Source: Chitinivorax sp. PXF-14 (lineage in GTDB: Bacteria; Pseudomonadota; Gammaproteobacteria; Burkholderiales; SCOH01). From it: 64,000 bases of DNA. The DNA is taken from positions 186,001 through 250,000 of the forward strand of contig NZ_JBFNXJ010000003.1 of NCBI RefSeq assembly GCF_040812015.1, given 5' to 3'. This document shows positions 1-64,000 of this stretch, in pieces; the first letter of the stretch is position 1, and every line of letters starts with the position of its first letter. The notes under the pieces were generated by a model. It did no database searches. It saw only the letters and a list, made by a program, of their open reading frames with translations, and had not been told where the DNA came from. A program made the position numbers and the translations under genes.

Positions 1-469
1 TTTCTTCACCGAAGCTGACCGATTCGAGCTGGCTCTCGGATACGCCGAGCGTCGCCATCATCTTCTTCACCGCTTCGGCACGCTTCTGGCCCAGCGCCAG
101 GTTGTACTCGCGGCTGCCGCGCTCGTCGGTGTTGCCTTCGATCTTCACCTTGAGCTTGCGGTTGTCGCTCAGGTACTTGGCGTGCGCCTCGACCAAGGGC
201 TTGTAGTCATCCTTGACCGTATACTTGTCGTAGTCGAAGTACACGCTGCGCTCGGACAGCTTGTTGTTCGGGTCCTGGTGCGGCGGCAGCTTCGCGCCGC
301 TCAGGCTGTCGTCGGTGACGGGCTTGGTTTCGGCCTGGGGCTGGGTCGGTGCAACAGTCCTGGTCTCGGTCTTGTTCTCAACCTGCGCCTTCTGTTCCGG
401 CTGGGGCGTGCTTGCGCAGGCAGCCAGCAGGCTTACAAGCAACGCACTCATCATCAACTTCATATTCAT
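1..469 (-). CDS. pal: Peptidoglycan-associated lipoprotein Pal (3' end outside the window)
   Basis: Pal is the outer-membrane lipoprotein of the Tol-Pal system. It binds peptidoglycan and TolB and helps constrict the outer membrane at division. The visible 156 residues start with a lipoprotein signal peptide ending in the lipobox LLAAC, so Cys17 should be acylated. A Pro/Gln/Thr-rich linker follows, then the OmpA-C domain with the diagnostic stretches VYFDYDKY and GNTDERGSREYNLALG. The start at 469 has a GGAG Shine-Dalgarno motif seven bases upstream; a second ATG lies two codons downstream. It follows tolB after 39 bases on the same strand, the usual order. The C-terminal end of the OmpA domain is cut off by the window edge. 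Confidence 0.95.
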   Translation of the reverse strand, partial: MNMKLMMSALLVSLLAACASTPQPEQKAQVENKTETRTVAPTQPQAETKPVTDDSLSGAKLPPHQDPNNKLSERSVYFDYDKYTVKDDYKPLVEAHAKYLSDNRKLKVKIEGNTDERGSREYNLALGQKRAEAVKKMMATLGVSESQLESVSFGEE

Positions 470-508
470 CTTGTTCTCCAGAAAAATCGTTCGGGTTCAG
501 TGCCGTGC

Positions 509-1786
509 TTATTGCGCGTAAGGGCCCCAGGCGGGCTCTCGCACATCGCCGGATTGCACGCGCAGGCGCTGCTTGACGCGCCCATCGCTGGACACGGCAG
601 CCAGCACGCCACGGCCACCTACCTCGGTTGCATAAAGAATCATTTTACCGTTCGGCGCAAAAGAAGGCGACTCGTCCGCCCCGGTGTCGGACAGCGTGTT
701 GGTCACACCGGAGGCCAGATCCATCAACGCGACCTGGAACCGCCCGCCTTCCCGCTTGATGAAGGTCAGGCTCTTGCCGTCCGGGCTCCAGGCCGGGCTC
801 ACGCAATAGCCGCAGTCGAAGGTGATGCGACGCGCATCGCCGCCACCGGCGCTCATCATGTAGATTTGCGGGCTGCCGCCGCGATCGGAGGTGAAAGCGA
901 TACGGCGGCCATCCGGCGAATAATCAGGCTCGGTGTCGATGCCGCTGCTCTGGGTCAGGCGCGCCAGGCCACTGCCATCGGCATTCACGCCGTAAATCTG
1001 CGACAGGCCATCCTTGGTCAGCACCACGGCGAGTTTGGTTCCGTCGGGCGCCCAGGTCGGGGCGCTGTTATTGCCCTTGGCCGCCGACACGATGCGGCGT
1101 TGCCCCGTTGCCAGCACATGTGAGAACACGATCGGCTTGCGCTGCTCGAACGACACATAGGCCAGCCGCGTGCCATCGGCAGACCAGGCCGGCGAGATGA
1201 TGGGCTCGTTCGACGCCAGCACGGTCTGCTCGTTGTAGCCGTCCGCATCAGCCACCTGCAGGGAGTAGCGCTTGCCCTGCTTGAGCACGTAGGCGATCTT
1301 GGTGGCGAAATAGCCCCGGTCGCCGGTCAGCTTTTCGTAGATGGCATCGGCCATCTTGTGCGCGGTCAGGCGCGCCTGGCTGGCCTTGATCATGTAGCCG
1401 ACACCGGTCAGCTGCTGCTTGCGCACCACGTCCATCAGGCGGAAGCGCACACTGTAGCTGCCATCGCCGTTGTCGCTGACGGCGCCGATGGCGACTGCCT
1501 CGGCCCCGCGATTCTGCAGGTCGGCATAATTGAGCTGACCGGGCTCGACCGGCAGGGGGCTAGGGCTGCCCGGGTCGATCAGCTTGAACAGGCCGCTACG
1601 TGCCAGATCGGCCTGTACCACGGCAGTAATGCCGGCGGGCAGCGAGTCTTCCTTGCCGAGCGGCATGATGGCGACCGGAATCTGCTTGGCGCCCCCGCCG
1701 ATGATCTCGATGGTCATGGCAGCGCGGGCCTGCAACGCCGCAAGCGCCAGGCAGAGCATCACAGAGAGTCGAGCGAGTTTCGACAT
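509..1786 (-). CDS. tolB: Tol-Pal system periplasmic protein TolB
   Basis: TolB is the periplasmic beta-propeller that shuttles between TolA and Pal. The 425-residue product has a Sec signal peptide ending near LAALQARA, an N-terminal alpha/beta domain (about 22-165), and a C-terminal propeller with repeated WSPDG-type blades such as PAWSADGTRLAYVS, PTWAPDGTKLAVV and PDYSPDGRRIAFTSD. I chose ATG 1786 because a GGAAGG motif precedes it and the signal peptide begins there; the frame stays open to 1840. Pal follows directly. Upstream, tolA is separated from tolB by an opposite-strand gene, so tolB-pal probably has its own promoter in 1787-1916. Confidence 0.96.
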   Translation of the reverse strand: MSKLARLSVMLCLALAALQARAAMTIEIIGGGAKQIPVAIMPLGKEDSLPAGITAVVQADLARSGLFKLIDPGSPSPLPVEPGQLNYADLQNRGAEAVAIGAVSDNGDGSYSVRFRLMDVVRKQQLTGVGYMIKASQARLTAHKMADAIYEKLTGDRGYFATKIAYVLKQGKRYSLQVADADGYNEQTVLASNEPIISPAWSADGTRLAYVSFEQRKPIVFSHVLATGQRRIVSAAKGNNSAPTWAPDGTKLAVVLTKDGLSQIYGVNADGSGLARLTQSSGIDTEPDYSPDGRRIAFTSDRGGSPQIYMMSAGGGDARRITFDCGYCVSPAWSPDGKSLTFIKREGGRFQVALMDLASGVTNTLSDTGADESPSFAPNGKMILYATEVGGRGVLAAVSSDGRVKQRLRVQSGDVREPAWGPYAQ

Positions 1787-1916
1787 CGTCACCTTCCTTT
1801 TTCCATGCCGGCAGCGTGCCGGCCCTTTGCTATAACACATTCAAGCAAGCGCACCACAGCCGCGCCTGCGGCAATTCGGCACTCACCCCACAACGTCTCT
1901 CGCGGCGAGACCCACC

Positions 1917-2471
1917 ATGGCGGACGACCCCAAGCAGACCAGCTTCTGGCAGACCTTGCCCGGCATACTGACCGCGGTCGGCGGGATCATCACGGCCGTA
2001 TCGGTGCTCGTCGCCACGCTAAATCATGCCGGCCTGCTGGGCGACAGCACCGCCAAGCCACGCACCGAGGCAGTGCAGCCGCCTGCCAGCCATGCCACGC
2101 CGGCAGCAGCGCCCAGCCCCACCACCACCACCACCACCGGCAGCAACACAGCCGAGCCACCCGCCGCGGCGCAACTGGCACCCAGCGCGGCTCGCGACGA
2201 GCCACAGCCGGCCCGCCCGCGCTACGTCATGCGCGCGGTGTTCTATGGCGATCCGGCAAACTACTTCGTCACCGAGAACGACGACATCGTCGGTGTCGAC
2301 CCCAGCGGCATCATGCTCTCGGTGGGCCGGCGCACGCCGCCAACGGTGATCGGCTTTGCCTGGATGTACCAGACCCCCTACATCACCTACGGCGTCGATC
2401 CGCAAGGCCGCATCTGGAACCGCCTGCCCAATGGCCAGCCGGTACAGATCGGCTACATCATGTCGCCGTAG
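1917..2471 (+). CDS. Membrane-anchored hypothetical protein inside the tol cluster
   Basis: I cannot assign this 184-residue protein to a named family. It starts with a short cytosolic stretch and one hydrophobic segment (about residues 14-38, GILTAVGGIITAVSVLVATL). A low-complexity Pro/Ala/Thr linker with a run of threonines follows (about 45-95), then a compact C-terminal domain (about 100-184) rich in aromatic and Gly residues. The layout suggests an inner-membrane-anchored periplasmic domain. It lies head-on between tolA and tolB, which are on the other strand, so it interrupts an operon that is normally continuous. Codon use and GC look like the neighbours. A role with Tol-Pal is only a guess from position. 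Confidence 0.7.
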   Translation: MADDPKQTSFWQTLPGILTAVGGIITAVSVLVATLNHAGLLGDSTAKPRTEAVQPPASHATPAAAPSPTTTTTTGSNTAEPPAAAQLAPSAARDEPQPARPRYVMRAVFYGDPANYFVTENDDIVGVDPSGIMLSVGRRTPPTVIGFAWMYQTPYITYGVDPQGRIWNRLPNGQPVQIGYIMSP

Positions 2472-2497
2472 CAGCGCGTCAGGCCGATGCGGCAGGC

Positions 2498-3370
2498 TCA
2501 ATCGTTGGGGCGGAACTCGAGCGTCAGCACCCGGAACTGCTGAAACGACACGCCCGCCGGCAATGGCGGGAAAGGGCTCGACTTGCTGATGGCCCGCTCG
2601 ATCGAATCGTCGTAGGCCTGATTGCCGCTCGATTTGAGCTTGCTGACGCTGAGCACCTCCATGCTCGGCAGCAGCTTGACCTCGAACACCGCCTTCGGGT
2701 TGCCTTTCAGCTCATCGGGCACCAACACGTTGCGCCTGACCTTGGCCGTCAACTGGGCAACGTAATCGCCGATCGCCCCCTGGCGCGCCACTTCCTGTGC
2801 GGCCCGTGCCTTGGCCTCAGCCTGCGCCGCCGCAGCGGCGACAGCCTGGATGGCCGCAGCGGCATTGCGGGCAGCCACCTTGGCATCGTCGGGCTTGGCC
2901 TCAACTTTCTTCGGCTCGACTTTGGGCTCGGGCTTCTTTGGCTCGGCTTTGGTGTCGGGCTTGGGTTCCGGCTTTTTCACCTCGGGCTTGGGTTCGACCT
3001 TGAGCTCGGGCTTCTTGATTTCGGGTTTCTTGGGTTCAGGCTTCGGCTCCGGCTTGGGCTCCGCTTTGTGCTCGGGCTTTTTGGGCTGCTTGAGTTCGAT
3101 ATCGGCCTTCCTGGGCGGCGCCTCGGGCGCGACTTCCGGTGCAGGCCTTTCCACCCTACGTTCCGGCTTGGGCTCAGGCCTGGGCCGCGGGGCGGGTGTC
3201 GCCACAGCTCTGGGTGCTGGCATCGCCGCCCACAGCTCGACCGCGACGGGCGCCTGCTCCTTATTCTTCCACTGCAGGCCGACGAACATCAGCGCAAAGA
3301 ACAGCAGATGCACGCCCAATGCCAGTGCCAGCGACAGCCCTCGCCTCTCTGCGCGCTCGGGTCGGTTCAT
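2498..3370 (-). CDS. tolA: Cell envelope integrity protein TolA
   Basis: TolA links the inner-membrane TolQR motor to TolB and Pal across the periplasm. The 290-residue product has an N-terminal transmembrane anchor (about 12-33, LSLALALGVHLLFFALMFVG). A long Pro/Glu/Lys-rich arm follows (about 55-165), dominated by KPEPK-type repeats instead of the Ala-rich helix of enteric TolA. A short Ala-rich segment then leads to a TonB/TolA C-terminal domain (about 200-290). The start overlaps the tolR stop by four bases (ATGA), which implies translational coupling in a tolQ-tolR-tolA operon. The repeat arm has the low-complexity composition typical of this family. Confidence 0.93.
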   Translation of the reverse strand: MNRPERAERRGLSLALALGVHLLFFALMFVGLQWKNKEQAPVAVELWAAMPAPRAVATPAPRPRPEPKPERRVERPAPEVAPEAPPRKADIELKQPKKPEHKAEPKPEPKPEPKKPEIKKPELKVEPKPEVKKPEPKPDTKAEPKKPEPKVEPKKVEAKPDDAKVAARNAAAAIQAVAAAAAQAEAKARAAQEVARQGAIGDYVAQLTAKVRRNVLVPDELKGNPKAVFEVKLLPSMEVLSVSKLKSSGNQAYDDSIERAISKSSPFPPLPAGVSFQQFRVLTLEFRPND

Positions 3371-3783
3371 TTGGCCTCGGGCCGCACCAGCAGCCCCACG
3401 CGGGCAATCTGCTCGCGCTGCAGTCTATCCATTACCTTCATCACGGCTTCGTACTTGACGTTCTTGTCCGCCGAGATCACCACCGGGCGCTCGGCCTTGG
3501 CGGCGAGCCTGTCCTTGATGCGCGACACCAGCTCGTCGAGCGCCAGCTGGCGCTCGTTGCTCTTGCCTTCGGGGTCGCGCAACGTCAGCTCGCCCTTGGC
3601 GTCGATCGATACTTCGAGCGGCGCGGCCGGCGGGGTCTCGGCCTTGCCGACCGAGGGCAGATTGACGACACCGGGCTGCATCATCGGCGCGGCGACCATG
3701 AAGATCACCAGCAGCACCAGCATCACGTCGATGTAGGGCACGACGTTCATCTGCGCCATGGCGCGACGACGGCGTCGGCTCAT
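3367..3783 (-). CDS. tolR: Tol-Pal motor subunit TolR
   Basis: TolR is a 138-residue ExbD/TolR family protein. It works with TolQ to convert proton flow into movement of TolA. A basic N-terminus (SRRRRR) is followed by the single membrane helix with the conserved proton-path aspartate, seen as NVVPYIDVMLVLLVIFMV (Asp19). A periplasmic domain follows. It overlaps tolQ and tolA by four bases on either side, as in classic tolQRA operons. Length and motifs are normal. Confidence 0.96.
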   Translation of the reverse strand: MSRRRRRAMAQMNVVPYIDVMLVLLVIFMVAAPMMQPGVVNLPSVGKAETPPAAPLEVSIDAKGELTLRDPEGKSNERQLALDELVSRIKDRLAAKAERPVVISADKNVKYEAVMKVMDRLQREQIARVGLLVRPEAK

Positions 3784-4457
3784 TTATGCGCTCCCTGGCG
3801 CTGCAGGATGTTGGAGAACTCCTCGATGAAGCTCTCGAAACGCACAGCCAGGCGATCGATGTCGGCGGCAAAACGGTTGTAGGCAATCACCGCGGGGATC
3901 GCGGCGAACAGGCCGATGGCCGTGGCGACCAGCGCCTCGGCGATGCCCGGCGCGACGTGCGCGAGCGTGGCCTGCCCCACGCTGCCGAGCGCGCGGAACG
4001 AGTTCATGATGCCCCACACGGTGCCGAACAGGCCCACATACGGGCTGACCGAGCCGACCGTGGCGAGAAACGACAGGTGCGCATCGAGGTGATCGAGCTC
4101 GCGCTGTGACGCGGCCTTCATCGCACGGCGCGTGCTATCCATCACGTCGGCGAGCTCCGCGCCCGGGGTGCGGCGCTGCTTGAGAAACTCGGAGAAGCCG
4201 GCCTCGAAGATGCGTTCGAGCGCCAGCGAATCGCCGCCCTGCACTTCGCCATACAGCTTGTTGATGTCGGAGCCGCTCCAGAAGCGGCCCTCGAAGTCCA
4301 GAGTGCGGCGCACGGCCTGCTTGATGCTGAAGGTCTTGCTGAAGATGTGCCACCACGACACCATCGATGCAAACGCCAGCAAGGCCATGACCAGCTGCAC
4401 CACCACGCTCGCGTTGGCAATCAACCCGAGCATCGACAAATCCTGACTTGTCTCCAT
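3780..4457 (-). CDS. tolQ: Tol-Pal motor subunit TolQ
   Basis: TolQ is a 225-residue MotA/TolQ/ExbB family inner-membrane protein. It has three membrane helices: about 14-36, then two near the C-terminal half around LATVGSVSPYVGLFGTVWGIM and GIAEALVATAIGLFAAIPAVIAYN. The last two carry the conserved Gly/Thr/Pro residues of the proton channel. It is the first gene of the tolQRA unit. The ybgC thioesterase gene that often precedes tolQ is absent; a small membrane-protein gene lies there instead. The 151-base upstream gap probably carries the operon promoter. Confidence 0.96.
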   Translation of the reverse strand: METSQDLSMLGLIANASVVVQLVMALLAFASMVSWWHIFSKTFSIKQAVRRTLDFEGRFWSGSDINKLYGEVQGGDSLALERIFEAGFSEFLKQRRTPGAELADVMDSTRRAMKAASQRELDHLDAHLSFLATVGSVSPYVGLFGTVWGIMNSFRALGSVGQATLAHVAPGIAEALVATAIGLFAAIPAVIAYNRFAADIDRLAVRFESFIEEFSNILQRQGAHK

Positions 4458-4505
4458 GAACGCTTATCGAAATCCTGGCAAAAGGTGAATGATACCGTGA
4501 GAAAC

Positions 4506-4518
4506 GGGAATAGTTCCC
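4506..4518. promoter_or_regulatory. Short palindrome upstream of tolQ
   Basis: GGGAA-tag-TTCCC forms a perfect 5+5 inverted repeat 49 bases upstream of the tolQ start, in the only gap of the tolQRA upstream region. It could be an operator or lie within the leader. It is short enough to be chance. Confidence 0.2.
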
Positions 4519-4608
4519 AACATGCGTGCACGGAAATATCGCGACCACGGTGCACCGGCCGCATCCAAGGCCGGCGGGAAGCACGCCGGCCAGGTTAGCA
4601 GCAGGCCA

Positions 4609-4803
4609 TCACAGCCATTTGAAGAGGATGATGGGCAGCAGGATCAGCGCGATGGCGAGCTTGATGAGGTGCATTACCAGCACCGGGTCGAGCGGTACCA
4701 CGGCAGGCGCGGGCTCGGCCACCGGCGCCGCTTCCGGTGGCAGGTCGGCGCGCGCGGCCTCGGTCGCCTGATAGCTTGCGACAGCCTCGTTGGCATCAGC
4801 CAT
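4609..4803 (-). CDS. Small single-span membrane protein downstream of ruvB
   Basis: A 64-residue protein with an acidic, Ala/Pro-rich N-terminal half and a C-terminal hydrophobic helix (about 41-62, VLVMHLIKLAIALILLPIILF) ending in KWL. That is the layout of a tail-anchored inner-membrane peptide. It begins eight bases after the ruvB stop, so it is probably translated from the ruv transcript. No family is recognised. The strong hydrophobic end and tight spacing support a real gene, but it is short. Confidence 0.55.
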   Translation of the reverse strand: MADANEAVASYQATEAARADLPPEAAPVAEPAPAVVPLDPVLVMHLIKLAIALILLPIILFKWL

Positions 4804-4811
4804 ATGGCCGC

Positions 4812-5882
4812 CTAGCGCCCGCTAGCTCCCCACAGGTCCCCGCTCGACAATTGCGGAGCCTGCAGGCCGAAATGCTGGTAGGTGCTGAGCGTGGCGACAC
4901 GCCCGCGCGGCGTGCGCTGCAGCAGGCCCTGCTGGATCAGGTAGGGCTCCAGCACATCCTCGATCGTGTCGCTGCTCTCGCCGATGGCGGCCGCGACGTT
5001 ATCAAGCCCGACCGGGCCACCGCCGAACTTGTGCAGGATCGCATTGAGCAGCTTGCGGTCCATCACATCGAGGCCAGCATGGTCGACATCGAGCATCGAC
5101 AATGCGGCATCCGCCACTTCGCGCGTGACATGGCCATCGGCGCGCACCTCGGCGAAGTCGCGCACGCGCCGCAACAGGCGGTTGGCGACACGCGGCGTGC
5201 CGCGCGAGCGGCGAGCGATCTCGAAGGCGCCCTCTGCCGCCGTCTGCACATTGAGCAGGCTGGCCGAACGCTGGACGATCTTGGTCAGCTCGTCCGGCGT
5301 GTAGAACTCGAGCCGCGCAACGATGCCGAAACGGTCGCGCAAGGGGTTGGTCAGCATGCCGGCACGCGTCGTGGCGCCGACCAGCGTGAATGGCGGCAGA
5401 TCGAGCTTGACCGAGCGTGCGGCCGGCCCCTCGCCGATCATGATATCGAGCTGGAAGTCCTCGAGCGCCGGGTACAGGATTTCCTCGACCACCGGGCTCA
5501 GGCGGTGGATTTCGTCGATGAACAGCACGTCGTGCGGCTCGAGATTGGTCAGCAATGCGGCCAGGTCGCCGGCGCGCTCGAGTACCGGCCCCGAGGTCTG
5601 GCGCAGGTTGACGCCGAGCTCGCGCGCGATGATGTGGGCGAGCGTGGTCTTGCCCAGGCCTGGCGGGCCGAACAGCAGCACGTGATCGAGCGCCTCGCCG
5701 CGCTTCTTGGCCGCCTCGATGAAGATATTGAGCTGGCCGCGCGCCTTTTCCTGCCCGACGTATTCGTCCAGCAATTTGGGGCGCAGCGCGCGCTCCAGCG
5801 CCTCTTCCTGCGAAGACAGCTTCTGTGCGGTGACCACGCGGTCTTCGGCTGGGGCGGATTGCAGCCTGTCGGTCTGGATCAT
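4812..5882 (-). CDS. ruvB: Holliday junction branch migration helicase RuvB
   Basis: RuvB is the AAA+ motor that drives branch migration of Holliday junctions with RuvA. The 356-residue product shows Walker [10 protein letters not shown] (72-80), Walker B with the DEIH box ([12 protein letters not shown], about 119-130), the sensor GATTRAG and arginine-finger region NPLRDRFG, and a C-terminal winged-helix domain. It starts seven bases after the ruvA stop, so the two are co-transcribed. Confidence 0.98.
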
Positions 5883-5889
5883 TTAGGCA

Positions 5890-6489
5890 TCAACTCTTGG
5901 CAAGGCTCTTGAGCGCCAGGCGAATGCCCTCGCTCACGCCGACATCGGCCGGCAGGGGCTTGATCGCGGCGGCGGCTTCGCGGTCATTGTAGCCGAGGGC
6001 CAGCAGGGCGTTAATGATGTCGCTGCGCTCGGAGGCCGGGCTGGCCGGCAGGGCGCTGCCGGCGGCGAGCGGGGCACCGCCGCCGTCGAAGCTGAGCTTA
6101 CCGCGCAGCTCGAGCACCAGGCGCTCGGCGGTCTTTTTGCCGATGCCCGGTATCTTCGACAGCCGGGCCACGTCCTCACCGGCAATCGCCAGCGCCAGTT
6201 CGTCGGCATTCATACCGGAGAGGATGGCTAGGGCGATCTTGGGCCCGATGCCGGAAATCTTGGTGAGCTGGCGGAAGGTCTCGCGCTCGGCGCGCGTGGC
6301 GAAACCGAACAGCAGATGGGCATCCTCGCGCACGACATGGTGCGTGTACAGCGTGACCTTCTCGTTCAGGTGGGGCAGCACGTAGAAAGTGCTCATCGGC
6401 ACATCGATCTCGTAGCCCACGCCGTTCGCGTCGACGACGATCTGCGGCGGCTGTTTCTCGATCAATGCCCCGGTAATTCTGCCTATCAT
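5890..6489 (-). CDS. ruvA: Holliday junction DNA-binding protein RuvA
   Basis: RuvA forms the tetramer that holds the Holliday junction open for RuvB and RuvC. The 199-residue product begins MIGRITG, the family's usual N-terminus, which fixes the start at 6489 although the frame is open much further upstream. Domain I is an OB fold (1-64). Domain II has two helix-hairpin-helix motifs, seen as [16 protein letters not shown] and [16 protein letters not shown]. The C-terminal domain III (about 150-199) contacts RuvB. It lies between ruvC and ruvB in the order C-A-B. Confidence 0.97.
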
Positions 6490-6511
6490 GTCGGTCCTTA
6501 AGGTATGTGTA

Positions 6512-7036
6512 TCAGGCGAGGCGGCCGCGCTTGACGCGCAGCCCCTGCTTGGCCAGCGCGCCGGCAAGCTGGCCGCTGTGATTGGCGTGGCACAGGGCAC
6601 AGGCCAGCGCATCGGCCGCATCGGCCTGCGGGTAGCCCTCGAGCCGCAACAGGCGCTTGACCATCTCCTGCACCTGCTCTTTCGCGGCATGGCCGTTGCC
6701 GACCACCGCCTGCTTGACCTGCAACGCAGTGTACTCGGCGACGGGCAGCTCGCGCATCACCACGGCGGAGATCGCCGCGCCGCGCGCCTGACCCAGGAGC
6801 AAGGTGGATTGCGGATTAACGTTGACGAATACCTGCTCGACGGCAACCTGCGTCGGCTGATATTCGGCGATGATCTCGAACAGGCCGTCGATGATGGTCC
6901 TGAGCCGCCCGGGCAGGCCGGCTTCCTGCGCTGTCCGGATACAGCCGCTCGCTACGTAGCTGCGCGACTGGCCTACCACGTCGATCACGCCGAAGCCAGT
7001 CACCCGCAAGCCGGGGTCGATTCCAAGTACGCGCAT
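6512..7036 (-). CDS. ruvC: Crossover junction endodeoxyribonuclease RuvC
   Basis: RuvC is the 174-residue resolvase that cuts Holliday junctions. The RNase H-like core shows the first catalytic aspartate at Asp7 in [15 protein letters not shown], the glutamate in [12 protein letters not shown], and the C-terminal acidic pair in [17 protein letters not shown]. It is the first gene of the ruvCAB unit. The 44-base gap to the divergent PAS gene must hold promoters for both. Confidence 0.97.
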
Positions 7037-7080
7037 TATTGATCGCCAAATGCTAATGTAAGAATTATAACGACAAGCTT

Positions 7081-7746
7081 ATGAGTCAGCCGATGTCACC
7101 TAGCGATATGGATGCATCGGATCAACGCGAGCTCGCTTCACAAGCGGGCCTGGCCTTGATCGATGCCATGGACGAACTCTTCATCGTCGCCGACGAGGCG
7201 GGCCACCTGTTGTTGCTGAACCCGGCTGCCCGGCGCCTGCTGGGCACGGCGCACGAGAGCCCCTCCCACCTCAACTATGCCGACCTGATGCCCGCCTGGG
7301 CGCACACCATTCTGCTGCAGACGGCGCTCCCGCTGGTCATCGCCGAGGGTAAATGGAGCGGCGAAATCGCGCTCTTGGGCGCCGATGGCGCCGAGGTCCC
7401 GGTCAGGCTGCAGATGGTGGCACGGCAGTCGCACCCTGACAGCCCGCCCATCCATCTGCTGCTAGGCCACAACCTGAGCGGCGAGCAGCGGCGCGAGCAT
7501 GCGTTGAACCGCGCGCGGCAGGATGCCGAGAACAGCAACCACGTACGCGGACAGTTCCTGAGCAATATCGCCTCGCAACTGAAGGCGCCGCTCGCCACCC
7601 TGGGTGAGTCGCTCGAACAGATCGATCACAGCAATGCGTTGCCGGCCGTGCAACAAACCCACCTGAAACTGGCGCAGGACTACACGCGCAAGATGCGCCG
7701 TTTCATCGACGACGTGCTAACCTACATCCAGCTCGAAAGGCTGTAA
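7081..7746 (+). CDS. PAS-domain protein with a degenerate kinase dimerisation helix
   Basis: A 221-residue cytosolic protein. Residues about 22-140 read as a PAS sensor domain (ALIDAMDELFIVADEAGHLL, then NPAARRLLG). A helical segment (about 145-221) follows that looks like the HisKA phosphoacceptor hairpin. In it, the stretch FLSNIASQLKAPLATL aligns with the usual F-L-x-x-x-S-H-E-L-R-x-P-L box, but the phosphorylated His is replaced by Gln. The protein ends there, with no HATPase domain. It therefore cannot act as a normal histidine kinase. It may be a PAS dimerisation or sensor partner, or the remnant of a kinase. It is divergent from ruvC. Confidence 0.75.
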   Translation: MSQPMSPSDMDASDQRELASQAGLALIDAMDELFIVADEAGHLLLLNPAARRLLGTAHESPSHLNYADLMPAWAHTILLQTALPLVIAEGKWSGEIALLGADGAEVPVRLQMVARQSHPDSPPIHLLLGHNLSGEQRREHALNRARQDAENSNHVRGQFLSNIASQLKAPLATLGESLEQIDHSNALPAVQQTHLKLAQDYTRKMRRFIDDVLTYIQLERL

Positions 7747-7795
7747 CGGCGGCATCCAGCCGGCCACGCAGGCCCAGCCTGAGTCACCTCTCCGC

Positions 7796-8509
7796 TTAGC
7801 CCGCGCCGCCGGCCGGGCTCTGCCGCACGTGCCGGTCCACCGTAGCAAGCTCGTCGGGCGTGCCGACATTGAACCACGCGCCGCTGAAATGCTCCCCGCT
7901 CACCTTGTGCTGCGCAATCGCCGGCAATAGCAGGTCCACCAGCTTCATCCGGGCGCCCGGCGGCACCGGGTCGAAGAAGGACGGCACGAAGCAGGACAGG
8001 TTGCCGAACGTCAGCCGCCCACTGTCGGCAATGGCAAGCAAGCCCTGCGCCAGCGCGAAATCGCCGCGCGGGTGGAACGGCGGGTTGTCGACCATCACCA
8101 GATGCGCCGTGCGTCCGCAGCCAGGCTGGCGCAGGTCATCGATGACACGGGCCAGGACGCGGTAATCGTACTCGGTGTAGATGTCGCCGCTGACCACCGC
8201 GAACGGCTCACCCCCCAGCAGTGGCAGCGCCCTGGCAATGCCGCCGGCGGTCTCCAGCGCCTGGGCCTCGGGTGAATAAACGATCCCGACCCCGTAGCGG
8301 CGGCCGTCTCCGAGCCGTTCCTCGATCTGTGTCCCGAGCCAGGCGTGGTTGATGACGATGCGGCGGAAGCCTGCATCACGCAGGCGCTCGATCTGCCATT
8401 CGATCAGCGCCTTGCCGCCCACCTGCAGCAAGGGCTTGGGCGTGGCGTCGGTCAGCGGGCGCATGCGTTCGCCGCGCCCGGCGGCGAGGATCATTGCTGT
8501 GTAGGACAT
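7796..8509 (-). CDS. murU: N-acetylmuramate 1-phosphate uridylyltransferase MurU
   Basis: MurU converts MurNAc-1-phosphate and UTP to UDP-MurNAc, the second step of the cell-wall recycling bypass. The 237-residue product is a sugar-nucleotide transferase with the N-terminal signature AMILAAGRGERMRPLTDATPKPL, the lysine-containing GGKALIEW, and FAVVSGDIYTEYD for the metal-binding Asp. Its start is eight bases after the stop of the sugar kinase AmgK. The pairing separates it from other sugar nucleotidyltransferases. Confidence 0.9.
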   Translation of the reverse strand: MSYTAMILAAGRGERMRPLTDATPKPLLQVGGKALIEWQIERLRDAGFRRIVINHAWLGTQIEERLGDGRRYGVGIVYSPEAQALETAGGIARALPLLGGEPFAVVSGDIYTEYDYRVLARVIDDLRQPGCGRTAHLVMVDNPPFHPRGDFALAQGLLAIADSGRLTFGNLSCFVPSFFDPVPPGARMKLVDLLLPAIAQHKVSGEHFSGAWFNVGTPDELATVDRHVRQSPAGGAG

Positions 8510-8516
8510 GGCCGCC

Positions 8517-9530
8517 TCAGAAGGTGTAACCGACCTGAGGCAGCACGCCCTCGATCTGGTCCATCAGTTTCAACAGTGGCTTGAGCGCGATGTAGCGCTG
8601 GGCGGTGCGGCGCAGATAGCCCCACACGCGCGGAATGTCGGCCAGGTAGCCGGTCTTGCCGTCGCGGTGCGCGAGCCGCGCGAAGATGCCGACGACCTTG
8701 AGCTGGCGCTGTGCGCCCATGATCTCGAACTGCCTGTAGAACTCGGTCGGATCGTCATGCACCGGCAAACCGGCCTTGCGCGCACGCTCCCAGTAGCGGA
8801 TGACAAGGTCGAGCACCTGCTCCTCCTCCCACTCGACGTAGGCGTCCTTCAACAAGGACATGAGGTCATAGCTGATCGGCCCGTAGAGCGCACCCTGGAA
8901 GTCGAGCACGCCAGGGTTGGGCTCGCACACCATCAGGTTGCGCGAGTGGTAGTCGCGATGTACGTACACCTTGGGCTGGGACAGCGCGTTGTCGAGCACC
9001 ACGCGTCGCGCCTCGGCGAGCCAGCCCTGCTGCTGGGCCGAAAGCTCGATCCTGGCCACCTTCGGCACATACCATTCGGCGAACAGATCGACCTCGCGCG
9101 CCAGGAAGGCTTCGTCATAGTCGGGCAGCACACCCGAGCGGCTGGCGAGCTGGATCTTGATCAGCGTGTCGATCGCATCGAGATACAGGCGCTGCATGGT
9201 GTCGGCATTGAGCGCCTGCTGGTAGGTGGTGTTACCGAAATCCTCGAGCAGCATCAGGCCTTGTTCGAGGTCGCAGGCATGAATCTGCGGCACGTGCACG
9301 CCGGCCTCGCCGAGCACGCCGCGAATCTGCACGAAGGGGCGGCTGTCCTCGAGCTCGGGTGGCGCATCCATGACGATGCGGGTGCTGCCATCAGCGAACT
9401 GAGCTCGGAAATAACGGCGCTGGCTGGCATCGGCGGAGGCCGGCGACAGGGTGTAGGCCTGCCCCACACACACGCCGGCGAGCCAGGATTCGATTTGCTG
9501 CATTCGATGCATGAAAGACTCGATCCACAT
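8517..9530 (-). CDS. amgK: N-acetylmuramate/N-acetylglucosamine anomeric kinase AmgK
   Basis: AmgK phosphorylates recycled MurNAc at the anomeric position, feeding MurU; the route bypasses de novo UDP-MurNAc synthesis and the fosfomycin target MurA. The protein has the aminoglycoside-phosphotransferase fold with PASADASQRRYFRA near the N-terminus, catalytic HRDYHSRNLM and metal-binding GVLDFQGALYGP. The longest start (9530) gives 337 residues; ATGs at 9512 and 9503 are alternatives, and 9512 has a weak GAG motif. A TAAAAT -10-like hexamer lies on this strand at 9549-9554. It is divergent from lptD. Confidence 0.92.
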   Translation of the reverse strand: MWIESFMHRMQQIESWLAGVCVGQAYTLSPASADASQRRYFRAQFADGSTRIVMDAPPELEDSRPFVQIRGVLGEAGVHVPQIHACDLEQGLMLLEDFGNTTYQQALNADTMQRLYLDAIDTLIKIQLASRSGVLPDYDEAFLAREVDLFAEWYVPKVARIELSAQQQGWLAEARRVVLDNALSQPKVYVHRDYHSRNLMVCEPNPGVLDFQGALYGPISYDLMSLLKDAYVEWEEEQVLDLVIRYWERARKAGLPVHDDPTEFYRQFEIMGAQRQLKVVGIFARLAHRDGKTGYLADIPRVWGYLRRTAQRYIALKPLLKLMDQIEGVLPQVGYTF

Positions 9531-9590
9531 TTGGCGATAGAATGCCTAATTTTATCACCGTACGACTGCGTCGAAAGAGCCCATCCCAGC

Positions 9591-11804
9591 ATGCAGCCGC
9601 TCCTCCTGACTCCCATTGCACTTTCGCTCCTGCTGGCCGGCCTGGTCCACGCAGAGGAAACCGCGCCCGCCCTGCGCACCGACCCGGCGCTGAACCTGAC
9701 CCCCAGCCGCAACGATGAGCCCGGTGCCTGGTATCTACAGGCCGACCAGGTCGAGGGTAACCCGGCAACCAAAATCAACGCGGCAGGCAAGGTGGAACTA
9801 CGCCGGCGCGGCGAGCTGATTTTCGGCGACAAGCTGTGCTACCAGGCCGACCCGGAACAGATCGAGGCCGATGGCCATGCGCGTGTCGAACAGTATGGCG
9901 ACGTGGTGTGGGGGGACAAGATGCTCCTCAAGCGCGCCGATTCGACCGGCTTCGTCGACAACGCACGCTACCAGTTTGCCCTGGGCGCTCGCGGCAACGC
10001 GCTCAAGCTGCTGATGGAAGGCGACAAGAAATACCGCCTCAAGGACGCCACCTTCACCACCTGCGCGCCGGGCCAGGACGACTGGCTGTTCCGCACCAGC
10101 GATCTCGACCTCGACTACACGCGCAACGTTGGCTCGGCCACCCACAACACCCTGCGTTTCATGGGCGTGCCGGTCATCTACTGGCCGTGGATGGATTTCT
10201 CGCTCAACGGCCAGCGCAAGAGCGGCTTCCTCGCGCCGAGCTTCGGCACCACGAGCAAGGGCGGCGCCGAGCTGATGTTGCCGTTCTACTGGAACATCGC
10301 CCCCAACTACGATATGGAGATCGCCCCGCGCTACATCACCCGGCGCGGCCTGGCGCTCAACGGCGAGTTCCGCTACCTGCGGGAGACCTTCAGCGGCGAG
10401 CTCAAGCAGGAATACCTGGCCAACGACAAGCTTACCGACAGCACGCGCAGCGCCACGATCTACCAGCACCGCCAGCGCTTCGGCGACAGCCTGTACGGCG
10501 AGCTGAACCTGCAGCGCGTGTCGGACGACCAGTATTTCACCGACCTCAGCAACAAGATCAGCAGCACCTCCCAGGTGATCCTGCCGCGCGAGGGCTTGCT
10601 CGCCTACAACCGCCCGGACTGGAACATGCTGGCGCGGGTGCAGCGCTATCAGACATTGCAGGACCCGGCCGCACCGGTGCTGCCGCCCTATGCGCGGCTG
10701 CCGCAACTGCAGCTGAATGCCCAGCAGCTCAACCGCTGGGGCGCGGACTGGCTGTGGGCCAGCGAGTACACGCGTTTCGATCACCCCACGCTGACCACCG
10801 GCCAGCGCCTGGTGGCCAACCCGTCGGTATCGTTGCCGCTGAACACCACCTACGCCTTCCTCAAGCCCAAGCTGGGCCTTCACTACACGCGCTACGAGAT
10901 CGATTCGCAAGGCACGCAGGCGGCCTACCAACGCACGCGCACGCTGCCGACCTTCAGTACCGATGCCGGCGTCGTGCTCGAGCGCGATGGCTCGTGGTTC
11001 GGCTCCAGCTACGTCCAGACACTCGAACCACGGCTGTTCTACGTGCGGATTCCCTACCGCGACCAGAGCGACCTGCCGAACTTCGACAGCGCGGAAATGG
11101 ATTTCAACTTCGCGCAGATGTTCTCGGAAAACCAGTTTGCCGGCTCCGACCGCATCAACGAGGCCAACCAGCTGACGGCGGCCGTCACCACGCGCTTCAT
11201 CGACGCCGGCTCCGGCATCGAACGCATGCGCTTCGCGCTGGGCCAGCGCTTCTACAAGAACCCGCAACGCGTGACGCTGAATAGCGCGCCGCGCGCCAGC
11301 AACTCGTCGGACATCATCGCGCTGGCCGGCGGCCAGCTGACTCAGGCGTTGAACCTCGATGCGACCTGGCAATACAACACCAGCGACAACCGCACCCAGC
11401 GCGTCTATGCCGACGCACGCTACCAGCCCGAGCCGGGCAAGGCGCTCAACCTCGGTTACCGGCTCAGCCGCGACCTGCTCAAGCAGGTCGATGCTTCTGC
11501 CCAGTGGCCGATTTCCAGCCGCTGGTGGGGCGTCGGCCGGGTCAGCTATTCACTCAAGGACAAGAAGACGCTGGAGACCATTGCAGGCCTTGAATACAAT
11601 GCCGGCTGCTGGGTGTTCCGCATCGTTGGCCAGCGTTTCGTGACCACTGCCAACGAAAACAACAGCGGCCTGTTCCTGCAGATCGAGCTGTCGGAGGTGG
11701 CCCGTGTCGGCTCCAACCCGCTTGAGCTCCTGTCCCGCTCCATCTCCGGCTACACCCACATCACCGCGAAACCGCAACCTTTGGCTTCCGACGCGTACCA
11801 ATGA
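9591..11804 (+). CDS. lptD: LPS-assembly outer membrane protein LptD
   Basis: LptD is the outer-membrane barrel that, with LptE, inserts lipopolysaccharide in the outer leaflet. The start at 9591 gives 737 residues with a signal peptide (MQPLLLTPIALSLLLAGLVHA). The frame is open far upstream, but that part overlaps amgK. A periplasmic OstA/LptA-like jellyroll (about 40-190, with GKVELRRRGELIFGDKL) is followed by the large beta-barrel (about 200-737), with alternating aromatic and polar strands such as YWPWMDFSLNGQRKSGFLAP. The Cys residues in the N-domain and near the C-terminus (YNAGCWVFRIVGQRF) fit the disulfides of the family. The stop overlaps a possible upstream surA ATG. The operon continues to surA, pdxA and rsmA. 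Confidence 0.96.
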   Translation: MQPLLLTPIALSLLLAGLVHAEETAPALRTDPALNLTPSRNDEPGAWYLQADQVEGNPATKINAAGKVELRRRGELIFGDKLCYQADPEQIEADGHARVEQYGDVVWGDKMLLKRADSTGFVDNARYQFALGARGNALKLLMEGDKKYRLKDATFTTCAPGQDDWLFRTSDLDLDYTRNVGSATHNTLRFMGVPVIYWPWMDFSLNGQRKSGFLAPSFGTTSKGGAELMLPFYWNIAPNYDMEIAPRYITRRGLALNGEFRYLRETFSGELKQEYLANDKLTDSTRSATIYQHRQRFGDSLYGELNLQRVSDDQYFTDLSNKISSTSQVILPREGLLAYNRPDWNMLARVQRYQTLQDPAAPVLPPYARLPQLQLNAQQLNRWGADWLWASEYTRFDHPTLTTGQRLVANPSVSLPLNTTYAFLKPKLGLHYTRYEIDSQGTQAAYQRTRTLPTFSTDAGVVLERDGSWFGSSYVQTLEPRLFYVRIPYRDQSDLPNFDSAEMDFNFAQMFSENQFAGSDRINEANQLTAAVTTRFIDAGSGIERMRFALGQRFYKNPQRVTLNSAPRASNSSDIIALAGGQLTQALNLDATWQYNTSDNRTQRVYADARYQPEPGKALNLGYRLSRDLLKQVDASAQWPISSRWWGVGRVSYSLKDKKTLETIAGLEYNAGCWVFRIVGQRFVTTANENNSGLFLQIELSEVARVGSNPLELLSRSISGYTHITAKPQPLASDAYQ

Positions 11805-11830
11805 CCCGTACAGACAACAAGAGAACCACC

Positions 11831-13123
11831 ATGACTCAAAAGCTGTTCCGCTCCACCCTCCTCACCGCCCTGCTGCTGGCCCCGAGCCTGCAGGCAGCGC
11901 CGGTGACCGTCGATCGCGTGGTGGCCGTGGTCAACAAGCAGGCCATCACCTACAACGAGCTGAAGGAACGGGTGAAGTCGGTATCGCGGCAGATGAATGC
12001 GCAGAAGATCCCGCTGCCAGAGGAAACGGTGCTCGAAAACCAGGTGCTCGAGCGCGTCGTGAACGAACAGGTGTTGCTGCAGCTGGCGCAGGATACGGGC
12101 ATCCGCGTCGACGACGTGCAGCTCGACCGCATGCTCGAGCGCATCGCCCAGCAGAACAATATGACGGTGCCGCAATTCCGCCAGGCGCTGTCGAAGGATG
12201 GCATCGACTTCAGGCAGTTCCGCGAGGAAATCCGCAACGAAGTGATCATCAGCCGCCTGCGCGATCGTGAAGTCGACAACAAGGTCACCGTCAGCGACGC
12301 CGAAATCGAAAACCAGATGAAGCTGCAGGATACGCAGAAGGAAAGCGCGCAGGAGTACCAGATCGCGCACATCCTGCTGCAGATTCCGGAAAACGCGACG
12401 CCCGAGCAGATTGCCCAGCTGCGCGACAAGGCCGACAAGGCCGCAGCCGAGATCAATAAGGGCGCGAACTTCGCCCAGGTGGCCGCGAGCTACTCCGAAT
12501 CGCCCGACGCGCTGCAGGGCGGCGACCTCGGCTGGCGTCCGTCGGGCCGCATTCCCGGGCTGTTCCTCGAACAGGTCGAGAAGCTGAAGAGCGGCGAGGT
12601 GAGCCCGGTGATCAAGAGCGCCAAGGGCTTTCATATCGTCAAGCTGATCGACAAGCGCAAGAAGGAAGAACAGGTGGTCGTGGCGCAGACCCACGCCGAG
12701 CACATCCTGGTGCGCACGACCGAGGTGGTATCCGAGCAGGATGCCAAGCAACTGATCGAACGCGTGCAGGACCGCCTGCGCCAGGGCGCCGCCTTCGAGG
12801 ACATGGCACGCCAGTACTCCGAGGACGGCAGCGCCACCAAGGGGGGCGATCTGGGCTGGATCAACCCGGGCGACACCGTACCGGAATTCGAACAGGCGAT
12901 GGACACCTTGGAGCCCGGCCAGGTCAGCGCGCCGGTCAAGACCCAGTTCGGCTGGCACCTGATCAAGGTGCTCGAACGCCGCAACCAGGATGTCAGTGCC
13001 GATCGCCTGCGCAACTCGATCCGCCAGGCCATCCGTGCGCGCAAGGCCGACGAGAATTTCGTTGACTGGGCACGCCAGCAGCGTGACCGCGCCTATGTCG
13101 AAATCAAGCTGGAAGACCGCTGA
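11831..13123 (+). CDS. surA: Periplasmic chaperone/peptidyl-prolyl isomerase SurA
   Basis: SurA chaperones outer-membrane proteins, including LptD, through the periplasm. From ATG 11831 the product has 430 residues: a signal peptide ending near LLLAPSLQA, the SurA N-domain (about 25-165), two parvulin domains (about 170-275 and 285-385, each with GGDLGW) and a short C-terminal helix. An ATG at 11801 overlaps the lptD stop but lacks a ribosome site and would add ten polar residues before the signal peptide; 11831 has AAGAGAA upstream. It is coupled directly to pdxA. Confidence 0.96.
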   Translation: MTQKLFRSTLLTALLLAPSLQAAPVTVDRVVAVVNKQAITYNELKERVKSVSRQMNAQKIPLPEETVLENQVLERVVNEQVLLQLAQDTGIRVDDVQLDRMLERIAQQNNMTVPQFRQALSKDGIDFRQFREEIRNEVIISRLRDREVDNKVTVSDAEIENQMKLQDTQKESAQEYQIAHILLQIPENATPEQIAQLRDKADKAAAEINKGANFAQVAASYSESPDALQGGDLGWRPSGRIPGLFLEQVEKLKSGEVSPVIKSAKGFHIVKLIDKRKKEEQVVVAQTHAEHILVRTTEVVSEQDAKQLIERVQDRLRQGAAFEDMARQYSEDGSATKGGDLGWINPGDTVPEFEQAMDTLEPGQVSAPVKTQFGWHLIKVLERRNQDVSADRLRNSIRQAIRARKADENFVDWARQQRDRAYVEIKLEDR

Positions 13124-14107
13124 GTGGCCGATCTGCCACTGATCGCGCTGACGGCGGGCGAGCCGGCCGGTATCGGCCCTGACCTGGCGGTGATGCTCGC
13201 GGCCAGGCCCTGTGCCGCACGCATCGTGGTCATCGCCGACCGCGCCATGCTGGCGGCGCGCGCAGCGCAGCTCGGGCTCGACGTCACCCTCGTCGAACAT
13301 GACGGCGCCGGGGCGTTTGCCCCGGGTACGCTGACCGTGCTGCATGTGCCTGCCGCAGCTACGGCTGAGCCCGGCAAGCTGAACCCGGCCAATGGGCAGT
13401 ATGTGCTCGACACGCTCGAACGCGCGGTGGCCGGCTGCCTGTCTGGCGAATTCGCGGCGATGGTCACCGCACCGGTGCACAAGGGCGTGATCAACGAGGC
13501 CGGCGTCGCCTTCACCGGCCACACCGAGTGGCTGGCCGAGCGCACCGGCACGCCGCGCGTGGTGATGATGCTGGCGGGCGGCTCGCTGCGCGTGGCGCTG
13601 GCGACCACCCATCTACCGCTCAAGGATGTGCCGGCCGCCATCACACGCGATTCGCTCGGCGAGGTCATCCGCATCCTGCATCGCGACCTGCGCGGCAAGT
13701 TCGGCTTTGCCGCGCCGCGCATCCTGGTCGCCGGCCTCAACCCGCACGCGGGCGAAGGCGGCCACATGGGCCGCGAGGAGATCGACGTGATCATCCCCGT
13801 GCTCGAACAATTACGCGGCGAGGGCATGAACCTGATCGGCCCGCTGCCGGCCGACACGCTGTTCAACCCGCCCCAGCTGGCGCGTGGCGACGCGGTGCTG
13901 GCGATGTATCACGACCAGGGCCTGCCGGTTCTCAAGTACGCGACCTTCGGCCACGGCATCAACGTCACGCTGGGCCTGCCCGTCATCCGCACCTCGGTCG
14001 ATCACGGCACGGCACTCGATCTAGCCGGCAGTGGCAAGATCGACAGCGGCAGCCTCGATGCCGCCATCGCACTCGCGATCGAGCTGGCGACACGGGCGGC
14101 AGCCTGA
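13124..14107 (+). CDS. pdxA: 4-hydroxythreonine-4-phosphate dehydrogenase PdxA
   Basis: PdxA oxidises 4-phosphohydroxy-L-threonine in DXP-dependent pyridoxal phosphate synthesis. The 327-residue product has the N-terminal GEPAGIGP motif, the substrate-binding [20 protein letters not shown], the metal-binding [11 protein letters not shown] and [11 protein letters not shown], and the late [13 protein letters not shown]. Its start is a GTG directly next to the surA stop, so translation is probably coupled. This surA-pdxA-rsmA order is widespread in proteobacteria. Confidence 0.97.
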
Positions 14108-14147
14108 GCCGCCGGCCGGCTCGCCCACCTTTTCTGGAATTGCCCGC

Positions 14148-14927
14148 ATGAGCAAACACATCCCGCGCAAACGCTTCGGCCAGAACTTTCTGGTCGACCA
14201 AGCCGTGATCAATGACATCATTTACGCTATTTCCCCGCGCGCCGACGACCTGATGGTCGAAATCGGCCCCGGCCTCGGTGCCCTGACCAAACCGCTGCTG
14301 GCCCAGCTCAAGCATCTGCATTGCGTCGAGATCGACCGCGACATCATCGCGCGGCTGGAAAAAACCTACCCGCCCGAGCGCGTGACCATCCATGGCGTCG
14401 ATGCGCTGAAATTCGATTTCGGCAGCCTGGGCGAGAAGCTGCGCATCGTCGGCAACCTGCCTTACAACATCTCGTCGCCGCTCTTGTTCCACCTCGCCGA
14501 ATACCGCGACCGCATCGTCGACATGCATTTCATGCTGCAGAAGGAAGTGGTCGACCGCATGGTGGCGGAGCCCTCGACCACCGATTACGGCCGCCTGTCG
14601 GTGATGCTGCAGTACCGCTTCTACATGGAGAAGGTGCTCGACGTGCCGCCCGGCTCGTTCGACCCGCCGCCCAAGGTCGATTCCGCCGTGGTGCGGATGA
14701 TCCCGCTGCCGGCCGCCGAGCTCACCGCGAGCCGCATCGATACGCTCGAAGAGGTGGTGACGCAGGCCTTCTCGCAGCGCCGCAAGACCTTGCGCAACAA
14801 TCTGCGCGGGGTGCTCGACGATGCCGATTTCACCGCGCTCGACATCGACCCCGGCCTGCGCCCGGAAAACCTCAGCGTTGCGCAGTTCGTCTCCATCGCC
14901 AATCGGGTCGCGACGCGCCAGCCCTAG
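14148..14927 (+). CDS. rsmA: 16S rRNA (A1518/A1519) dimethyltransferase RsmA (KsgA)
   Basis: RsmA dimethylates two adjacent adenines in helix 45 of 16S rRNA late in 30S assembly. The 259-residue product begins [15 protein letters not shown], the family's typical start. It has the SAM-binding [11 protein letters not shown], the acidic motif HCVEID, and the catalytic [12 protein letters not shown] (N-L-P-Y). The C-terminal helical domain includes [12 protein letters not shown]. The frame is open 39 codons upstream into pdxA, but no family member starts there. It is the last gene of the operon. Confidence 0.97.
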
Positions 14928-14965
14928 CCTGCACAGGACCGGCAGGCCACACACGCCGAACCGAT

Positions 14966-14988
14966 GCGCCCGCCGCCCTGGCGGGCGC
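14966..14988 (+). terminator. Stem-loop after rsmA
   Basis: GCGCCCGCC and GGCGGGCGC form a perfect 9-bp GC stem with a 5-base loop 38 bases after the rsmA stop. No T-run follows, so it may slow or process the transcript instead of terminating it alone. Confidence 0.35.
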
Positions 14989-15010
14989 ACCACATCGACC
15001 GGAGCATCGC

Positions 15011-15040
15011 GCCGTCGAGTGGCGCCGGTGACTCGACGGC
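15011..15040. repeat. Long perfect inverted repeat between rsmA and gltI
   Basis: GCCGTCGAGT and ACTCGACGGC are perfect 10-bp arms around a 10-base loop that itself holds GGCGCC. No T-run follows. The rest of the 369-base gap (14928-15296) holds only the stem-loop at 14966, a weak sigma-54-like site near 15191 and the gltI ribosome site; I see no gene in it. Confidence 0.4.
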
Positions 15041-15190
15041 CATCATCGGCTATACCTAGCTTAGCGTCGTGCCCTGCCTCCACCCAGGGTGTGATGCCGC
15101 AAGGCGCGCCAGTACAGGAAAGCCGCAATTGTTCCTGATGACGGCTCGGTTACCATGCGGCAGCGTCCACGCCTAGACGGCGGACCTGTG

Positions 15191-15205
15191 TGGCACTAAC
15201 CACGC
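15191..15205 (+). promoter_or_regulatory. Weak sigma-54-like site upstream of gltI
   Basis: TGGCAC followed by GG-N10-GC spacing lies 92 bases before the gltI start. The -24 element is good, but the -12 element reads ACGC instead of TTGC, so the match is partial. Glutamate/aspartate transporters are RpoN-controlled in some pseudomonads, which makes it worth recording. Confidence 0.2.
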
Positions 15206-15296
15206 GGGGCCGACGCACCGACAAGCAAGCGATTACAAGGCCGCCTGGCCATCCCAAAAAATTGCGGTAGCAGCTTTTTGCTAAGGAGACAGATTC

Positions 15297-16196
15297 ATGC
15301 GTATTCAGCGCAACATCGTGGCGGCCCTGATCGCCAGCATCGCCGCCACCGGCGCGGCATCGGCGGCCGAGCTGACCGGCACGCTCAAGAAGATCAAGGA
15401 CAGTGGCGCGATGACGCTCGGCCACCGCGAATCGTCGATCCCGTTCTCGTATCTCGACGACAAGCAGAAGGTGGTCGGCTACTCGCAGGACGTCGCCAAC
15501 GAAGTCATCGCCGCGGTGAAAAAAGAGCTGAAGATGCCGGGCCTGATCGTCAAGCTCAACTCGGTCACCTCGCAGACGCGCATCCCGCTGGTGCAGAACG
15601 GCACCGTCGACCTCGAGTGCGGCTCCACCACCAACAACACCGAGCGCCAGAAACAGGTTGCCTTCTCCGATTCGATCTTCGTCATCGGCACCCGCCTGCT
15701 GGCCAAGAAGACCTCCGGGGTGAAGGACTTCCCGGACCTCGCCGGCAAGACCGTGGTCACCACCGCCGGCACCACCTCCGAGCGCATCATCCGCAAGATG
15801 AACGCCGACAAGAACATGGGCATGAACGTGGTCAGCGCGAAGGACCACGGCGAATCGTTCCTGATGCTGGAAACCGGCCGCGCTGTCGCCTTCATGATGG
15901 ATGACGCCCTGCTCTACGGCGAAATGGCCAAGGCCAAGAACCCCGGCGAATGGGCCGTGGTGGGTAAGCCGCAATCGTTCGAGGCTTACGGCTGCATGAT
16001 GCGCAAGGACGATCCGCAGTTCAAGGCACTGGTCGACAGCACCATTGCCGGCCTGATGAAGAGCGGCAAGATCAACGATATCTACAAGCGCTGGTTCATG
16101 TCACCGATCCCGCCCAAGGGGCTCAACCTGAGTTTCCCGATGAGCGACGACATGATGGCGCTGATCAAGAACCCGAACGACAAGGCTTACGAATAA
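15297..16196 (+). CDS. gltI: Glutamate/aspartate ABC transporter, periplasmic binding protein
   Basis: This is the solute-binding protein (SBP family 3) of a polar amino-acid ABC importer. The 299-residue product has a signal peptide ending near TGAASA, followed by two lobes. The stretches HRESSIPFSYLD, GTVDLECGSTTNNTERQ and ETGRAVAFMMDDALL are characteristic of GltI-type proteins for glutamate and aspartate. A strong AAGGAG site precedes the start. A stem-loop and a 242-base gap separate it from the permease genes, the usual way to get excess binding protein. Substrate specificity is inferred from family resemblance. Confidence 0.9.
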   Translation: MRIQRNIVAALIASIAATGAASAAELTGTLKKIKDSGAMTLGHRESSIPFSYLDDKQKVVGYSQDVANEVIAAVKKELKMPGLIVKLNSVTSQTRIPLVQNGTVDLECGSTTNNTERQKQVAFSDSIFVIGTRLLAKKTSGVKDFPDLAGKTVVTTAGTTSERIIRKMNADKNMGMNVVSAKDHGESFLMLETGRAVAFMMDDALLYGEMAKAKNPGEWAVVGKPQSFEAYGCMMRKDDPQFKALVDSTIAGLMKSGKINDIYKRWFMSPIPPKGLNLSFPMSDDMMALIKNPNDKAYE

Positions 16197-16206
16197 GCCA
16201 CCGCAC

Positions 16207-16227
16207 GGAGGGGCTGACGGCCCCTCC
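16207..16227 (+). terminator. Stem-loop between gltI and gltJ
   Basis: GGAGGGGC and GCCCCTCC pair perfectly around TGACG, 10 bases after the gltI stop, without a T-run. Such hairpins commonly protect the binding-protein part of the mRNA or reduce read-through to the permease genes. The rest of the gap to 16438 shows nothing else. Confidence 0.5.
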
Positions 16228-16438
16228 CCTGTCCGCCCCCCTCTCACCCCACGAGCGGGTGGCGGCGGCAAGCGCCAGCCAGAGCGCCCAGCTCGTTCCG
16301 GCCCCCACAAGGGGCAATGCATGGGTGGGCTTGCCGAACCTGTCATATAACTAAAGCGTCACCGCCAGCGCCAACGCCACGGGTTCGTGCCCGATGCGTG
16401 CTTGCGCGCTTCACGCCATTCCACACTGGAGAGGTTTC

Positions 16439-17176
16439 ATGTCTTATCAATGGAACTGGGGAGTGTTCGCACAGACCACCCCGGACGGCCTGGACACCTA
16501 CTTCGGCTGGCTGCTCGCCGGCATGAAGTGGACCCTCGCCGTATCGCTCTCGGCCTGGGTGCTTGCCCTGGTCCTGGGCTCCCTGCTCGGCATCCTGCGC
16601 ACCGTGCCGAACCGATGGCTGTCGGGCTTTGCCGGCGGCTATGTCGAGGTGTTCCGCAATATTCCGCTGCTGGTCCAGCTGTTCGTCTGGTTCTTCGTCT
16701 TTCCCGAGCTGCTGCCCAGCGCCTGGGGCGACGCGGTGAAACAGATGGACCCGGTCAAGGGCCAGCTCCTCTGGGGCTTCATCGGCCTGGGTATGTTCAC
16801 GGCGGCGCGCGTATGCGAGCAGGTCCGCTCCGGCATCGAATCGCTGCCGCGCGGCCAGACCAACGCGGGCCTGGCGATGGGCTTCACGCTCGCGCAGACC
16901 TATCGCTTCGTGCTGCTGCCGATGGCTTTCCGCATCGTGATCCCGCCACTGACTTCCGAGTTCCTCAACATCTTCAAGAACTCGGCCGTGGTATCGGTCA
17001 TCGGCATGCTCGAGCTCGCCGGCCAGGCGCGCCAGCTGGTCGAATACACGGCGCAGCCCTATGAATCGTTCACGGCGGCGACGCTCGGTTACTTCGTGAT
17101 CAATATCGTGGTGATGTATTTCATGCGCTGGGTCGAGAACCGCACACGCCTGCCTGGCTATATGGGGGGCAAATAA
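16439..17176 (+). CDS. gltJ: Glutamate/aspartate ABC transporter permease GltJ
   Basis: GltJ is one of two inner-membrane permeases of the amino-acid importer. The 245-residue product has about five membrane helices and the HisM-type signature around [16 protein letters not shown] and [17 protein letters not shown] (the EAA loop that contacts the ATPase). The start at 16439 is preceded by GGAGAGG; an ATG 15 codons upstream lacks a ribosome site. Its stop overlaps the gltK start (TAATG). Confidence 0.93.
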
Positions 17177-17853
17177 TGGCTTACGAATTCGACTGGAGCT
17201 CGATCCCCGGCTCCATCCCCTACCTGCTCGAAGGCGCCAAGATCACCGGCGAAATCCTTGGTATCGCCCTCCTCGTCGGCATGACATGGGGCGCGCTGCT
17301 CGCGGTGATGCGCATTTCGCCGTCGAAGATACTGAGCACGTTCGCCACCGGCTATGTCAACCTGTTCCGCTCGATACCGCTGGTGATGGTGATCCTGTGG
17401 TTCTACCTGATCGTGCCCTCGCTGCTGAAATCGATCTTCGGCGACGACATCGGCGACATCCGACTCGTGTCGGCCATGACCGCGTTTGCGCTGTTCGAAT
17501 CGGCCTACTACGCCGAAATCATCCGCGCCGGTATCCAGAGCGTATCGCGCGGCCAGATGGGCGCCGCCATGGCGGTGGGCATGACCTACAGCCAGGCGAT
17601 GCGGCTCATCATCCTGCCGCAGGCCTTCCGCAACATGACGCCGCTACTGCTCACGCAGGCCATCATCCTGTTCCAGGATACCTCGCTGGTGTACGTGATC
17701 GGCCTGGCCGATTTCTTCGGCGCCGCGCAGAAGGTCGGCGAGCGTGACGGGCGACTGGTCGAGATGCTGCTGTTCGCCGGCGCCGCCTATTTCATTGTCT
17801 GCTTCAGCCTGTCCCAGGCCGTCAAAATGCTTCGCAAGAGGATCTCGAGATGA
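17176..17853 (+). CDS. gltK: Glutamate/aspartate ABC transporter permease GltK
   Basis: GltK is the second permease, 225 residues, which forms the channel with GltJ. It has about five membrane helices, [20 protein letters not shown] near the N-terminal third, and the ATPase-coupling loop [20 protein letters not shown]. It overlaps gltJ by one base and gltL by four, so the three are translationally coupled. Confidence 0.93.
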
Positions 17854-18584
17854 TCAATATCAAGAACATCAGCAAGTGGTATGGCCAGTTCCAGGTCCTC
17901 ACCGACTGCACGACCGAAGTCAAGAAAGGGGAAGTCGTCGTCGTCTGCGGGCCATCGGGCTCGGGCAAGTCGACGCTGATCAAGTGCGTGAACGCGCTGG
18001 AGCCGTTCCAGAAGGGCGATATCGTCGTCGACGGCACCTCGGTCGGCAACCCGAAGACCAACCTGCCCAAGCTGCGTTCGCGTGTCGGCATGGTGTTCCA
18101 GCATTTCGAGCTGTTCCCGCACCTGAGCATCACCGAGAACCTGACCATCGCGCAGACCAAGGTGCTGGGCCGCAGCGCCGACGAAGCGCGCGACAAGGGT
18201 CTCAAGCTGCTCGACCGTGTCGGCCTCAAGGCGCATGCGCACAAGTATCCGGGCCAGCTCTCGGGTGGCCAGCAACAGCGCGTCGCCATCGCCCGCGCAC
18301 TGTCGATGGACCCGATCGTGATGCTGTTCGACGAGCCGACCTCGGCGCTCGACCCGGAGATGGTCAACGAAGTGCTCGACGTGATGGTCGAGCTCGCGCA
18401 GGAAGGCATGACCATGATGTGCGTCACCCACGAGATGGGTTTCGCGCGCAAGGTGGCCAACCGCGTGATCTTCATGGATCAGGGCAAGATCATCGAGGAC
18501 TGCCAGAAGGACGAATTCTTCGGCAATATGGAAGCGCGCTCGGACCGCGCCAAGCAGTTCCTGTCGAAGATACTGCATCACTGA
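17850..18584 (+). CDS. gltL: Glutamate/aspartate ABC transporter ATP-binding protein GltL
   Basis: GltL is the 244-residue ATPase that powers the importer. It shows Walker [14 protein letters not shown] (about 32-44), the Q-loop in [11 protein letters not shown], the ABC signature [15 protein letters not shown], Walker [15 protein letters not shown] and the switch His in CVTHEMGFA. It is the last gene of the operon, with a strong terminator 33 bases downstream. Confidence 0.96.
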
Positions 18585-18617
18585 ACGGCAGCAACGCATG
18601 GCAGTCGCAGCAGAATA

Positions 18618-18640
18618 ACGGGCCTGATGGCCCGTTTTTT
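18618..18640 (+). terminator. Intrinsic terminator of the glt operon
   Basis: ACGGGCC-TGAT-GGCCCGT is a perfect 7-bp stem with a tetraloop, followed by six Ts. This is a textbook Rho-independent terminator, placed just after gltL. Confidence 0.92.
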
Positions 18641-18713
18641 CATGCCTCACACCGCGGCCCCGCAGGCTGGCCTGCCCTCGGCTATGCGGCATCCATCAGA
18701 CAAGGGAGCCCCC

Positions 18714-18794
18714 ATGCCCAGCTACTGGGAACGCGACAACTGGATCTGCGCCGACGTGCTCATCATCGGCGGCAGCCTGATCGGCAGCCAGGCC
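18714..18794 (+). pseudogene. N-terminal remnant of an FAD-dependent oxidoreductase gene
   Basis: An ATG with an AAGGGAG ribosome site opens a frame whose first 27 residues read like the start of a DAO/glycine-oxidase type flavoprotein: MPSYWERDNW, then ADVLIIGGSLIGSQA, which is a Rossmann beta-alpha-beta dinucleotide motif (one Gly of GxGxxG is Ser). Homology stops abruptly after this. The frame runs on with an unrelated Arg-rich tail over the 3' end of the glutathione S-transferase gene on the other strand. It looks like a gene truncated by deletion, with its start signals still intact. Confidence 0.55.
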
Positions 18795-18817
18795 AGGAGG
18801 CCCGTCCGTATTGAACG

Positions 18818-19444
18818 TCAGCCGTGCTCGGCAGCCTGCTCGCGAGCCACCGCCCGCGCCAGCGCCGGCCGTGCCCACATGCGCTTGCCATAGGCCATCA
18901 GCGACTCGGACTCGATCGGTACCTTGAAGGCCTTGGCCCAGCTCAGGCAGTGCGCGAGCAGGATGTCGGCAACGCTGAAGCGCTCACCCACGATGAACTC
19001 GCGCTCGCCGAGCCCCTGCTCGAGCAGCTTGGCGGTCTTGGCGAACTCCCACAGCGCGGTGTCGATAATCGCCGGCACACGCTTGGACTCGGGGTAGACA
19101 ATCTTGTGCTTGGTGATGGTCCACAGCGGCTGTTCCAGCTCGGTCATCGCGAAATAGCTCCAGCGCTCGACCAGTGCCCGCTCATGCGTGCCCTCGGCCG
19201 GCAGCAGCCCGGCCGCCGGGTGGCGCATGGCGAGATAGTTGCAGATCGCCGCCGACTCGGTCAGCACGAGGTCACCATCGACCAGTACCGGCACCTTGCC
19301 CGCCGGGTTGAGGCTGACGAAGGGCTCGCGGCGCGCCGCCCCGCCGAACAGGTCGATGCTTTCGAAGTCATAGCTGGCACCGACTTCTTCAGCAGCCCAC
19401 ACGGCGCGGACGGAGCGGGAATTGGCATGGCCATAGATTTTCAT
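18818..19444 (-). CDS. Glutathione S-transferase family protein
   Basis: A 208-residue cytosolic protein with the thioredoxin-like N-domain (1-78: MKIYGHANSRSVRAVWAAEE; cis-Pro in GKVPVLVDG; glutathione-binding LTESAAICNYLA) and an all-helical C-domain (about 88-208), including the N-capping FSVADILLAHCLSW. The likely catalytic residue in the first loop is Ser9. I chose ATG 19444 because AAGGAG precedes it; the longer frame has no such site. It stands alone between a truncated oxidoreductase and the acyl-CoA cluster. The substrate is unknown. Confidence 0.9.
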   Translation of the reverse strand: MKIYGHANSRSVRAVWAAEEVGASYDFESIDLFGGAARREPFVSLNPAGKVPVLVDGDLVLTESAAICNYLAMRHPAAGLLPAEGTHERALVERWSYFAMTELEQPLWTITKHKIVYPESKRVPAIIDTALWEFAKTAKLLEQGLGEREFIVGERFSVADILLAHCLSWAKAFKVPIESESLMAYGKRMWARPALARAVAREQAAEHG

Positions 19445-19669
19445 GATCGTGTTCTCCTTGTGGTTTTGTGCGTTGACGCGTGTGTTGATTTGAGTATGCC
19501 GGGGGCGCCCGTGATGTGCGTTATCTTGCCTGTCTTCTGCGAATTGCCGATGGCATGGCCTTTGCGTCCTGTACATTCCGGGGAGCGCCGGCATCCGTGG
19601 GCAAGACTTGCACTCAGGCACTGACAGCTGCCCGGCGCTCAGCCAACGCCTCCAGCCATTCAGCCCGCC

Positions 19670-21472
19670 CTAGAACCACGCCCCCTGCATCTCCCACGCC
19701 GCCGTATCGAGCCCGCGCAGCAGGTCGGCCTGATGCCGGATCTCCGGTAGCTCCCAGCCCAGATAGTAGCGCGCCGCCTGCAGTTTGCCGCGATAAAACG
19801 CTTCGTCATCATGAGCCGCACCGGCCAGGCCGCGCTCGGCCGCCATCGCCTGGCGCAGCCACATCCACGACAGCACGACGCGCCCGGCCAGATCGAGGTA
19901 GAGCGAGGCGTTGGCGAGCGTGCGATCGACGCCGGCGCTGATGAAGCTCATCGCCAGCTGCAGCGTCAGTTCCCCGATGAGCTTGGCGGCGTCAGCCAGC
20001 GCAGCGGCCAGTGGCGCGCACTCGGCCAGGGTGGCGGCCTCGCGGCAGGTGTCGCCGATACGTTGCAGCAGCAGCTTGAATGCGGCGCCATCCTGCATCG
20101 TCACCTTGCGGCCGAGCAGGTCGAGCGCCTGGATGCCGTTGGTGCCTTCGTGGATCGGGTTGAGGCGGTTGTCGCGGTAATACTGTTCGACCGGGTAATC
20201 GCGCGTGAAGCCGTAGCCGCCGAGGACCTGCACCGCCAGCTCGTTGGCCTTGAGGCAGTATTTCGCCGGCCAGGCCTTGGCGATCGGCGTCAGCAGCTCA
20301 AGCAACAGGCGTGCCTCGTCGCGCTGGGCTTGGTCCGGCGCGGTGGCGATGTCATCGACCAGCGCCGCGCAGTAGAACTCGAGTGCCAGCGCGCCTTCGA
20401 CATAGGCCTTCTGCTGCAGCAGCATGTGGCGCACGTCGGCGTGCTCGATGATGGGCACCTGCGGCGCGCCGAAGTCCCGGCTCGATGCCGGGCGGCCCTG
20501 CGGGCGGCTCCTGGCGTAGTCGAGCGAATACAGGTAGCCCGCGTAGCCGAGCATGGTGGCGCCCATGCCGACGCCGATGCGCGCCTCGTTCATCATGTGG
20601 AACATGTAGCGCAGCCCGTGGTTGGGCTCGCCCACCAGGTAGCCGATGGCGCCGCCCTGCTCGCCGAAGTTCAGCATGGTCGAGGTGGTGCCGCGCCAGC
20701 CCATCTTGTGCAGCAGGCCGGCCAGTGCGACATCGTTGCGCGCGCCGAGCGCGCCGTCGTCGCCGACGAGGAACTTGGGCACGATGAACAGCGAGATGCC
20801 CTTGACCGCGGCCGGCGCGCCCTTGATGCGGGCCAGCACGAGGTGGACGATGTTCTCGCTGAGCTCGTGGTCGCCGCCCGAGATGAATATCTTGTTGCCG
20901 CTGAGCCGGTAGCTGCCATCCGGCTGCGGCTCGGCAGCCGTGCGCAGGTCACCCAGCGAGGAGCCGGCGTGCGGCTCGGTCAGCGCCATGGTGCCGGTAA
21001 AGCGGCCCGTCAGCATCGGCTCGAGAAAGCGCCGTTTCTGCTCGTCGCTACCGAAATGGTGGATCACATTGGCCGCCGCCGTGGTCAGGAAGGCATAGGA
21101 CGAGGTAGCGATATTGGCTGCCTGGAAATAGGCCTGGCAGGCCTGGACAACCGTGTGCGGCAGCTGCATGCCACCCAGCGCGTAGTCATGGTGGGCGGCG
21201 AGGAAACCGGCGTCGGCAAACGCATCGAGCGCCGCCTTGACCTGCGGGATGATGTGCACGCGCTGCCCGTCGAACTCGGGCTCGTGCTCGTCGAGCTCGC
21301 GGTTGTGCGGCGCGAAGTATTGCTCGGCCACGTGGCGCGCGGTGTCGATGGCGGCATCGAAGGTCTCGCGGCTGTGGTCGGCGAAGCGGGGGCGCGCAGT
21401 CAGCGCCTCGGTCGGCAGCAGCTCGTAGAGCTGGAAAGCAAGGTCGCGCGGGTTGATCAGGGGGTGGGACAT
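19670..21472 (-). CDS. Acyl-CoA dehydrogenase, 600-residue DmdC-like class
   Basis: A flavin-dependent dehydrogenase that introduces the alpha-beta double bond into an acyl-CoA. The 600-residue length, about 200 more than classic short/medium-chain enzymes, and the extra C-terminal helical domain (about 465-600) match the class that includes DmdC (3-methylmercaptopropionyl-CoA dehydrogenase) and many uncharacterised enzymes. Visible motifs are [16 protein letters not shown] (flavin and substrate), [22 protein letters not shown], and [27 protein letters not shown] with the family's catalytic Glu. The start at 21472 excludes 16 unlikely codons. It is the last gene of the minus-strand acyl-CoA run. 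The substrate cannot be read from sequence. Confidence 0.88.
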
Positions 21473-21568
21473 GTCGATGGATCGCCTGTGAGGTGGATAG
21501 CCGGATGGCAGCGCCAGCACGGCTGGCCGGCGTGCAGTCCGGGGGCGGCGGTGCGCAGCCGCCGGGGT

Positions 21569-22357
21569 TCAACGCCCGACGAACTGCGCCGGGCGCCGCG
21601 CCATGAAGGCCGCGACGCCTTCCTTGGCGTCGTCGCTGGCCATCAGCGGCAGCAGGTCCGGGAATAGCCGCGCAATCGCCGCCGCCTCGCCCTGCTCCTT
21701 CGCCAGCCGTGCTGACGCCAGCGTGGCCTGCACGCCGAGCGGCGCCTGCTGCGCGATGGTGTTGGCGAGCGTGAGCGCGCGGTCGAACTGGCGGCCGGGC
21801 TCGACCAGCTCCTGCACCAGGCCCATGCGGTAGGCCTCGTGCGCGCTGATCTCGTCGCCGGTCAGCAGGTAGCGCATCGCATTGCCCCAGCCGATCTCCT
21901 GGAAGAAGCGCAGTGTCGCGCCGCCCACCGCGTAGATGCCGCGCTTCACCTCGATCTGGCCGAAGCGCGTGTCGGTGGCGGCGATGCGGATGTCGCCGGC
22001 CAGCATCAGCTCGATGCCGCAGGTGTAGCAGACGCCCTGCAGCGCGAAGATGACGGGCTTACGCACGCGCCGCGCCGGGTCGAGGCCGAAGGGTTCGAGC
22101 GCGCCGTCGGGCAGTGCCGGCAGCTGGCCGCCGGCAAAGGCGGGCACCCACTTGGGCAGGTCGAGCCCGGCGGTGAAATGCTCGCCAACCGCATACACCA
22201 CACCGACACGCAGCTCGGGATCGCGGTCGAGTTCGCCGTAGGCTTGCGCCAGTGCGACATAGCCGTCGAGATCGAGTGCGTTGCGCTTCTCCGGGCGGTT
22301 GAGGCCCATGCACAGCACGGGGCCACGGCGTTCAACCAGTAAAGGGGATTCACTCAT
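21569..22357 (-). CDS. Enoyl-CoA hydratase/isomerase family protein (crotonase)
   Basis: A 262-residue crotonase-fold protein, likely a hydratase for 2-enoyl-CoA, the step after an acyl-CoA dehydrogenase. Motifs include LNRPEKRNALD (CoA binding), the oxyanion-hole stretches GEHFTAGLDLPKW and LQGVCYTCGIELMLAGDIRIA, and GQIEVKRGIYAVGG. In the active-site region one expected catalytic Glu position is not clearly conserved (TCGIELMLAGD has one Glu), so it could be an isomerase or another crotonase activity. It overlaps the upstream beta-propeller gene by four bases (ATGA). Confidence 0.87.
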   Translation of the reverse strand: MSESPLLVERRGPVLCMGLNRPEKRNALDLDGYVALAQAYGELDRDPELRVGVVYAVGEHFTAGLDLPKWVPAFAGGQLPALPDGALEPFGLDPARRVRKPVIFALQGVCYTCGIELMLAGDIRIAATDTRFGQIEVKRGIYAVGGATLRFFQEIGWGNAMRYLLTGDEISAHEAYRMGLVQELVEPGRQFDRALTLANTIAQQAPLGVQATLASARLAKEQGEAAAIARLFPDLLPLMASDDAKEGVAAFMARRPAQFVGR

Positions 22358-23427
22358 TGCTTGGTCTCCATCAGGGATACGACACCGACGGCAGGCTGGT
22401 CGAGGCTACCGAACCACAGCTTGCCGTCGTGCTCGACAACGTTGGTGATCGTGGAATAAGCGCGGCCGTCCGGGTCCTGCAGGTTGTGCGTGACCTTGCC
22501 GGCCAGATCGAGCCCGAGCACGAAGCCCATCGGTTTCGGCTTGGGCTGCACGGCCTTGGGCAGGCGCGCGACGATCTTGCGGATCGCCGGGTACGGCAGC
22601 AGGCGGTCGAGATCGGCCAGCCGCGGCGTCGGCAGCGAGACCCAGAAGGTGTCGCGGCCATTGGACAGCACACCGTCCGGCACGCCCGGCAGGTTGTCGG
22701 CGAACACATCGCTGGTGCCGGCCTTGGGGCCCGTGAGCCAGTAGCGCGTGAGCCGGTACTCACCGGTTTCGACCACCAGCACGAAACGTTGATCCGGGCT
22801 CACCGCGACACCGTTGGCGAAGTAGAGCCCCTTGAGCAACACGCGCGTTTGCCCCGTCTTCGGGTCGTAGGCCAGCAGGCGGCCGTTGCCGCCGTGCTCG
22901 ATCAGGTCGCTCTCGTAGTCGCTGAGCGGGAAGCGGTCGCTCGCGTCCGAGAAGTAGATTGTGCCGTCGGCGCCGATGTCGAGGTCGTCGGGCAGGCCGA
23001 AGCGGCGGCCCTCGGCCTCGGTCGACAGGGTCGCCACCTTGCCGTCCGGCGTGACCGCCAGCAGGCCCTTGTCGGCATCGGCGACGATCAGCCGCCCCGC
23101 CGCGTCGAAACGCAGGCCCAGCGGCCGGCCGCCGGTATTGGCAAGCACCTGCAGCGCGCTGCCGTCGGGCTTCATGCGCACGATGCTGCCGTCGGCGGCG
23201 CCGGCGTAGAGCAGGCCGTCCGGGCCGAAGGCGATGTCCTCGGGTACGCCGTGGCCGCCCACGGCGATGCGGTGTGCGCCGGACAGCGCGTGGTTGGGTG
23301 CATACGGCCCAGCCAGGGCCGGTGCTGGTGGCGGGGTCCAGGCCTGCGGCACGACGTTCACCGGCCAGGCGAGCAGGTAGGCGGCGCCGGCAAGCAGCGC
23401 GGCGATCACGATATGGCGAGCGCGCAT
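22354..23427 (-). CDS. SMP-30/strictosidine synthase-like beta-propeller, membrane anchored
   Basis: A 357-residue protein with one N-terminal hydrophobic segment (about 5-24), followed by a six-bladed propeller of the SMP-30/gluconolactonase/APMAP type. Blade motifs such as PEDIAFGPDGLLYAGAADG, GLRFDAAGRLIVADADKGL, DLDIGADGTIYFSDASDRF and GVAVSPDQRFVLVVETG are clear. It may be a periplasmic hydrolase such as a lactonase or arylesterase. The start at 23427 has GAGGT at good spacing; an in-frame GTG lies two codons upstream. It sits between the quinone reductase (10 bases away) and the crotonase gene (4-base overlap), so it belongs to the same operon. Confidence 0.82.
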   Translation of the reverse strand: MRARHIVIAALLAGAAYLLAWPVNVVPQAWTPPPAPALAGPYAPNHALSGAHRIAVGGHGVPEDIAFGPDGLLYAGAADGSIVRMKPDGSALQVLANTGGRPLGLRFDAAGRLIVADADKGLLAVTPDGKVATLSTEAEGRRFGLPDDLDIGADGTIYFSDASDRFPLSDYESDLIEHGGNGRLLAYDPKTGQTRVLLKGLYFANGVAVSPDQRFVLVVETGEYRLTRYWLTGPKAGTSDVFADNLPGVPDGVLSNGRDTFWVSLPTPRLADLDRLLPYPAIRKIVARLPKAVQPKPKPMGFVLGLDLAGKVTHNLQDPDGRAYSTITNVVEHDGKLWFGSLDQPAVGVVSLMETKQ

Positions 23428-23434
23428 GGCCACC

Positions 23435-24424
23435 TCACCCAGGGTAGGCGTCGGTGGTCACCACCACCTTGCCGGTGGCCTGGCGCGAGGCCAGCAGCTG
23501 GATCGCCTCGGCCGCGCGCGCGAGCGGCAGCCGGGCCGAGATGTGCGGCTTGAGCTTGCCCTCGCGCAGCCAGCCAAACAGTTCGAGGATATTGGTCTGG
23601 TTGATCGCCTTCTGGCGCATCGCGAACTCGCCCCAGAACACGCCGAGAATCGCGCAGCCCTTGAGCAGCGGCAGGTTCAGCGGAATCTTCGGGATCTCGC
23701 CGTTGGCGAAGCCGATCACCAGGTAGCGCCCTTCCCACGCGATCGAGCGCAGCGTCTGCTCGGCATAGTCGCCGCCGACCGGGTCGACGATCACGTCGAC
23801 GCCCTTGCCGTCGGTGAGCTGCTTGATGCGCTCCTTCAGGTCTTCGCTGCTGTAGTTGATCAGCTGGTCGGCACCGACTTCGCGGCACAGCGCCAGTTTC
23901 TCGTCGGTCGAGGCGCAGGCGATCACCTCGGCATCCATCAGCTTGGCCAGCTCCACCGCCGCCAGCCCCACGCCACCGGCCGCGCCGAGCACCAGCACGC
24001 GCTCGCCGGGGCGAAGCTGGGCGCGGTCCTTGAGCGCATGATAGGCGGTCGCATAGGTCATCACGAAGCTGGCCGCGACGGCCGGATCGAGATCGGCCGG
24101 CACCGGGAACACCTTGAACGCATCGGCCACCACCTGCTCGGCAAACGCGCCCCAACCGGTGAAGGCGACGACAGGGTCGCCGGCCTTGAGGTGATGGACG
24201 TTCTCACCCACCGCCTCGACCACCCCAGCCAGCTCGCCGCCGGGCGAGAACGGCAGCGGCGGCTTGAACTGGTAGAGCCCCTGGATGATCAGCGCATCGG
24301 GGAAATTGACCCCCGCCGCCGTGACGCGGATCAGCACCTGCTTGGGGCCGGGCTGCGGCGTGGGGAGGTCTTCCAGCACCAGCGACTCGGCCGGGCCGTA
24401 GTTCTTGCAGAGGATGGCTTTCAT
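23435..24424 (-). CDS. NADPH:quinone oxidoreductase family protein (zinc-independent MDR)
   Basis: A 329-residue medium-chain dehydrogenase/reductase. The GroES-like N-domain (1-115, with GVNFPDALIIQGLYQF and PFSPGGELAGVV) lacks zinc-ligand cysteines. The nucleotide-binding domain has VLGAAGGVGLAAVELAKL. The C-terminal part carries VDVIVDPVGGDYAEQTLRS. This fits the QOR/enoyl reductase subfamily using NADPH. Of two nearby ATGs, 24424 is eight bases from AGGAG, whereas 24430 would be only two bases away, so 24424 is preferred. The upstream gap is the repeat island 24425-25274. Confidence 0.88.
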   Translation of the reverse strand: MKAILCKNYGPAESLVLEDLPTPQPGPKQVLIRVTAAGVNFPDALIIQGLYQFKPPLPFSPGGELAGVVEAVGENVHHLKAGDPVVAFTGWGAFAEQVVADAFKVFPVPADLDPAVAASFVMTYATAYHALKDRAQLRPGERVLVLGAAGGVGLAAVELAKLMDAEVIACASTDEKLALCREVGADQLINYSSEDLKERIKQLTDGKGVDVIVDPVGGDYAEQTLRSIAWEGRYLVIGFANGEIPKIPLNLPLLKGCAILGVFWGEFAMRQKAINQTNILELFGWLREGKLKPHISARLPLARAAEAIQLLASRQATGKVVVTTDAYPG

Positions 24425-24621
24425 GAACATGTCTCCTATTGGGCTTGTATCTTTTTATGGTGTTCTTGTTGTGGGCGTACTGGTCTGGCGCTTCGTTGAT
24501 GTTCGGGGCGGGGTGTCGCCCCGTTCGCCGAAGACAGGTGCTGCACGTACTAAAAGCGTGGTGCTCTGGGTGAGGCGGCGGCGGGTAGGGGCGACACTTG
24601 TGCGCAAGGTCGGTGCGGCTG

Positions 24622-24661
24622 TCACCCTCTCCCCTGCCCTCTCCCGTCGAGGGAGGGGGGG
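24622..24661 (+). repeat. REP-like palindromic element, left copy
   Basis: TCACCCTCTCCCC then GCCCTCTCCC-gtcg-aGGGAGGG forms a C-rich/G-rich hairpin. It recurs in inverted orientation at 25060-25099 with about three differences in 40 bases. CCCTCTCCC/GGGAGAGGG intergenic repeats of this kind are common in GC-rich proteobacteria. Confidence 0.75.
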
Positions 24662-24782
<121 letters not shown>

Positions 24783-24800
24783 CGTTAGTACAGTATCCGT

Positions 24801-24814
24801 GCCACAGCTGTGGC
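24801..24814. repeat. Perfect 14-bp palindrome
   Basis: GCCACAGCTGTGGC is perfectly self-complementary and lies 18 bases after the hexamer array. It could be a protein-binding site or part of the repeat island. Confidence 0.4.
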
Positions 24815-24939
24815 GATGGCGACAGATAGTGGCGTCGGCCCCGGTACTCCGGCAGCCGGCAACCCAGGGGCAAAACAAGCAGCGCTGTCTGCTTGGCGTC
24901 ATCCCACCCAATCCATCCGAGATGCACGCTCCTCAACCT

Positions 24940-24979
24940 CACCCGGCTTACGCCGCTGCGCGGTTTACCCAGGCTACAC
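24940..24979 (+). repeat. Second palindromic element, degenerate copy
   Basis: CACCCGGCTTACGCCGC, a variable centre and TTTACCCAGGCTACAC resemble the better copy at 25208-25239 (CCTGGGTTACGCCGC ... TAACCCAGGCCACA). Elements of the GGGTTACGCC...TAACCCA type are dispersed intergenic repeats in many proteobacteria. Confidence 0.5.
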
Positions 24980-25059
24980 GTGCTCGGCACGCCTCACGGC
25001 AAAGTCGGGGACACATGCCTCCGCTTGGGTGCACTTGCCGCCGTCCGTGGCACGCTCCG

Positions 25060-25099
25060 CCCCCTCTCCCTCGACGGGAGAGGGCTGGGGAAAGGGTGA
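25060..25099 (-). repeat. REP-like palindromic element, right copy (inverted)
   Basis: The reverse complement reads TCACCCTTTCCCCAGCCC, then TCTCCCGTCGAGGGAGAGGGGG, and matches the copy at 24622-24661 with about three differences. The two copies enclose 398 bases that include the hexamer array. I see no target-site duplication outside them. Confidence 0.75.
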
Positions 25100-25207
25100 A
25101 CAACGCTGATATTGCGCACCGACACCCGCATCCACGCTCACGGTATCGCGCGCCAGGCGCCCAACACCGCGCGTAGCGCTCCACCCACAGATCACCCCAA
25201 CGCCAGC

Positions 25208-25239
25208 CCTGGGTTACGCCGCCACGCCGCTAACCCAGG
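25208..25239. repeat. Second palindromic element, intact copy
   Basis: CCTGGGTTA and TAACCCAGG are perfect 9-bp arms around a 14-base GC-rich centre. It lies 36 bases from the end of the MDR reductase gene and might also act as its transcript end. Confidence 0.6.
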
Positions 25240-25274
25240 CCACATCCGCCGCTCACACCCCGCAGGGCGGCCCG

Positions 25275-26288
25275 TCACACCTCCGACACCTGCACGATCA
25301 GCTTGCCGGTATTCGAGCCGTCGAACAGTTTGTTGATCGCCGTCGGCGCCGCTTCGAGCCCCTGCACCACGTCGACGCGGTACTTGAGCTTGCCCGCCAT
25401 ATACCACTGCGCGTAGTCGTTGATCATCTCCTTCACGCGCGAGCCGAAGTCGGTGGCGATGAAGCCCTGGATGCGCAGGCGCTTGGAGATCACCATGGCG
25501 AAGTTGTAGGGGCCGGGCACCTTCTCGGTCGCGTTGTACTGGCTGATCAAGCCGCAGACGACCACGCGGCCGAAGGGGTTCATCACGCTCAGCACGGTAT
25601 CGAGGATCTCGCCGCCGACGTTCTCGAAATACACGTCCACGCCCTTGGGGCAGGCCTCCTTGAGCTGCGTGCGCAGGTCGCCCTTCTTGTAGTTGACGGC
25701 CGCGTCGAAGCCGAGCTCGTTCACCAGCCACTCGCACTTGTCGTCGCTACCGGCGATGCCGACCACGCGCAGGCCCTTGATCTTGCCGATCTGCCCGACG
25801 AGCGAGCCGACCGAGCCGGCCGCGCCGGACACCAGCAGGGTTTCGCCCTCCTTGGGCTGGCCGACGTCGAGCAGGCCGAAGTAGGAGGTCATGCCGGCGA
25901 GGCCGAACAGGCCCAGGTTGGCAGTCAGCGGCAGCGGGCTGGCGGGCAGCTTGGTCACGCCCTCGCCGTTCGATACCACGCGTTCCTGCCAGCCGAACAT
26001 GCCCTGCACCGTGTCACCCTTGGCGAACTTGGGGTGCATCGATTCCTCGACCACGCCGACGGCCAGGCCGCGCATGATTTCGCCGATCTGCACCGGCGGC
26101 ACATAGCTCGGGCGGTCGATCAGCCAGCCGCGCATGGCCGGGTCGAGCGACAGGTAGACATTGCGGATCCGCAGCTGGCCTTCCTGCAGGGCAGGCACGG
26201 GCTCGCTGACCAGGTTGAAGTCGGACTGCTTGATCATGCCATCGGGGCGGACGGCGAGGCGCCACAGGCGGTTGGTTGTCGTGCTCAT
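25275..26288 (-). CDS. NADP-dependent MDR oxidoreductase (leukotriene B4 dehydrogenase/curcumin reductase type)
   Basis: A 337-residue zinc-free MDR enzyme. The N-domain has the family motif LSLDPAMRGWLIDRPSYVPPVQIGEIMRG. The Rossmann domain shows GAAGSVGSLVGQIGKIKGLRVVG, and later GVDVYFENVGGEILDTVLSVMNPFGRVVVCGLISQYN. These are diagnostic of the PTGR/LTB4DH/CurA group, which reduces the double bond of alpha,beta-unsaturated ketones or aldehydes with NADPH. It starts 24 bases after the SDR gene at 26313, so it belongs to the same run. Confidence 0.9.
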   Translation of the reverse strand: MSTTTNRLWRLAVRPDGMIKQSDFNLVSEPVPALQEGQLRIRNVYLSLDPAMRGWLIDRPSYVPPVQIGEIMRGLAVGVVEESMHPKFAKGDTVQGMFGWQERVVSNGEGVTKLPASPLPLTANLGLFGLAGMTSYFGLLDVGQPKEGETLLVSGAAGSVGSLVGQIGKIKGLRVVGIAGSDDKCEWLVNELGFDAAVNYKKGDLRTQLKEACPKGVDVYFENVGGEILDTVLSVMNPFGRVVVCGLISQYNATEKVPGPYNFAMVISKRLRIQGFIATDFGSRVKEMINDYAQWYMAGKLKYRVDVVQGLEAAPTAINKLFDGSNTGKLIVQVSEV

Positions 26289-26312
26289 GTCGGTATCTCT
26301 CGTGGCTGATGT

Positions 26313-27158
26313 TTATTTGGTCGGGATGAAGGTCGGGCTGCGCTCGTTCAGGATGTCTTCCATGCGCGCCTGGATCGCGGGCTTGATCTGCGGATGCGTG
26401 AGTATGTAGAAGCGCTCGGCCTCGACGGCGGCGAACACGTCGTCGGCCACCTGCTCGGGCGCGATGCCATGCTGCACGGCGTTGATCACGGCCATGCCGA
26501 TCTGCGCGGTCACCGGGTCGAGCTTGGTCGGGTCGGTCTTGCTGCCCTGGGTGCGGTTGCGCTCGCTCTCGGCGATGCGCGTCTTCACCCAGGCCGGGCA
26601 CAGCACCGACACCTTGATCTTGCTCTGGCGCAGCGCCAGGTCGTGATGGAGGCCTTCGGAGATCGTCACCACCGCGTGCTTGCTCGCGTTGTAGGTGGCG
26701 AGCCCGGGCTGCGACAGCAGGCCGGCAACGGAGGCGGTGTTGACGATGTGGCCCTCCTCGCCCTTGGCCATCATGCGCGGGATGAACGCGCGCAGCGCAT
26801 GGGTGACGCCGTACAGGTTCACGCCCATCACCCAGTCCCAGTCGGCCTGGCTCACTTCCCACACCGGCCTGGCGCAGGCCACACCGGCGTTGTTACACAG
26901 CAGGTGGACGTTGCCGAAGCGCTCGAAGGCGAGGTCGGCCAGCGCCTCGACCTGTTCCTGCTTCGATACGTCGGTCTTGAGGCCGATGGCCTCAACCCCC
27001 TGTGCCGCGAATTCGCTCAGCGTGGCGTCGAGCTTGCTGCCGTCGATGTCGGCCAGCACCAGTTTCATGCCCTCGGCGGCGGCCTTTCTCGCGATGGCCT
27101 TGCCGATGCCTTCTGCGCCGCCGGTGATGACGGCAACCTTGCCTTTCAAGTCCTTCAT
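26313..27158 (-). CDS. Short-chain dehydrogenase/reductase (SDR)
   Basis: A 281-residue classic SDR. Cofactor motif TGGAEGIGKAIARK lies near residue 12. NNAG is in LLCNNAGVACA, the catalytic Ser is in NTASVAGLLSQPG, and Tyr and Lys are in the YNASK motif of LATYNASKHAVV. The aspartate-containing LADIDGSKLD after beta-2 suggests NAD preference. A strong AGAGGAAA site precedes the start. The gene lies 10 bases downstream of the thioesterase gene. It probably oxidises a hydroxy intermediate of the acyl-CoA pathway, but the substrate is not known. Confidence 0.9.
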   Translation of the reverse strand: MKDLKGKVAVITGGAEGIGKAIARKAAAEGMKLVLADIDGSKLDATLSEFAAQGVEAIGLKTDVSKQEQVEALADLAFERFGNVHLLCNNAGVACARPVWEVSQADWDWVMGVNLYGVTHALRAFIPRMMAKGEEGHIVNTASVAGLLSQPGLATYNASKHAVVTISEGLHHDLALRQSKIKVSVLCPAWVKTRIAESERNRTQGSKTDPTKLDPVTAQIGMAVINAVQHGIAPEQVADDVFAAVEAERFYILTHPQIKPAIQARMEDILNERSPTFIPTK

Positions 27159-27168
27159 GTCGTTTCCT

Positions 27169-27585
27169 CTATGTTTCCGTTGATTCGTCCGTGCGCAGGC
27201 CCAGTCCCAGCAGCCGCGCCTTCAATTCGTCTTCGATCACGAGCGCACGACGCGACGCCGGGCCGAGCACGGCGAACGTCACCTCGGCCTCGGCCACGCG
27301 CTTGCCGGCGCGCACGATGCACTGCCGGAACACGCCGTCGCGCACGTTGAGCGCCAGCAGCTCGGTCTCGATCGTCAGCCGGTCGCCGATCACCGCCTCG
27401 CGCAGGTAGCGGATGTCGATGCGCGACACCACCACCTGCATCTGGCGCTCGGCGAACCAGCCGTAGTCGATCGCCTCCCACGCGCGCCAGCGCGCCTCGT
27501 CGAGCAGTTCGAGGTAGCGCGCGTTGTTGACGTGGCCGTAGCCATCGCAGTGGTAGGCGCGGATGTCGATCTCGGTGCTGTGCAT
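27169..27585 (-). CDS. Hotdog-fold acyl-CoA thioesterase (4HBT family)
   Basis: A 138-residue single hotdog domain. The N-terminal motif YHCDGYGHVNNARYLELLDEARW matches the 4-hydroxybenzoyl-CoA thioesterase/YbgC pattern, with the catalytic Asp replaced in position by Asp/Gly of CDGYGHVNN. The later strands (VVSRIDIRYLREAVIGDRL) are typical. It likely hydrolyses an acyl-CoA in the cytosol. It is followed by the SDR gene after 10 bases. Confidence 0.87.
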   Translation of the reverse strand: MHSTEIDIRAYHCDGYGHVNNARYLELLDEARWRAWEAIDYGWFAERQMQVVVSRIDIRYLREAVIGDRLTIETELLALNVRDGVFRQCIVRAGKRVAEAEVTFAVLGPASRRALVIEDELKARLLGLGLRTDESTET

Positions 27586-27695
27586 CGTCTTATGCCTTCA
27601 TGGCGTTGCTGGCCGCTTGCAGGCGGGGCGCGGCATGCGGCGGAATCCTGGGATGCAGGCCCAGCGCCGCCCCTGCCCGCATCCAGTCCTGCCGC

Positions 27696-28466
27696 TCACA
27701 CCAGCAGGTAGCCGCCGTCCACATTGAGGCAGGTGCCCGTGGTGTAGCTCGCCGCCGGCGATACCAGATAGAGCACGGCGCCGGCCATCTCGTCCGGTTG
27801 CGCCACGCGGTTCATCGGGATGTGTTCGAGCGCCTTTTCGAGAATCGCCGGGTTCTTCACCAGCGCGGCGGCAAACTTGGTATCGGTGGCGCCGGGCAGC
27901 AAGGCGTTGACGCGCACGCCGATCGGCGCGCATTCCTTGGCGAAGGCCTTGGTCATCGAGATGACGGCCGCCTTGGTGATCGAGTAGATGCCCTGGAACA
28001 CGCCCGGGATCATGCCGTTGACCGATGCCACGTTGACGATCGCGCCACCGCCGTGCGCTGCCATCAGCTTGGCGCCGTAGGACGACATGAAGAAATAGCC
28101 GCGGATGTTGACGTCGACTGTCTTCTGGAAGGCGCTCACGTCGGTATCGACGATCGGGCCGAAATGCGGGTTGGCCGCCGCGTTGTTGACGAGGATGTCG
28201 AGCCGGCCGTGCTTGTCTTCGATGCTCTTGAAGATGGCCTCGATCTGCTCCATCTCGCCGATGTGGCAGGCCATCGCCTCGGCCGAGCCGCCGGCCGCCT
28301 TGATCGCCTCGACCACGTCGAGGCAGGCCTCGATCTTGCGGCTCGACACGATCACGTGCGCGCCATGGGCCGCCAGCAGCTTGGCCGTGCTCTCGCCGAT
28401 GCCGCGGCTCGCGCCGGTGACGAGGGCAATCTTGCCGGACAGGTCGAAGGTATTGGGGGTAGCCAT
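27696..28466 (-). CDS. Short-chain dehydrogenase/reductase (SDR)
   Basis: A 256-residue classic SDR with TGASRGIGESTAKLL near residue 17, NNAAANPHFGP, the catalytic Ser in NVASVNGMIPG, YSITK for Tyr/Lys (GIYSITKAAVISMTK), and the C-terminal TGTCLNVDGGYLL. Arg after beta-2 (VSSRKIE) suggests NADP preference. A GGAG site lies 10 bases upstream of the start. The 110-base gap downstream to the thioesterase shows no clear terminator. An equivalent SDR occurs near the APH kinase/ACAD pair in levulinate-type operons. Confidence 0.9.
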   Translation of the reverse strand: MATPNTFDLSGKIALVTGASRGIGESTAKLLAAHGAHVIVSSRKIEACLDVVEAIKAAGGSAEAMACHIGEMEQIEAIFKSIEDKHGRLDILVNNAAANPHFGPIVDTDVSAFQKTVDVNIRGYFFMSSYGAKLMAAHGGGAIVNVASVNGMIPGVFQGIYSITKAAVISMTKAFAKECAPIGVRVNALLPGATDTKFAAALVKNPAILEKALEHIPMNRVAQPDEMAGAVLYLVSPAASYTTGTCLNVDGGYLLV

Positions 28467-28484
28467 CAGTGGTCTCCTCGTGGG

Positions 28485-29180
28485 CTATCGATAGGTAATC
28501 AGTTGCGGGTCGCCGGCCGCGTCGAGATGCGGGAAGGCGTTGACGGTACCGACGCTGACCTGGCCCGGGCGGTACATGAGCCGGGTGATGCCGGTATTGG
28601 CGAGCGTCCAGTTCAGATCGAATATCTTGCGGTCGGGAATGCCGAGCAGCTGCTGCACGATCACCGAGATCGGCCCGCCCGAGGTGAACACCCAGGTCGT
28701 GCCTTCGGCCGCCTGCGCGGTCAGCTCGGCCAGTGCCGCGTTGCAGCGGGTCTTGAAGCCGGCCCACGACTCCGCATAGTCGTCATGCGCGCCACCGACC
28801 CAGCGCGCCACGGCAGCGGTGAACACCTGCTGGAAGGCCTGGCGCGGGTTGCCCGAGTCGGCCAGGAATTGCCCCAGTGCGGCACGGTCATCGAACTCGG
28901 GGCGATAGCGCACCAGCACCTCGTGATGATCGAACTCGTCGAAGCCCTGGCCGATCTGCCACTCGCCGGCATAGCCGCCGGGCAGTGCGTCGAGGCAGGC
29001 TTCGGCAGTCTGCCGGTGGCGTTTGAGCGAGCCGGCCACCACGCGCGCGGGGCGCTGGCCGCAGCGGTGCAGCCAGTCGCCGAGCAGGCGCGACTGCTGT
29101 TCGCCCAGGGGCGAGAGCTGGTCGTAGTCCTCGGCGCCGAAGCTGGCCTGACCGTGGCGAATCAGGTAGATCGCTGGCAT
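28485..29180 (-). CDS. Histidine phosphatase family protein
   Basis: A 231-residue phosphoglycerate-mutase-like phosphatase. The RHG motif is in YLIRHGQASFGAEDYDQLS (catalytic His9), the second Arg in GSLKRHRQTAEA, and the late His/Gly segment in WVFTSGGPISVIVQQLLG, where the usual second catalytic His is replaced (SGG instead of SHG). That change could weaken activity. The start at 29180 is the family's normal N-terminus; the frame stays open far upstream over the kinase gene. It lies nine bases after the DUF1304 gene. Confidence 0.85.
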   Translation of the reverse strand: MPAIYLIRHGQASFGAEDYDQLSPLGEQQSRLLGDWLHRCGQRPARVVAGSLKRHRQTAEACLDALPGGYAGEWQIGQGFDEFDHHEVLVRYRPEFDDRAALGQFLADSGNPRQAFQQVFTAAVARWVGGAHDDYAESWAGFKTRCNAALAELTAQAAEGTTWVFTSGGPISVIVQQLLGIPDRKIFDLNWTLANTGITRLMYRPGQVSVGTVNAFPHLDAAGDPQLITYR

Positions 29181-29188
29181 CGCGCGCC

Positions 29189-29551
29189 TCAGCCGGCCAG
29201 CAGCGCGCCGAGCGCCAGCAGGGCCGGCACCCCCTGAATGAACAGGATCGAGCGCTTGGCGGTGAGCCCGCCGTAGATGCCGGCAACCAGTACGCAGGCG
29301 GCGAAGAACAGCTGAATCTGGTGGCCGAACGCCGCATTCGGGTGCAGCAGCCCCCACACCAGGCCGGCGGCCAGGAAGCCGTTGTACAAGCCCTGATTGG
29401 CCGCCAGCGCCTTCGACTGCTCGGCGAAATCGGCGGTCAGGCCGAACACCTTGCGCCCCTTGGGCTTGGTCCACAAAAACATCTCGAGCACCAGGATGTA
29501 AACGTGCTCGATCGCCACCAGCCCAACCAATATCTTGCTCAGCATCTCCAT
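29189..29551 (-). CDS. DUF1304 integral membrane protein
   Basis: A 120-residue inner-membrane protein with four hydrophobic helices. The N-terminal pattern ILVGLVAIEHVYILVLEMFLWTKPKGRKVFGL and the following NQGLYNGFLAAGLVWGL are the hallmarks of DUF1304. Function is unknown. It lies between the phosphotransferase and histidine phosphatase genes with 8- to 18-base spacing, so it is co-transcribed with them. Confidence 0.88.
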   Translation of the reverse strand: MEMLSKILVGLVAIEHVYILVLEMFLWTKPKGRKVFGLTADFAEQSKALAANQGLYNGFLAAGLVWGLLHPNAAFGHQIQLFFAACVLVAGIYGGLTAKRSILFIQGVPALLALGALLAG

Positions 29552-29569
29552 GATTTTTCTCTTTTTGGC

Positions 29570-30640
29570 TTACAGGGTGGATTGGGAAATCAGGCGCTGG
29601 CAGCGCTGTTCGAGGTAGTTGGCGATACCGCCGAACATCGCGAACTGCGGGTTCTTGGCCTGGCCTTCCTGGTAGCGGCGATAGATCTGCTGCACGATCA
29701 CCGCGAGGCGGAACAGGCCGTAGATCGCGTAGAAATCGAAGTTGTCGACGTGGTAGCCGGTCTTCTCGCCGTAGTAGTCGATCACTTCCTGGCGCGTCAG
29801 CATGCCCGGTGCGTTGGTCGGCTGGCGGCGCATCTGCTGGAAGATCGGGTCGTCGTCGGCCTGCACCCAGTAGGCGAGCGTGTTGCCGAGATCCATCAGC
29901 GGGTCGCCCAGCGTGGCCATTTCCCAGTCGAGCACGCCGATCACCTCGAACGGGTTGTCCGGGTTCAGCACCACGTTGTCGAAACGGTAATCGTTGTGGA
30001 TCAGGCAGGTGGCGACGTCTTTCGCCGGCTGCTTGGCCTTGAGCCAGGCCATCACGGCTTCGAAATCGCCGACATCCTCGGTGCGCGCCTGGCGGAAGCG
30101 TTCGCTCCAGCCGTCGATCTGGCGCGCGACATAGCCCTCGCCCTTGCCGAGGTGATCGAGGCCGGCCTGCTTGTAATCGACCTGGTGCAGCTCGATCATC
30201 TTGTCGATGACGTTGAGGCACAGCTTGCGCGTGTCTTCCTCGTTGAGTGCCAGCCCCTTGGGCAGGTTCTGGCGCGGGATGATGCCCTTGATGCGGTCCA
30301 TCACGTAGAAGTCGCAGCCCATCACCGACTGGTCCTCGCAGAAGGCGACGACATCGGGCACATAGCGGTAGACCGGCTTCAGTGCCGCCATGATGCGTGC
30401 CTCGCGTGCCATGTCGTGCGCCGACTTGGCGCGGTGGCCGAATGGCGGACGGCGCAGGATCAGGTCGCGGTTGGCATAGCGCACCAGATAGGTCAGGTTG
30501 GATGCCCCGCCGGGGAATTGGGTGATCTCGGGCGCACCGTCGAGCCCGCTCGCATGCCGTTTGATGAAAGCATCGACCGCCGTTGCGTCGAGCTCCTCGC
30601 CCGCGCGCACCGCGACGGCCTGGTCAATCAGTTGTTCCAT
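29570..30640 (-). CDS. APH-type kinase, ACAD10/11 kinase-domain-like
   Basis: A 356-residue aminoglycoside-phosphotransferase-fold kinase. It shows the nucleotide-loop FPGGASNLTYLVRY with the ATP lysine replaced by Arg-rich LILRRPPFG, catalytic LIHNDYRFDNVVLNP and metal-binding VIGVLDWEMATLGDPLMDLG. This HNDYR...N and DWE pattern belongs to the kinase family fused to acyl-CoA dehydrogenase in animal ACAD10/ACAD11 and standing alone as LvaA in levulinate catabolism. It would phosphorylate the hydroxyl of a hydroxyacyl-CoA. It is followed by DUF1304 and preceded by the matching dehydrogenase, 106 bases away. Confidence 0.87.
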   Translation of the reverse strand: MEQLIDQAVAVRAGEELDATAVDAFIKRHASGLDGAPEITQFPGGASNLTYLVRYANRDLILRRPPFGHRAKSAHDMAREARIMAALKPVYRYVPDVVAFCEDQSVMGCDFYVMDRIKGIIPRQNLPKGLALNEEDTRKLCLNVIDKMIELHQVDYKQAGLDHLGKGEGYVARQIDGWSERFRQARTEDVGDFEAVMAWLKAKQPAKDVATCLIHNDYRFDNVVLNPDNPFEVIGVLDWEMATLGDPLMDLGNTLAYWVQADDDPIFQQMRRQPTNAPGMLTRQEVIDYYGEKTGYHVDNFDFYAIYGLFRLAVIVQQIYRRYQEGQAKNPQFAMFGGIANYLEQRCQRLISQSTL

Positions 30641-30746
30641 GTTTCATCCTTCAATTGGGTCGCAGGCGCTGACCGCCCCGGTTTCCACGCGAGCGACGAG
30701 GCGCCGCGAGGGAAACGGAGTGGTTGCAAGCGCCCATCAGGCTGCG

Positions 30747-31976
30747 TCAGATCTTCACGCCGTACTTGGCCAGCTGCTGCCTCATCTCGAGCTTGGCAAT
30801 CAGGCCGCGATGCACCTCGTCCGGGCCATCAGCCAGGCGCAGCACACGGGCGTAGGCGAACAGGCGTGCCAGCGGCACGTCGTCGGACACCCCCATACCA
30901 CCGTGAATCTGCACTGCAGCGTCGATCACCTGCTGCGCCATGCTCGGCGCCACTACCTTGATCTGCGAAATCTCGCTCATCGCGCCCTTCACGCCGACGG
31001 TATCCATCATCCACGCGGCCTTCAACGTCAACAGACGCGCCTGCTCGATGGCCATGCGGGCATTGGCGATCACGTCCGGGTTGCCGCCGAGGCGGGCCAG
31101 CGGCTTGCCGAATGCGACACGGGTGGCGGCGCGCTTGCACATCAGTTCGAGCGCCATCTCGGCCGCGCCGATGGCACGCATGCAGTGGTGAATGCGGCCT
31201 GGGCCGAGGCGGCCCTGCGCGATCTCGAAGCCACGGCCGGGGCCGGCAATGAAGGCTGACAAGGGCAGGCGGACATTGGTGAAGCTGACCTCGCCGTGAC
31301 CGTGCGGCTCGTCGAAGGCGCCGAACACCGGCAGCATGCGCTCGATCTTCACGCCCGGCGTGTCGAGCGGCACCAGCACCATCGAGTGCTGGCGGTGCTT
31401 GTCGGCATTCGGGTCGGTCAGCCCCATGAAGATCAGCACCCGGCAATGCGGGTGGCCGATGCCGGAGCTCCACCACTTGCGGCCGTTCAGCACCACCTCG
31501 TCGCCATCGACGATGGCGGTGGCTTCCATATTGGTGGCATCGCTCGATGCGACACCGGGCTCGGTCATGCAGAAGGCGGAGCGGACAGTGCCGTCCAGCA
31601 AGGGCTTGAGCCACTGCTCCTGCTGCTCGGCCGAGCCGTACTTGACCAGCACTTCCATATTGCCGGTGTCGGGTGCTGCGCAGTTGAAGATCTCGGCAGA
31701 AAACCCAGCGCGGCCGGTGATCTCGGCCAGCGGCGCATATTCGACGTTGGAGAGGCCGGCGCCGTGCTCATCCGGCAGGAACAGGTTCCACAGTCCGGCA
31801 TCCTTGGCCTTCTGCTTCAGGCTTTCCATGACGGCCGGCTGGCGCCACAGGGTCCAGTCGGCGCCGGTCGGCAGCTGTGCGTAGTAATCAACCTCGGCCG
31901 GCAGCACGTGCTCCTGCATGAAGGCGTTCATGCGGGCGATGTAGTCGGCCGCTTTGGGGGAATGGGCGAAATCCAT
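30747..31976 (-). CDS. Acyl-CoA dehydrogenase, ACAD10/11-like
   Basis: A 409-residue acyl-CoA dehydrogenase. Motifs include [46 protein letters not shown], the C-terminal [34 protein letters not shown] and [13 protein letters not shown]. The WWSSGIG variant and the long ADGPDEVH end are those of the ACAD10/11-type enzymes. ATG 31976 follows AGGAGCTACC. It lies upstream of the APH kinase gene, and the two proteins together reproduce the domains of fused ACAD11, where the enzyme eliminates phosphate to give an enoyl-CoA. The divergent LysR gene starts 93 bases away. Confidence 0.9.
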
Positions 31977-32029
31977 GGTAGCTCCTGCTCGACAAGTGAT
32001 TTGCGCCAAGCATAGGGAGCGCCATAGAA

Positions 32030-32050
32030 TCAAACAAATGAATAGTTTGA
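32030..32050. promoter_or_regulatory. Putative LysR operator between the acyl-CoA dehydrogenase and LysR genes
   Basis: TCAAAC-N9-GTTTGA is a perfect 6+6 inverted repeat and fits the T-N11-A form of LysR-type sites. It lies 20 bases upstream of the LysR start and 54 bases from the divergent dehydrogenase start, the right place for autoregulation and control of the acyl-CoA run. Confidence 0.5.
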
Positions 32051-32069
32051 ATTAGAGTTAATAAATTTC

Positions 32070-32969
32070 ATGCATATAAGCCGGATCGATTTGAACCTGT
32101 TCGTGGTATTCGACACGATCTACACCGAAGGCACGCTGACACGCGCCGCACACAAGCTCAGCCTGAGCCAGCCGGCGATCAGCCATGCGCTGGCGCGATT
32201 GCGCGAGCTGCTGAACGACCCGCTGTTCACGCGGCAAGGCATGGGCATGGTGCCCACACCGCTGGCTCGCAACCTGATCGGGCCGGTGCGGCAGGCGCTG
32301 CAGACGCTCGAAATCAGCCTGCACGAGCAGGCCAGCTTCGACCCGCTGAGCACGCAGCGCACCTTCATTCTCGGCCTGCGCGACGTGCTCGAAGCCACCG
32401 CCCTGCCGCCGCTGCTCGCCCACCTGCAGCAGAACGCGCCGCACATCGACATCGCCAGCGTGCGCGTCGACCGCAACGAGATCGAGGCCGAGCTGGCCGC
32501 CGGCACGCTCGACCTGGTGGTGGACATCCCGATGCCGATGAGCCACGACATCCGCCAGAAACGACTGTCGCGCGACCGCCTGGTGGTGGTGGTGAACGCC
32601 GATCACCCGATCATCCGCGACGCGCTCGACCTCGACACCTATCTCGAGCAGCCGCACGTGCTGGTGTCGTCGCGCCGCAAGGGGCCGGGCCTGGAGGATT
32701 TCGAGCTGAACCGCCAGGGCCTGCGCCGCCGCATCGCGCTGCGCTGCCAGCACTATTTCGCCGCCAGCCGCGTGGTGAGCCAGACCGACTACCTGCTGAC
32801 CATGCCCGAGCAGTACGCACGCGTCGCCAACCAGCAGTTCAATAATCGCCTGTTCGAGTTCCCGCTCAACGTGCCGCGGCTCGACGTGCACCTGTACTGG
32901 CACGCCAATGTCGAGAGCGACCCGGCCAACCGATGGCTGCGCGAGCAGATATCGACGCTGTTTGCCTAA
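32070..32969 (+). CDS. LysR-family transcriptional regulator
   Basis: A 299-residue LysR regulator. The winged helix-turn-helix (about 6-65) reads IDLNLFVVFDTIYTEGTLTRAAHKLSLSQ, then PAISHALARLRELLNDPLFTRQGM. The effector-binding domain (about 92-299) resembles the NodD/NahR/LinR subgroup, with RTFILGLRDVLEATALPPLL. It diverges from the dehydrogenase gene and is the obvious candidate to control the minus-strand acyl-CoA cluster. Its stop overlaps the convergent DUF456 gene by four bases. Confidence 0.92.
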   Translation: MHISRIDLNLFVVFDTIYTEGTLTRAAHKLSLSQPAISHALARLRELLNDPLFTRQGMGMVPTPLARNLIGPVRQALQTLEISLHEQASFDPLSTQRTFILGLRDVLEATALPPLLAHLQQNAPHIDIASVRVDRNEIEAELAAGTLDLVVDIPMPMSHDIRQKRLSRDRLVVVVNADHPIIRDALDLDTYLEQPHVLVSSRRKGPGLEDFELNRQGLRRRIALRCQHYFAASRVVSQTDYLLTMPEQYARVANQQFNNRLFEFPLNVPRLDVHLYWHANVESDPANRWLREQISTLFA

Positions 32970-33451
32970 ACCAGCAGCGCAAAACCGAACACGCCGAGTA
33001 TCGTGAACGCCAGCGCGATCTTGGCCGCCATGCCCAGTACCAGCCCCAGCCAGGCGGCGACGCCGACCTTGCCGGCGCGCAGCAGGTCGCGCTCGGCCAG
33101 GTATTCGCCGATTGCCGCGCCGATGAAAGGGCCGAGCACGATGCCCGGCAAGCCGCCGAGGACGCCGACCAGCGAGCCCAGCGTAGCACCCCACACGGCC
33201 TTGCCGCTGGCGCCGGCACGCTTGGCGCCGAGGCTGCCGGCAACGAAGTCGGCCAGCTGGCCGAGCAGCACCAGGAACCCGAGCAGCGCAAGCGTGGCGA
33301 TGCCGACCTTGCTGAAGTGATCCACCCAGGCACCGAGCACCATGCCGGCCAGCATCAGCGGCATGCCGGGCAACAACGGCACGAGGTTGCCGACGAAGCC
33401 CACGACAATCATGGCAATGGCGAGCCCCCACCACAGCAGTTCCAATCCCAT
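32966..33451 (-). CDS. DUF456 integral membrane protein
   Basis: A 161-residue inner-membrane protein with about four to five helices. The stretches VGNLVPLLPGMPLMLAGMVLG, LLGQLADFVAGSLGAKRAGASG and PGIVLGPFIGAAIGEYLAERD are characteristic of DUF456, with Gly-zipper-like repeats. Function is unknown. It starts nine bases after the alkyltransferase-like gene and is probably co-transcribed with it. Confidence 0.9.
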   Translation of the reverse strand: MGLELLWWGLAIAMIVVGFVGNLVPLLPGMPLMLAGMVLGAWVDHFSKVGIATLALLGFLVLLGQLADFVAGSLGAKRAGASGKAVWGATLGSLVGVLGGLPGIVLGPFIGAAIGEYLAERDLLRAGKVGVAAWLGLVLGMAAKIALAFTILGVFGFALLV

Positions 33452-33460
33452 GCCCTCGCC

Positions 33461-33790
33461 TCAGTCCTGCCGCGGCCAGCCGTGGCGCCTGAAATCGACG
33501 CGGCCACTGGCGTCGAAGGCCACGCCCTCTTCTTCGAGCAGCAGGCGCTGGTACTCGTCGCTGCCGCCGAGCCCGCGCGCGCTGATGCGGCCCTGGCTGT
33601 TGAGCACGCGCCACCACGGCACCTCGCTGCCGTCCGGCAGCGCCTTGAGCGCATGCCCGACCAGGCGCGCGCGGCGCGGCATGCCGGCGAGCTCGGCGAT
33701 GCGCCCGTAAGTGCATACGCAGCCGGCCGGAATCGTGCGGATGACGCTGTAGAAGCGTTCGAATGGAGCCATCTGTGTCATGACGGACAT
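33461..33790 (-). CDS. Alkyltransferase-like protein (MGMT family, Trp in place of Cys)
   Basis: A 109-residue protein with the DNA-binding domain of O6-alkylguanine transferases. The helix-turn-helix stretch is YGRIAELAGMPRRARLVGHAL. At the active-site position, where MGMT has PCHR, it has PWWRVLNSQGRIS. Trp in place of the acceptor Cys means it cannot remove alkyl groups itself. Such ATL proteins flag O6-alkylguanine for nucleotide excision repair. Starts at 33790, 33781 and 33772 are all possible. Confidence 0.88.
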   Translation of the reverse strand: MSVMTQMAPFERFYSVIRTIPAGCVCTYGRIAELAGMPRRARLVGHALKALPDGSEVPWWRVLNSQGRISARGLGGSDEYQRLLLEEEGVAFDASGRVDFRRHGWPRQD

Positions 33791-33962
33791 GCTATCCCAG
33801 CGCCGGTGGCGGGTCGAGGCAAGGCGTGGGCCTCATCCGCACGGCGGCCCGATCAGGCGCGACACGGCAAGCGTCAGCGCCGACGGGACTTGGCCAGCAC
33901 GTGGGTCATGCCTTGCCCAGGCGAGGTGGGCAGCATGTCGTAGGGAGACATCGGCTGGCTTC

Positions 33963-34904
33963 CTACATCAGGCAGTGATCGATCACCGCGATCTCTTCCG
34001 GCACGTGTTCGTCCGCGAGTGCTTCGCGCAGGTTGATCTCGATGGCGCGACTGATCGATTCGAGCGGCAGGTCGTTGGGGTCGAGCCCGAACGGCTCCTC
34101 GATCTCGTCGCCGAGCGCGTCGAGGCCAAAGAAGGTGTAGGCGACGATGCCGACCACAAAGGGCGTCATGAAGCCGATCGAATCCACCAGGCCGAAAGGC
34201 AGCAGGAAGCAGTATAGATAGGCCGTGCGGTGCAGTAGCAGGGCGTAGGAGAACGGGATCGGCGTATTCTTGATGCGCTCGCAGCCGGCCGCGGCGGAGG
34301 CCATGGCCGACAGCGTGGCATCGAGCGCGGCGGCACGGCAGCCGTCGAGCCGCCCCTCTTGCAGGCATTGCTGCAGATCCTGGCCCATGCACTGCATCAG
34401 CCAGTCCGGTGGGTTCGACGTCTGCGTCAGCCGCCGCGTCTCGTGTTCGGACAACAGCGGGGTGAGCTCATGGTAATCCGTGCTGTCGCGCAGCATGTGG
34501 CGCAGTGCGTGCACGAAGGCGATGGTCCGGTAGACCATGCGTACCCGCACGTCGGACAGGCCGTTGCTGGCCAGCATCGGCGTGGGCATGTCGATCAGGC
34601 TCTGGCATTGCCGCGCCAGGCTGCGGCTGCGGTGCACGAGCTCGCCCCACAGTTTGCGTGCCTCCCAGTAGCGGTCGTAGGCCGCCGAATTACGAAAACC
34701 CAGGAAGATGGCGAGCGCCAGCCCAATCAGGCTGAACGGGATGGTGGTCAGCGTGATCTTGAGATGGAACAGCGCGCCGTGGGTGACGGCCACGATGGTG
34801 GCGACGAGGGTGTTCGCGAGCAGCGGGCCGCGTATCTGCGGCAGGATGGAGCCGCGCAGGACAAAAAACAGGCGGAAACCAGAGGGGCGGTCGCGGACGA
34901 TCAT
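33963..34904 (-). CDS. Bestrophin-like (YneE/UPF0187) membrane channel
   Basis: A 313-residue membrane protein of the bacterial bestrophin homologue family, which form pentameric ion channels. N-terminal basic segment MIVRDRPSGFRLFFVLRGS, then helices about 22-45 and 55-72, with the signature FLGFRNSAAYDRYWEARKLWGELVHRSR. A second helical pair lies near 225-265 (YCFLLPFGLVDSIGFMTPFVVGIVAYTFFGLDALGDEIEEPFG), ending in the cytosolic tail DPNDLPLESISRAIE. The family motif is well kept. It is separated from ilvD by a strong terminator, so it is a single gene. The 172-base downstream gap shows nothing notable. Confidence 0.9.
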   Translation of the reverse strand: MIVRDRPSGFRLFFVLRGSILPQIRGPLLANTLVATIVAVTHGALFHLKITLTTIPFSLIGLALAIFLGFRNSAAYDRYWEARKLWGELVHRSRSLARQCQSLIDMPTPMLASNGLSDVRVRMVYRTIAFVHALRHMLRDSTDYHELTPLLSEHETRRLTQTSNPPDWLMQCMGQDLQQCLQEGRLDGCRAAALDATLSAMASAAAGCERIKNTPIPFSYALLLHRTAYLYCFLLPFGLVDSIGFMTPFVVGIVAYTFFGLDALGDEIEEPFGLDPNDLPLESISRAIEINLREALADEHVPEEIAVIDHCLM

Positions 34905-34961
34905 GTAACGCTAAATCCGTTCAAAAACATCAAACAGCCCGGCTTGACGGGCCTTGCCATG

Positions 34962-34986
34962 AAAAATGCCGCCCTGCGGGCGGCAT
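34962..34986 (-). terminator. Intrinsic terminator of ilvD
   Basis: Read on the minus strand, ATGCCGCCC-GCA-GGGCGGCAT is a perfect 9-bp stem with a 3-base loop followed by a T-run, 17 bases after the ilvD stop. Confidence 0.9.
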
Positions 34987-35003
34987 CCTCTCGGAGCTTG
35001 GTC

Positions 35004-36863
35004 TTACTTGCGTTCGACCTGGCTCACATCGCGCACGGCCCCGGTGTCGGCCGAGGTCGTCATCGCCGCGTAGGCGCGCAGCGCGGGCGACACGTAGCGC
35101 TGGCGGTTGACCGGCTTCCACGCGTCGCGGCCCTTGGCTTCCATCGCGGCGCGGCGGGCGGCGATTTCCGCGTCGTCCACACGCAGGCTGATGCCGCGGT
35201 TCGGGATGTCGATATCGATCATGTCGCCTTCGTTGACGAGGCCGATCACGCCGCCCTCAGCCGCTTCCGGGCTGACGTGGCCGATCGACAGGCCCGAGGT
35301 GCCGCCGGAGAAGCGGCCGTCGGTCAACAGGGCGCATTCCTTGCCCAGGCCCTTGGATTTCAGGTAGCTGGTCGGATACAGCATTTCCTGCATGCCCGGG
35401 CCGCCCTTCGGGCCTTCGTAGCGGATCACGACGATATCGCCGGCCACGATCCGGTCGGCGAGAATTGCTTCAACCGCCGCATCCTGGCTCTCGAACACGC
35501 GCGCACGGCCGCTGAACTTGAGGATGGAGTCATCGACACCGGCCGTCTTCACGATGCAGCCGCGCTCGGCGATATTGCCGGTCAGCACGGCCAGGCCGCC
35601 GTCCTGCGAGTAGGCGTTGGCCTTGTCGCGGATGCAGCCTTCGGCGCGGTCATCGTCAAGCTCGGGGTAGCGCATGCTCTGGCTGAACGCGATGGTGGTT
35701 GCGACGCCGCCGGGCGCGGCGCGGTAGAAGGTCTTGGCCGCGTCATCGACGCTCGGGCGCTTGATGTCCCACTTGTCGAGCGCGTCGGCCATGGTCGGGG
35801 CGTGGACGGTTTTGGCATCGCGGTTGATCAGGCCGGCGCGGTCCAGCTCGCCGAGGATGCCGATCACGCCACCGGCGCGGTGCACGTCTTCCATGTGGTA
35901 TTTCTGCGTCGCCGGGGCAACCTTGCTGAGGCAGGGCACACGGCGTGAGACGCGGTCGATGTCCTTCATCGTGAACGGCACACCGGCTTCATGAGCGGCA
36001 GCCAGCAGATGCAGCACGGTGTTGGTCGAGCCGCCCATGGCGACATCGAGGCTCATCGCGTTTTCGAAGGCATCGAAGGTGGCGATCGCGCGCGGCAGCA
36101 CCGAGGCGTCGTCCTGCTCGTAGTAGCGCTTGGCCAGCTCGACGATGGTGCGGCCAGCTTTCAGGAACAGTTCCTTGCGGTCGCCGTGGGTGGCGAGCAG
36201 CGAGCCGTTGCCGGGCAAGGACAAGCCCAGCGCTTCGGTCAGGCAGTTCATCGAGTTGGCGGTGAACATGCCGGAACAGGAGCCGCAGGTCGGGCAGGCG
36301 GAGCGCTCGATCACGGCGACTTCCTCGTCGCTGACCTTGCTGTCGGCGGCTTCGACCATCGCGTCGACCAGGTCGAGATTGCGCTCGACGCCGCGCCAGT
36401 TGACCTTGCCCGCTTCCATCGGCCCGCCGGATACGAACACGACCGGGATATTGAGGCGCAGCGCGGCCATCAGCATCCCTGGGGTGATCTTGTCGCAGTT
36501 CGAGATGCACACCAGCGCATCAGCGGTGTGGGCGTTGACCATGTATTCGACCGAATCGGCGATCAGGTCGCGGCTCGGCAGCGAGTACAGCATGCCGCCG
36601 TGGCCCATGGCGATGCCGTCATCGACGGCGATGGTGTTGAATTCCTTGGCCACGCCGCCGGCCTTCTCGATCTCGCGCGCCACCAGCTGCCCCATGTTCT
36701 GCAGGTGCACGTGGCCCGGCACGAACTGGGTGAAGGAGTTGGCGATCGCGATGATCGGCTTGTTGTTGAAATCCTCGTCCTTCATGCCGGTGGCGCGCCA
36801 CAGGGCGCGGGCGCCGGCCATGTTGCGGCCGTGGGTGGATGTGCGGGAACGGTAAGCGGGCAT
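35004..36863 (-). CDS. ilvD: Dihydroxy-acid dehydratase IlvD
   Basis: IlvD dehydrates dihydroxy acids to the 2-keto acid precursors of valine, isoleucine and leucine, using an Fe-S cluster. The 619-residue product starts [26 protein letters not shown], the typical N-terminus, which fixes the start at 36863 (GAGGTT upstream). Cluster cysteines lie in [11 protein letters not shown] and [17 protein letters not shown]. The C-terminal [20 protein letters not shown] holds substrate-binding residues. This length matches the IlvD class with a [4Fe-4S] cluster as in E. coli. ilvA lies separately at 48603. Confidence 0.97.
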
Positions 36864-37192
36864 GGCAACCTCAAACGGAATCGGGTGTATCAATACGTAC
36901 GGCCCGCAACGGGCGGGCATTCACGGCGTCGCGACTGGGCGACGATACGGCGGGGTAGGCCGGAAACGGCAGGGTCTCGGCACGGGTAGGCCTGACGCGG
37001 CGCCAAACAAGGGATGGGGAAGATTGTAACAAAAACAGGGCGCCGCCGAATGCGCAGTTCTACCGAAGGCAGAGGCAAAACTGTGACGGTGCATTCAGAT
37101 ACCGTGCAATCCAGTCGCAGCAGCGCGCCGGCCGCTTGCCGCTCATCTGGCGAGCCATACCGCAGTGCAAGCGGCATCGGAGCAAGCCCCCA
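36864..37192. other. Gap between ilvD and the BenE-type gene
   Basis: 329 bases without a convincing gene. It holds the ilvD leader and a candidate extended -10 element on the minus strand at 37023-37031. If that is used, the ilvD leader would be about 150 bases. I see no leader peptide rich in branched-chain residues and no clear attenuator. Confidence 0.6.
37023..37031 (-). promoter_or_regulatory. Candidate extended -10 promoter for ilvD
   Basis: Minus-strand TGTTACAAT matches the extended -10 consensus (TGnTAnAAT). No good -35 lies 17 bases further up, which extended -10 promoters can tolerate. It lies about 160 bases upstream of the ilvD start. Confidence 0.35.
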
Positions 37193-38380
37193 TCACGGCT
37201 TGCGCACCAGGATCAGCCGCGACACGACACCCGCCACCACGCCCCAGAACGCGGCGCCGATGCCGAACAGCGTGACGCCGGAGGCGGTGACGAGAAACGC
37301 GATCAGCGCCGGCTCGCGCTCCGTCTCGTCGGCGAGCGCGGTCGCCAGCCCGCGGCCGATCGTCGGCAGCAGTGCGAGGCCCGCCACGGCGATGATCAGC
37401 TCGTGCGGGAAGGCGGTGAAGATATCGACGATGCTCGGCGCGAGCAGGCCGATCACGATGTAGAGCGCACCGGCCGCCGCCGCCGCAAGATAGCGCTTGC
37501 CCGGGTCGGGGTGCACCTCGGCGCCCATGCACAGCGCCGCCGTGATCGCAGCCAGGTTCAGCGCATAGGCGCCGAACGGCGCCAGCAGGAGCGTCGCCAG
37601 CCCGGTCAGCGCGATCACCCGGGAGACCGGCACCGGGTAGTTGAATGCCTTGAGCACGGCCACGCCCGGCACGTTCTGCGAGGCCATGGTGACGATGAAC
37701 AATGGCAGCGCGATGCCGATCATGTCCGCCAGCACGAAGTGCGGCGCGGTCGCCACCGGCGTCGCCCAGTGCAGCGCCAGTACTGGCAGCACGAGCTTGC
37801 CGGAGAGCAGCGCAGCCGCCACGCCGGCCAGCAGCACCAGCGGGATCACGAAACGCTGGGTCACGCGCTTGCCGACGAGGTAGACCAGCAACATGGCGCC
37901 CACCACCGGCAGCGCGGTTTTCAGCGCAGCGAAGGTCTCCAGCCCGAAACGCACCAGCACGCCGGCCAGCAGCGCGCTCGCCAGTGCAGCCGGGATGCGG
38001 CTCATGCCGCGCTCGAACCAGCCGGTGATGCCGACCAGCAACAGCAGCGCGCCGCACAGCATGAAGGCGCCGATGGCGCTCGCCACCCCGCCCTGATGCG
38101 CGGTGACCGCCAGCAGCGCCGCGCCGGGCGTGGACCAGGCCGTGACCACCGGCATGCGCAGCCACAGGCTCGGCAGCAGCGTGGTCAGCCCCATGCCGAG
38201 GCATAGCGCCAGCGTCATCGAGATGATGCCGGCGCGGTCCATGCCCATGGCCTGCCCGGCCTGCACCACGATCGCGTAGGAGCTGGTGAAGCCCACGAGC
38301 ACGGTGACCAACCCCGCAGCGAGCACGGACAGCGCGTGGCCTTGGGATTTGAGGGAGGGCGTATCTGCTTGGGCCGGCAT
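37193..38380 (-). CDS. Benzoate/H+ symporter BenE-family transporter
   Basis: A 395-residue membrane protein with about 11-12 helices. The stretches LVGFTSSYAIVVQAGQAMG, LRMPVVTAWSTPGAALL, FVLADMIGIALPLFIVTMASQNVPGVAVLKAFNYPVP and APFGAYALNLAAITAALCMGAEVHPDPGKRY are diagnostic of BenE. The family imports benzoate in Acinetobacter; many homologues have unknown substrates, and no benzoate genes are nearby. I chose ATG 38380 over the ATG at 38410 because an AGG motif precedes it; both are possible. It is divergent from lgt. Confidence 0.9.
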   Translation of the reverse strand: MPAQADTPSLKSQGHALSVLAAGLVTVLVGFTSSYAIVVQAGQAMGMDRAGIISMTLALCLGMGLTTLLPSLWLRMPVVTAWSTPGAALLAVTAHQGGVASAIGAFMLCGALLLLVGITGWFERGMSRIPAALASALLAGVLVRFGLETFAALKTALPVVGAMLLVYLVGKRVTQRFVIPLVLLAGVAAALLSGKLVLPVLALHWATPVATAPHFVLADMIGIALPLFIVTMASQNVPGVAVLKAFNYPVPVSRVIALTGLATLLLAPFGAYALNLAAITAALCMGAEVHPDPGKRYLAAAAAGALYIVIGLLAPSIVDIFTAFPHELIIAVAGLALLPTIGRGLATALADETEREPALIAFLVTASGVTLFGIGAAFWGVVAGVVSRLILVRKP

Positions 38381-38524
38381 GGGGAACCTATCGTCGTGAG
38401 TAGCGTCCATCGCCGCTGCATGCGGCGACCGACATGTCGCAGCATTATCGACAAACGCCTGTAACCGGCACAAGCCACACTTCCGCCATCGCCTCACCGG
38501 CACAGCCGGCCGCGGCGTGCTGTG

Positions 38525-38530
38525 TATAAT
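38525..38530 (+). promoter_or_regulatory. Candidate -10 box for lgt
   Basis: A perfect TATAAT lies 32 bases upstream of the lgt start. The matching -35 position has no good TTGACA, so this is a candidate only. Confidence 0.4.
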
Positions 38531-38561
38531 CGCGAGCTTCCGCAGCCAAGGTGCCCACACC

Positions 38562-39416
38562 ATGATGATTCACCCGCAGTTCGACCCCGTCGCCATCCAC
38601 CTGGGCCCCATGGCCGTGCGCTGGTATGGCCTCATGTATCTGGTCGGCTTCATGCTGTTCGTCGCGCTCGGCCGCTATCGCATCAAGCAGCGCCCGGATC
38701 TCGGCTGGGATGCGCGCCAGCTCGACGACCTGCTGTTCTACGGCGTGCTCGGGGTGATACTCGGCGGGCGCTTCGGCTACGTGCTGTTCTACAAGTTCGG
38801 CGACTACCTGGCCAATCCGCTGTCCATCCTCAAGGTGTGGGAAGGCGGCATGTCCTTCCACGGCGGCTTTCTCGGCGTGCTCGTCGCGATGTGGATTTAC
38901 GGCCGTCGCACCGGCAAGGGCTTCTGGCAGGTGGCCGACTTCGTCGCACCGCTGGTGCCCACCGGCCTGCTTGCTGGCCGCATCGGCAACTTCATCAACG
39001 GCGAGCTGTGGGGCCGCGTCACCAGCCCCGATGCGCCGTGGGCGATGATCTTCCCGCAGGCCGCACGCGAGGATATCCAGCAGGCCGCCAGCAACCCGCA
39101 ATGGCTGCAGTGGCTGACGCAATTCAACGGCCTGCCGCGCCACCCGTCGCAGCTCTATCAGGCCGGGCTCGAGGGGCTGGCGCTGTTCCTCATCCTCTGG
39201 TTCTATTCGGCCAAGCCACGCCAGGCGGGGCAGGTTTCTGCGCTGTTCCTGATCGGTTACGGCGCCTTCCGCTTCATTGCCGAGTTCGCGCGCGAGCCCG
39301 ACAGCTTCCTGGGCTACCTGAGCCTGCACCTGAGCATGGGGCAGTGGCTGAGCCTACCGATGATCATCGTCGGCGCCATGCTGTTCGTCATGTTCGGCCG
39401 CAAGCCCAGCGTCTAG
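38562..39416 (+). CDS. lgt: Prolipoprotein diacylglyceryl transferase Lgt
   Basis: Lgt transfers diacylglycerol from phosphatidylglycerol to the lipobox Cys of lipoproteins such as Pal. The 284-residue product has about seven membrane helices and the essential stretches [24 protein letters not shown] (with the conserved His) and the Lgt signature [18 protein letters not shown], plus [12 protein letters not shown]. Two ATGs lie in tandem at 38562 and 38565. It may be co-transcribed with the phosphodiesterase gene 75 bases downstream. Confidence 0.97.
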
Positions 39417-39449
39417 CCCCCATCCGCTGCACTATGCTGAAGCGGTAGG

Positions 39450-39477
39450 GCATCGCGGCCCCTTGCCGCCGCGATGC
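39450..39477 (+). terminator. Stem-loop between lgt and the phosphodiesterase gene
   Basis: GCATCGCGG and CCGCGATGC are perfect 9-bp arms with a 10-base loop. The stem ends just before the GAGGAGG ribosome site of the next gene, so it could end lgt transcripts (no T-run) or affect translation of the next gene. Confidence 0.35.
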
Positions 39478-39491
39478 GCGAGGAGGCCGCC

Positions 39492-40256
39492 ATGCAAGTA
39501 CATATTCTCGGCTGCAGCGCCGGCATCGGTGCGCCACGGCGCACCACCTGCATCCAGATCAACGACGATCTGCTGATCGACGCCGGCACCGGTGCCGGCG
39601 AGCTCACCCATGAGCAGATCATCGCCATCGACGCCGTGCTGCTCACCCACGCCCACCTCGATCATGCCGGCTCGCTGCCGCTGCTGGCCGATGCGGCAGC
39701 CGGCTTCCGCCCTGGGCCGCTGACCGTCCACGCGCTGCCCGAAACCATCGCCGCGCTGACCGGGCACATGTTCAACAACCAGCTCTGGCCCGACTACACG
39801 CGCCATCCCTCGCCCGAATCGCCATGGCTGCGCTTCGCCCCGGTCGCCGTGGGCGACAGCTTCAGCCTCAAGGGCAAGCAGGTCACGGTGCTGCCGGTCA
39901 AACACTCGGTGCCGGCCTGCGGCTATGCCGTCGATGGCGGCAGCGGCAGTTTCGTGTTCAGCGGCGACACCACCCTGCACCCGCCGTTCTGGCAGGCCTT
40001 GCAGCAGCTGCCACGGCTGCGCTACCTGATGATCGAAACCACCTTTCGCAGCGCGCAACGCGAACAGGCGCTGCGCAGCGGCCACATGACCCCGGCACTG
40101 CTGGCCGAAGGCCTGGCCTGGCTCGGCCAGCCGGTGACGGTGCTGATCTCGCATCTTGAGCCCGGGCACGAGGCGGGGGTGCTGGCGGATATCGAGCAGG
40201 CCCTCGGGGCCGGCACGGCGCAACGGCTGGTACGCGGCATGCGTTTCGCTGTCTGA
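39492..40256 (+). CDS. Metallo-beta-lactamase-fold 3',5'-cyclic-nucleotide phosphodiesterase, class II-like
   Basis: A 254-residue metallo-hydrolase. The metal motif is LTHAHLDHAGSLPLL, and further ligands are in FVFSGDTTLHPPF and LISHLEPGHE. The opening VHILGCSAGIGAPRRTTCIQI with LLIDAGTGAGEL and the stretch FNNQLWPDYTRHPSPESPWLRF match a family annotated as cAMP phosphodiesterase class II-like in betaproteobacteria. The exact nucleotide is not proven. ATG 39492 follows a strong GAGGAGG. It ends three bases before the upstream motif of the PEP-CTERM gene. Confidence 0.82.
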   Translation: MQVHILGCSAGIGAPRRTTCIQINDDLLIDAGTGAGELTHEQIIAIDAVLLTHAHLDHAGSLPLLADAAAGFRPGPLTVHALPETIAALTGHMFNNQLWPDYTRHPSPESPWLRFAPVAVGDSFSLKGKQVTVLPVKHSVPACGYAVDGGSGSFVFSGDTTLHPPFWQALQQLPRLRYLMIETTFRSAQREQALRSGHMTPALLAEGLAWLGQPVTVLISHLEPGHEAGVLADIEQALGAGTAQRLVRGMRFAV

Positions 40257-40259
40257 CGC

Positions 40260-40278
40260 GTGTCGGAATTATTGACAC
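40260..40278 (+). promoter_or_regulatory. Putative enhancer site (UAS) of the PEP-CTERM gene
   Basis: GTGTCGGAATTATTGACAC has GTGTC/GACAC arms. It matches 50259-50277 at 13 of 19 positions, including the first eight bases. It lies 79 bases upstream of a sigma-54 site; the other copy lies 80 bases upstream of its own. A shared CATAA follows in both at the same offset (+47). This is the layout of a site for an NtrC-type activator. Confidence 0.6.
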
Positions 40279-40338
40279 TCGCTTCGAAACAAACCAAAAA
40301 AATCACATAACAATCTGATTTTTAATTAATTAATTTTC

Positions 40339-40355
40339 TGGCTCGCCACTTGCTT
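40339..40355 (+). promoter_or_regulatory. Sigma-54 promoter of the PEP-CTERM gene
   Basis: TGGCTCGCCACTTGCTT matches the RpoN consensus: GG and GC separated by exactly 10 bases, TTGCTT intact at -12, one mismatch at -24 (TGGCTC for TGGCAC). It lies about 60 bases before the ATG in the AT-rich gap 40257-40412. Known PEP-CTERM genes in other bacteria depend on RpoN and the activator PrsR. Confidence 0.7.
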
Positions 40356-40412
40356 GAGAAATCGACAGCATCTGCCCCTGCGCCGAACCCAAGCTATATG
40401 AGGAGAAGCATC

Positions 40413-41219
40413 ATGGCATTCCCCCGTATCACGGCCTGCCGTTCCCTGGCGATCGTCGCAACGCTTGCCGCCCTGCCTGGGCTGGCCCAAGCCATCCCGT
40501 TTACCAGCAACCTGACGGTCAACGGCGCCAGCAGCCTCGATCTGGTCAATTCCACCGTGCCGACCGGCGATGCCGCGCAGACAGGCAATATCCGCCTGAC
40601 CAGCAGCGGCGCGACGACGCAAAGTAATTTCACTGGCCTCGCGCTCTCCCCATCGGCATTGAATGGCTCGCTCAGTGACATCAACGATGGCGCCGGCCTG
40701 CATGCGGACCTGGCAGGGACGGGCAGCAACGGCACGAGCGAGAACCAGTTCCTGTTCGGTGATTTTTCGCTGGGCCTGGCCAATACCTCGGCCACCATCA
40801 GCTACACCGTGACGCTGCGGCTGGGCACGAGCTATGTGAACCTGTCGGCGCTGGGTAGCGATGCATTCGTACTGTTCGACGTATCGGTCAAGGATCAGCT
40901 CAACAATGAGTTGCTGTTCAGCCATCGCCTGGTCGACACGGTCAACCCCAACGAGACCAGCGATAGCGCGAGCGACAGCTTCGACGTGCTGTTGAACCCG
41001 GGCGCCAGCGCAAGCTATGCCGGGGTGGTATCGGCCCGTGGCGGCGCATTTTCGGCGGATGGCAGCTACAGCGGCGGCCTGGACACCTTCTTCAGCATCG
41101 TCAACGTGCAAGCCCAGGACGTCGGCCCGAACCCATTGCCCGAGCCCATGAGCGCGCTGCTGCTGGGTCTTGGTTTGACCGGCCTCGCCTGGGTACGCAG
41201 GCTGACTGCCCACCGCTGA
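40413..41219 (+). CDS. PEP-CTERM sorting-domain protein
   Basis: A 268-residue secreted protein. A signal peptide ending near LPGLAQA is followed by a Ser/Thr/Asn/Gly-rich beta-type domain with no recognised catalytic motif. The C-terminal tripartite sorting signal is PLPEP, a hydrophobic helix (MSALLLGLGLTGLAWV) and basic RRLTAHR. Exosortase would cleave near PEP and release the protein to the surface or matrix. ATG 40413 follows AGGAG. A sigma-54 promoter lies upstream, and the secreted tail-collar gene follows after 38 bases. No exosortase gene is in the window. Confidence 0.88.
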   Translation: MAFPRITACRSLAIVATLAALPGLAQAIPFTSNLTVNGASSLDLVNSTVPTGDAAQTGNIRLTSSGATTQSNFTGLALSPSALNGSLSDINDGAGLHADLAGTGSNGTSENQFLFGDFSLGLANTSATISYTVTLRLGTSYVNLSALGSDAFVLFDVSVKDQLNNELLFSHRLVDTVNPNETSDSASDSFDVLLNPGASASYAGVVSARGGAFSADGSYSGGLDTFFSIVNVQAQDVGPNPLPEPMSALLLGLGLTGLAWVRRLTAHR

Positions 41220-41257
41220 GCCGGGCATCGCGTCGAACCCTTTGACTGGAGCAAACC

Positions 41258-41911
41258 ATGACACAGACCATCCGTCGCACCCTGCTCGCCGCCGCCCTGC
41301 TCGGGCTACCCACCGCCAATGCGCTGGCCTGTGGTGCGGACCCCTACCTGGGCACCATCTGTACCTTCGGCTTCAATTTCTGTCCGCGCGGCTGGGCGGC
41401 GACGAATGGCCAGCTCATGTCGATTGCACAGAACACGGCACTGTTCTCGCTGCTCGGCACCACCTACGGCGGTGACGGCCGGGTGACCTTTGCCCTGCCC
41501 GATCTGCGCGGCCGGGTGGTGGTTGGAATGGGGCAAGGGCCAGGGCTGGCGCCAGTCGATCAGGGTCAGGTTTTCGGCCAGGACAACACCACCTTGACGA
41601 TCAACAGCATGCCGGCACACACGCACACTGCCAGCACCGCGGCCACGGTCACTACCAAGCTGCGCGCCAGCAGCGGCGCCGGCTCGACCGATAGCCCGGC
41701 AGGCGCCGTGCTGGCCAAGCAATCGCGGACCAATATCTACGGTGCCGGCCCGGCCGATAGCGATATGGGCGGCTCGGCGGTCACGACGACGGCAAGCGCC
41801 ACGACGACGGTCGGGGTGGCGGGCGGCAGCCAGCCTTTCGACCAGCACCAGCCCTCGCTCGGCATGCTGACCTGCATCGCCATCGAAGGCATCTTCCCGT
41901 CGCGCCCCTGA
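41258..41911 (+). CDS. Secreted phage-tail-collar-domain protein (MdpB/Mdp family)
   Basis: A 217-residue protein with a signal peptide (ending near TANALA), followed by a tail-collar domain: YLGTICTFGFNFCPRGWAATNGQLMSI, then LFSLLGTTYGGDGRVTFALPDLRGRVVVGMGQGPG. The family includes microcystin-dependent proteins. Cytosolic relatives lack a signal; this one has one and also cysteines that could form disulfides. A Thr/Ala-rich spacer leads to a C-terminal QPFDQHQPSLGMLTCIAIEGIFPSRP, which ends the collar fold. It has a GGAG site and is probably co-transcribed with the PEP-CTERM gene. Confidence 0.85.
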   Translation: MTQTIRRTLLAAALLGLPTANALACGADPYLGTICTFGFNFCPRGWAATNGQLMSIAQNTALFSLLGTTYGGDGRVTFALPDLRGRVVVGMGQGPGLAPVDQGQVFGQDNTTLTINSMPAHTHTASTAATVTTKLRASSGAGSTDSPAGAVLAKQSRTNIYGAGPADSDMGGSAVTTTASATTTVGVAGGSQPFDQHQPSLGMLTCIAIEGIFPSRP

Positions 41912-41931
41912 CGGCCGGCTCGCCCCCAGTA

Positions 41932-41963
41932 AGAAGCCCGTCATGAGACGGGCTTCTTTATTT
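41932..41963 (+). terminator. Intrinsic terminator after the tail-collar gene
   Basis: AGAAGCCCGTC-ATGA-GACGGGCTTCT is a perfect 11-bp stem followed by TTATTT. It lies between convergent genes and may also stop corA transcripts, though the T-run on that side is weak. Confidence 0.9.
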
Positions 41964-41977
41964 CTCGATGTCGCCAA

Positions 41978-43051
41978 TCACAGCCACTTGCGGCGCCAGA
42001 AGGCGAAGCCCATGCCGCCGGCAACGCTGACCATGAAACCGAGCACCGCGTAGTAGCCCCAGTGCCACTTGAGTTCGGGGATGTACTCGAAATTCATGCC
42101 ATAGATGCCCGTGATGAGCGTCAAGGGCAGAAAGACGGTGGTGATGGCGGTGAGAAAGCGCATCTCGACATTGAGCCGGTTGGACAGCGCCGACATGTAG
42201 ATGTCGAGCATGCCGCCAATCAGGTCGCGTATCGTCTCGGTCGACTCGATCACATGTACCGTGTGGTCGTACACGTCGCGCAGATAGAGGCGGGTTTCGG
42301 GCTTGAACAGCTCGTAATCGCCACGCGACAGCGCGTTGAACACTTCGCGCAGCGGCCACAACGAACGCTTCAGCAGCAGGGTATCGGCCTTGAGCGCATG
42401 GATGTTCGGCAGCAGCTTGTGGCTGGGGTTGTCGAGCAGCGCGTTTTCGAGGTCCTCAGTGTATTCGTTGACCTCGTCGAGCACGACGAAGTAATGATCG
42501 ACGATCGCATCGAGCAGCGTGTAGGCCAGGTAATCGGCCCCGCATTTGCGGATCGAGCCCTTGTTGGCACGCAAACGCTCGCGCACGGCGGCGAACTTGC
42601 CCGTCGGCCGCTCCTGGAAGGTCAACACCCAGCCGTCACCGAGAATCAGGCTCACCTGGTCCGAGCTCAGGTCGGCCGTTGCGCGATCGTAATTGAACAC
42701 GCGCGCAACCATATACAGGTAGTGGCCGTAATCCTCGAGCTTGGGGCGCTGGTCGGTGTTGAGCACGTCTTCGAGCGTCAGCGGATGCAGATCGAAGCGG
42801 CGCCCGATCTCGCTCATGATCTCGGGCTCGTGCAGGCCGTGCACATTGAGCCACAGCACGCCCGCCTGCGGCTGATGGCGCTGGCCTTCGCCGAGGCTGC
42901 GGAAATGGGTCTCGCGGCAGTTGTCGGCGTCGTATTCGATCAGCGTGACGGCGGGCTCGGCCGTCTTCTGCTCGCCGGTATGCAGCAGCGAACCGGGCGG
43001 CAGGCCGGTCTTGGCCAGCCTTTGCTGGTAGAGCTTACGCCGACGCGCCAT
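41978..43051 (-). CDS. corA: Magnesium/cobalt transporter CorA
   Basis: CorA is a 357-residue pentameric Mg2+ channel of the inner membrane. A large cytosolic domain (about 1-290, with LTLEDVLNTDQRPKLEDYGHYLYM and LDEVNEYTEDLENAL) is followed by two C-terminal helices with the selectivity motif YGMNF and the basic C-terminus RRKWL. It overlaps the end of ppx by 17 bases and is likely coupled to it. Confidence 0.95.
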   Translation of the reverse strand: MARRRKLYQQRLAKTGLPPGSLLHTGEQKTAEPAVTLIEYDADNCRETHFRSLGEGQRHQPQAGVLWLNVHGLHEPEIMSEIGRRFDLHPLTLEDVLNTDQRPKLEDYGHYLYMVARVFNYDRATADLSSDQVSLILGDGWVLTFQERPTGKFAAVRERLRANKGSIRKCGADYLAYTLLDAIVDHYFVVLDEVNEYTEDLENALLDNPSHKLLPNIHALKADTLLLKRSLWPLREVFNALSRGDYELFKPETRLYLRDVYDHTVHVIESTETIRDLIGGMLDIYMSALSNRLNVEMRFLTAITTVFLPLTLITGIYGMNFEYIPELKWHWGYYAVLGFMVSVAGGMGFAFWRRKWL

Positions 43052-44525
43052 GCTGGATATCGAGCCCGAGACCGACCGCAGCCCAGAAATCGCATTCCTG
43101 CTTGAGCGCAGTCGACGTCAGCGGGCTATGCGCAAGCCAGGCAGGGTCGATGCTCAGCGAGAAGCGTTTGCCGTGCAGGCTCAGATGCATCTCCGGCAGA
43201 TTGATGTCCATGCGGCTGCGGTGGAACAGCACCCCCAGCCGCAACGCGATGATGCGCGCCCATTCGAGCAGCGGCACGCCGGCCAGCTGCTTCGCCAGAT
43301 TGCCTCGATGCGCCATCGCCAGCCGCGACAGCAGGCGCTGCTCGGGCTTGGCGAAGCCGGGCATGTCGGCGTTCTCGAGGATGTAGGCCGAGTGCTTGTG
43401 GTAGCCGGTATGCGATACCGAGAGCCCGATCTCGTGCAGCTTGGCTGCCCAAGACAGCAGCTGCAGCCCCTGCTCATGGTCGCCATCGAGCTGGCGGGCG
43501 AGTTGCAGGTAGAGCTTCACCGCGAGGTTCATCACCCGCTCGGCCTGGCCCAGGTCGATGTGGTAGCGGCGCTTGAACTGGGCCACGGTGACGTCGCGCA
43601 TGTCCTTGTGGTGATGGCGGCCGATCAGGTCCCACAACACGCCTTCGCGCAGTGCGCCGGTGGCGGTGACCATGTGGTCAATGCCGAGCTCGGAAAAGAT
43701 CGCCGCCATGATGGCGAAGCCACCGACGATCACCGGCGCACGGTCGGGGCGCAGACCGTTGACCGCCAGGGTGCGGATGCTGCCCTGCTTGATCAGCAGC
43801 TCGCGCAGCTGATCCATGCCGCTGGCGGTGATGCCATTGCTGCTGAAATCGTTGAGCTCCATGATGTCCTGCAGTGATCGCGCCGTGCCCGAGGTGCCGA
43901 CTGCCTGGTGCCACTGCCCGTGCTGGAACTCGCCGACGATGGTCTGCAGCTCGTTGCGCGCAGCCAGCTCGGCGGCGCGCAGGGCCTGCTTGGTGATCTT
44001 GCCGTCGGGGAAGAAACGTAGCGTGTAGCTGACGCAGCCCATGTACAGGCTCTCGGTCTTCTGCGGCTTGAGCTGCTGGCCGACGATGAACTCGGTCGAG
44101 CCACCGCCGATATCGACCACGAGCCGCTTCTCCTTGCTCGCCGGCAGGCTGTGCGCGGCGCCGAGGTAGATCAGCCGCGCCTCTTCGCGTCCGGCGATGA
44201 TCTCGATCGGAAAACCGCCCAGCGCCTGCTCGAAGCGCGGCAGAAACTCGGGCGCATTGAGCGCCACGCGCAACGTATTGGTGCCGACCACGCGCACGGC
44301 TTCTTTCGGCAGGCCGCGCAGGCGCTCGCCGAAGCGGCTCAGGCAGTCCACGGCGCGTTCGACCGCGGCCGCGTCCAGCGAATCGTCGGGCCGCAGGCCC
44401 GCGCCGAGCCGCACCGGGTCTTTCAGCGTATCGAGTGGATAGATCTGGTCGTCGACCACGCGGGCGACTTGCAGGCGGAAGCTATTGGAGCCGAGATCAA
44501 CGGCGGCGATCGTGGGAAAGTCCAT
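43035..44525 (-). CDS. ppx: Exopolyphosphatase (Ppx/GppA family)
   Basis: A 496-residue ASKHA-fold phosphatase that degrades inorganic polyphosphate; some members also hydrolyse pppGpp. The nucleotide/phosphate motifs are AAVDLGSNSFRLQVAR and LVVDIGGGSTEFIVG. A C-terminal HD-like helical domain (about 310-496) includes LLSWAAKLHEIGLSVSHTGYHKHSAYIL. The length fits Ppx better than the short GppA forms. It lies downstream of phoU, a common link of polyphosphate and phosphate control, and its 3' end overlaps corA. Confidence 0.94.
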   Translation of the reverse strand: MDFPTIAAVDLGSNSFRLQVARVVDDQIYPLDTLKDPVRLGAGLRPDDSLDAAAVERAVDCLSRFGERLRGLPKEAVRVVGTNTLRVALNAPEFLPRFEQALGGFPIEIIAGREEARLIYLGAAHSLPASKEKRLVVDIGGGSTEFIVGQQLKPQKTESLYMGCVSYTLRFFPDGKITKQALRAAELAARNELQTIVGEFQHGQWHQAVGTSGTARSLQDIMELNDFSSNGITASGMDQLRELLIKQGSIRTLAVNGLRPDRAPVIVGGFAIMAAIFSELGIDHMVTATGALREGVLWDLIGRHHHKDMRDVTVAQFKRRYHIDLGQAERVMNLAVKLYLQLARQLDGDHEQGLQLLSWAAKLHEIGLSVSHTGYHKHSAYILENADMPGFAKPEQRLLSRLAMAHRGNLAKQLAGVPLLEWARIIALRLGVLFHRSRMDINLPEMHLSLHGKRFSLSIDPAWLAHSPLTSTALKQECDFWAAVGLGLDIQHGASA

Positions 44526-44541
44526 ACCCTGAATATGACAA

Positions 44542-44562
44542 CGCCCGGCTCGTCGCCGGGCG
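44542..44562 (-). terminator. Stem-loop between phoU and ppx
   Basis: Minus-strand CGCCCGGC-GACGA-GCCGGGCG is a perfect 8-bp stem, followed by TTGTC only. It may partly end phoU transcripts before ppx. Confidence 0.45.
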
Positions 44563-44585
44563 AGTATTGTTGAATGGCGACAGGC

Positions 44586-45287
44586 TTATTCTAGCGCCTG
44601 GCGCTCGACCTCTTCCACCGAGGTGTGACGGACATCCTTGCCCTTGACCAGGAACACCACGTATTCGCTCATGTTCTTGGCGTGATCGCCGATGCGCTCG
44701 AGCGCCTTGGCGATGGACAGGATTTCGAGCGCGATCGAGATGGTGCGCGGGTCTTCCATCATGAAGGTGATCAGCTGGCGGATGATGGCGCGGTATTCCT
44801 CGTCCACCTGCAGGTCGGCGCGCACCACCTGGGCCGCGGCGGACAGATCGAGCCGGGCGAAGGCATCGAGCGCCTTGCGCAGCATCTCGATCGCCAGGTC
44901 CGCCATGTGGCGCACCTCGTGGAAACGCGGCATGTTCACGCGGTCCGCTTCGTAGATCATCTTGCTCATGCGCGCGACCTTTTCCGCCTCGTCGCCGATG
45001 CGTTCGAGGTCGGACGTGGTCTTGATCATGGTCATCACCATGCGCAGGTCGGTCGCTGCCGGCTGGCGGCGCGCAATGATGTGCTGACAGGCATCGTCGA
45101 TCTCGACGTCGAGCGCATTGACGCGGTGGTCGTCGCTGATCACCTTGTTCAGCAGGTCGATGTCGCCTGTGGCCAGGCCTTCCATCGCCATCACGATCTG
45201 TTGCTCGACCAGGCCGCCCATCTGCAGCACGCGTGAACGCACGGCTTCCAGATCGCTATCGAATTGTTTTGAAATGTGCTCCGGCAT
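44586..45287 (-). CDS. phoU: Phosphate signalling complex protein PhoU
   Basis: PhoU is a 233-residue peripheral protein of two three-helix bundles. It mediates inhibition of PhoR by the Pst transporter when phosphate is plentiful. The repeats with metal-binding acidic motifs are IERIGDEAEKVARM and LERIGDHAKNMSEYV (E-x-x-x-D-x2-x-x-x pattern). pst and phoBR genes are not in the window; phoU here precedes ppx instead. Confidence 0.96.
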   Translation of the reverse strand: MPEHISKQFDSDLEAVRSRVLQMGGLVEQQIVMAMEGLATGDIDLLNKVISDDHRVNALDVEIDDACQHIIARRQPAATDLRMVMTMIKTTSDLERIGDEAEKVARMSKMIYEADRVNMPRFHEVRHMADLAIEMLRKALDAFARLDLSAAAQVVRADLQVDEEYRAIIRQLITFMMEDPRTISIALEILSIAKALERIGDHAKNMSEYVVFLVKGKDVRHTSVEEVERQALE

Positions 45288-45389
45288 GGTTGTGTGTCTC
45301 CTACATATGCAATCGGGCAGTGTAGACCCGGATTGTGACAGCGCGGTGATGTCCCGATTCTCGTTGCCGGGCTCGTCCTACCGCACATC

Positions 45390-45410
45390 GGGCGGCCTTG
45401 GCGGCCGCCC
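45390..45410. terminator. Stem-loop between rpiA and phoU
   Basis: GGGCGGCC-TTGGC-GGCCGCCC is a perfect 8-bp GC stem in the 176-base gap. There is no T-run on the minus strand, so termination there is uncertain. Confidence 0.35.
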
Positions 45411-45463
45411 CTCCCATCGCCTGCTGACTCAGGCGTAATACTCGTTAAATACGGTTATACGGC

Positions 45464-46120
45464 TCATTTGTACGTCCTGACGCCCTGCGCCGTGCCCAGC
45501 AGCAGCACGTCAGCACGGCGTGCCGCGAACAGGCCGTTGGTGACGACACCGACGATCTGGTCCAGCTGTTTTTCGAGCTCCACAGGCTGCGCGATCTGCA
45601 TACCATGCACGTCGATGATGACATTACCGTTGTCGGTCAGCACGCCTTCACGCAGCGCCGGATGCCCCCCGAGACGCACGATCTCGCGGCCGACATGGCT
45701 GCGCGCCATCGGGATCACCTCGATGGGCAGCGGGAAGGTGCCCAGCACGTCCACCAGCTTGCTCTGGTCGGCGATGCAGATGAACTGTTTGGCCACGGCG
45801 GCAACGATCTTCTCGCGCGTCAGCGCGGCACCGCCGCCCTTGATCATGTGCAGCTGGTGGTTGATCTCGTCCGCGCCATCGACATAGACCGGCAGCTCGT
45901 CGACGACATTGAGGTCGAGCACCGGGATGCCATGGGCCTTGAGGCGCTGTGCGCTGGCCTCGGAGCTCGCCACGGCACCGTCGATGCGGCCCTTGATCCT
46001 GGCCAGCTCGTCGATGAAATAGTTGGCGGTCGAGCCGGTGCCGACACCGACGATACAGTTGTCGGGCACATATTCGATGGCGGCCTTGGCCACCGCTTGC
46101 TTCAATTCGTCCTGAGTCAT
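45464..46120 (-). CDS. rpiA: Ribose-5-phosphate isomerase A
   Basis: RpiA interconverts ribose-5-phosphate and ribulose-5-phosphate in the pentose phosphate pathway. The 218-residue product shows [15 protein letters not shown] (phosphate binding), DGADEIN (catalytic Asp region) and [14 protein letters not shown] (catalytic Glu/Lys). ATG 46120 follows AGGGA at seven bases; an in-frame TTG two codons upstream is less likely. Confidence 0.97.
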
Positions 46121-46325
46121 CGTCAAATCCCTGTGAATCCAGCCTAGAGCCTAGCGCCGTCGATGCCCTGTGTGCAACAGCTAGCGGGGCCCGGCTCCCC
46201 CATATTCCAAAGCATAGCCTCAGCAAATGCCCGCGCACAATGTCGAAGGCCATGACGTCAACATCCTTATTCCGCTGCAGCCGTGGCAAAATGGCCGACA
46301 ATCCAACACCCTCTCGCTGTTCGAC

Positions 46326-48413
46326 ATGACAGAACCCGTTTCACCGATTTTTGGCAAGATTGTCGCTGCACTGAAAGAACGCCGCCTGTCCGATGCCGCC
46401 GTGCTGGCGACCCAGGCACACATGACGCAGCCGGACGACCCGTTGTCGGCCTACTATATGGCGGTCGTCGCCGCCCGCATGAACAAGCACCGAAGCGCCC
46501 ACGAGTATCTCGACGACAACCTGCGCCGGCACCCCGAGCATGCGCCGTCGCTGCTCGAACGGGCTCGTGTGTTCTGCCGCCAGGGGCGCGCGGAGCAGGC
46601 GCTCGAGCCTTTCGCCGCGGCTGCGGCGCTGGTGCCGGCCGACATGGCGATACGCCGTGACTGGGGCATCGCACTGGCCACGCTCGGCAACTGGCAGGAT
46701 GCGCTCCCGCACCTGCAGCAGGCGGCCAAGACCCTGAAACAGGATGTCGAACTGCACCGCGCGCTGGGCCTGGCGTTGTGCATGACGGGCAATGCCAGGA
46801 AAGGGCTGGCGGCGTTTGAACAGGCGATCCCGGGTAAGCGCAGCGATCCGGCCTGGCATGTGGAGCTGGCACGGATATTCCTGCGGGCCGGCCGTCTCGA
46901 CGATGCCTGGCGCGCCGCCTCGAATGCGCTGGAAATCGACGCCCGCTCGTTGCCGGCGCTGGAAGCGGCCTGGAACATCGCGCTCGACCGCCAGGATACC
47001 AAGTCGGCCATCGCCATGGCAGAACGAGCCGTGAAGCTCTCGCCCAACGCAAACACGTACCAGGCGCTGGCCGTAGCACTGGCCGATGGCATCGACCCGG
47101 AACAGGCCTGTGCCGAATTCGAGCGGGCGCTGGCCTTCGACCCGACGAATCTGCAGGTGCTGTCGAGCTACAGCCACCATTCGATGTATGTCGAATCGCT
47201 GAGCCCGGAACAGGTATTCGAGCTGCACCGCCGCTACGGCAACGCACTGGAGCAGGAAGTACGGCCGATCCAGCAGCCCAAGCGCGACCTGTCGCCGTCC
47301 CGCCGGTTGCGCATCGGCTATGTCTCGGGCGATTTTCGTGCGCATGCGTTCGCCAAGTGCGCGCTGCCGCTGTTTCGCCACCACGACCACAATCAGGTCG
47401 AGGTGTTCTGTTACTACACGCGCCGCTACGCCGATGCGGCCACACGCGAATTCATGGCGCTGGCCGATACCTGGCGCCATGTCGCCGACCTGAACGACAC
47501 GCAGCTGGCGGAGCTGATCGCCGACGACGGCATCGACGTGCTGATCGACTGCTCGCTGCACACCGATGGCCATCGGCTGCCGGTCTTCGCGCGCAAACCG
47601 GCGCCCGTCCAGGCAGCATGGTGCGGGCTGCAATCGACCACGGGTCTGTCGCGCATCGACTATCGCCTGACCGATGCCAGCCTCGATCCGCCGGGCATGA
47701 CCGAGCGCTACCACAGCGAAATGCTGTGGCGCCTGCCGCAGGTAACCCAGGTGCTCGACCGCCCGGACCACTACCCCGAGCCGGGGCCGCTGCCCGCCCT
47801 CGCCAAGGGCCATGTCACCTTCTGCGTGTTCAACCGGCTGTCGAAGAAAGGACCGTCCAGCCTGCGCTTCTGGGCCGAAACGCTGCACGGCACGCCCGGC
47901 AGCAAACTCATGGTGGTCGCCCTGACGCGTGACGGCAAGCCGTCGGGACACAGCGAGCGGCTGATCAGGGCGCTCGCGGCCCATGGCATCGAGCGCGACC
48001 GCCTGATTCTCGAGCGGCCGCGCGACTGGGATGGCTTCCTGGCGCTGCACCGCGAGGTCGACATCCAGCTCGACACCAGCCCGTTTGCCGGCCTCACCAC
48101 CACGGCCATCTCGGTGGCGATGGGCGTGCCGATGGTCACCATCGCCGGCGCCCTGCCCTCGCGCCGGGGCTCGATGATGGTGCTGAACGCCGTCGGCCAC
48201 CCCGAATGGTCGGGCGACGATGCCGATGCGGCGGCCCGCGTGGCGACCGCACTGGCGGCCGACCTGCCGCGCCTGGCGGAGATCCGCGCCTCGCTACCGG
48301 GCCGCGCGCGGATATCGGCACTGCACGACGGGCCGGCCTTCGCTCGCGATATGGAGCAGGCCTATCGCGCCATGTGGCAGCGCTGGCTCGAGCACGGCAC
48401 CGGCACGCGCTAA
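46326..48413 (+). CDS. TPR-containing GT41 glycosyltransferase (bacterial OGT/SPINDLY-like)
   Basis: A 695-residue protein. About eight TPR-type helical repeats (residues about 10-320) precede a GT41 catalytic region in two Rossmann halves. Visible motifs are RLRIGYVSGDFRAHAFAKCALPLF (with the conserved His of SxDFxxH), PVQAAWCGLQSTTGLSRIDYRLTDASLDPPGMTERYHSE, FNRLSKKGPSSLRFW (with the lysine that binds the nucleotide phosphate) and LDTSPFAGLTTTAISVAMGVPMVT. It should transfer a sugar from a nucleotide sugar to Ser/Thr or Asn of a protein. No pilin, flagellin or adhesin gene is nearby to suggest the target. The start at 46326 excludes 33 unconvincing upstream codons, but its ribosome site is weak. 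Confidence 0.86.
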   Translation: MTEPVSPIFGKIVAALKERRLSDAAVLATQAHMTQPDDPLSAYYMAVVAARMNKHRSAHEYLDDNLRRHPEHAPSLLERARVFCRQGRAEQALEPFAAAAALVPADMAIRRDWGIALATLGNWQDALPHLQQAAKTLKQDVELHRALGLALCMTGNARKGLAAFEQAIPGKRSDPAWHVELARIFLRAGRLDDAWRAASNALEIDARSLPALEAAWNIALDRQDTKSAIAMAERAVKLSPNANTYQALAVALADGIDPEQACAEFERALAFDPTNLQVLSSYSHHSMYVESLSPEQVFELHRRYGNALEQEVRPIQQPKRDLSPSRRLRIGYVSGDFRAHAFAKCALPLFRHHDHNQVEVFCYYTRRYADAATREFMALADTWRHVADLNDTQLAELIADDGIDVLIDCSLHTDGHRLPVFARKPAPVQAAWCGLQSTTGLSRIDYRLTDASLDPPGMTERYHSEMLWRLPQVTQVLDRPDHYPEPGPLPALAKGHVTFCVFNRLSKKGPSSLRFWAETLHGTPGSKLMVVALTRDGKPSGHSERLIRALAAHGIERDRLILERPRDWDGFLALHREVDIQLDTSPFAGLTTTAISVAMGVPMVTIAGALPSRRGSMMVLNAVGHPEWSGDDADAAARVATALAADLPRLAEIRASLPGRARISALHDGPAFARDMEQAYRAMWQRWLEHGTGTR

Positions 48414-48602
48414 ACGCCCGCCGGGCTCGACTGGCAGCGGCACCGAGCCGCGCGGCCAAGGCCGCCACAAAAGCCGTGGACGCCGGCGTGACGGCCGCCC
48501 TGGATGCGGTGTACCGCTGGCGTTTGCGCCCAACTGAAATAGGCTCGCGGGCACGCATCTGTTAACCTTGCGGCTTGCGCAATTTTCCACGGCTTTAGGC
48601 TC

Positions 48603-50114
48603 ATGCACCGCGATTATCTGGAACGAACCCTCACCGCCCGCGTCTACGATGTTGCCGTCGAGACCCCGCTCGAACCCGCTCCCAACCTGAGCAAGCGCAT
48701 CGGCAACACGGTGCTGCTCAAGCGCGAGGACATGCAGCCGGTGTTCTCGTTCAAGCTGCGCGGCGCCTACAACAAGATGGCGCAGCTGAGCGCGGAGGAG
48801 CTGGCACGCGGCGTGGTGACGGCCTCGGCCGGCAACCATGCGCAGGGCGTGGCGATGTCAGGCCAGGCGCTCGGCGTGAAGGCCACCATCGTGATGCCGG
48901 CCACCACACCCAAGATCAAGGTCAATGCCGTCGCCGCGCGCGGCGGCAATGTCGTGCTGCATGGCGATTCCTACGACGATGCCTACAAGCACGCGATGTC
49001 CATTGTGAAGCAGGAGGGCGCCACCTTCGTGCATCCATTCGACGACCCCGATGTGATCGCAGGCCAGGCCACGATCGCGATGGAAATCCTGCGCCAGCAC
49101 GCCAAGCCGATCGAGGCCATCTTCGTGCCGATCGGCGGCGGCGGCCTGGCGGCCGGCGTGGCAACCTACGTCAAGCGGCTGCGCCCCGAGATCAAGGTGA
49201 TCGGCGTCGAGCCCGTCGATTCCGACGCGATGTACCGCTCGCTCCAGGCCGGCGAACGGGTGCAGCTGTCGCAGGTCGGGCTGTTCGCCGACGGCGTGGC
49301 GGTCAAGCTGGTCGGTGCCGAAACCTTCCGCCTGTGCCAGCAGCATCTCGACGAGATCATCCTGATCAATACCGACGAGATGTGCGCCGCAATCAAGGAT
49401 GTATTCGAAGACACGCGCTCGATTCTCGAGCCATCCGGCGCGCTGGCTGTCGCCGGAGCCAAGAAGTGGGCGGCACGCGAGAACGCGAGCGGCGCGACGC
49501 TGGTGGCGATCGCCTCGGGCGCCAACATGAATTTCGACCGCCTGCGCCACGTCGCCGAGCGCGCCGAGGTCGGCGAGCAGCGCGAGGTGCTGCTGGCAGT
49601 GAATCTGCCCGAGCGGCCCGGCGCCTTCCGCACCATGTGCGGCTTCCTCGGCGGCCGCTTCGTCACCGAGTTCAACTACCGCTATGCCGACCCGGACAAG
49701 GCGCATGTCTTCGTCGGCCTGCAGGTGAGCCACCGCTCCGAGGCCGGGCAGATCGTGGCCGAGCTGGCCCAGCACGGCCTCAACGCACTTGACCTGACCG
49801 AGAACGAGCTCGCCAAGCTGCATATCCGCAACCTGATCGGCGGTCATGCGCCGCAAGCCAGGCACGAGCAGCTGATCAGCTTCGAATTTCCCGAGCGGCC
49901 GGGCGCGCTCACGAATTTCCTCAACTGCATGAATCATGACTGGAACATCAGCCTGTTCCACTACCGCCATCATGGCGCGGATTACGGCCGCGTCCTGGTC
50001 GGCATCCAGGTTCCGCCCGAGGACGATGCCGATTTTCGCCGCTTCCTCGACACCCTGGGCTACGCCTGGAGCGAAGAAACCGACAATCCGGCCTACCAGC
50101 TGTTCCTCAGCTGA
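48603..50114 (+). CDS. ilvA: Threonine dehydratase, biosynthetic IlvA
   Basis: IlvA deaminates threonine to 2-oxobutanoate, the first step to isoleucine. The 503-residue product has the PLP lysine in VFSFKLRGAYNKM, the SAGNHAQGVA loop, and the glycine loop [13 protein letters not shown]. Two C-terminal ACT-like regulatory domains (about 330-410 and 425-503, each beginning with ERPGA) bind isoleucine and valine. This length marks the feedback-controlled biosynthetic enzyme, not the short catabolic TdcB. A strong terminator follows. Confidence 0.96.
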   Translation: MHRDYLERTLTARVYDVAVETPLEPAPNLSKRIGNTVLLKREDMQPVFSFKLRGAYNKMAQLSAEELARGVVTASAGNHAQGVAMSGQALGVKATIVMPATTPKIKVNAVAARGGNVVLHGDSYDDAYKHAMSIVKQEGATFVHPFDDPDVIAGQATIAMEILRQHAKPIEAIFVPIGGGGLAAGVATYVKRLRPEIKVIGVEPVDSDAMYRSLQAGERVQLSQVGLFADGVAVKLVGAETFRLCQQHLDEIILINTDEMCAAIKDVFEDTRSILEPSGALAVAGAKKWAARENASGATLVAIASGANMNFDRLRHVAERAEVGEQREVLLAVNLPERPGAFRTMCGFLGGRFVTEFNYRYADPDKAHVFVGLQVSHRSEAGQIVAELAQHGLNALDLTENELAKLHIRNLIGGHAPQARHEQLISFEFPERPGALTNFLNCMNHDWNISLFHYRHHGADYGRVLVGIQVPPEDDADFRRFLDTLGYAWSEETDNPAYQLFLS

Positions 50115-50134
50115 GCCCTCGCCGCGCTTGAAAC

Positions 50135-50165
50135 ACACCCGGGTCATCCCGGGTGTTTTCGTTTT
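50135..50165 (+). terminator. Intrinsic terminator of ilvA
   Basis: ACACCCGGG-TCAT-CCCGGGTGT is a perfect 9-bp stem with a tetraloop, followed by TTTCGTTTT, 20 bases after the ilvA stop. Confidence 0.93.
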
Positions 50166-50258
50166 AGCCGCCGTCCAGGTGACGTCCGGAACGGACGCAA
50201 GCCAGTACGGGCGCCACCTGCCGGCCAGGGCGGCCAGTCGTCGCATGTGTAAAAAAAT

Positions 50259-50277
50259 GTGTCGGACTATCTTACAG
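50259..50277 (+). promoter_or_regulatory. Putative enhancer site (UAS) of the protease gene
   Basis: GTGTCGGACTATCTTACAG matches 40260-40278 at 13 of 19 positions, with the first eight identical. It lies 80 bases upstream of a sigma-54 site. CATAA follows at the same offset as in the other copy (starts at 50305 and 40306), and an AAAA tract lies just before it in both. Confidence 0.6.
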
Positions 50278-50338
50278 TTTTGTTTCCAAACACTCGAAAA
50301 CGCGCATAAATCATTGTTATTTCTGAGTTGTATATACA

Positions 50339-50355
50339 TGGCACCGGTTTTGCTT
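50339..50355 (+). promoter_or_regulatory. Sigma-54 promoter of the protease gene
   Basis: TGGCACCGGTTTTGCTT has a perfect TGGCAC -24 element, GG-N10-GC spacing and a TTGCTT -12 element. Transcription would start near 50365. This is one of the best RpoN matches I see in the window. Confidence 0.75.
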
Positions 50356-50484
50356 GGGCTATCGGGCTGCCTCTCGCACCGCGTTTGACGCGGGTGAGGC
50401 GCGGCGGAGAGGCTGGGCGTATCCGTCACATCGAGGCGGCCTATCGTCCGGTCGAGCTCAACCCATACAACAACGGGAAAACCA

Positions 50485-51612
50485 ATGAAAAACAGCACTA
50501 GGAGAGAGTTCCGTAAGACTGCAGGCGCCATCTCGGCAATCGCCCTGATGGTGACTGGCGTGGCGGCACAGGCAGCACCTACCAGCCTGATCAGCGGCCT
50601 CGGCATCACGCCGACGCCGCTGATCACGGCAGGCGCCCCGCCGGACACCCCCACCACGCGTATCGACCCGAACGAGCCGACCTCGCCGTTTTCGGGCGTC
50701 GTCAGCATCAATATCCGCTACGACGGCCTCAGCTACATCTGCTCGGGCGCAGCCATCAGTCCCTGGCATGTGCTGACCGCCGGCCACTGCGTCGACACCA
50801 ACGGCCAGGGCAGCGTGATCGACCTCAACAAGCCCGGCAACGACGTGCGCGTGGTGTTCAATTCCGAATCCGCAGCCGGCGCCGACGGCCACTCCATCAT
50901 CACCGCCAACCAGGTGACGATGAACCCCAACTACCAGGGTTTCGGCGTCTGCCCACCCGGCGTGAACAGCTTCTGCGTCAACGACGACATCGCCATCCTG
51001 CGCCTGCCGCGCGCGATTCCGCTGAGCTCGAAATGGTACAAGCTGAGCAACCAGCAGCTGGCCCAGGGCTCGGTCATCACCATGGCTGGCTATGGCACCA
51101 GCGGCGACGGCTGGAATGGCTACAACGTGAGCCCGGCGTTCCGCGTCAAGCGCAGCGGCAAGAACGTCTACGATTTTGCCGACCACGACGATGAAGCCGG
51201 TTTCGACCCGAACAGTCCGGACGAAGTCTGGTATGCCGACTTCGACGGCACCGGCCCCGACGGCACCGTGTACGACTCGTTCTGCGACCCGAGCGTGCTC
51301 GGCGTAGCCGTCTGCGGCGCATCGCTCGGCAACGACGTGGAAACCAATATCGGTGGTGGCGACTCCGGTGGCCCATCCTTCATCAACGACGGCAGCGGCA
51401 ACCTGCTGCTGGTAGCCAACAACACCTTCGGCTTCCATCTCGACACCGGCCTGCCCAAGGGCGGCTTCGGCGACGGGATGGGCGGTGTGCTGCTCTATTC
51501 CTACCTCGACTGGATCCGCGCCACGGCAGTACCGGAGCCTGGCACGCTGGCCTTGCTGGGCCTCGGCCTGCTGGGCATCGGCGCCACCCAGCGTCGCCGC
51601 CTGTCCGCCTGA
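50485..51612 (+). CDS. Trypsin-like serine protease with PEP-CTERM anchor
   Basis: A 375-residue secreted S1-family protease. A signal peptide (about 1-31, ending VAAQA) is followed by the protease domain with all three catalytic residues visible: His in LTAGHCV, Asp in NDDIAILRL and Ser in GGGDSGGPS. Cysteine pairs flank these sites. The C-terminus has VPEPGTLALLGLGLLGIGATQRRRLSA, a complete PEP-CTERM signal. The mature enzyme would be processed by exosortase. It has a sigma-54 promoter and its own terminator, so it is a single-gene unit. Confidence 0.92.
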   Translation: MKNSTRREFRKTAGAISAIALMVTGVAAQAAPTSLISGLGITPTPLITAGAPPDTPTTRIDPNEPTSPFSGVVSINIRYDGLSYICSGAAISPWHVLTAGHCVDTNGQGSVIDLNKPGNDVRVVFNSESAAGADGHSIITANQVTMNPNYQGFGVCPPGVNSFCVNDDIAILRLPRAIPLSSKWYKLSNQQLAQGSVITMAGYGTSGDGWNGYNVSPAFRVKRSGKNVYDFADHDDEAGFDPNSPDEVWYADFDGTGPDGTVYDSFCDPSVLGVAVCGASLGNDVETNIGGGDSGGPSFINDGSGNLLLVANNTFGFHLDTGLPKGGFGDGMGGVLLYSYLDWIRATAVPEPGTLALLGLGLLGIGATQRRRLSA

Positions 51613-51634
51613 TCAGGCAAGGGCAACGGCACGG

Positions 51635-51663
51635 AAACCCGCTCATTTCGAGCGGGTTTTTTT
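51635..51663 (+). terminator. Intrinsic terminator of the protease gene
   Basis: AAACCCGCTC-ATTTC-GAGCGGGTTT is a perfect 10-bp stem running into a seven-base T-run. Confidence 0.93.
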
Positions 51664-51762
51664 ATCGCCGACTGTCATCGGCCCCGGCCGGACGTGCGTT
51701 ATTCAGTCAGGCGAGCCGGCGTGGCTCGCCATCCGTCACCGAACCAGAGGAAGAGATTCATC

Positions 51763-51945
51763 ATGAAGAAGCTGATTGCACTCGTTTCGACCTTGGCTGC
51801 TTTGGGCGTTGCTGGCCAGACCATGGCTGCCGAAGCACCGGTTGCTCAAGCCAAGGCCCACAAGGTCGCCATGAAGAAACACCACAAGGCTGCCAAGAAG
51901 CACCACAAGAAGGCAGCCAAGGCCGCCGTGAAGAACCCGGCCTAA
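51763..51945 (+). CDS. Small secreted His/Lys-rich protein (acid-shock-protein-like)
   Basis: A 60-residue protein. A clear signal peptide MKKLIALVSTLAALGVAGQTMA is followed by about 38 residues made almost entirely of Ala, Lys and His, with HHKAAKK and HHKKAAKAA repeats. The mature peptide is strongly basic and could bind metals, polyanions or acid. Its composition recalls the acid-shock protein Asr, but the repeats are too simple to prove homology. ATG 51763 follows GAGGAAGAG. It is flanked by terminators on both sides, so it is transcribed alone. Confidence 0.78.
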   Translation: MKKLIALVSTLAALGVAGQTMAAEAPVAQAKAHKVAMKKHHKAAKKHHKKAAKAAVKNPA

Positions 51946-51997
51946 GCGCGGGTCAACCCGTCAGGCCTCGCACGGCGAGCGTGCCTCACGGGCAAGA

Positions 51998-52024
51998 AAA
52001 AGGGCATCGCAGCGATGCCCTTTT
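51998..52024. terminator. Bidirectional terminator between the small gene and the aldehyde dehydrogenase
   Basis: AAAAGGGCATCG-CAG-CGATGCCCTTTT is a 12-bp perfect stem with an A-run on one side and a T-run on the other, between convergent genes. It can end transcripts in both directions. Confidence 0.92.
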
Positions 52025-52035
52025 CTCATCCGGGC

Positions 52036-53394
52036 TCAGCGCCCGATGCGCAACGATTGCAGATTGGCGAACTCATGCAGGCTGGCCAGCCCCATCTCGC
52101 GGCCATAACCCGATGCCTTGACCCCCCCCAGGGGCAGGCGCGGGTCGGATCGGCAAGGCTGGTTGACCGACACATAACCCGCCTTGAGCCGACAGGCCAT
52201 ACGGGTGGCGCGCTCGACATCGCGGCTCCACACGCTGCCGCCGAGGCCGAAGCGGTTGTCGTTGGCGATGCGCAGCGCATCGAGCTCGTCGGCAGCGCGG
52301 ATCACTGCGGCCACCGGCCCGAACACCTCGTCCGCATAGGCCGGCGACGCAGGCGGCACGTGATCGAGCAGCGTCGGGGCGAGAAAGAAGCCAGCGCGGC
52401 CGAGCATCTGTCCACCCAGCACCAGCCGTGCACCGGCATCGACGGTATCGGCCACCTGGCGGCGCACGCGCAGGCGCAGGTCGTCGCGCGCCATCGGGGC
52501 CAGCGTGGCCTGCGGGTCGAATGGGTCGCCCGGCAGCAGACGGCCGATACGCTCGGCAAGCCCCGCCACGAAAGCATCGGCGATTTCCGGCACGACGATG
52601 AAACGCTTGGCGGAGAGGCAGGATTGGCCGCAATTGGTGAAACGCGCCGGCAGCGCCCGGTCGAGCACATGATCGAGATCGGCGTCATGCAGCACGACGA
52701 ATGGGTCCGAGCCACCGAGCTCGAGCACCGTCTTCTTCAGGTATTTGCCTGCCACCGCAGCAACGGCGCGCCCCGCCGCTTCGGAGCCGGTCAGCGCAAC
52801 GGCCTGCACCTCGGGTCGGGCGATCAGCGTGGCGACCTCGTCCGGCTCGATCAGCAGCGTGCGGAACAGCCCTGGCGGCAGGCCGGCGTCGAGCCACAGC
52901 CGTTCGATGGCAAGCGCGCATTGCGGTACGTTGGTGGCGTGCTTGAGCAAGCAGCCGTTGCCGAGCACCAGGGCCGACGCGGCATAGCGCAGCACCTGCG
53001 AAAACGGGTAGTTCCACGGCATGATGCCGAGCACGATACCGAGCGGCGCCTTGCGCACCACGCAGCCCTCGGCCACCTGCTCGTCGGCCAGGGCCGCAGG
53101 CGCTTGGGCCGCGACCCAGCGCAGCAGTGCCGCGCATTTGTCGATTTCATCGAGCGATTCGCGCAGCAGCTTGCCCATCTCGCCCGTGATCAGCGCCGCC
53201 AGCGTGTCGCGCTGCTCGGCCAGCAGGTCGGCTGCGCGCGCCAGCACCTGAGCGCGGCTGGTGCAGTCGCGCTCGGCCCAGTCGAGCTGGGCACGGGCGG
53301 CAGACTCGACGATCTCGGCGATCTGGCGCGAATCGTGGTTGTCATACGACCGGAAAACCAGGCCGGTCGCGGGGTTCGAACTGAGGTACGGCAT
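52036..53394 (-). CDS. NAD(P)-dependent aldehyde dehydrogenase, succinate-semialdehyde type (Sad/YneI-like)
   Basis: A 452-residue aldehyde dehydrogenase. Motifs include the substrate/cofactor stretch GIVLGIMPWNYPFSQVLRYA, ALTGSEAAGRAVAAVAGKYLKKTVLELGGSDPF (catalytic Glu in ELGG) and the nucleophile Cys in NCGQSCLSAKRFIV. The short length and the SCLSAKRF variant match the Sad/YneI group, which oxidises succinate semialdehyde. No GABA genes are nearby, so the physiological substrate is unproven. It is divergent from slt. Confidence 0.9.
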   Translation of the reverse strand: MPYLSSNPATGLVFRSYDNHDSRQIAEIVESAARAQLDWAERDCTSRAQVLARAADLLAEQRDTLAALITGEMGKLLRESLDEIDKCAALLRWVAAQAPAALADEQVAEGCVVRKAPLGIVLGIMPWNYPFSQVLRYAASALVLGNGCLLKHATNVPQCALAIERLWLDAGLPPGLFRTLLIEPDEVATLIARPEVQAVALTGSEAAGRAVAAVAGKYLKKTVLELGGSDPFVVLHDADLDHVLDRALPARFTNCGQSCLSAKRFIVVPEIADAFVAGLAERIGRLLPGDPFDPQATLAPMARDDLRLRVRRQVADTVDAGARLVLGGQMLGRAGFFLAPTLLDHVPPASPAYADEVFGPVAAVIRAADELDALRIANDNRFGLGGSVWSRDVERATRMACRLKAGYVSVNQPCRSDPRLPLGGVKASGYGREMGLASLHEFANLQSLRIGR

Positions 53395-53498
53395 CGATGT
53401 GTTATCCTTGATTGACGGGCTTGCTGACTCTTCCCGCCTGGTATCGCTTTCCGCCGTCTGCTTGCATTCTCCGGGTAAGGCCCGGAACTATACTTCCC

Positions 53499-55400
53499 AT
53501 GAAACGTTTTGTCTTTTCCTGCATTTCCCTATTGCTGAGCCAGGCTGCACTTGCCGGCGTCTCCGCTTCCGATTTCAACGCTGCCCGCGACGCCTACCGC
53601 ACGCGCGACCTGGCGCGGCTCGAACAGCTTGCGAACAAGCTGCAGGGCGACGACCTGGAAATCTACCCGCGCTACTGGTGGCTGACGTCGCAGTTCGATA
53701 CCGTGGGCGACCCACAGATCCGCACCTTCCTGCAGACCTATGCCGGCAGCCTGCTGGCCGAACGGCTGCGCAGCGACTGGCTCAAGCGGCTGGGCCGCGG
53801 CCAGCGCTGGGATGACTTCAGCGCCGAATATCCGGCCCTGGTCAGCCCCGATACCGAGCTCAATTGCTACCAGTTGCGCGCGCGCCTGGCCCATGGCGAC
53901 ACCGCGGCAAGCCAGGCGGCGCGCCCGCTGTGGTTCACCGGCAAGGACATGCCGGAAGCCTGCGGCCCGCTGTTTGAGCAGTTGCGCGACCTGGGCCAGA
54001 TCACGCAGGACAACGTATGGCAGCGCCTGCGCCTCGGCAGCGAAGAGAACAACACCGGGCTGATGAACCGCATGGCGGCACTATTGCCCGATGCGCAGGT
54101 ATTCACGGCGAAGCAGCTCGACAACGTCGCGGCCAATCCGGCGGCGGCCCTCAAGCGCGAGCAGTTTGCGCTGTCGACGCGCGGCGGGCGGGAGCTGGCC
54201 ATCTACGCCGTGCAACGCGTCGGTGCCAGCGATCCGGCAGTGGGCGCCGAGCACTGGCGCGCCATGGCGAAGTCGTTCGACGCGGCCGACCAGGGCTATG
54301 TGTGGGGCCAGCTCGCGCTGGTCGCGGCGAGAAAGCAGCAACCGCAGGCGTTGGCCTGGTTCAAGGAGGCGGGCAACACCCAGCTCTCGCCGCTACAGCT
54401 CGAATGGAAGACGCGCTCGGCGCTGCGCGTGCAGGACTGGACGCTCGCACTCGACACCATCGAGCACATGTCCGCCAGCCAGCAAGGCGAGGCAAGCTGG
54501 CGCTACTGGCGCGCGCGCTGCCTGAAGACCCTGTCGCGCTTGCCCGAGGCCAACGAGCTGCTGGCGCCACTGTCACGCGAGCACCATTTCTACGGCCTGC
54601 TCGCCAAGGAAGAGCTCGGCAGCGTGCTCGATGCCGCTGCCGGCCGCTACAAGCCGAGCGAGGATGAAGTCGGCGCGATCGGCCGCCTGCCGAGCCTTGG
54701 CCGCGCGATCGCGCTGTACAAGCTGGACCAGCGCTCCGACGCCGTGCGCGAATGGAACTGGGGCGTGCGCAACCTGCAGGATACCCAATTGCTGGCCGCG
54801 GCCGAGCTCGCGGCGCGCCACCAGTGGTACGACCGCGCCATCTACACGGCCGACCGCACCAAGGACATCCACGACTTCACGCTGCGCTACATCGCACCTT
54901 ACCGTGACGTGGTGAGCGAGGCAGCCAAGCAGCTGTCGCTCGACGAGGCCTGGGTCTACGGGCTGATGCGCCAGGAGAGCCGGTTCGTCTCGGTGGCCAA
55001 GTCCAATGTCGGGGCCGGCGGCCTGATGCAGCTGATGCCGGCAACGGCCAAGTGGGTGGCGCAGAAGCTCGGCTACAAGAAGTTCCGCGCCGAGATGGTG
55101 AACGAGGTCGGTACCAATGTGCAGCTCGGCACCTACTATCTCAAACACGTGCTCGACAGCCTCGGCGGCCAGGAAGTGCTGGCCACGGCGGCCTACAACG
55201 CAGGCCCGGGGCGCGCGCGCAACTGGCAGGACAGCCGTGCGCTCGATGCCGCGGTGTACATCGAGACCATCCCGTTCACCGAGACGCGCGACTATGTGAA
55301 GAAGGTGATGGCCAACGCCTACTGGTACGCGCGCACCTTCAACCACGATGCGCCGACGCTGCATGAGCGCATCGGCAAGGTGCCGGCCTACGGCAGCTAG
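53499..55400 (+). CDS. slt: Soluble lytic murein transglycosylase Slt
   Basis: Slt cleaves the glycan strands of peptidoglycan to 1,6-anhydro-muropeptides, which later enter recycling (see AmgK/MurU). The 633-residue product has a signal peptide (MKRFVFSCISLLLSQAALA), a large superhelical U/L domain (about 25-450) and a C-terminal lysozyme-like domain (about 460-610) with the catalytic Glu in YGLMRQESRFVSVAKSNVGA, GLMQLMPATAKWVA, and AAYNAGPGRARNW. ATG 53499 is preferred because the signal peptide begins there; 29 upstream codons in frame look non-coding. Confidence 0.94.
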   Translation: MKRFVFSCISLLLSQAALAGVSASDFNAARDAYRTRDLARLEQLANKLQGDDLEIYPRYWWLTSQFDTVGDPQIRTFLQTYAGSLLAERLRSDWLKRLGRGQRWDDFSAEYPALVSPDTELNCYQLRARLAHGDTAASQAARPLWFTGKDMPEACGPLFEQLRDLGQITQDNVWQRLRLGSEENNTGLMNRMAALLPDAQVFTAKQLDNVAANPAAALKREQFALSTRGGRELAIYAVQRVGASDPAVGAEHWRAMAKSFDAADQGYVWGQLALVAARKQQPQALAWFKEAGNTQLSPLQLEWKTRSALRVQDWTLALDTIEHMSASQQGEASWRYWRARCLKTLSRLPEANELLAPLSREHHFYGLLAKEELGSVLDAAAGRYKPSEDEVGAIGRLPSLGRAIALYKLDQRSDAVREWNWGVRNLQDTQLLAAAELAARHQWYDRAIYTADRTKDIHDFTLRYIAPYRDVVSEAAKQLSLDEAWVYGLMRQESRFVSVAKSNVGAGGLMQLMPATAKWVAQKLGYKKFRAEMVNEVGTNVQLGTYYLKHVLDSLGGQEVLATAAYNAGPGRARNWQDSRALDAAVYIETIPFTETRDYVKKVMANAYWYARTFNHDAPTLHERIGKVPAYGS

Positions 55401-55586
55401 GCACGGGCGGCGCCAGCGGAAACGGCGGGCGCCTTGAGCAAACGCCGCACGGCTGATCGCCCGCAAGGGCCGCAGACCGGGCCTGCCCGTCAGTTGCGCG
55501 AGGCAGCCAAGGTGCAAGACTTTGCCACCACGAACACACAGAACATCGTCCACCTCACCGGCCTTGCGCGCCCGACGCCGCCAGGC

Positions 55587-56516
55587 CTAGAGCAGCCAGG
55601 CCAACAGCCGTACCGCCAGGAACACCAGCCCCCCCGATAGCACGGCCTGCAGGCCATGCTGCCAGGGCCTGGGCGGCAAACGTCGGCGAGCCGTCAGCTC
55701 GATCGCACACAACGTCAGCGCCAGCGCGATCCAGAGCGCCGCCGGCCGCGGCCACAGCAGGACGGGCAAGAGCCCGGCCAGCACGCCGCCGGCGAAGCCG
55801 CCGACATGGCGCAGCACGCGATGCACCGGCCGCACGGGCTCGTCGCGGCGCAGGCACAGAAAATCGATGGTCGCCTCGTCAAGCGCGCTGTCGGGCGCGA
55901 CGACGATGCCGTCCACCAGCCGCTGCGCCGCATCCGGCACAAGCCCACGCGAGATGGCGATCAGCGCCAGGCTGGTCGCCCCTTCGGGCGGATGGCGCAG
56001 CGGGTCGTCATGGCGCAGCGCCTGTTCGGCCGCCTGCTCGTCGAACTGCTGCCTCGCCCTGAGCCCCGTGCGCAGCGACAACACAGCCATCGCCACGCTG
56101 AGCATGGCCCAGGCTACCAGCACCACGCCGGCCGGCGGGAACCCCGCCGCGAGCCCGCCCATCAACACGCAGAACACGCTCAGCAGGCCATCCCCGGCAT
56201 TGCGCCAGTCCGCCGCCCGATCATCCTGGCCGCCCCGGCGACGGTAAACGGCCAGCGCGCCCACGCCAGCACGGCGCAGGACGGGGATCAGCACGCGGGT
56301 GCCGAATCGATCGAGCAGCATGCGCAGCAGCCAGTCCGTGGCGGACGGGCGCCATGGCGCGGTGTCGCCCGCGTGGGCCTGATCGGCCGCGCGGGCCAGC
56401 TCAAGAAACAGGATTTGCCGCGGCGAGCCCGATTCGCGGTCGGACAGGACGCGATACCACCAGGCCCGGCGGCGAGCCGCGCGGGTGGCAGTGGGCAGAT
56501 CGGGAACGGATGTCAT
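55587..56516 (-). CDS. Hypothetical integral membrane protein
   Basis: A 309-residue protein of no family I recognise. A basic N-terminal part (ARRRAWWYRVLSDRESG) and a soluble stretch lead to a helix pair about 115-155 (GLLSVFCVLMGGLAAGFPPAGVVLVAWAMLSVAMAVLSL), a hydrophilic middle part, and three C-terminal helices (about 230-309). The total of about five helices suggests an inner-membrane protein. Codon bias matches neighbours. It lies between slt and the DsbA-like gene. The 186-base gap to slt shows no obvious terminator. Confidence 0.6.
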   Translation of the reverse strand: MTSVPDLPTATRAARRRAWWYRVLSDRESGSPRQILFLELARAADQAHAGDTAPWRPSATDWLLRMLLDRFGTRVLIPVLRRAGVGALAVYRRRGGQDDRAADWRNAGDGLLSVFCVLMGGLAAGFPPAGVVLVAWAMLSVAMAVLSLRTGLRARQQFDEQAAEQALRHDDPLRHPPEGATSLALIAISRGLVPDAAQRLVDGIVVAPDSALDEATIDFLCLRRDEPVRPVHRVLRHVGGFAGGVLAGLLPVLLWPRPAALWIALALTLCAIELTARRRLPPRPWQHGLQAVLSGGLVFLAVRLLAWLL

Positions 56517-56592
56517 CGCCCCGGACTATAGCCGAAGGCTGCGGCGACGGCACTTCGACCATGCCGCCACCGGCCAGGCAAGAAGGTGCAGC

Positions 56593-57246
56593 CTAGCGCG
56601 GCGCGCACGCTGCTTGCAGCCACGCGGCCATGCCGTCACCCGCTTCGAACAAGAGCTGCGAAGGCAGCACCGCCAGGCGCTCGCCATCACGCGAGACCAG
56701 GGCCGGCACGCCATGCAGGTGCAGGCTGGCCATCAGCTGCTGCCCGGCATCGATGCGGATGCGCAGCGCGCGATGCTGCTCGACGTCGGCATAGGCGGCA
56801 AGAAAGTCGGCACGCGCGAGCCCGAACGATTCGGCCACGTCGGCAAGCACCGTGGGCTGACTCAGGTCGCGGCCATCGACATAGCGCAGCGCCTGCAGCC
56901 GATGCAGGGCCGCCAACCCCTGGCCCGGCGCGGCCTGCTCGATCAGGTGCAGCGCCAGCGTGACAGACCAGGAATCGAAGGCGACGGAATAATTGCTCAA
57001 TACCTGATCGTAATAGGCTTGCGTGAAGCGCTGGCCGGTCAACTGCTCGATGCGCTGGTCGTTCTGCCAGGCGTAGTCGCGGAAAGCTGGCGTCATCGGC
57101 CGTGCATTGCCAGCAGCGAACAGGCCCGTGGGCCACAGCTCGATCGGCAGGCTGGTAGCGGCCTGCAGCCTCGCCATGGCCGGTGCGGCGCCGTAGCACC
57201 AGCCGCACAGTGGGTCGAAGACGAAAAGAAGAGCCTGGTCAGCCAT
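56593..57246 (-). CDS. Cytosolic DsbA-family oxidoreductase (CGWC)
   Basis: A 217-residue thioredoxin-fold protein. The active-site motif CGWC is in VFDPLCGWCYGAAPAM near residue 14, and the cis-Pro in HGVPALVS near the C-terminus. A helical insert lies between. There is no signal peptide, so it acts in the cytosol, unlike DsbA itself. It resembles the FrnE/2-hydroxychromene isomerase-like group. It is divergent from a LysR gene, a common pairing for redox or xenobiotic response. Confidence 0.88.
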   Translation of the reverse strand: MADQALLFVFDPLCGWCYGAAPAMARLQAATSLPIELWPTGLFAAGNARPMTPAFRDYAWQNDQRIEQLTGQRFTQAYYDQVLSNYSVAFDSWSVTLALHLIEQAAPGQGLAALHRLQALRYVDGRDLSQPTVLADVAESFGLARADFLAAYADVEQHRALRIRIDAGQQLMASLHLHGVPALVSRDGERLAVLPSQLLFEAGDGMAAWLQAACAPR

Positions 57247-57316
57247 GATGATATCCGTGATTGCAAAGATGGCAGTGTGCCCAATCCGATTGACACAATA
57301 AATCCTGCCAACAACA

Positions 57317-57329
57317 ATTGACTGTCAAT
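57317..57329. promoter_or_regulatory. Putative LysR operator in the DsbA-like/LysR gap
   Basis: ATTGAC-T-GTCAAT is a perfect 6+6 palindrome 18 bases before the LysR start. Two related short palindromes, CAATC-c-GATTG (57282-57292) and ATTGACACAAT (57289-57299), lie in the same 101-base gap. ATTG/CAAT arms are frequent in sites for LysR-type regulators of this subgroup. Confidence 0.5.
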
Positions 57330-57347
57330 CAATAACAAACAATCGAC

Positions 57348-58277
57348 ATGAGCAGCAGCGTCAACCTCAACCGCCTGGCGGTATTCGCCGCCGTAGCGGA
57401 AACCGGCTCCTTCACCGCGGCGGCCGACCGGCTGGACCTGACCAAGGCCATGGTCAGCCAGCATGTGGCACGGCTCGAAGCGGAACTTGGCGCCACGCTG
57501 CTGACGCGCACCACGCGCCGCGTCACGCTCACCGAAAATGGCGCGGCCTTCTACGCTGACTGTGTGCGCATCCTGCAGGAAGCCGAGGCCGCCTTCGAGC
57601 GCGTCGGTCATGCCCAGCAGCAGCTGCGCGGCACGCTGCGGCTGACGGCAACGGCGGATTTCGGCGTGCAGGTGGTGGGACCGGCGCTGGCTGCCTTCGT
57701 CAACGCGCATCCGGGGCTCAAGGCGGACTTCACGGTAAGCGACGAAGTGGTGGACCTGATCGGCGAGCGTTTCGACCTCGCCATCCGCGGCGGCATGCTC
57801 GCCGACTCGGGCCTGTACGCGACCCGGCTCGGTCATTTCGCCCAGGTCGTCGTCGCCACGCCCGCCTACCTGGCGCGATATGGCATGCCACGGCAGCCAG
57901 CCGACCTCGCCGCCCATCGCTGGATCGCGCTGAGCCTGCTGCGCACGCCGCTGACCTGGGCCTTCGCCGGTGCGGACGGCACCGAGCAGACGGTGCGCGT
58001 CAACGCCATCTCGCAAGCCAATTCGCCCACGGCGGTACGCGCCTTTGTGCTGGCCGACACCGGCATCTCGGTGCTGCCCGATTACCTGGTCCAGCGCGAC
58101 CTCGCCGAGGGCCGCCTGGTGCGGCTGCTGGCTGGGTACGCGCTGCCCGATGCCGGGCTCCATGCGGTCTACCCGATGCCGAACCCGCCGGCCAAGGTGC
58201 GCGCCTTCATCGACTTCCTGCGTGGCCGCATGGCGGCGGACGATCACCCGCCGTCATCCTGGCCGGATCGACCATAG
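57348..58277 (+). CDS. LysR-family transcriptional regulator
   Basis: A 309-residue LysR regulator of the CrgA/DsdC-like group. The helix-turn-helix reads NRLAVFAAVAETGSFTAAADRLDLTKAM, then VSQHVARLEAELGATLLTRTTRRVTLTENG. The effector domain (about 90-300) includes GTLRLTATADFGVQVVGPAL and FDLAIRGGMLADSGLYATRLG. It is divergent from the DsbA-like oxidoreductase and probably controls it. Its 3' end overlaps the convergent WYL-regulator gene by 34 bases. Confidence 0.92.
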   Translation: MSSSVNLNRLAVFAAVAETGSFTAAADRLDLTKAMVSQHVARLEAELGATLLTRTTRRVTLTENGAAFYADCVRILQEAEAAFERVGHAQQQLRGTLRLTATADFGVQVVGPALAAFVNAHPGLKADFTVSDEVVDLIGERFDLAIRGGMLADSGLYATRLGHFAQVVVATPAYLARYGMPRQPADLAAHRWIALSLLRTPLTWAFAGADGTEQTVRVNAISQANSPTAVRAFVLADTGISVLPDYLVQRDLAEGRLVRLLAGYALPDAGLHAVYPMPNPPAKVRAFIDFLRGRMAADDHPPSSWPDRP

Positions 58278-58942
58278 ACGTTGCGCAGGAAATCCTGCAG
58301 GGTGCGGCCCGGCATGGCGGGGAAATCGTCGGCGCTGACCTCGATCGTCGCCATGCGGTCGACACGGAAATGGCGGAAATCATCGCGCAGCTCGCACCAG
58401 GCGGCCAAGGTCCACACCTTACCCCAGAAATACACGCCCAGCGGCCACACCACGCGCGACGAGGCAAGGCCATCCTCGCGCACATAGTCGAACACCAGCT
58501 TGCGCCGCAGGTTGATGGCCTCGCGGATCGGCGTGAGCTGGAACAAGGGATAGTCGCCGAAATCGGGGACATAGAAGCCGGACTGCCCGAAACCCTGGCG
58601 CAAATCGCGCGGCAGCACCGCCTCGATCTTGCTGAGTGCCGACTGCGCCGCGGCGGCCATGCCGGGCTCGCCCCAGGCCTTGAGCATGCGCGCAGCGACC
58701 AGTACTGCCTCGAGCTCGGAGCGATCGAACATCAGCGGCGGCAGATCGAAGCCACGCGCAAGCCGGTAGCCGACCCCGGCCTCGCCATCGATCGGCACGC
58801 CCGACAGCGAGAGATCCTGGATATCGCGATAGACGGTGCGCACAGACACCTGCAAGGCATCCGCCAGCGCCTGCGCAGTGACCACACTGCGGCGGCCGCG
58901 CAGCAGTTGCACCAGTTGGAACAAGCGGTCGGCACGCCGCAT
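58244..58942 (-). CDS. YafY-type WYL-domain transcriptional regulator
   Basis: A 232-residue regulator. The N-terminal winged helix (about 1-60) reads RRADRLFQLVQLLRGRRSVVTAQALADAL, then SVRTVYRDIQDL. The WYL region (about 140-205) includes VFDYVREDGL, WPLGVYFWGKVWTLAAWCELRDDFRHFRVDRM. It starts on the last base of the DUF1801 stop (TGATG), so it is the third gene of a VOC-DUF1801-WYL operon, and it likely regulates this operon through the palindrome at 59835-59852. Confidence 0.9.
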   Translation of the reverse strand: MRRADRLFQLVQLLRGRRSVVTAQALADALQVSVRTVYRDIQDLSLSGVPIDGEAGVGYRLARGFDLPPLMFDRSELEAVLVAARMLKAWGEPGMAAAAQSALSKIEAVLPRDLRQGFGQSGFYVPDFGDYPLFQLTPIREAINLRRKLVFDYVREDGLASSRVVWPLGVYFWGKVWTLAAWCELRDDFRHFRVDRMATIEVSADDFPAMPGRTLQDFLRNVYGRSGQDDGG

Positions 58943-59349
58943 CAACGGCCTCGCCGCAAGGCAACAGCCTCGCCGACCCAGGCCGCCAGCAAGCCCATCG
59001 GCAGCGCATCGCCCGGGACCAGCTCCAGGTAGCGCACACGCGACCCCTCGCCGCGCAGGCGCCCGGCCGGGTCGGTTAGCGCCACGCCATGCTCGAAGCC
59101 GAGCTTGACGCGATGGGCGGCGGGAAACAACCCGCACACATACCCCGCCTCGGCATGACGATAGCCAAAGCCGCGCCAGCCGGCGTAGATGCGCTCCTGC
59201 AAGCCCGGGTCGATCCGCCGCAGGGCCTGGCGCAGCTCGCCGGTCAGGTTGGCGATGTCTGGGGGGAACGACGCGAGCAGCGCATCGGCCTCGCTGCTCG
59301 CGGGCTTGGCGCTACGCCCCGCAGGGTACAGCAGTAAGTGGGACCACAT
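58942..59349 (-). CDS. DUF1801 domain-containing protein
   Basis: A 135-residue protein of the YdhG/DUF1801 type. The core is LLASFPPDIANLTGELRQALRRIDPGLQERIYAGWRGFGY, then VCGLFPAAHRVKLGFEHG. Function is unknown, but the fold is related to intracellular iron-chaperone frataxin-like proteins. It lies between the VOC and WYL genes; 37 bases separate it from VOC. Confidence 0.82.
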   Translation of the reverse strand: MWSHLLLYPAGRSAKPASSEADALLASFPPDIANLTGELRQALRRIDPGLQERIYAGWRGFGYRHAEAGYVCGLFPAAHRVKLGFEHGVALTDPAGRLRGEGSRVRYLELVPGDALPMGLLAAWVGEAVALRRGR

Positions 59350-59386
59350 GCTCGATCCGGCGCCGGAGTTAGCGGCGCCGCCTCCG

Positions 59387-59755
59387 TCAGTGCAATGAAT
59401 GCAGGCCGATCAGGTTGCCTTCGCTATCGCGGAACATCGCGATATGCCCGATCTCGTCAGCGAGAAACGTCTTGGGCATGACCACCTCGCCGCCGGCCTG
59501 CGCCACCCGTCCAAGGATGGGCGCCAGGTCATCGCCGGCATTGAGGTAGATACGCACGCCGTCGGCACTCGGCTTTTGCCGGCCATCGTAGCAGACGCAG
59601 CCACCCACGCCCGTCTCGGCGTGCGGGAAAATCGCCAGGCGCATGCTTTCGGAACTGTCGTCGCGCTTCAACTCGGTCGCGCAGACGGTTTCGTAGAAGC
59701 GCACGGCGCGCTCGTAGTCGAGGGACGGAATTTCAAACCAGTTCACGGCATTCAT
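59387..59755 (-). CDS. VOC-family (glyoxalase/bleomycin-resistance fold) protein
   Basis: A 122-residue single-module VOC protein. The pattern MNAVNWFEIPSLDYERAVRFYETV is followed by paired beta-alpha-beta units, IYLNAGDDLAPILGRVAQAGGEVVMPKT and HIAMFRDSEGNLIGLHS. Glu in the last strand and His are typical metal ligands; the substrate is not known. ATG 59755 follows AAGGAGAG. It is the first gene of the operon with DUF1801 and the WYL regulator. Confidence 0.9.
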   Translation of the reverse strand: MNAVNWFEIPSLDYERAVRFYETVCATELKRDDSSESMRLAIFPHAETGVGGCVCYDGRQKPSADGVRIYLNAGDDLAPILGRVAQAGGEVVMPKTFLADEIGHIAMFRDSEGNLIGLHSLH

Positions 59756-59834
59756 GACAGCTCTCCTTGAGGGTCGGGAAGGTTCGACTGACGCCAGGTG
59801 GCGCAATCGATGGAGGCAGTCTAGCGAGGGGCTA

Positions 59835-59852
59835 CTGACAGCGTACTGTCAG
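59835..59852. promoter_or_regulatory. Palindromic operator candidate of the VOC-DUF1801-WYL operon
   Basis: CTGACAG-CGTA-CTGTCAG is a perfect 7+7 palindrome 80 bases upstream of the VOC start. It is in the right position for repression by the WYL-domain regulator encoded as the third gene of the operon. Confidence 0.55.
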
Positions 59853-60129
59853 CATGGTTTGCCATATGTATCGGGCACCGGGCCTGCGGCCCGTCCCGAC
59901 GCACGCTGCGTGCCACGCCGTTGTCTTCTCGGCATCTGCCGTGGCGGGCCAATACCCAATCGCGTCGAGTGTTCTCAGGCAGGCGGCACAGCAGTGGCCG
60001 GCCGGCGCGAGCGGGTAGGGCCAACACAGGGGGGAAACGGGAATGCATTCAGGCCGCGACGTCGCCATCGTCGTGGCCAAGAAACAGAAGCGGGAGGATG
60101 CCGTGACCGATGATGCGCCCCCCAGGCAT

Positions 60130-60167
60130 GGCGCCAGGCGGGGGTTTCAAGCACCGCGCCTGGCGCC
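60130..60167. repeat. Large inverted repeat downstream of pilU
   Basis: GGCGCCAGGCG and CGCCTGGCGCC are perfect 11-bp arms around a 16-base loop. It lies 89 bases beyond the pilU stop. It may be a dispersed palindromic repeat or a transcript-end structure; there is no T-run. Confidence 0.55.
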
Positions 60168-60255
60168 GTCATGCGCCCGACCGTCGCGGTGCAAACAGCG
60201 GTGGCCGCATCGTGCCCGTCGGCATCGACGAGCAGATCGGCCACGGCCGTGCGAG

Positions 60256-61392
60256 CTACAGGATATCGAGGTGATCGATGCCTTCCATCACGTCGCGGTT
60301 CTTCGATTCCTTCGAGTCGAGCTTGATCTTCAGGCGCAGGTCGTTCACCGAGTCGGCGTTGCGCAGCGCGTCTTCGTAGCTGATCTTGCCGGTCTCGTGG
60401 AGGTCGAACAGCGCTTGGTCGAAGGTCTGCATGCCAAGCTCGCGGCTCTTCGACATGATTTCCTTGATGCCATGCACCTCGCCCTTGAAGATCAGGTCCG
60501 AGATCAGCGGGCTGTTCAGCATCACCTCGACCGCCGCCGCACGGCCCTTGCCGGAGCGGTGCGGGATCAGCCGCTGCGATACGAAGGCCTTGAGGTTCAG
60601 CGACAGGTCCATCAGCAACTGCTGGCGCCGCTCTTCGGGGAAGAAGTTGATGATGCGGTCGAGTGCCTGGTTCGCGCTGTTCGCGTGCAGCGTCGCCATG
60701 CACAGGTGGCCGGTCTCGGCGAAGGCGATGGCGTAGTCCATGGTCTCGCGGTCGCGAATTTCACCGATCAGAATTACGTCCGGCGCCTGGCGCAGCGTAT
60801 TGCGCAGCGCCGAGTGCCACGATTCGGTATCGACGCCGACCTCGCGCTGCGTGACGATGCAGTTCTTGTGCTGGTGCACGTATTCGACCGGGTCTTCGAT
60901 CGTGACGATATGGCCGAAGGTGTTCTCGTTACGGTAGCCGATCATCGCCGCCAGCGAGGTCGACTTGCCGGAGCCGGTACCGCCGACGAACACCACCAGG
61001 CCGCGCTTGGTCAGCGCCACGTCCTTGAGCACCGGCGGCAGGCCGAGCTCGTCGAAATTGGGGATCTCGGTGGTGATGGTACGCAATACCATGCCGATGC
61101 GACCCTGCTGCACGAAGGCATTGACCCGGAAACGGCCGATGCCGGGCGGGCTGATGGCGAAATTGCACTCCTTGGTCGCCTCGAACTCCTCGGCCTGGCG
61201 GTCATTCATGATCGACCGCGCCAGTTCGCGCGTATGCTGCGAATTCAGGGCCTGGTTCGATACCGGCGTGAGCTTGCCGTCGATCTTGATCGCCGGCGGA
61301 AACTCGGAGGTGATGAACAAATCCGATGCACCCTTGCTGCGCATCAGCTTGAGCAGGTCGTGCATGAATTTGGTGGCTTGATCTCTTTCCAT
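60256..61392 (-). CDS. pilU: Type IV pilus retraction ATPase PilU
   Basis: PilU is a 378-residue hexameric ATPase that assists PilT in pulling back type IV pili (twitching, DNA uptake). Visible motifs are Walker A FVGGTGSGKSTSLAAM, the Asp box IVTIEDPVEYVHQHKN, Walker B APDVILIGEIRDRETM and the His box GHLCMATLHANSA. The N-terminus DLLKLMRSKGASDLFITS and the long C-terminus ending VMEGIDHLDIL separate it from PilT. It follows pilT after 147 bases. Confidence 0.96.
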   Translation of the reverse strand: MERDQATKFMHDLLKLMRSKGASDLFITSEFPPAIKIDGKLTPVSNQALNSQHTRELARSIMNDRQAEEFEATKECNFAISPPGIGRFRVNAFVQQGRIGMVLRTITTEIPNFDELGLPPVLKDVALTKRGLVVFVGGTGSGKSTSLAAMIGYRNENTFGHIVTIEDPVEYVHQHKNCIVTQREVGVDTESWHSALRNTLRQAPDVILIGEIRDRETMDYAIAFAETGHLCMATLHANSANQALDRIINFFPEERRQQLLMDLSLNLKAFVSQRLIPHRSGKGRAAAVEVMLNSPLISDLIFKGEVHGIKEIMSKSRELGMQTFDQALFDLHETGKISYEDALRNADSVNDLRLKIKLDSKESKNRDVMEGIDHLDIL

Positions 61393-61539
61393 GGTCTCTC
61401 CTCTGGCCGCCCACAGCCGGGCGCCGGGCGTCGCTGCGGCAGGCCGCCAGAGCCGCCGTCAACGCCATTGCGGAAGCAAATTCCGCTCGAACCTCCATTG
61501 TAGCCTGCCGGCGGCGATACCCGCTCGGCATGGCGACGA

Positions 61540-62580
61540 TTACATGAAGTTTTCCTTGTTCATCGCCTTGGTGCGCGCCTCGGCTGCCGACACGACATTG
61601 CGGCGCACGAGCTCGGTCAGGTTCTGGTCCAGGGTCTGCATGCCCGCGTTCTGGCCGGTCTGGATCGCCGAATACATCTGCGCCACCTTGTTCTCGCGGA
61701 TCAGGTTACGGATCGCCGGCGTGCCGATCATGATCTCGTGCGCCGCCACACGGCCGGTGCCGTCCTTGGTCTTGAGCAGCGTCTGCGAGATCACCGCGCG
61801 GATCGATTCGGACAGCATCGAACGCACCATTTCCTTTTCGGCAGCCGGGAACACGTCGACGATACGGTCGATGGTCTTGGCGGCGGACGAGGTGTGCAGC
61901 GTGCCGAACACCAGGTGGCCCGTCTCGGCGGCGGTCAGCGCGAGGCGAATGGTTTCGAGGTCGCGCATTTCACCGACCAGGATCACGTCCGGGTCTTCAC
62001 GCAGCGCGGATTTCAGCGCGTTGTTGAAGCTCATCGTATGCGGCCCGACTTCGCGCTGGTTGATCAGGCATTTCTTCGATTCGTGCACGAATTCGATCGG
62101 GTCTTCCACCGTCAGGATGTGGCCGTACTCGTTCTCGTTGATGTAATTGATGATCGCCGCCAGCGTGGTCGACTTGCCCGAGCCGGTCGGCCCGGTCACC
62201 AGCACGATGCCGCGTGGCTGGTTGGCGATCTCGGTGAACACCTTGGGCGCGTTGAGGTCTTCGAGCGACAGCACCTTGGACGGAATGGTCCGGAACACGG
62301 CACCCGCACCACGGTTCTGCACGAAGGCATTGACGCGGAAGCGCGCCAGATTGGGGATTTCGAACGAGAAGTCGCATTCGAGCGTTTCTTCATAAATCTT
62401 GCGCTGCCCGTCGTTCATGATGTCGTACACCATATCGTGCACATCACGATGCTCCATCGCGGGCAGATTGATACGGCGTACGTCGCCATGCACGCGAATC
62501 ATCGGCGGCAGGCCAGACGACAAGTGCAAGTCGGAGGCCTTGTTCTTGACCGCGAACGCGAGCAGCTCAGATATTTCCAT
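61540..62580 (-). CDS. pilT: Type IV pilus retraction ATPase PilT
   Basis: PilT is the main retraction motor of type IV pili. The 346-residue product has the N-terminal ISELLAFAVKNKASDLHLSSG, Walker A VTGPTGSGKSTTLAAI, Asp box ILTVEDPIEFVHESKK, Walker B DPDVILVGEMRDLETI, His box GHLVFGTLHTSSA and the C-terminal AIRNLIRE motif required for retraction. It is divergent from yggS, the arrangement seen in Pseudomonas and Neisseria relatives. The 92-base gap must hold both promoters. Confidence 0.97.
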   Translation of the reverse strand: MEISELLAFAVKNKASDLHLSSGLPPMIRVHGDVRRINLPAMEHRDVHDMVYDIMNDGQRKIYEETLECDFSFEIPNLARFRVNAFVQNRGAGAVFRTIPSKVLSLEDLNAPKVFTEIANQPRGIVLVTGPTGSGKSTTLAAIINYINENEYGHILTVEDPIEFVHESKKCLINQREVGPHTMSFNNALKSALREDPDVILVGEMRDLETIRLALTAAETGHLVFGTLHTSSAAKTIDRIVDVFPAAEKEMVRSMLSESIRAVISQTLLKTKDGTGRVAAHEIMIGTPAIRNLIRENKVAQMYSAIQTGQNAGMQTLDQNLTELVRRNVVSAAEARTKAMNKENFM

Positions 62581-62672
62581 TTATAATCTCCCGAAAACCA
62601 CGCCAGATCGTCCTGTCACGGCGGTATGGACGATTGCCCCAAGGGCATATCAGCAAAGACTGAAATTTCATT

Positions 62673-63656
62673 ATGGGCACAATAAAAACTGCATTGCAAG
62701 CCGTGCACCAGCGCATTGCGCAAGCCGCGACAGCGGCCGGACGCAGCCCGGAAAGCGTGCGCCTGCTGGCTGTGAGCAAAACCTTCCCGGCCGATTGCGT
62801 CAGCGACGCCTACCAGGCGGGGCAGCTCGCATTCGGCGAAAACTATGTGCAGGAGGCGGTGGAGAAGATCACAGGGCTGGGTGGGTTGAGCGTTGCGCAT
62901 GTGGGTGATGGCGGGGTGGGCAGGCGGGGCGCGCCGGATGCGGCCACATCCGAACTGAGCATCGCGCCCGGTTCGGACTGCCATTCGAGTGCCGTCGCAT
63001 CCCCGCAGACGGGGCCCAACGAGACCCTGATGCTCACTGCAGAGGACACCACCGGCTCGTCGGTGCCAACGTTCACGGTAGGAGGCACTGCCGGTTCATC
63101 CGAACCGGGCATTGAGCCCGGCTCGGACTGCCATTCGAGCGCCGTCGCATCCCCGCTTGCGGGGCCCCTGCTCTTGCCGCTCGAATGGCACATGATCGGC
63201 CCGCTGCAGAGCAACAAGACCAGGTTGGTCGCGGAGCACTTCGATTGGGTGCATACGGTCGAGCGGCTCAAGACCGCCGAGCGGCTGTCGGCGCAGCGTC
63301 CGGCGCAGCTGGCGCCGTTGCAGGTCTGCATCCAGGTCAATGTGAGCGGCGAGGCGAGCAAGAGCGGCTGCGCGCTTGACGAGGTGCCAGCGCTGGCTGC
63401 GGCAGTGGCCGGGCTGCCACGGCTGCGCCTACGCGGGCTCATGTGCATTCCCGAGCCGACCGAGGACGAGACCAAGCTGCGCGCGCAGTTCCGCACGCTG
63501 CGCGAGTGCTTCGAGCGGCTGAACAGCAGCGGCTTGGCGCTCGATACCCTGTCGATGGGCATGTCGGCCGACCTCGAGCTGGCGATTGCCGAGGGCGCAA
63601 CCATCGTCAGGATCGGCACGGCGATCTTCGGCGCCAGGGCCAGGCCCACCCCCTGA
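62673..63656 (+). CDS. yggS: PLP homeostasis protein YggS (PLPBP) with a large in-frame insertion
   Basis: YggS binds pyridoxal phosphate without catalysis and keeps B6 and amino-acid balance. The normal length is about 230 residues; this one has 327. The N-terminal part is typical (LLAVSKTFPAD with PLP Lys36; LAFGENYVQEAVEKI). Residues about 70-166 are a foreign Ser/Gly/Ala/Pro-rich stretch carrying two copies of PGSDCHSSAVASPxxGP. The family sequence resumes exactly at LPLEWHMIGPLQSNKTRLV and continues through VCIQVNVSGEASKSG, LRGLMCIPEP and SMGMSADLELAIAEGATIVRIGTAIFG. The insert keeps the frame, so the gene is probably functional. proC follows after 40 bases. Confidence 0.93.
   Translation: MGTIKTALQAVHQRIAQAATAAGRSPESVRLLAVSKTFPADCVSDAYQAGQLAFGENYVQEAVEKITGLGGLSVAHVGDGGVGRRGAPDAATSELSIAPGSDCHSSAVASPQTGPNETLMLTAEDTTGSSVPTFTVGGTAGSSEPGIEPGSDCHSSAVASPLAGPLLLPLEWHMIGPLQSNKTRLVAEHFDWVHTVERLKTAERLSAQRPAQLAPLQVCIQVNVSGEASKSGCALDEVPALAAAVAGLPRLRLRGLMCIPEPTEDETKLRAQFRTLRECFERLNSSGLALDTLSMGMSADLELAIAEGATIVRIGTAIFGARARPTP
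62947..63017 (+). repeat. Palindromic repeat in yggS, copy 1
   Basis: It starts CATCCGAACTGAGC and ends CATCCCCGCAGACGGGGCCC. It contains CCGAAC...GTTCGG (6-bp arms) and CCCCG-caga-CGGGG (5-bp arms). It encodes most of SELSIAPGSDCHSSAVASP. It differs from copy 2 at roughly nine positions by eye. Confidence 0.8.
63097..63167 (+). repeat. Palindromic repeat in yggS, copy 2
   Basis: It starts CATCCGAACCGGGC and ends CATCCCCGCTTGCGGGGCCC. Its first hairpin is longer than in copy 1 (CCGAACCGGGC with GCCCGGCTCGG, one mismatch), and its second is CCCCGC-tt-GCGGGG. Where the copies differ, base pairing is kept or extended, so the hairpins seem to matter. Confidence 0.8.
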
Positions 63657-63696
63657 TTACCCCATCATCAGCAGTTAACCACTCAGGTACACCCCC

Positions 63697-64000
63697 ATGA
63701 AAATCACATTCATCGGCGGCGGCAATATGGCCACCGCATTGATCGGCGGCATGCTGGCACAGGGCTTCGAGCCCGCCGACCTGACCGTGATCGAACCCTC
63801 CGGCGACAAGCGCGCCGAGTTGCAGGCGTCGTTCGGCGTTCACACCCAGGCGGCGCTCGCCGGTGGCCTGCCGGCATGCGACGTGATTCTGCTCGCGATC
63901 AAACCGCAGAGCATGAAGGAAGTCGCGGGTGAACTGGCCGGCAAGATTGGCGGCCAGCTGGTGATTTCCATCGCCGCGGGCATTCAGGTAAGCTCGCTCG
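63697..64000 (+). CDS. proC: Pyrroline-5-carboxylate reductase ProC (3' end outside the window)
   Basis: ProC reduces pyrroline-5-carboxylate to proline with NADPH. The 101 visible residues start MKITFIGGGNMATALIGGMLAQG, the Rossmann motif of the family, and continue to CDVILLAIKPQSMKEV and VISIAAGIQVSSL. It follows yggS in the same direction after 40 bases, the widespread yggS-proC order. Confidence 0.95.
   Translation, partial: MKITFIGGGNMATALIGGMLAQGFEPADLTVIEPSGDKRAELQASFGVHTQAALAGGLPACDVILLAIKPQSMKEVAGELAGKIGGQLVISIAAGIQVSSL

Follow-up and report, generated by a model that had tools for sequence, protein, structure and literature searches.

The window, the stretch of 64,000 nucleotides of Chitinivorax sp. 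PXF-14 (genome G000) analysed here, carries on its forward strand at 62673-63656 the gene yggS for the PLP homeostasis protein. The gene encodes 327 amino acids in an unbroken frame, and the original prediction of a palindromic element lying in frame inside it is confirmed. A phmmer alignment with E. coli YggS (1w8g) places the insert at about 62892-63176 on the forward strand, where it adds about 95 residues between positions 73 and 76 of the E. coli protein, close to the 97 estimated at first. The distance from GEN to FIG amounts to 122 residues in the window protein; in the relatives that could be parsed (97 of 113 loci, 16 remaining unparsed) it is 26-31 residues, with exceptions of 35 and 37 and three proteins that carry their own long inserts (65, 69 and 95). 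The NCBIfam model TIGR00044 matches the window protein in two stretches, the better one covering residues 170-322. Most aligned YggS proteins of relatives are without the long form and relatives of the repeat occur elsewhere, so the case that would have spoken against the prediction, a long YggS common to all close relatives and without repeat relatives elsewhere, did not arise. As similar inserts are present in other genomes, misassembly is an unlikely source of the insert.

An AlphaFold2 model computed from an alignment with 46 yggS proteins predicts a disordered insert in an otherwise intact enzyme core. The core is modelled at high confidence, and most of residues 74-163 have pLDDT values below 50 and are devoid of secondary structure, forming a loop that leads from helix 59-70 to strand 171-174. 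Residues invariant in the same alignment include W172-H173 and the PLP-lysine segment S35-K36-T37. One further YggS protein, encoded at L128 (G298), has a different in-frame insert of about 58 amino acids near residue 188 of the ordinary protein, which is rich in Ser, Thr and Gln and shows no core by eye.

At the nucleotide level, the insert holds two direct repeat copies of 71 bp on the forward strand, the first made up of a spacer hairpin, an inverted host copy and a core. As predicted, these copies (62947-63017 and 63097-63167) lie 150 nt apart; they are 87% identical and differ in 8 of 23 codons, three synonymously and five nonsynonymously. Both contain a 32-nt REP-like core of the form GGTCGCATCC-hairpin-GGCCCCTGCTCC on the forward strand, at 62993-63024 (28.5 bits with model R1, 27.0 bits with model R2) and at 63143-63174 (45.2 and 44.5 bits), and it is this core with its arms, rather than the 71 bp, that constitutes the family-wide unit. 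The second core is enclosed by an exact 13-nt inverted repeat on the forward strand linking the insert to its host gene: the 5' arm of the outer stem, TGCCATTCGAGCG at 63129-63141, repeats the host LEWH codons in inverted orientation, and the 3' arm, CGCTCGAATGGCA at 63178-63190, consists of these codons themselves. A weak inverted core match at 62920-62945 on the reverse strand (model R1, 12 bits, E 0.034 in 1.1 kb) is tentatively read as what may remain, after decay, of the left half in a REPIN-like pair. The fold of 62900-63200 is better than that of most shuffled sequences (z -2.5; 2 of 100 shuffles as good). The repeated peptide described earlier is present as well, its segment GSDCHSSAVASP being unchanged between both copies. 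Its added Cys and His arise because the insert contains the inverted copy of the LEWH codons: within PGSDCHSSAVASP, CHSS is the antisense of these codons and VASPxxGP is the core, and therefore neither needs a protein function. We thus dropped a reading of the Cys and His residues as a metal site.

A dispersed core with covarying stems

Searches by DNA, pattern and model (the latter scoring the best 150 of 3395 candidates) found no core outside yggS in the 4.42-Mb assembly of the window genome. The expectation of a 71-bp unit scattered through this genome was therefore not borne out, but the 32-nt core is dispersed in relatives. Of 399 genomes examined from the order, 67 from 18 coded families carried it at E<=0.005 with a second model, the window genome among them; as the best 18 candidates per genome were scored and copies were missed, these counts are lower bounds, and about two chance matches are expected at this threshold over 399 genomes. 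A strict core pattern run on 13 genomes matched other places in G027, G030, G076 and G154, and the reversed pattern gave no match in the same genomes. A model built from 15 cores, with the best 150 candidates scored per genome, found the core at E<=0.5 in 10 of 16 genomes, with 23 copies in G076, nine in G154, eight in G027, three each in G030 and G230, two in G000 (both in yggS) and one or two each in G046, G073, G116 and G164. The similarity across families holds at the DNA level. Copies are found as inverted pairs whose starts lie 69-90 bp apart and as tandem arrays with a period of 108-146 bp; with its 150-bp period, the yggS repeat resembles such an array. The core family is hence a REP-like repeat dispersed through genomes of the order.

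Plasmid and phage collections yielded no core match or weak partial matches. The core pattern is present in one contig of a viral collection, IMGVR_UViG_3300037308_000271 (L323, 2522-2555). A minor element type was seen at starts reading ATGAGCAGG (L289, L291, L293, L304, L319 and L320, for example L320 1518-1668). It encodes MSREQGPR or MSRKQGPR peptides; several of its copies end where a TGA overlaps the next ATGA, and some stand in tandem arrays of 110 bp.

Both stems of the element covary. Over 61 non-redundant copies, the longest stem of the inner hairpin averages 5.62 bp, compared with 4.53 +/- 0.09 bp when halves are swapped between copies, and reaches at least 4 bp in 57 of them; on the core alignment A2, which is gappy, RNAalifold returned no consensus pair. 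Pairing of the flanks was first suggested by lining up 91 copies outside yggS. The outer stem starts 5 nt upstream and 7 nt downstream of the core, an offset chosen on the data. For the main type, represented by 51 non-redundant copies, it forms 5.06 of seven Watson-Crick pairs; shuffling the partners 1000 times gave 2.68 +/- 0.18 and never more than 3.27, and taking the best over all offsets, 60 shuffles reached a maximum of 3.16. Pairs 1-7 are formed in 61-84% of the copies versus 30-53% after shuffling, pairing from the eighth position onward is at chance, and the two pairs adjoining the core covary too. All seven pairs are present in 16 of the 51 copies, which have 14 different arms, and an eighth pair in two of these 16. 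Outside yggS, the element thus has a seven-bp outer stem that covaries while its arm sequence changes from copy to copy. In the minor type B (10 copies) the outer stem is weak, with 4.00 pairs at one fixed offset and a shuffled maximum of 4.30.

Recurrence at one position of yggS and copies in other genes

A YggS match was obtained in 389 of the 399 genomes, and split matches together with some others were followed up in 27 genomes. At least nine genomes (G000, G027, G030, G076, G104, G148, G230, G293 and G354) have a long insert at the loop, with GEN-to-FIG distances of 44-122 residues, a lower bound given that inserts short enough for a single alignment may be missed. Clear cores are present in yggS of G000, G027, G076 and G230 and a weak one in G293 (26.8 bits), and the long loops of G030, G104, G354 and G148 are without a scoring core. 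In 80 named yggS neighbourhoods no core matched at E<=1 under default filters; with filters off, a weaker core emerges in yggS of L044, a named metagenome genome (18.2 bits, E 0.08 in 57 kb). In all six carriers (G000, G027, G076, G230, G293 and L044, those of G293 and L044 being weak matches) the core sits at the identical nucleotide, in the same orientation and in the same frame. Its end lies 11 nt from the TGG in five of them; for G293 the distance is 12 nt and the core one nucleotide shorter. Longer YggS loops in the same place, without detectable core, were also noted in L127 and L129 (f10) and in L135 (f18); these could stem from old insertions that have decayed or simply from growth of the loop.

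On a yggS tree computed without the loop, G000 groups with f1, G027 stands beside G154 (branch value 98) and G293 falls within f49 (branch value 98), all with insert-free neighbours; it is mainly for these three that insert-free kin are clear. G030 pairs with G076 of the same genus (branch value 99), both being long-looped, as are both known members of f27; G230 lies apart from the other f43 genes, and L044 is without known kin. Seven insert-bearing rows require six changes on this tree, as counted by a quick method with many open forks. Such a distribution makes it rather improbable that a single insertion in an ancestor, or the horizontal spread of one yggS allele, gave rise to all inserts and was lost from most lineages. 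A single origin would fit the site, frame and core common to several families, and carriers resemble one another slightly more in the 12 nt upstream of the site (a similarity reached by 118 of 2000 random sets). It would fit as well that the His codon following the insertion point is CAC in all seven insert-bearing genes versus 54 of 149 ordinary ones (159 rows), a link that was noticed before being tested and that may reflect a target preference or chance. On the other hand, G000, G027 and G293 group with insert-free kin; downstream of the site, the six carriers share no more DNA similarity than random sets do, which gives no signal of short-tract transfer; and a core this conserved would be hard to retain for so long in an insert that is otherwise being scrambled.

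The host LEWH codons provide the 3' strand of the outer stem in yggS, and in three carriers the insert arm is an inverted copy of the host's own version of these codons, over 13 bp in G000, 9 bp in L044 and 8 bp in G293. G027, G230 and G076 have 3-4 contiguous bp with the host, and with gaps allowed G027 and G076 align further. Among 720 permutations of arms and targets, four (the true one counted) reach the pairing observed in yggS. In a set extended by copA, uvrA, relA and pirin, 11 of 20000 random pairings do as well as the true one, a result to which G000, L044 and copA contribute most. Neither pirin nor G230 stands out from the others in this test, and the 7-bp stem of pirin is among the 51 outer-stem copies. 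These sequences would be explained most simply if the host flank had served as template for the insert arm. Template switching driven by hairpins, described in the accessible literature as a route to such inverted copies, does not by itself explain the fixed length of seven.

Copies of the core also lie within genes other than yggS. In the pirin gene of G027 an in-frame copy forms a 36-aa insert that is missing from three distinct homologues, and pirin matches in other genomes are likewise split at this point. Direct repeats that may be target-site duplications, as in MITEs, were noted in two G027 genes: the pirin insert has an exact 15-nt direct repeat at its ends, with host CGCGGTCCGGCGCGC on each side, and the yggS insert a 12-nt direct repeat with two mismatches. 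Further in-frame cores are located inside the copper-type P-type ATPase gene copA (G247), UvrA (G133) and RelA/SpoT (G051). A sample of 26 loci, one per genome (L277-L302), from ten of which one long ORF each was scanned, showed the core inside conserved genes at these three loci. Ten further ORFs from eight loci include three with domains, and the core is not clearly within them. The core is open in all six frames, and its frame in copA, uvrA and relA differs from that in yggS, which pirin shares. The suggestion that the element evolved to be translated is unsupported by these data, given the six open frames and the three of 26 sampled loci.

Known elements and the origin of the insert

Palindromic repeats inside genes are of a kind already known. 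The core family is a short palindrome in multiple copies, often in inverted pairs, as REPs are. In its available portions, Di Nocera et al. 2013 (PMC3733652) reports intragenic GTAG/CGTC REPs, including clusters that encode 43-82 aa, inserts in uvrA, and insertions into recB whose position is about the same in two species of Xanthomonas. As described there, these REPs resemble our family in being short palindromes with inverted pairs, arrays and in-frame copies, uvrA included, and in that some dimer spacers have complementary ends. The core family differs from this description by the absence of the GTAG tag, by reading mostly GGTC instead of CGTC, by its longer conserved strands, by the copy-specific 7-bp outer stem and by the nucleotide-exact yggS site in six carriers. 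No unpaired GTAG or GTGG-type end tag was found, the core ends reading GGTCGCATCC and CCTGCTCC (GGAG on the other strand). Nor is there a CGTC tag with a stem starting with complementary AT; outside the inner stem the copies read mostly GGTC and then GCAT, and those of the window CGTC. From what is accessible of PMC3116915 and PMC2817692, REPIN/RAYT systems likewise arrange REP-like units as inverted doublets with a spacer, but the core family does not lie beside the tested Y1 transposase matches. PF01797 matches occur in nine of 12 genomes, with none in G000, and 22 such loci (63 kb, flanks up to 1.5 kb) contain no core match at E<=1. With the tag absent and these loci free of the core, we rejected filing the family under GTAG REPs.

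Rickettsia palindromic elements, as outlined in the accessible text of PMC3733652, are palindromes kept in frame inside unrelated proteins, and the comparison with them drawn in the original prediction holds insofar as the core is dispersed in other genomes and inserted in frame in the unrelated genes yggS, pirin, copA, uvrA and relA; the hosts are different, and the likeness is one of description. Also compared by description, the enterobacterial RU elements (Delihas 2007, PMC2759123, as far as its available part shows) are MITE-like repeats read through as protein, but with repeat units of 103-168 bp. Rfam gave no match at gathering score in 11 loci and none at E<=1 in six loci; for 62500-63700 of the window it listed two chance-level matches (E 2 and 4.8). 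The literature searched, which included few subscription journals and covered REP, REPIN and RAYT in Betaproteobacteria, YggS insertions, in-frame palindromes, template switching and the element sequence, contained no report of the core family, its copy-specific 7-bp outer stem or the recurrence in yggS.

We consider it probable that a REP-like palindrome inserted in yggS before the TGG of LEWH, was kept as a tolerated in-frame insert and was later duplicated in tandem. A unit with a variable 7-bp outer stem, conserved GGTCGCATCC and GGCCCCTGCTCC strands and an inner hairpin would have entered the gene just before this TGG and would have been retained because it is in frame, free of stops and placed in a loop between helix and strand that tolerates length, to be enlarged later by the 150-bp tandem duplication. 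The inverted arm of copy 1, which lacks a partner, would be expected if the LEWH-adjacent unit was duplicated in tandem. The arm may have been templated from the host flank, at insertion or via hairpin-driven template switching, the six carriers would represent separate insertions, and the element presumably is or was mobile without benefit to YggS. Against such an insertion, G000 and G293 have no other core copy in these searches and hence no visible donor, and in three of the six yggS copies (G027, G230 and G076) the uninterrupted host stem measures 3-4 bp.

A more specific proposal, which we put forward tentatively, is a mobile palindrome of a new class that would re-make its outer stem at every insertion by inverted copying of exactly seven target nucleotides, or would recognise its target through 7-nt pairing, and whose homing-like preference for one yggS position would repeatedly add a disordered loop. 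It is doubtful that random insertion followed by selection suffices, with survival limited to in-frame copies in the YggS loop that tolerates most and the shared site reflecting tolerance: the variable loop length, the long loops of G104, G354 and G148 without a scoring core and the predicted disorder of the insert agree with it, but tolerance does not predict one nucleotide, orientation and frame in six of six carriers when six core frames are open, and copA, uvrA and relA use other frames (pirin that of yggS). Ordinary loop growth via local tandem and inverted duplication without a mobile element is very unlikely, since the core is found outside yggS, dispersed in other genomes and genes, even if the insert does contain a 150-bp tandem repeat and inverted host-codon copies and G076 has an apparent decayed repeat of the host PLEWHFVG. 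Least credible of all is a selected functional module, for instance for metal binding by Cys and His: the peptide segment identical in both copies would fit it, but CHSS is antisense of the LEWH codons, other carriers have different residues at that place and no fold is predicted.

With the probable insertion of a REP-like palindrome, yggS offers a case in which the conversion of selfish-like DNA into protein can be traced to one exact codon in several lineages and compared with insert-free kin. Should the target template the outer stem, the copies would record how REP-like palindromes insert, a poorly understood process, and such insertion would become testable by comparing filled and empty sites.
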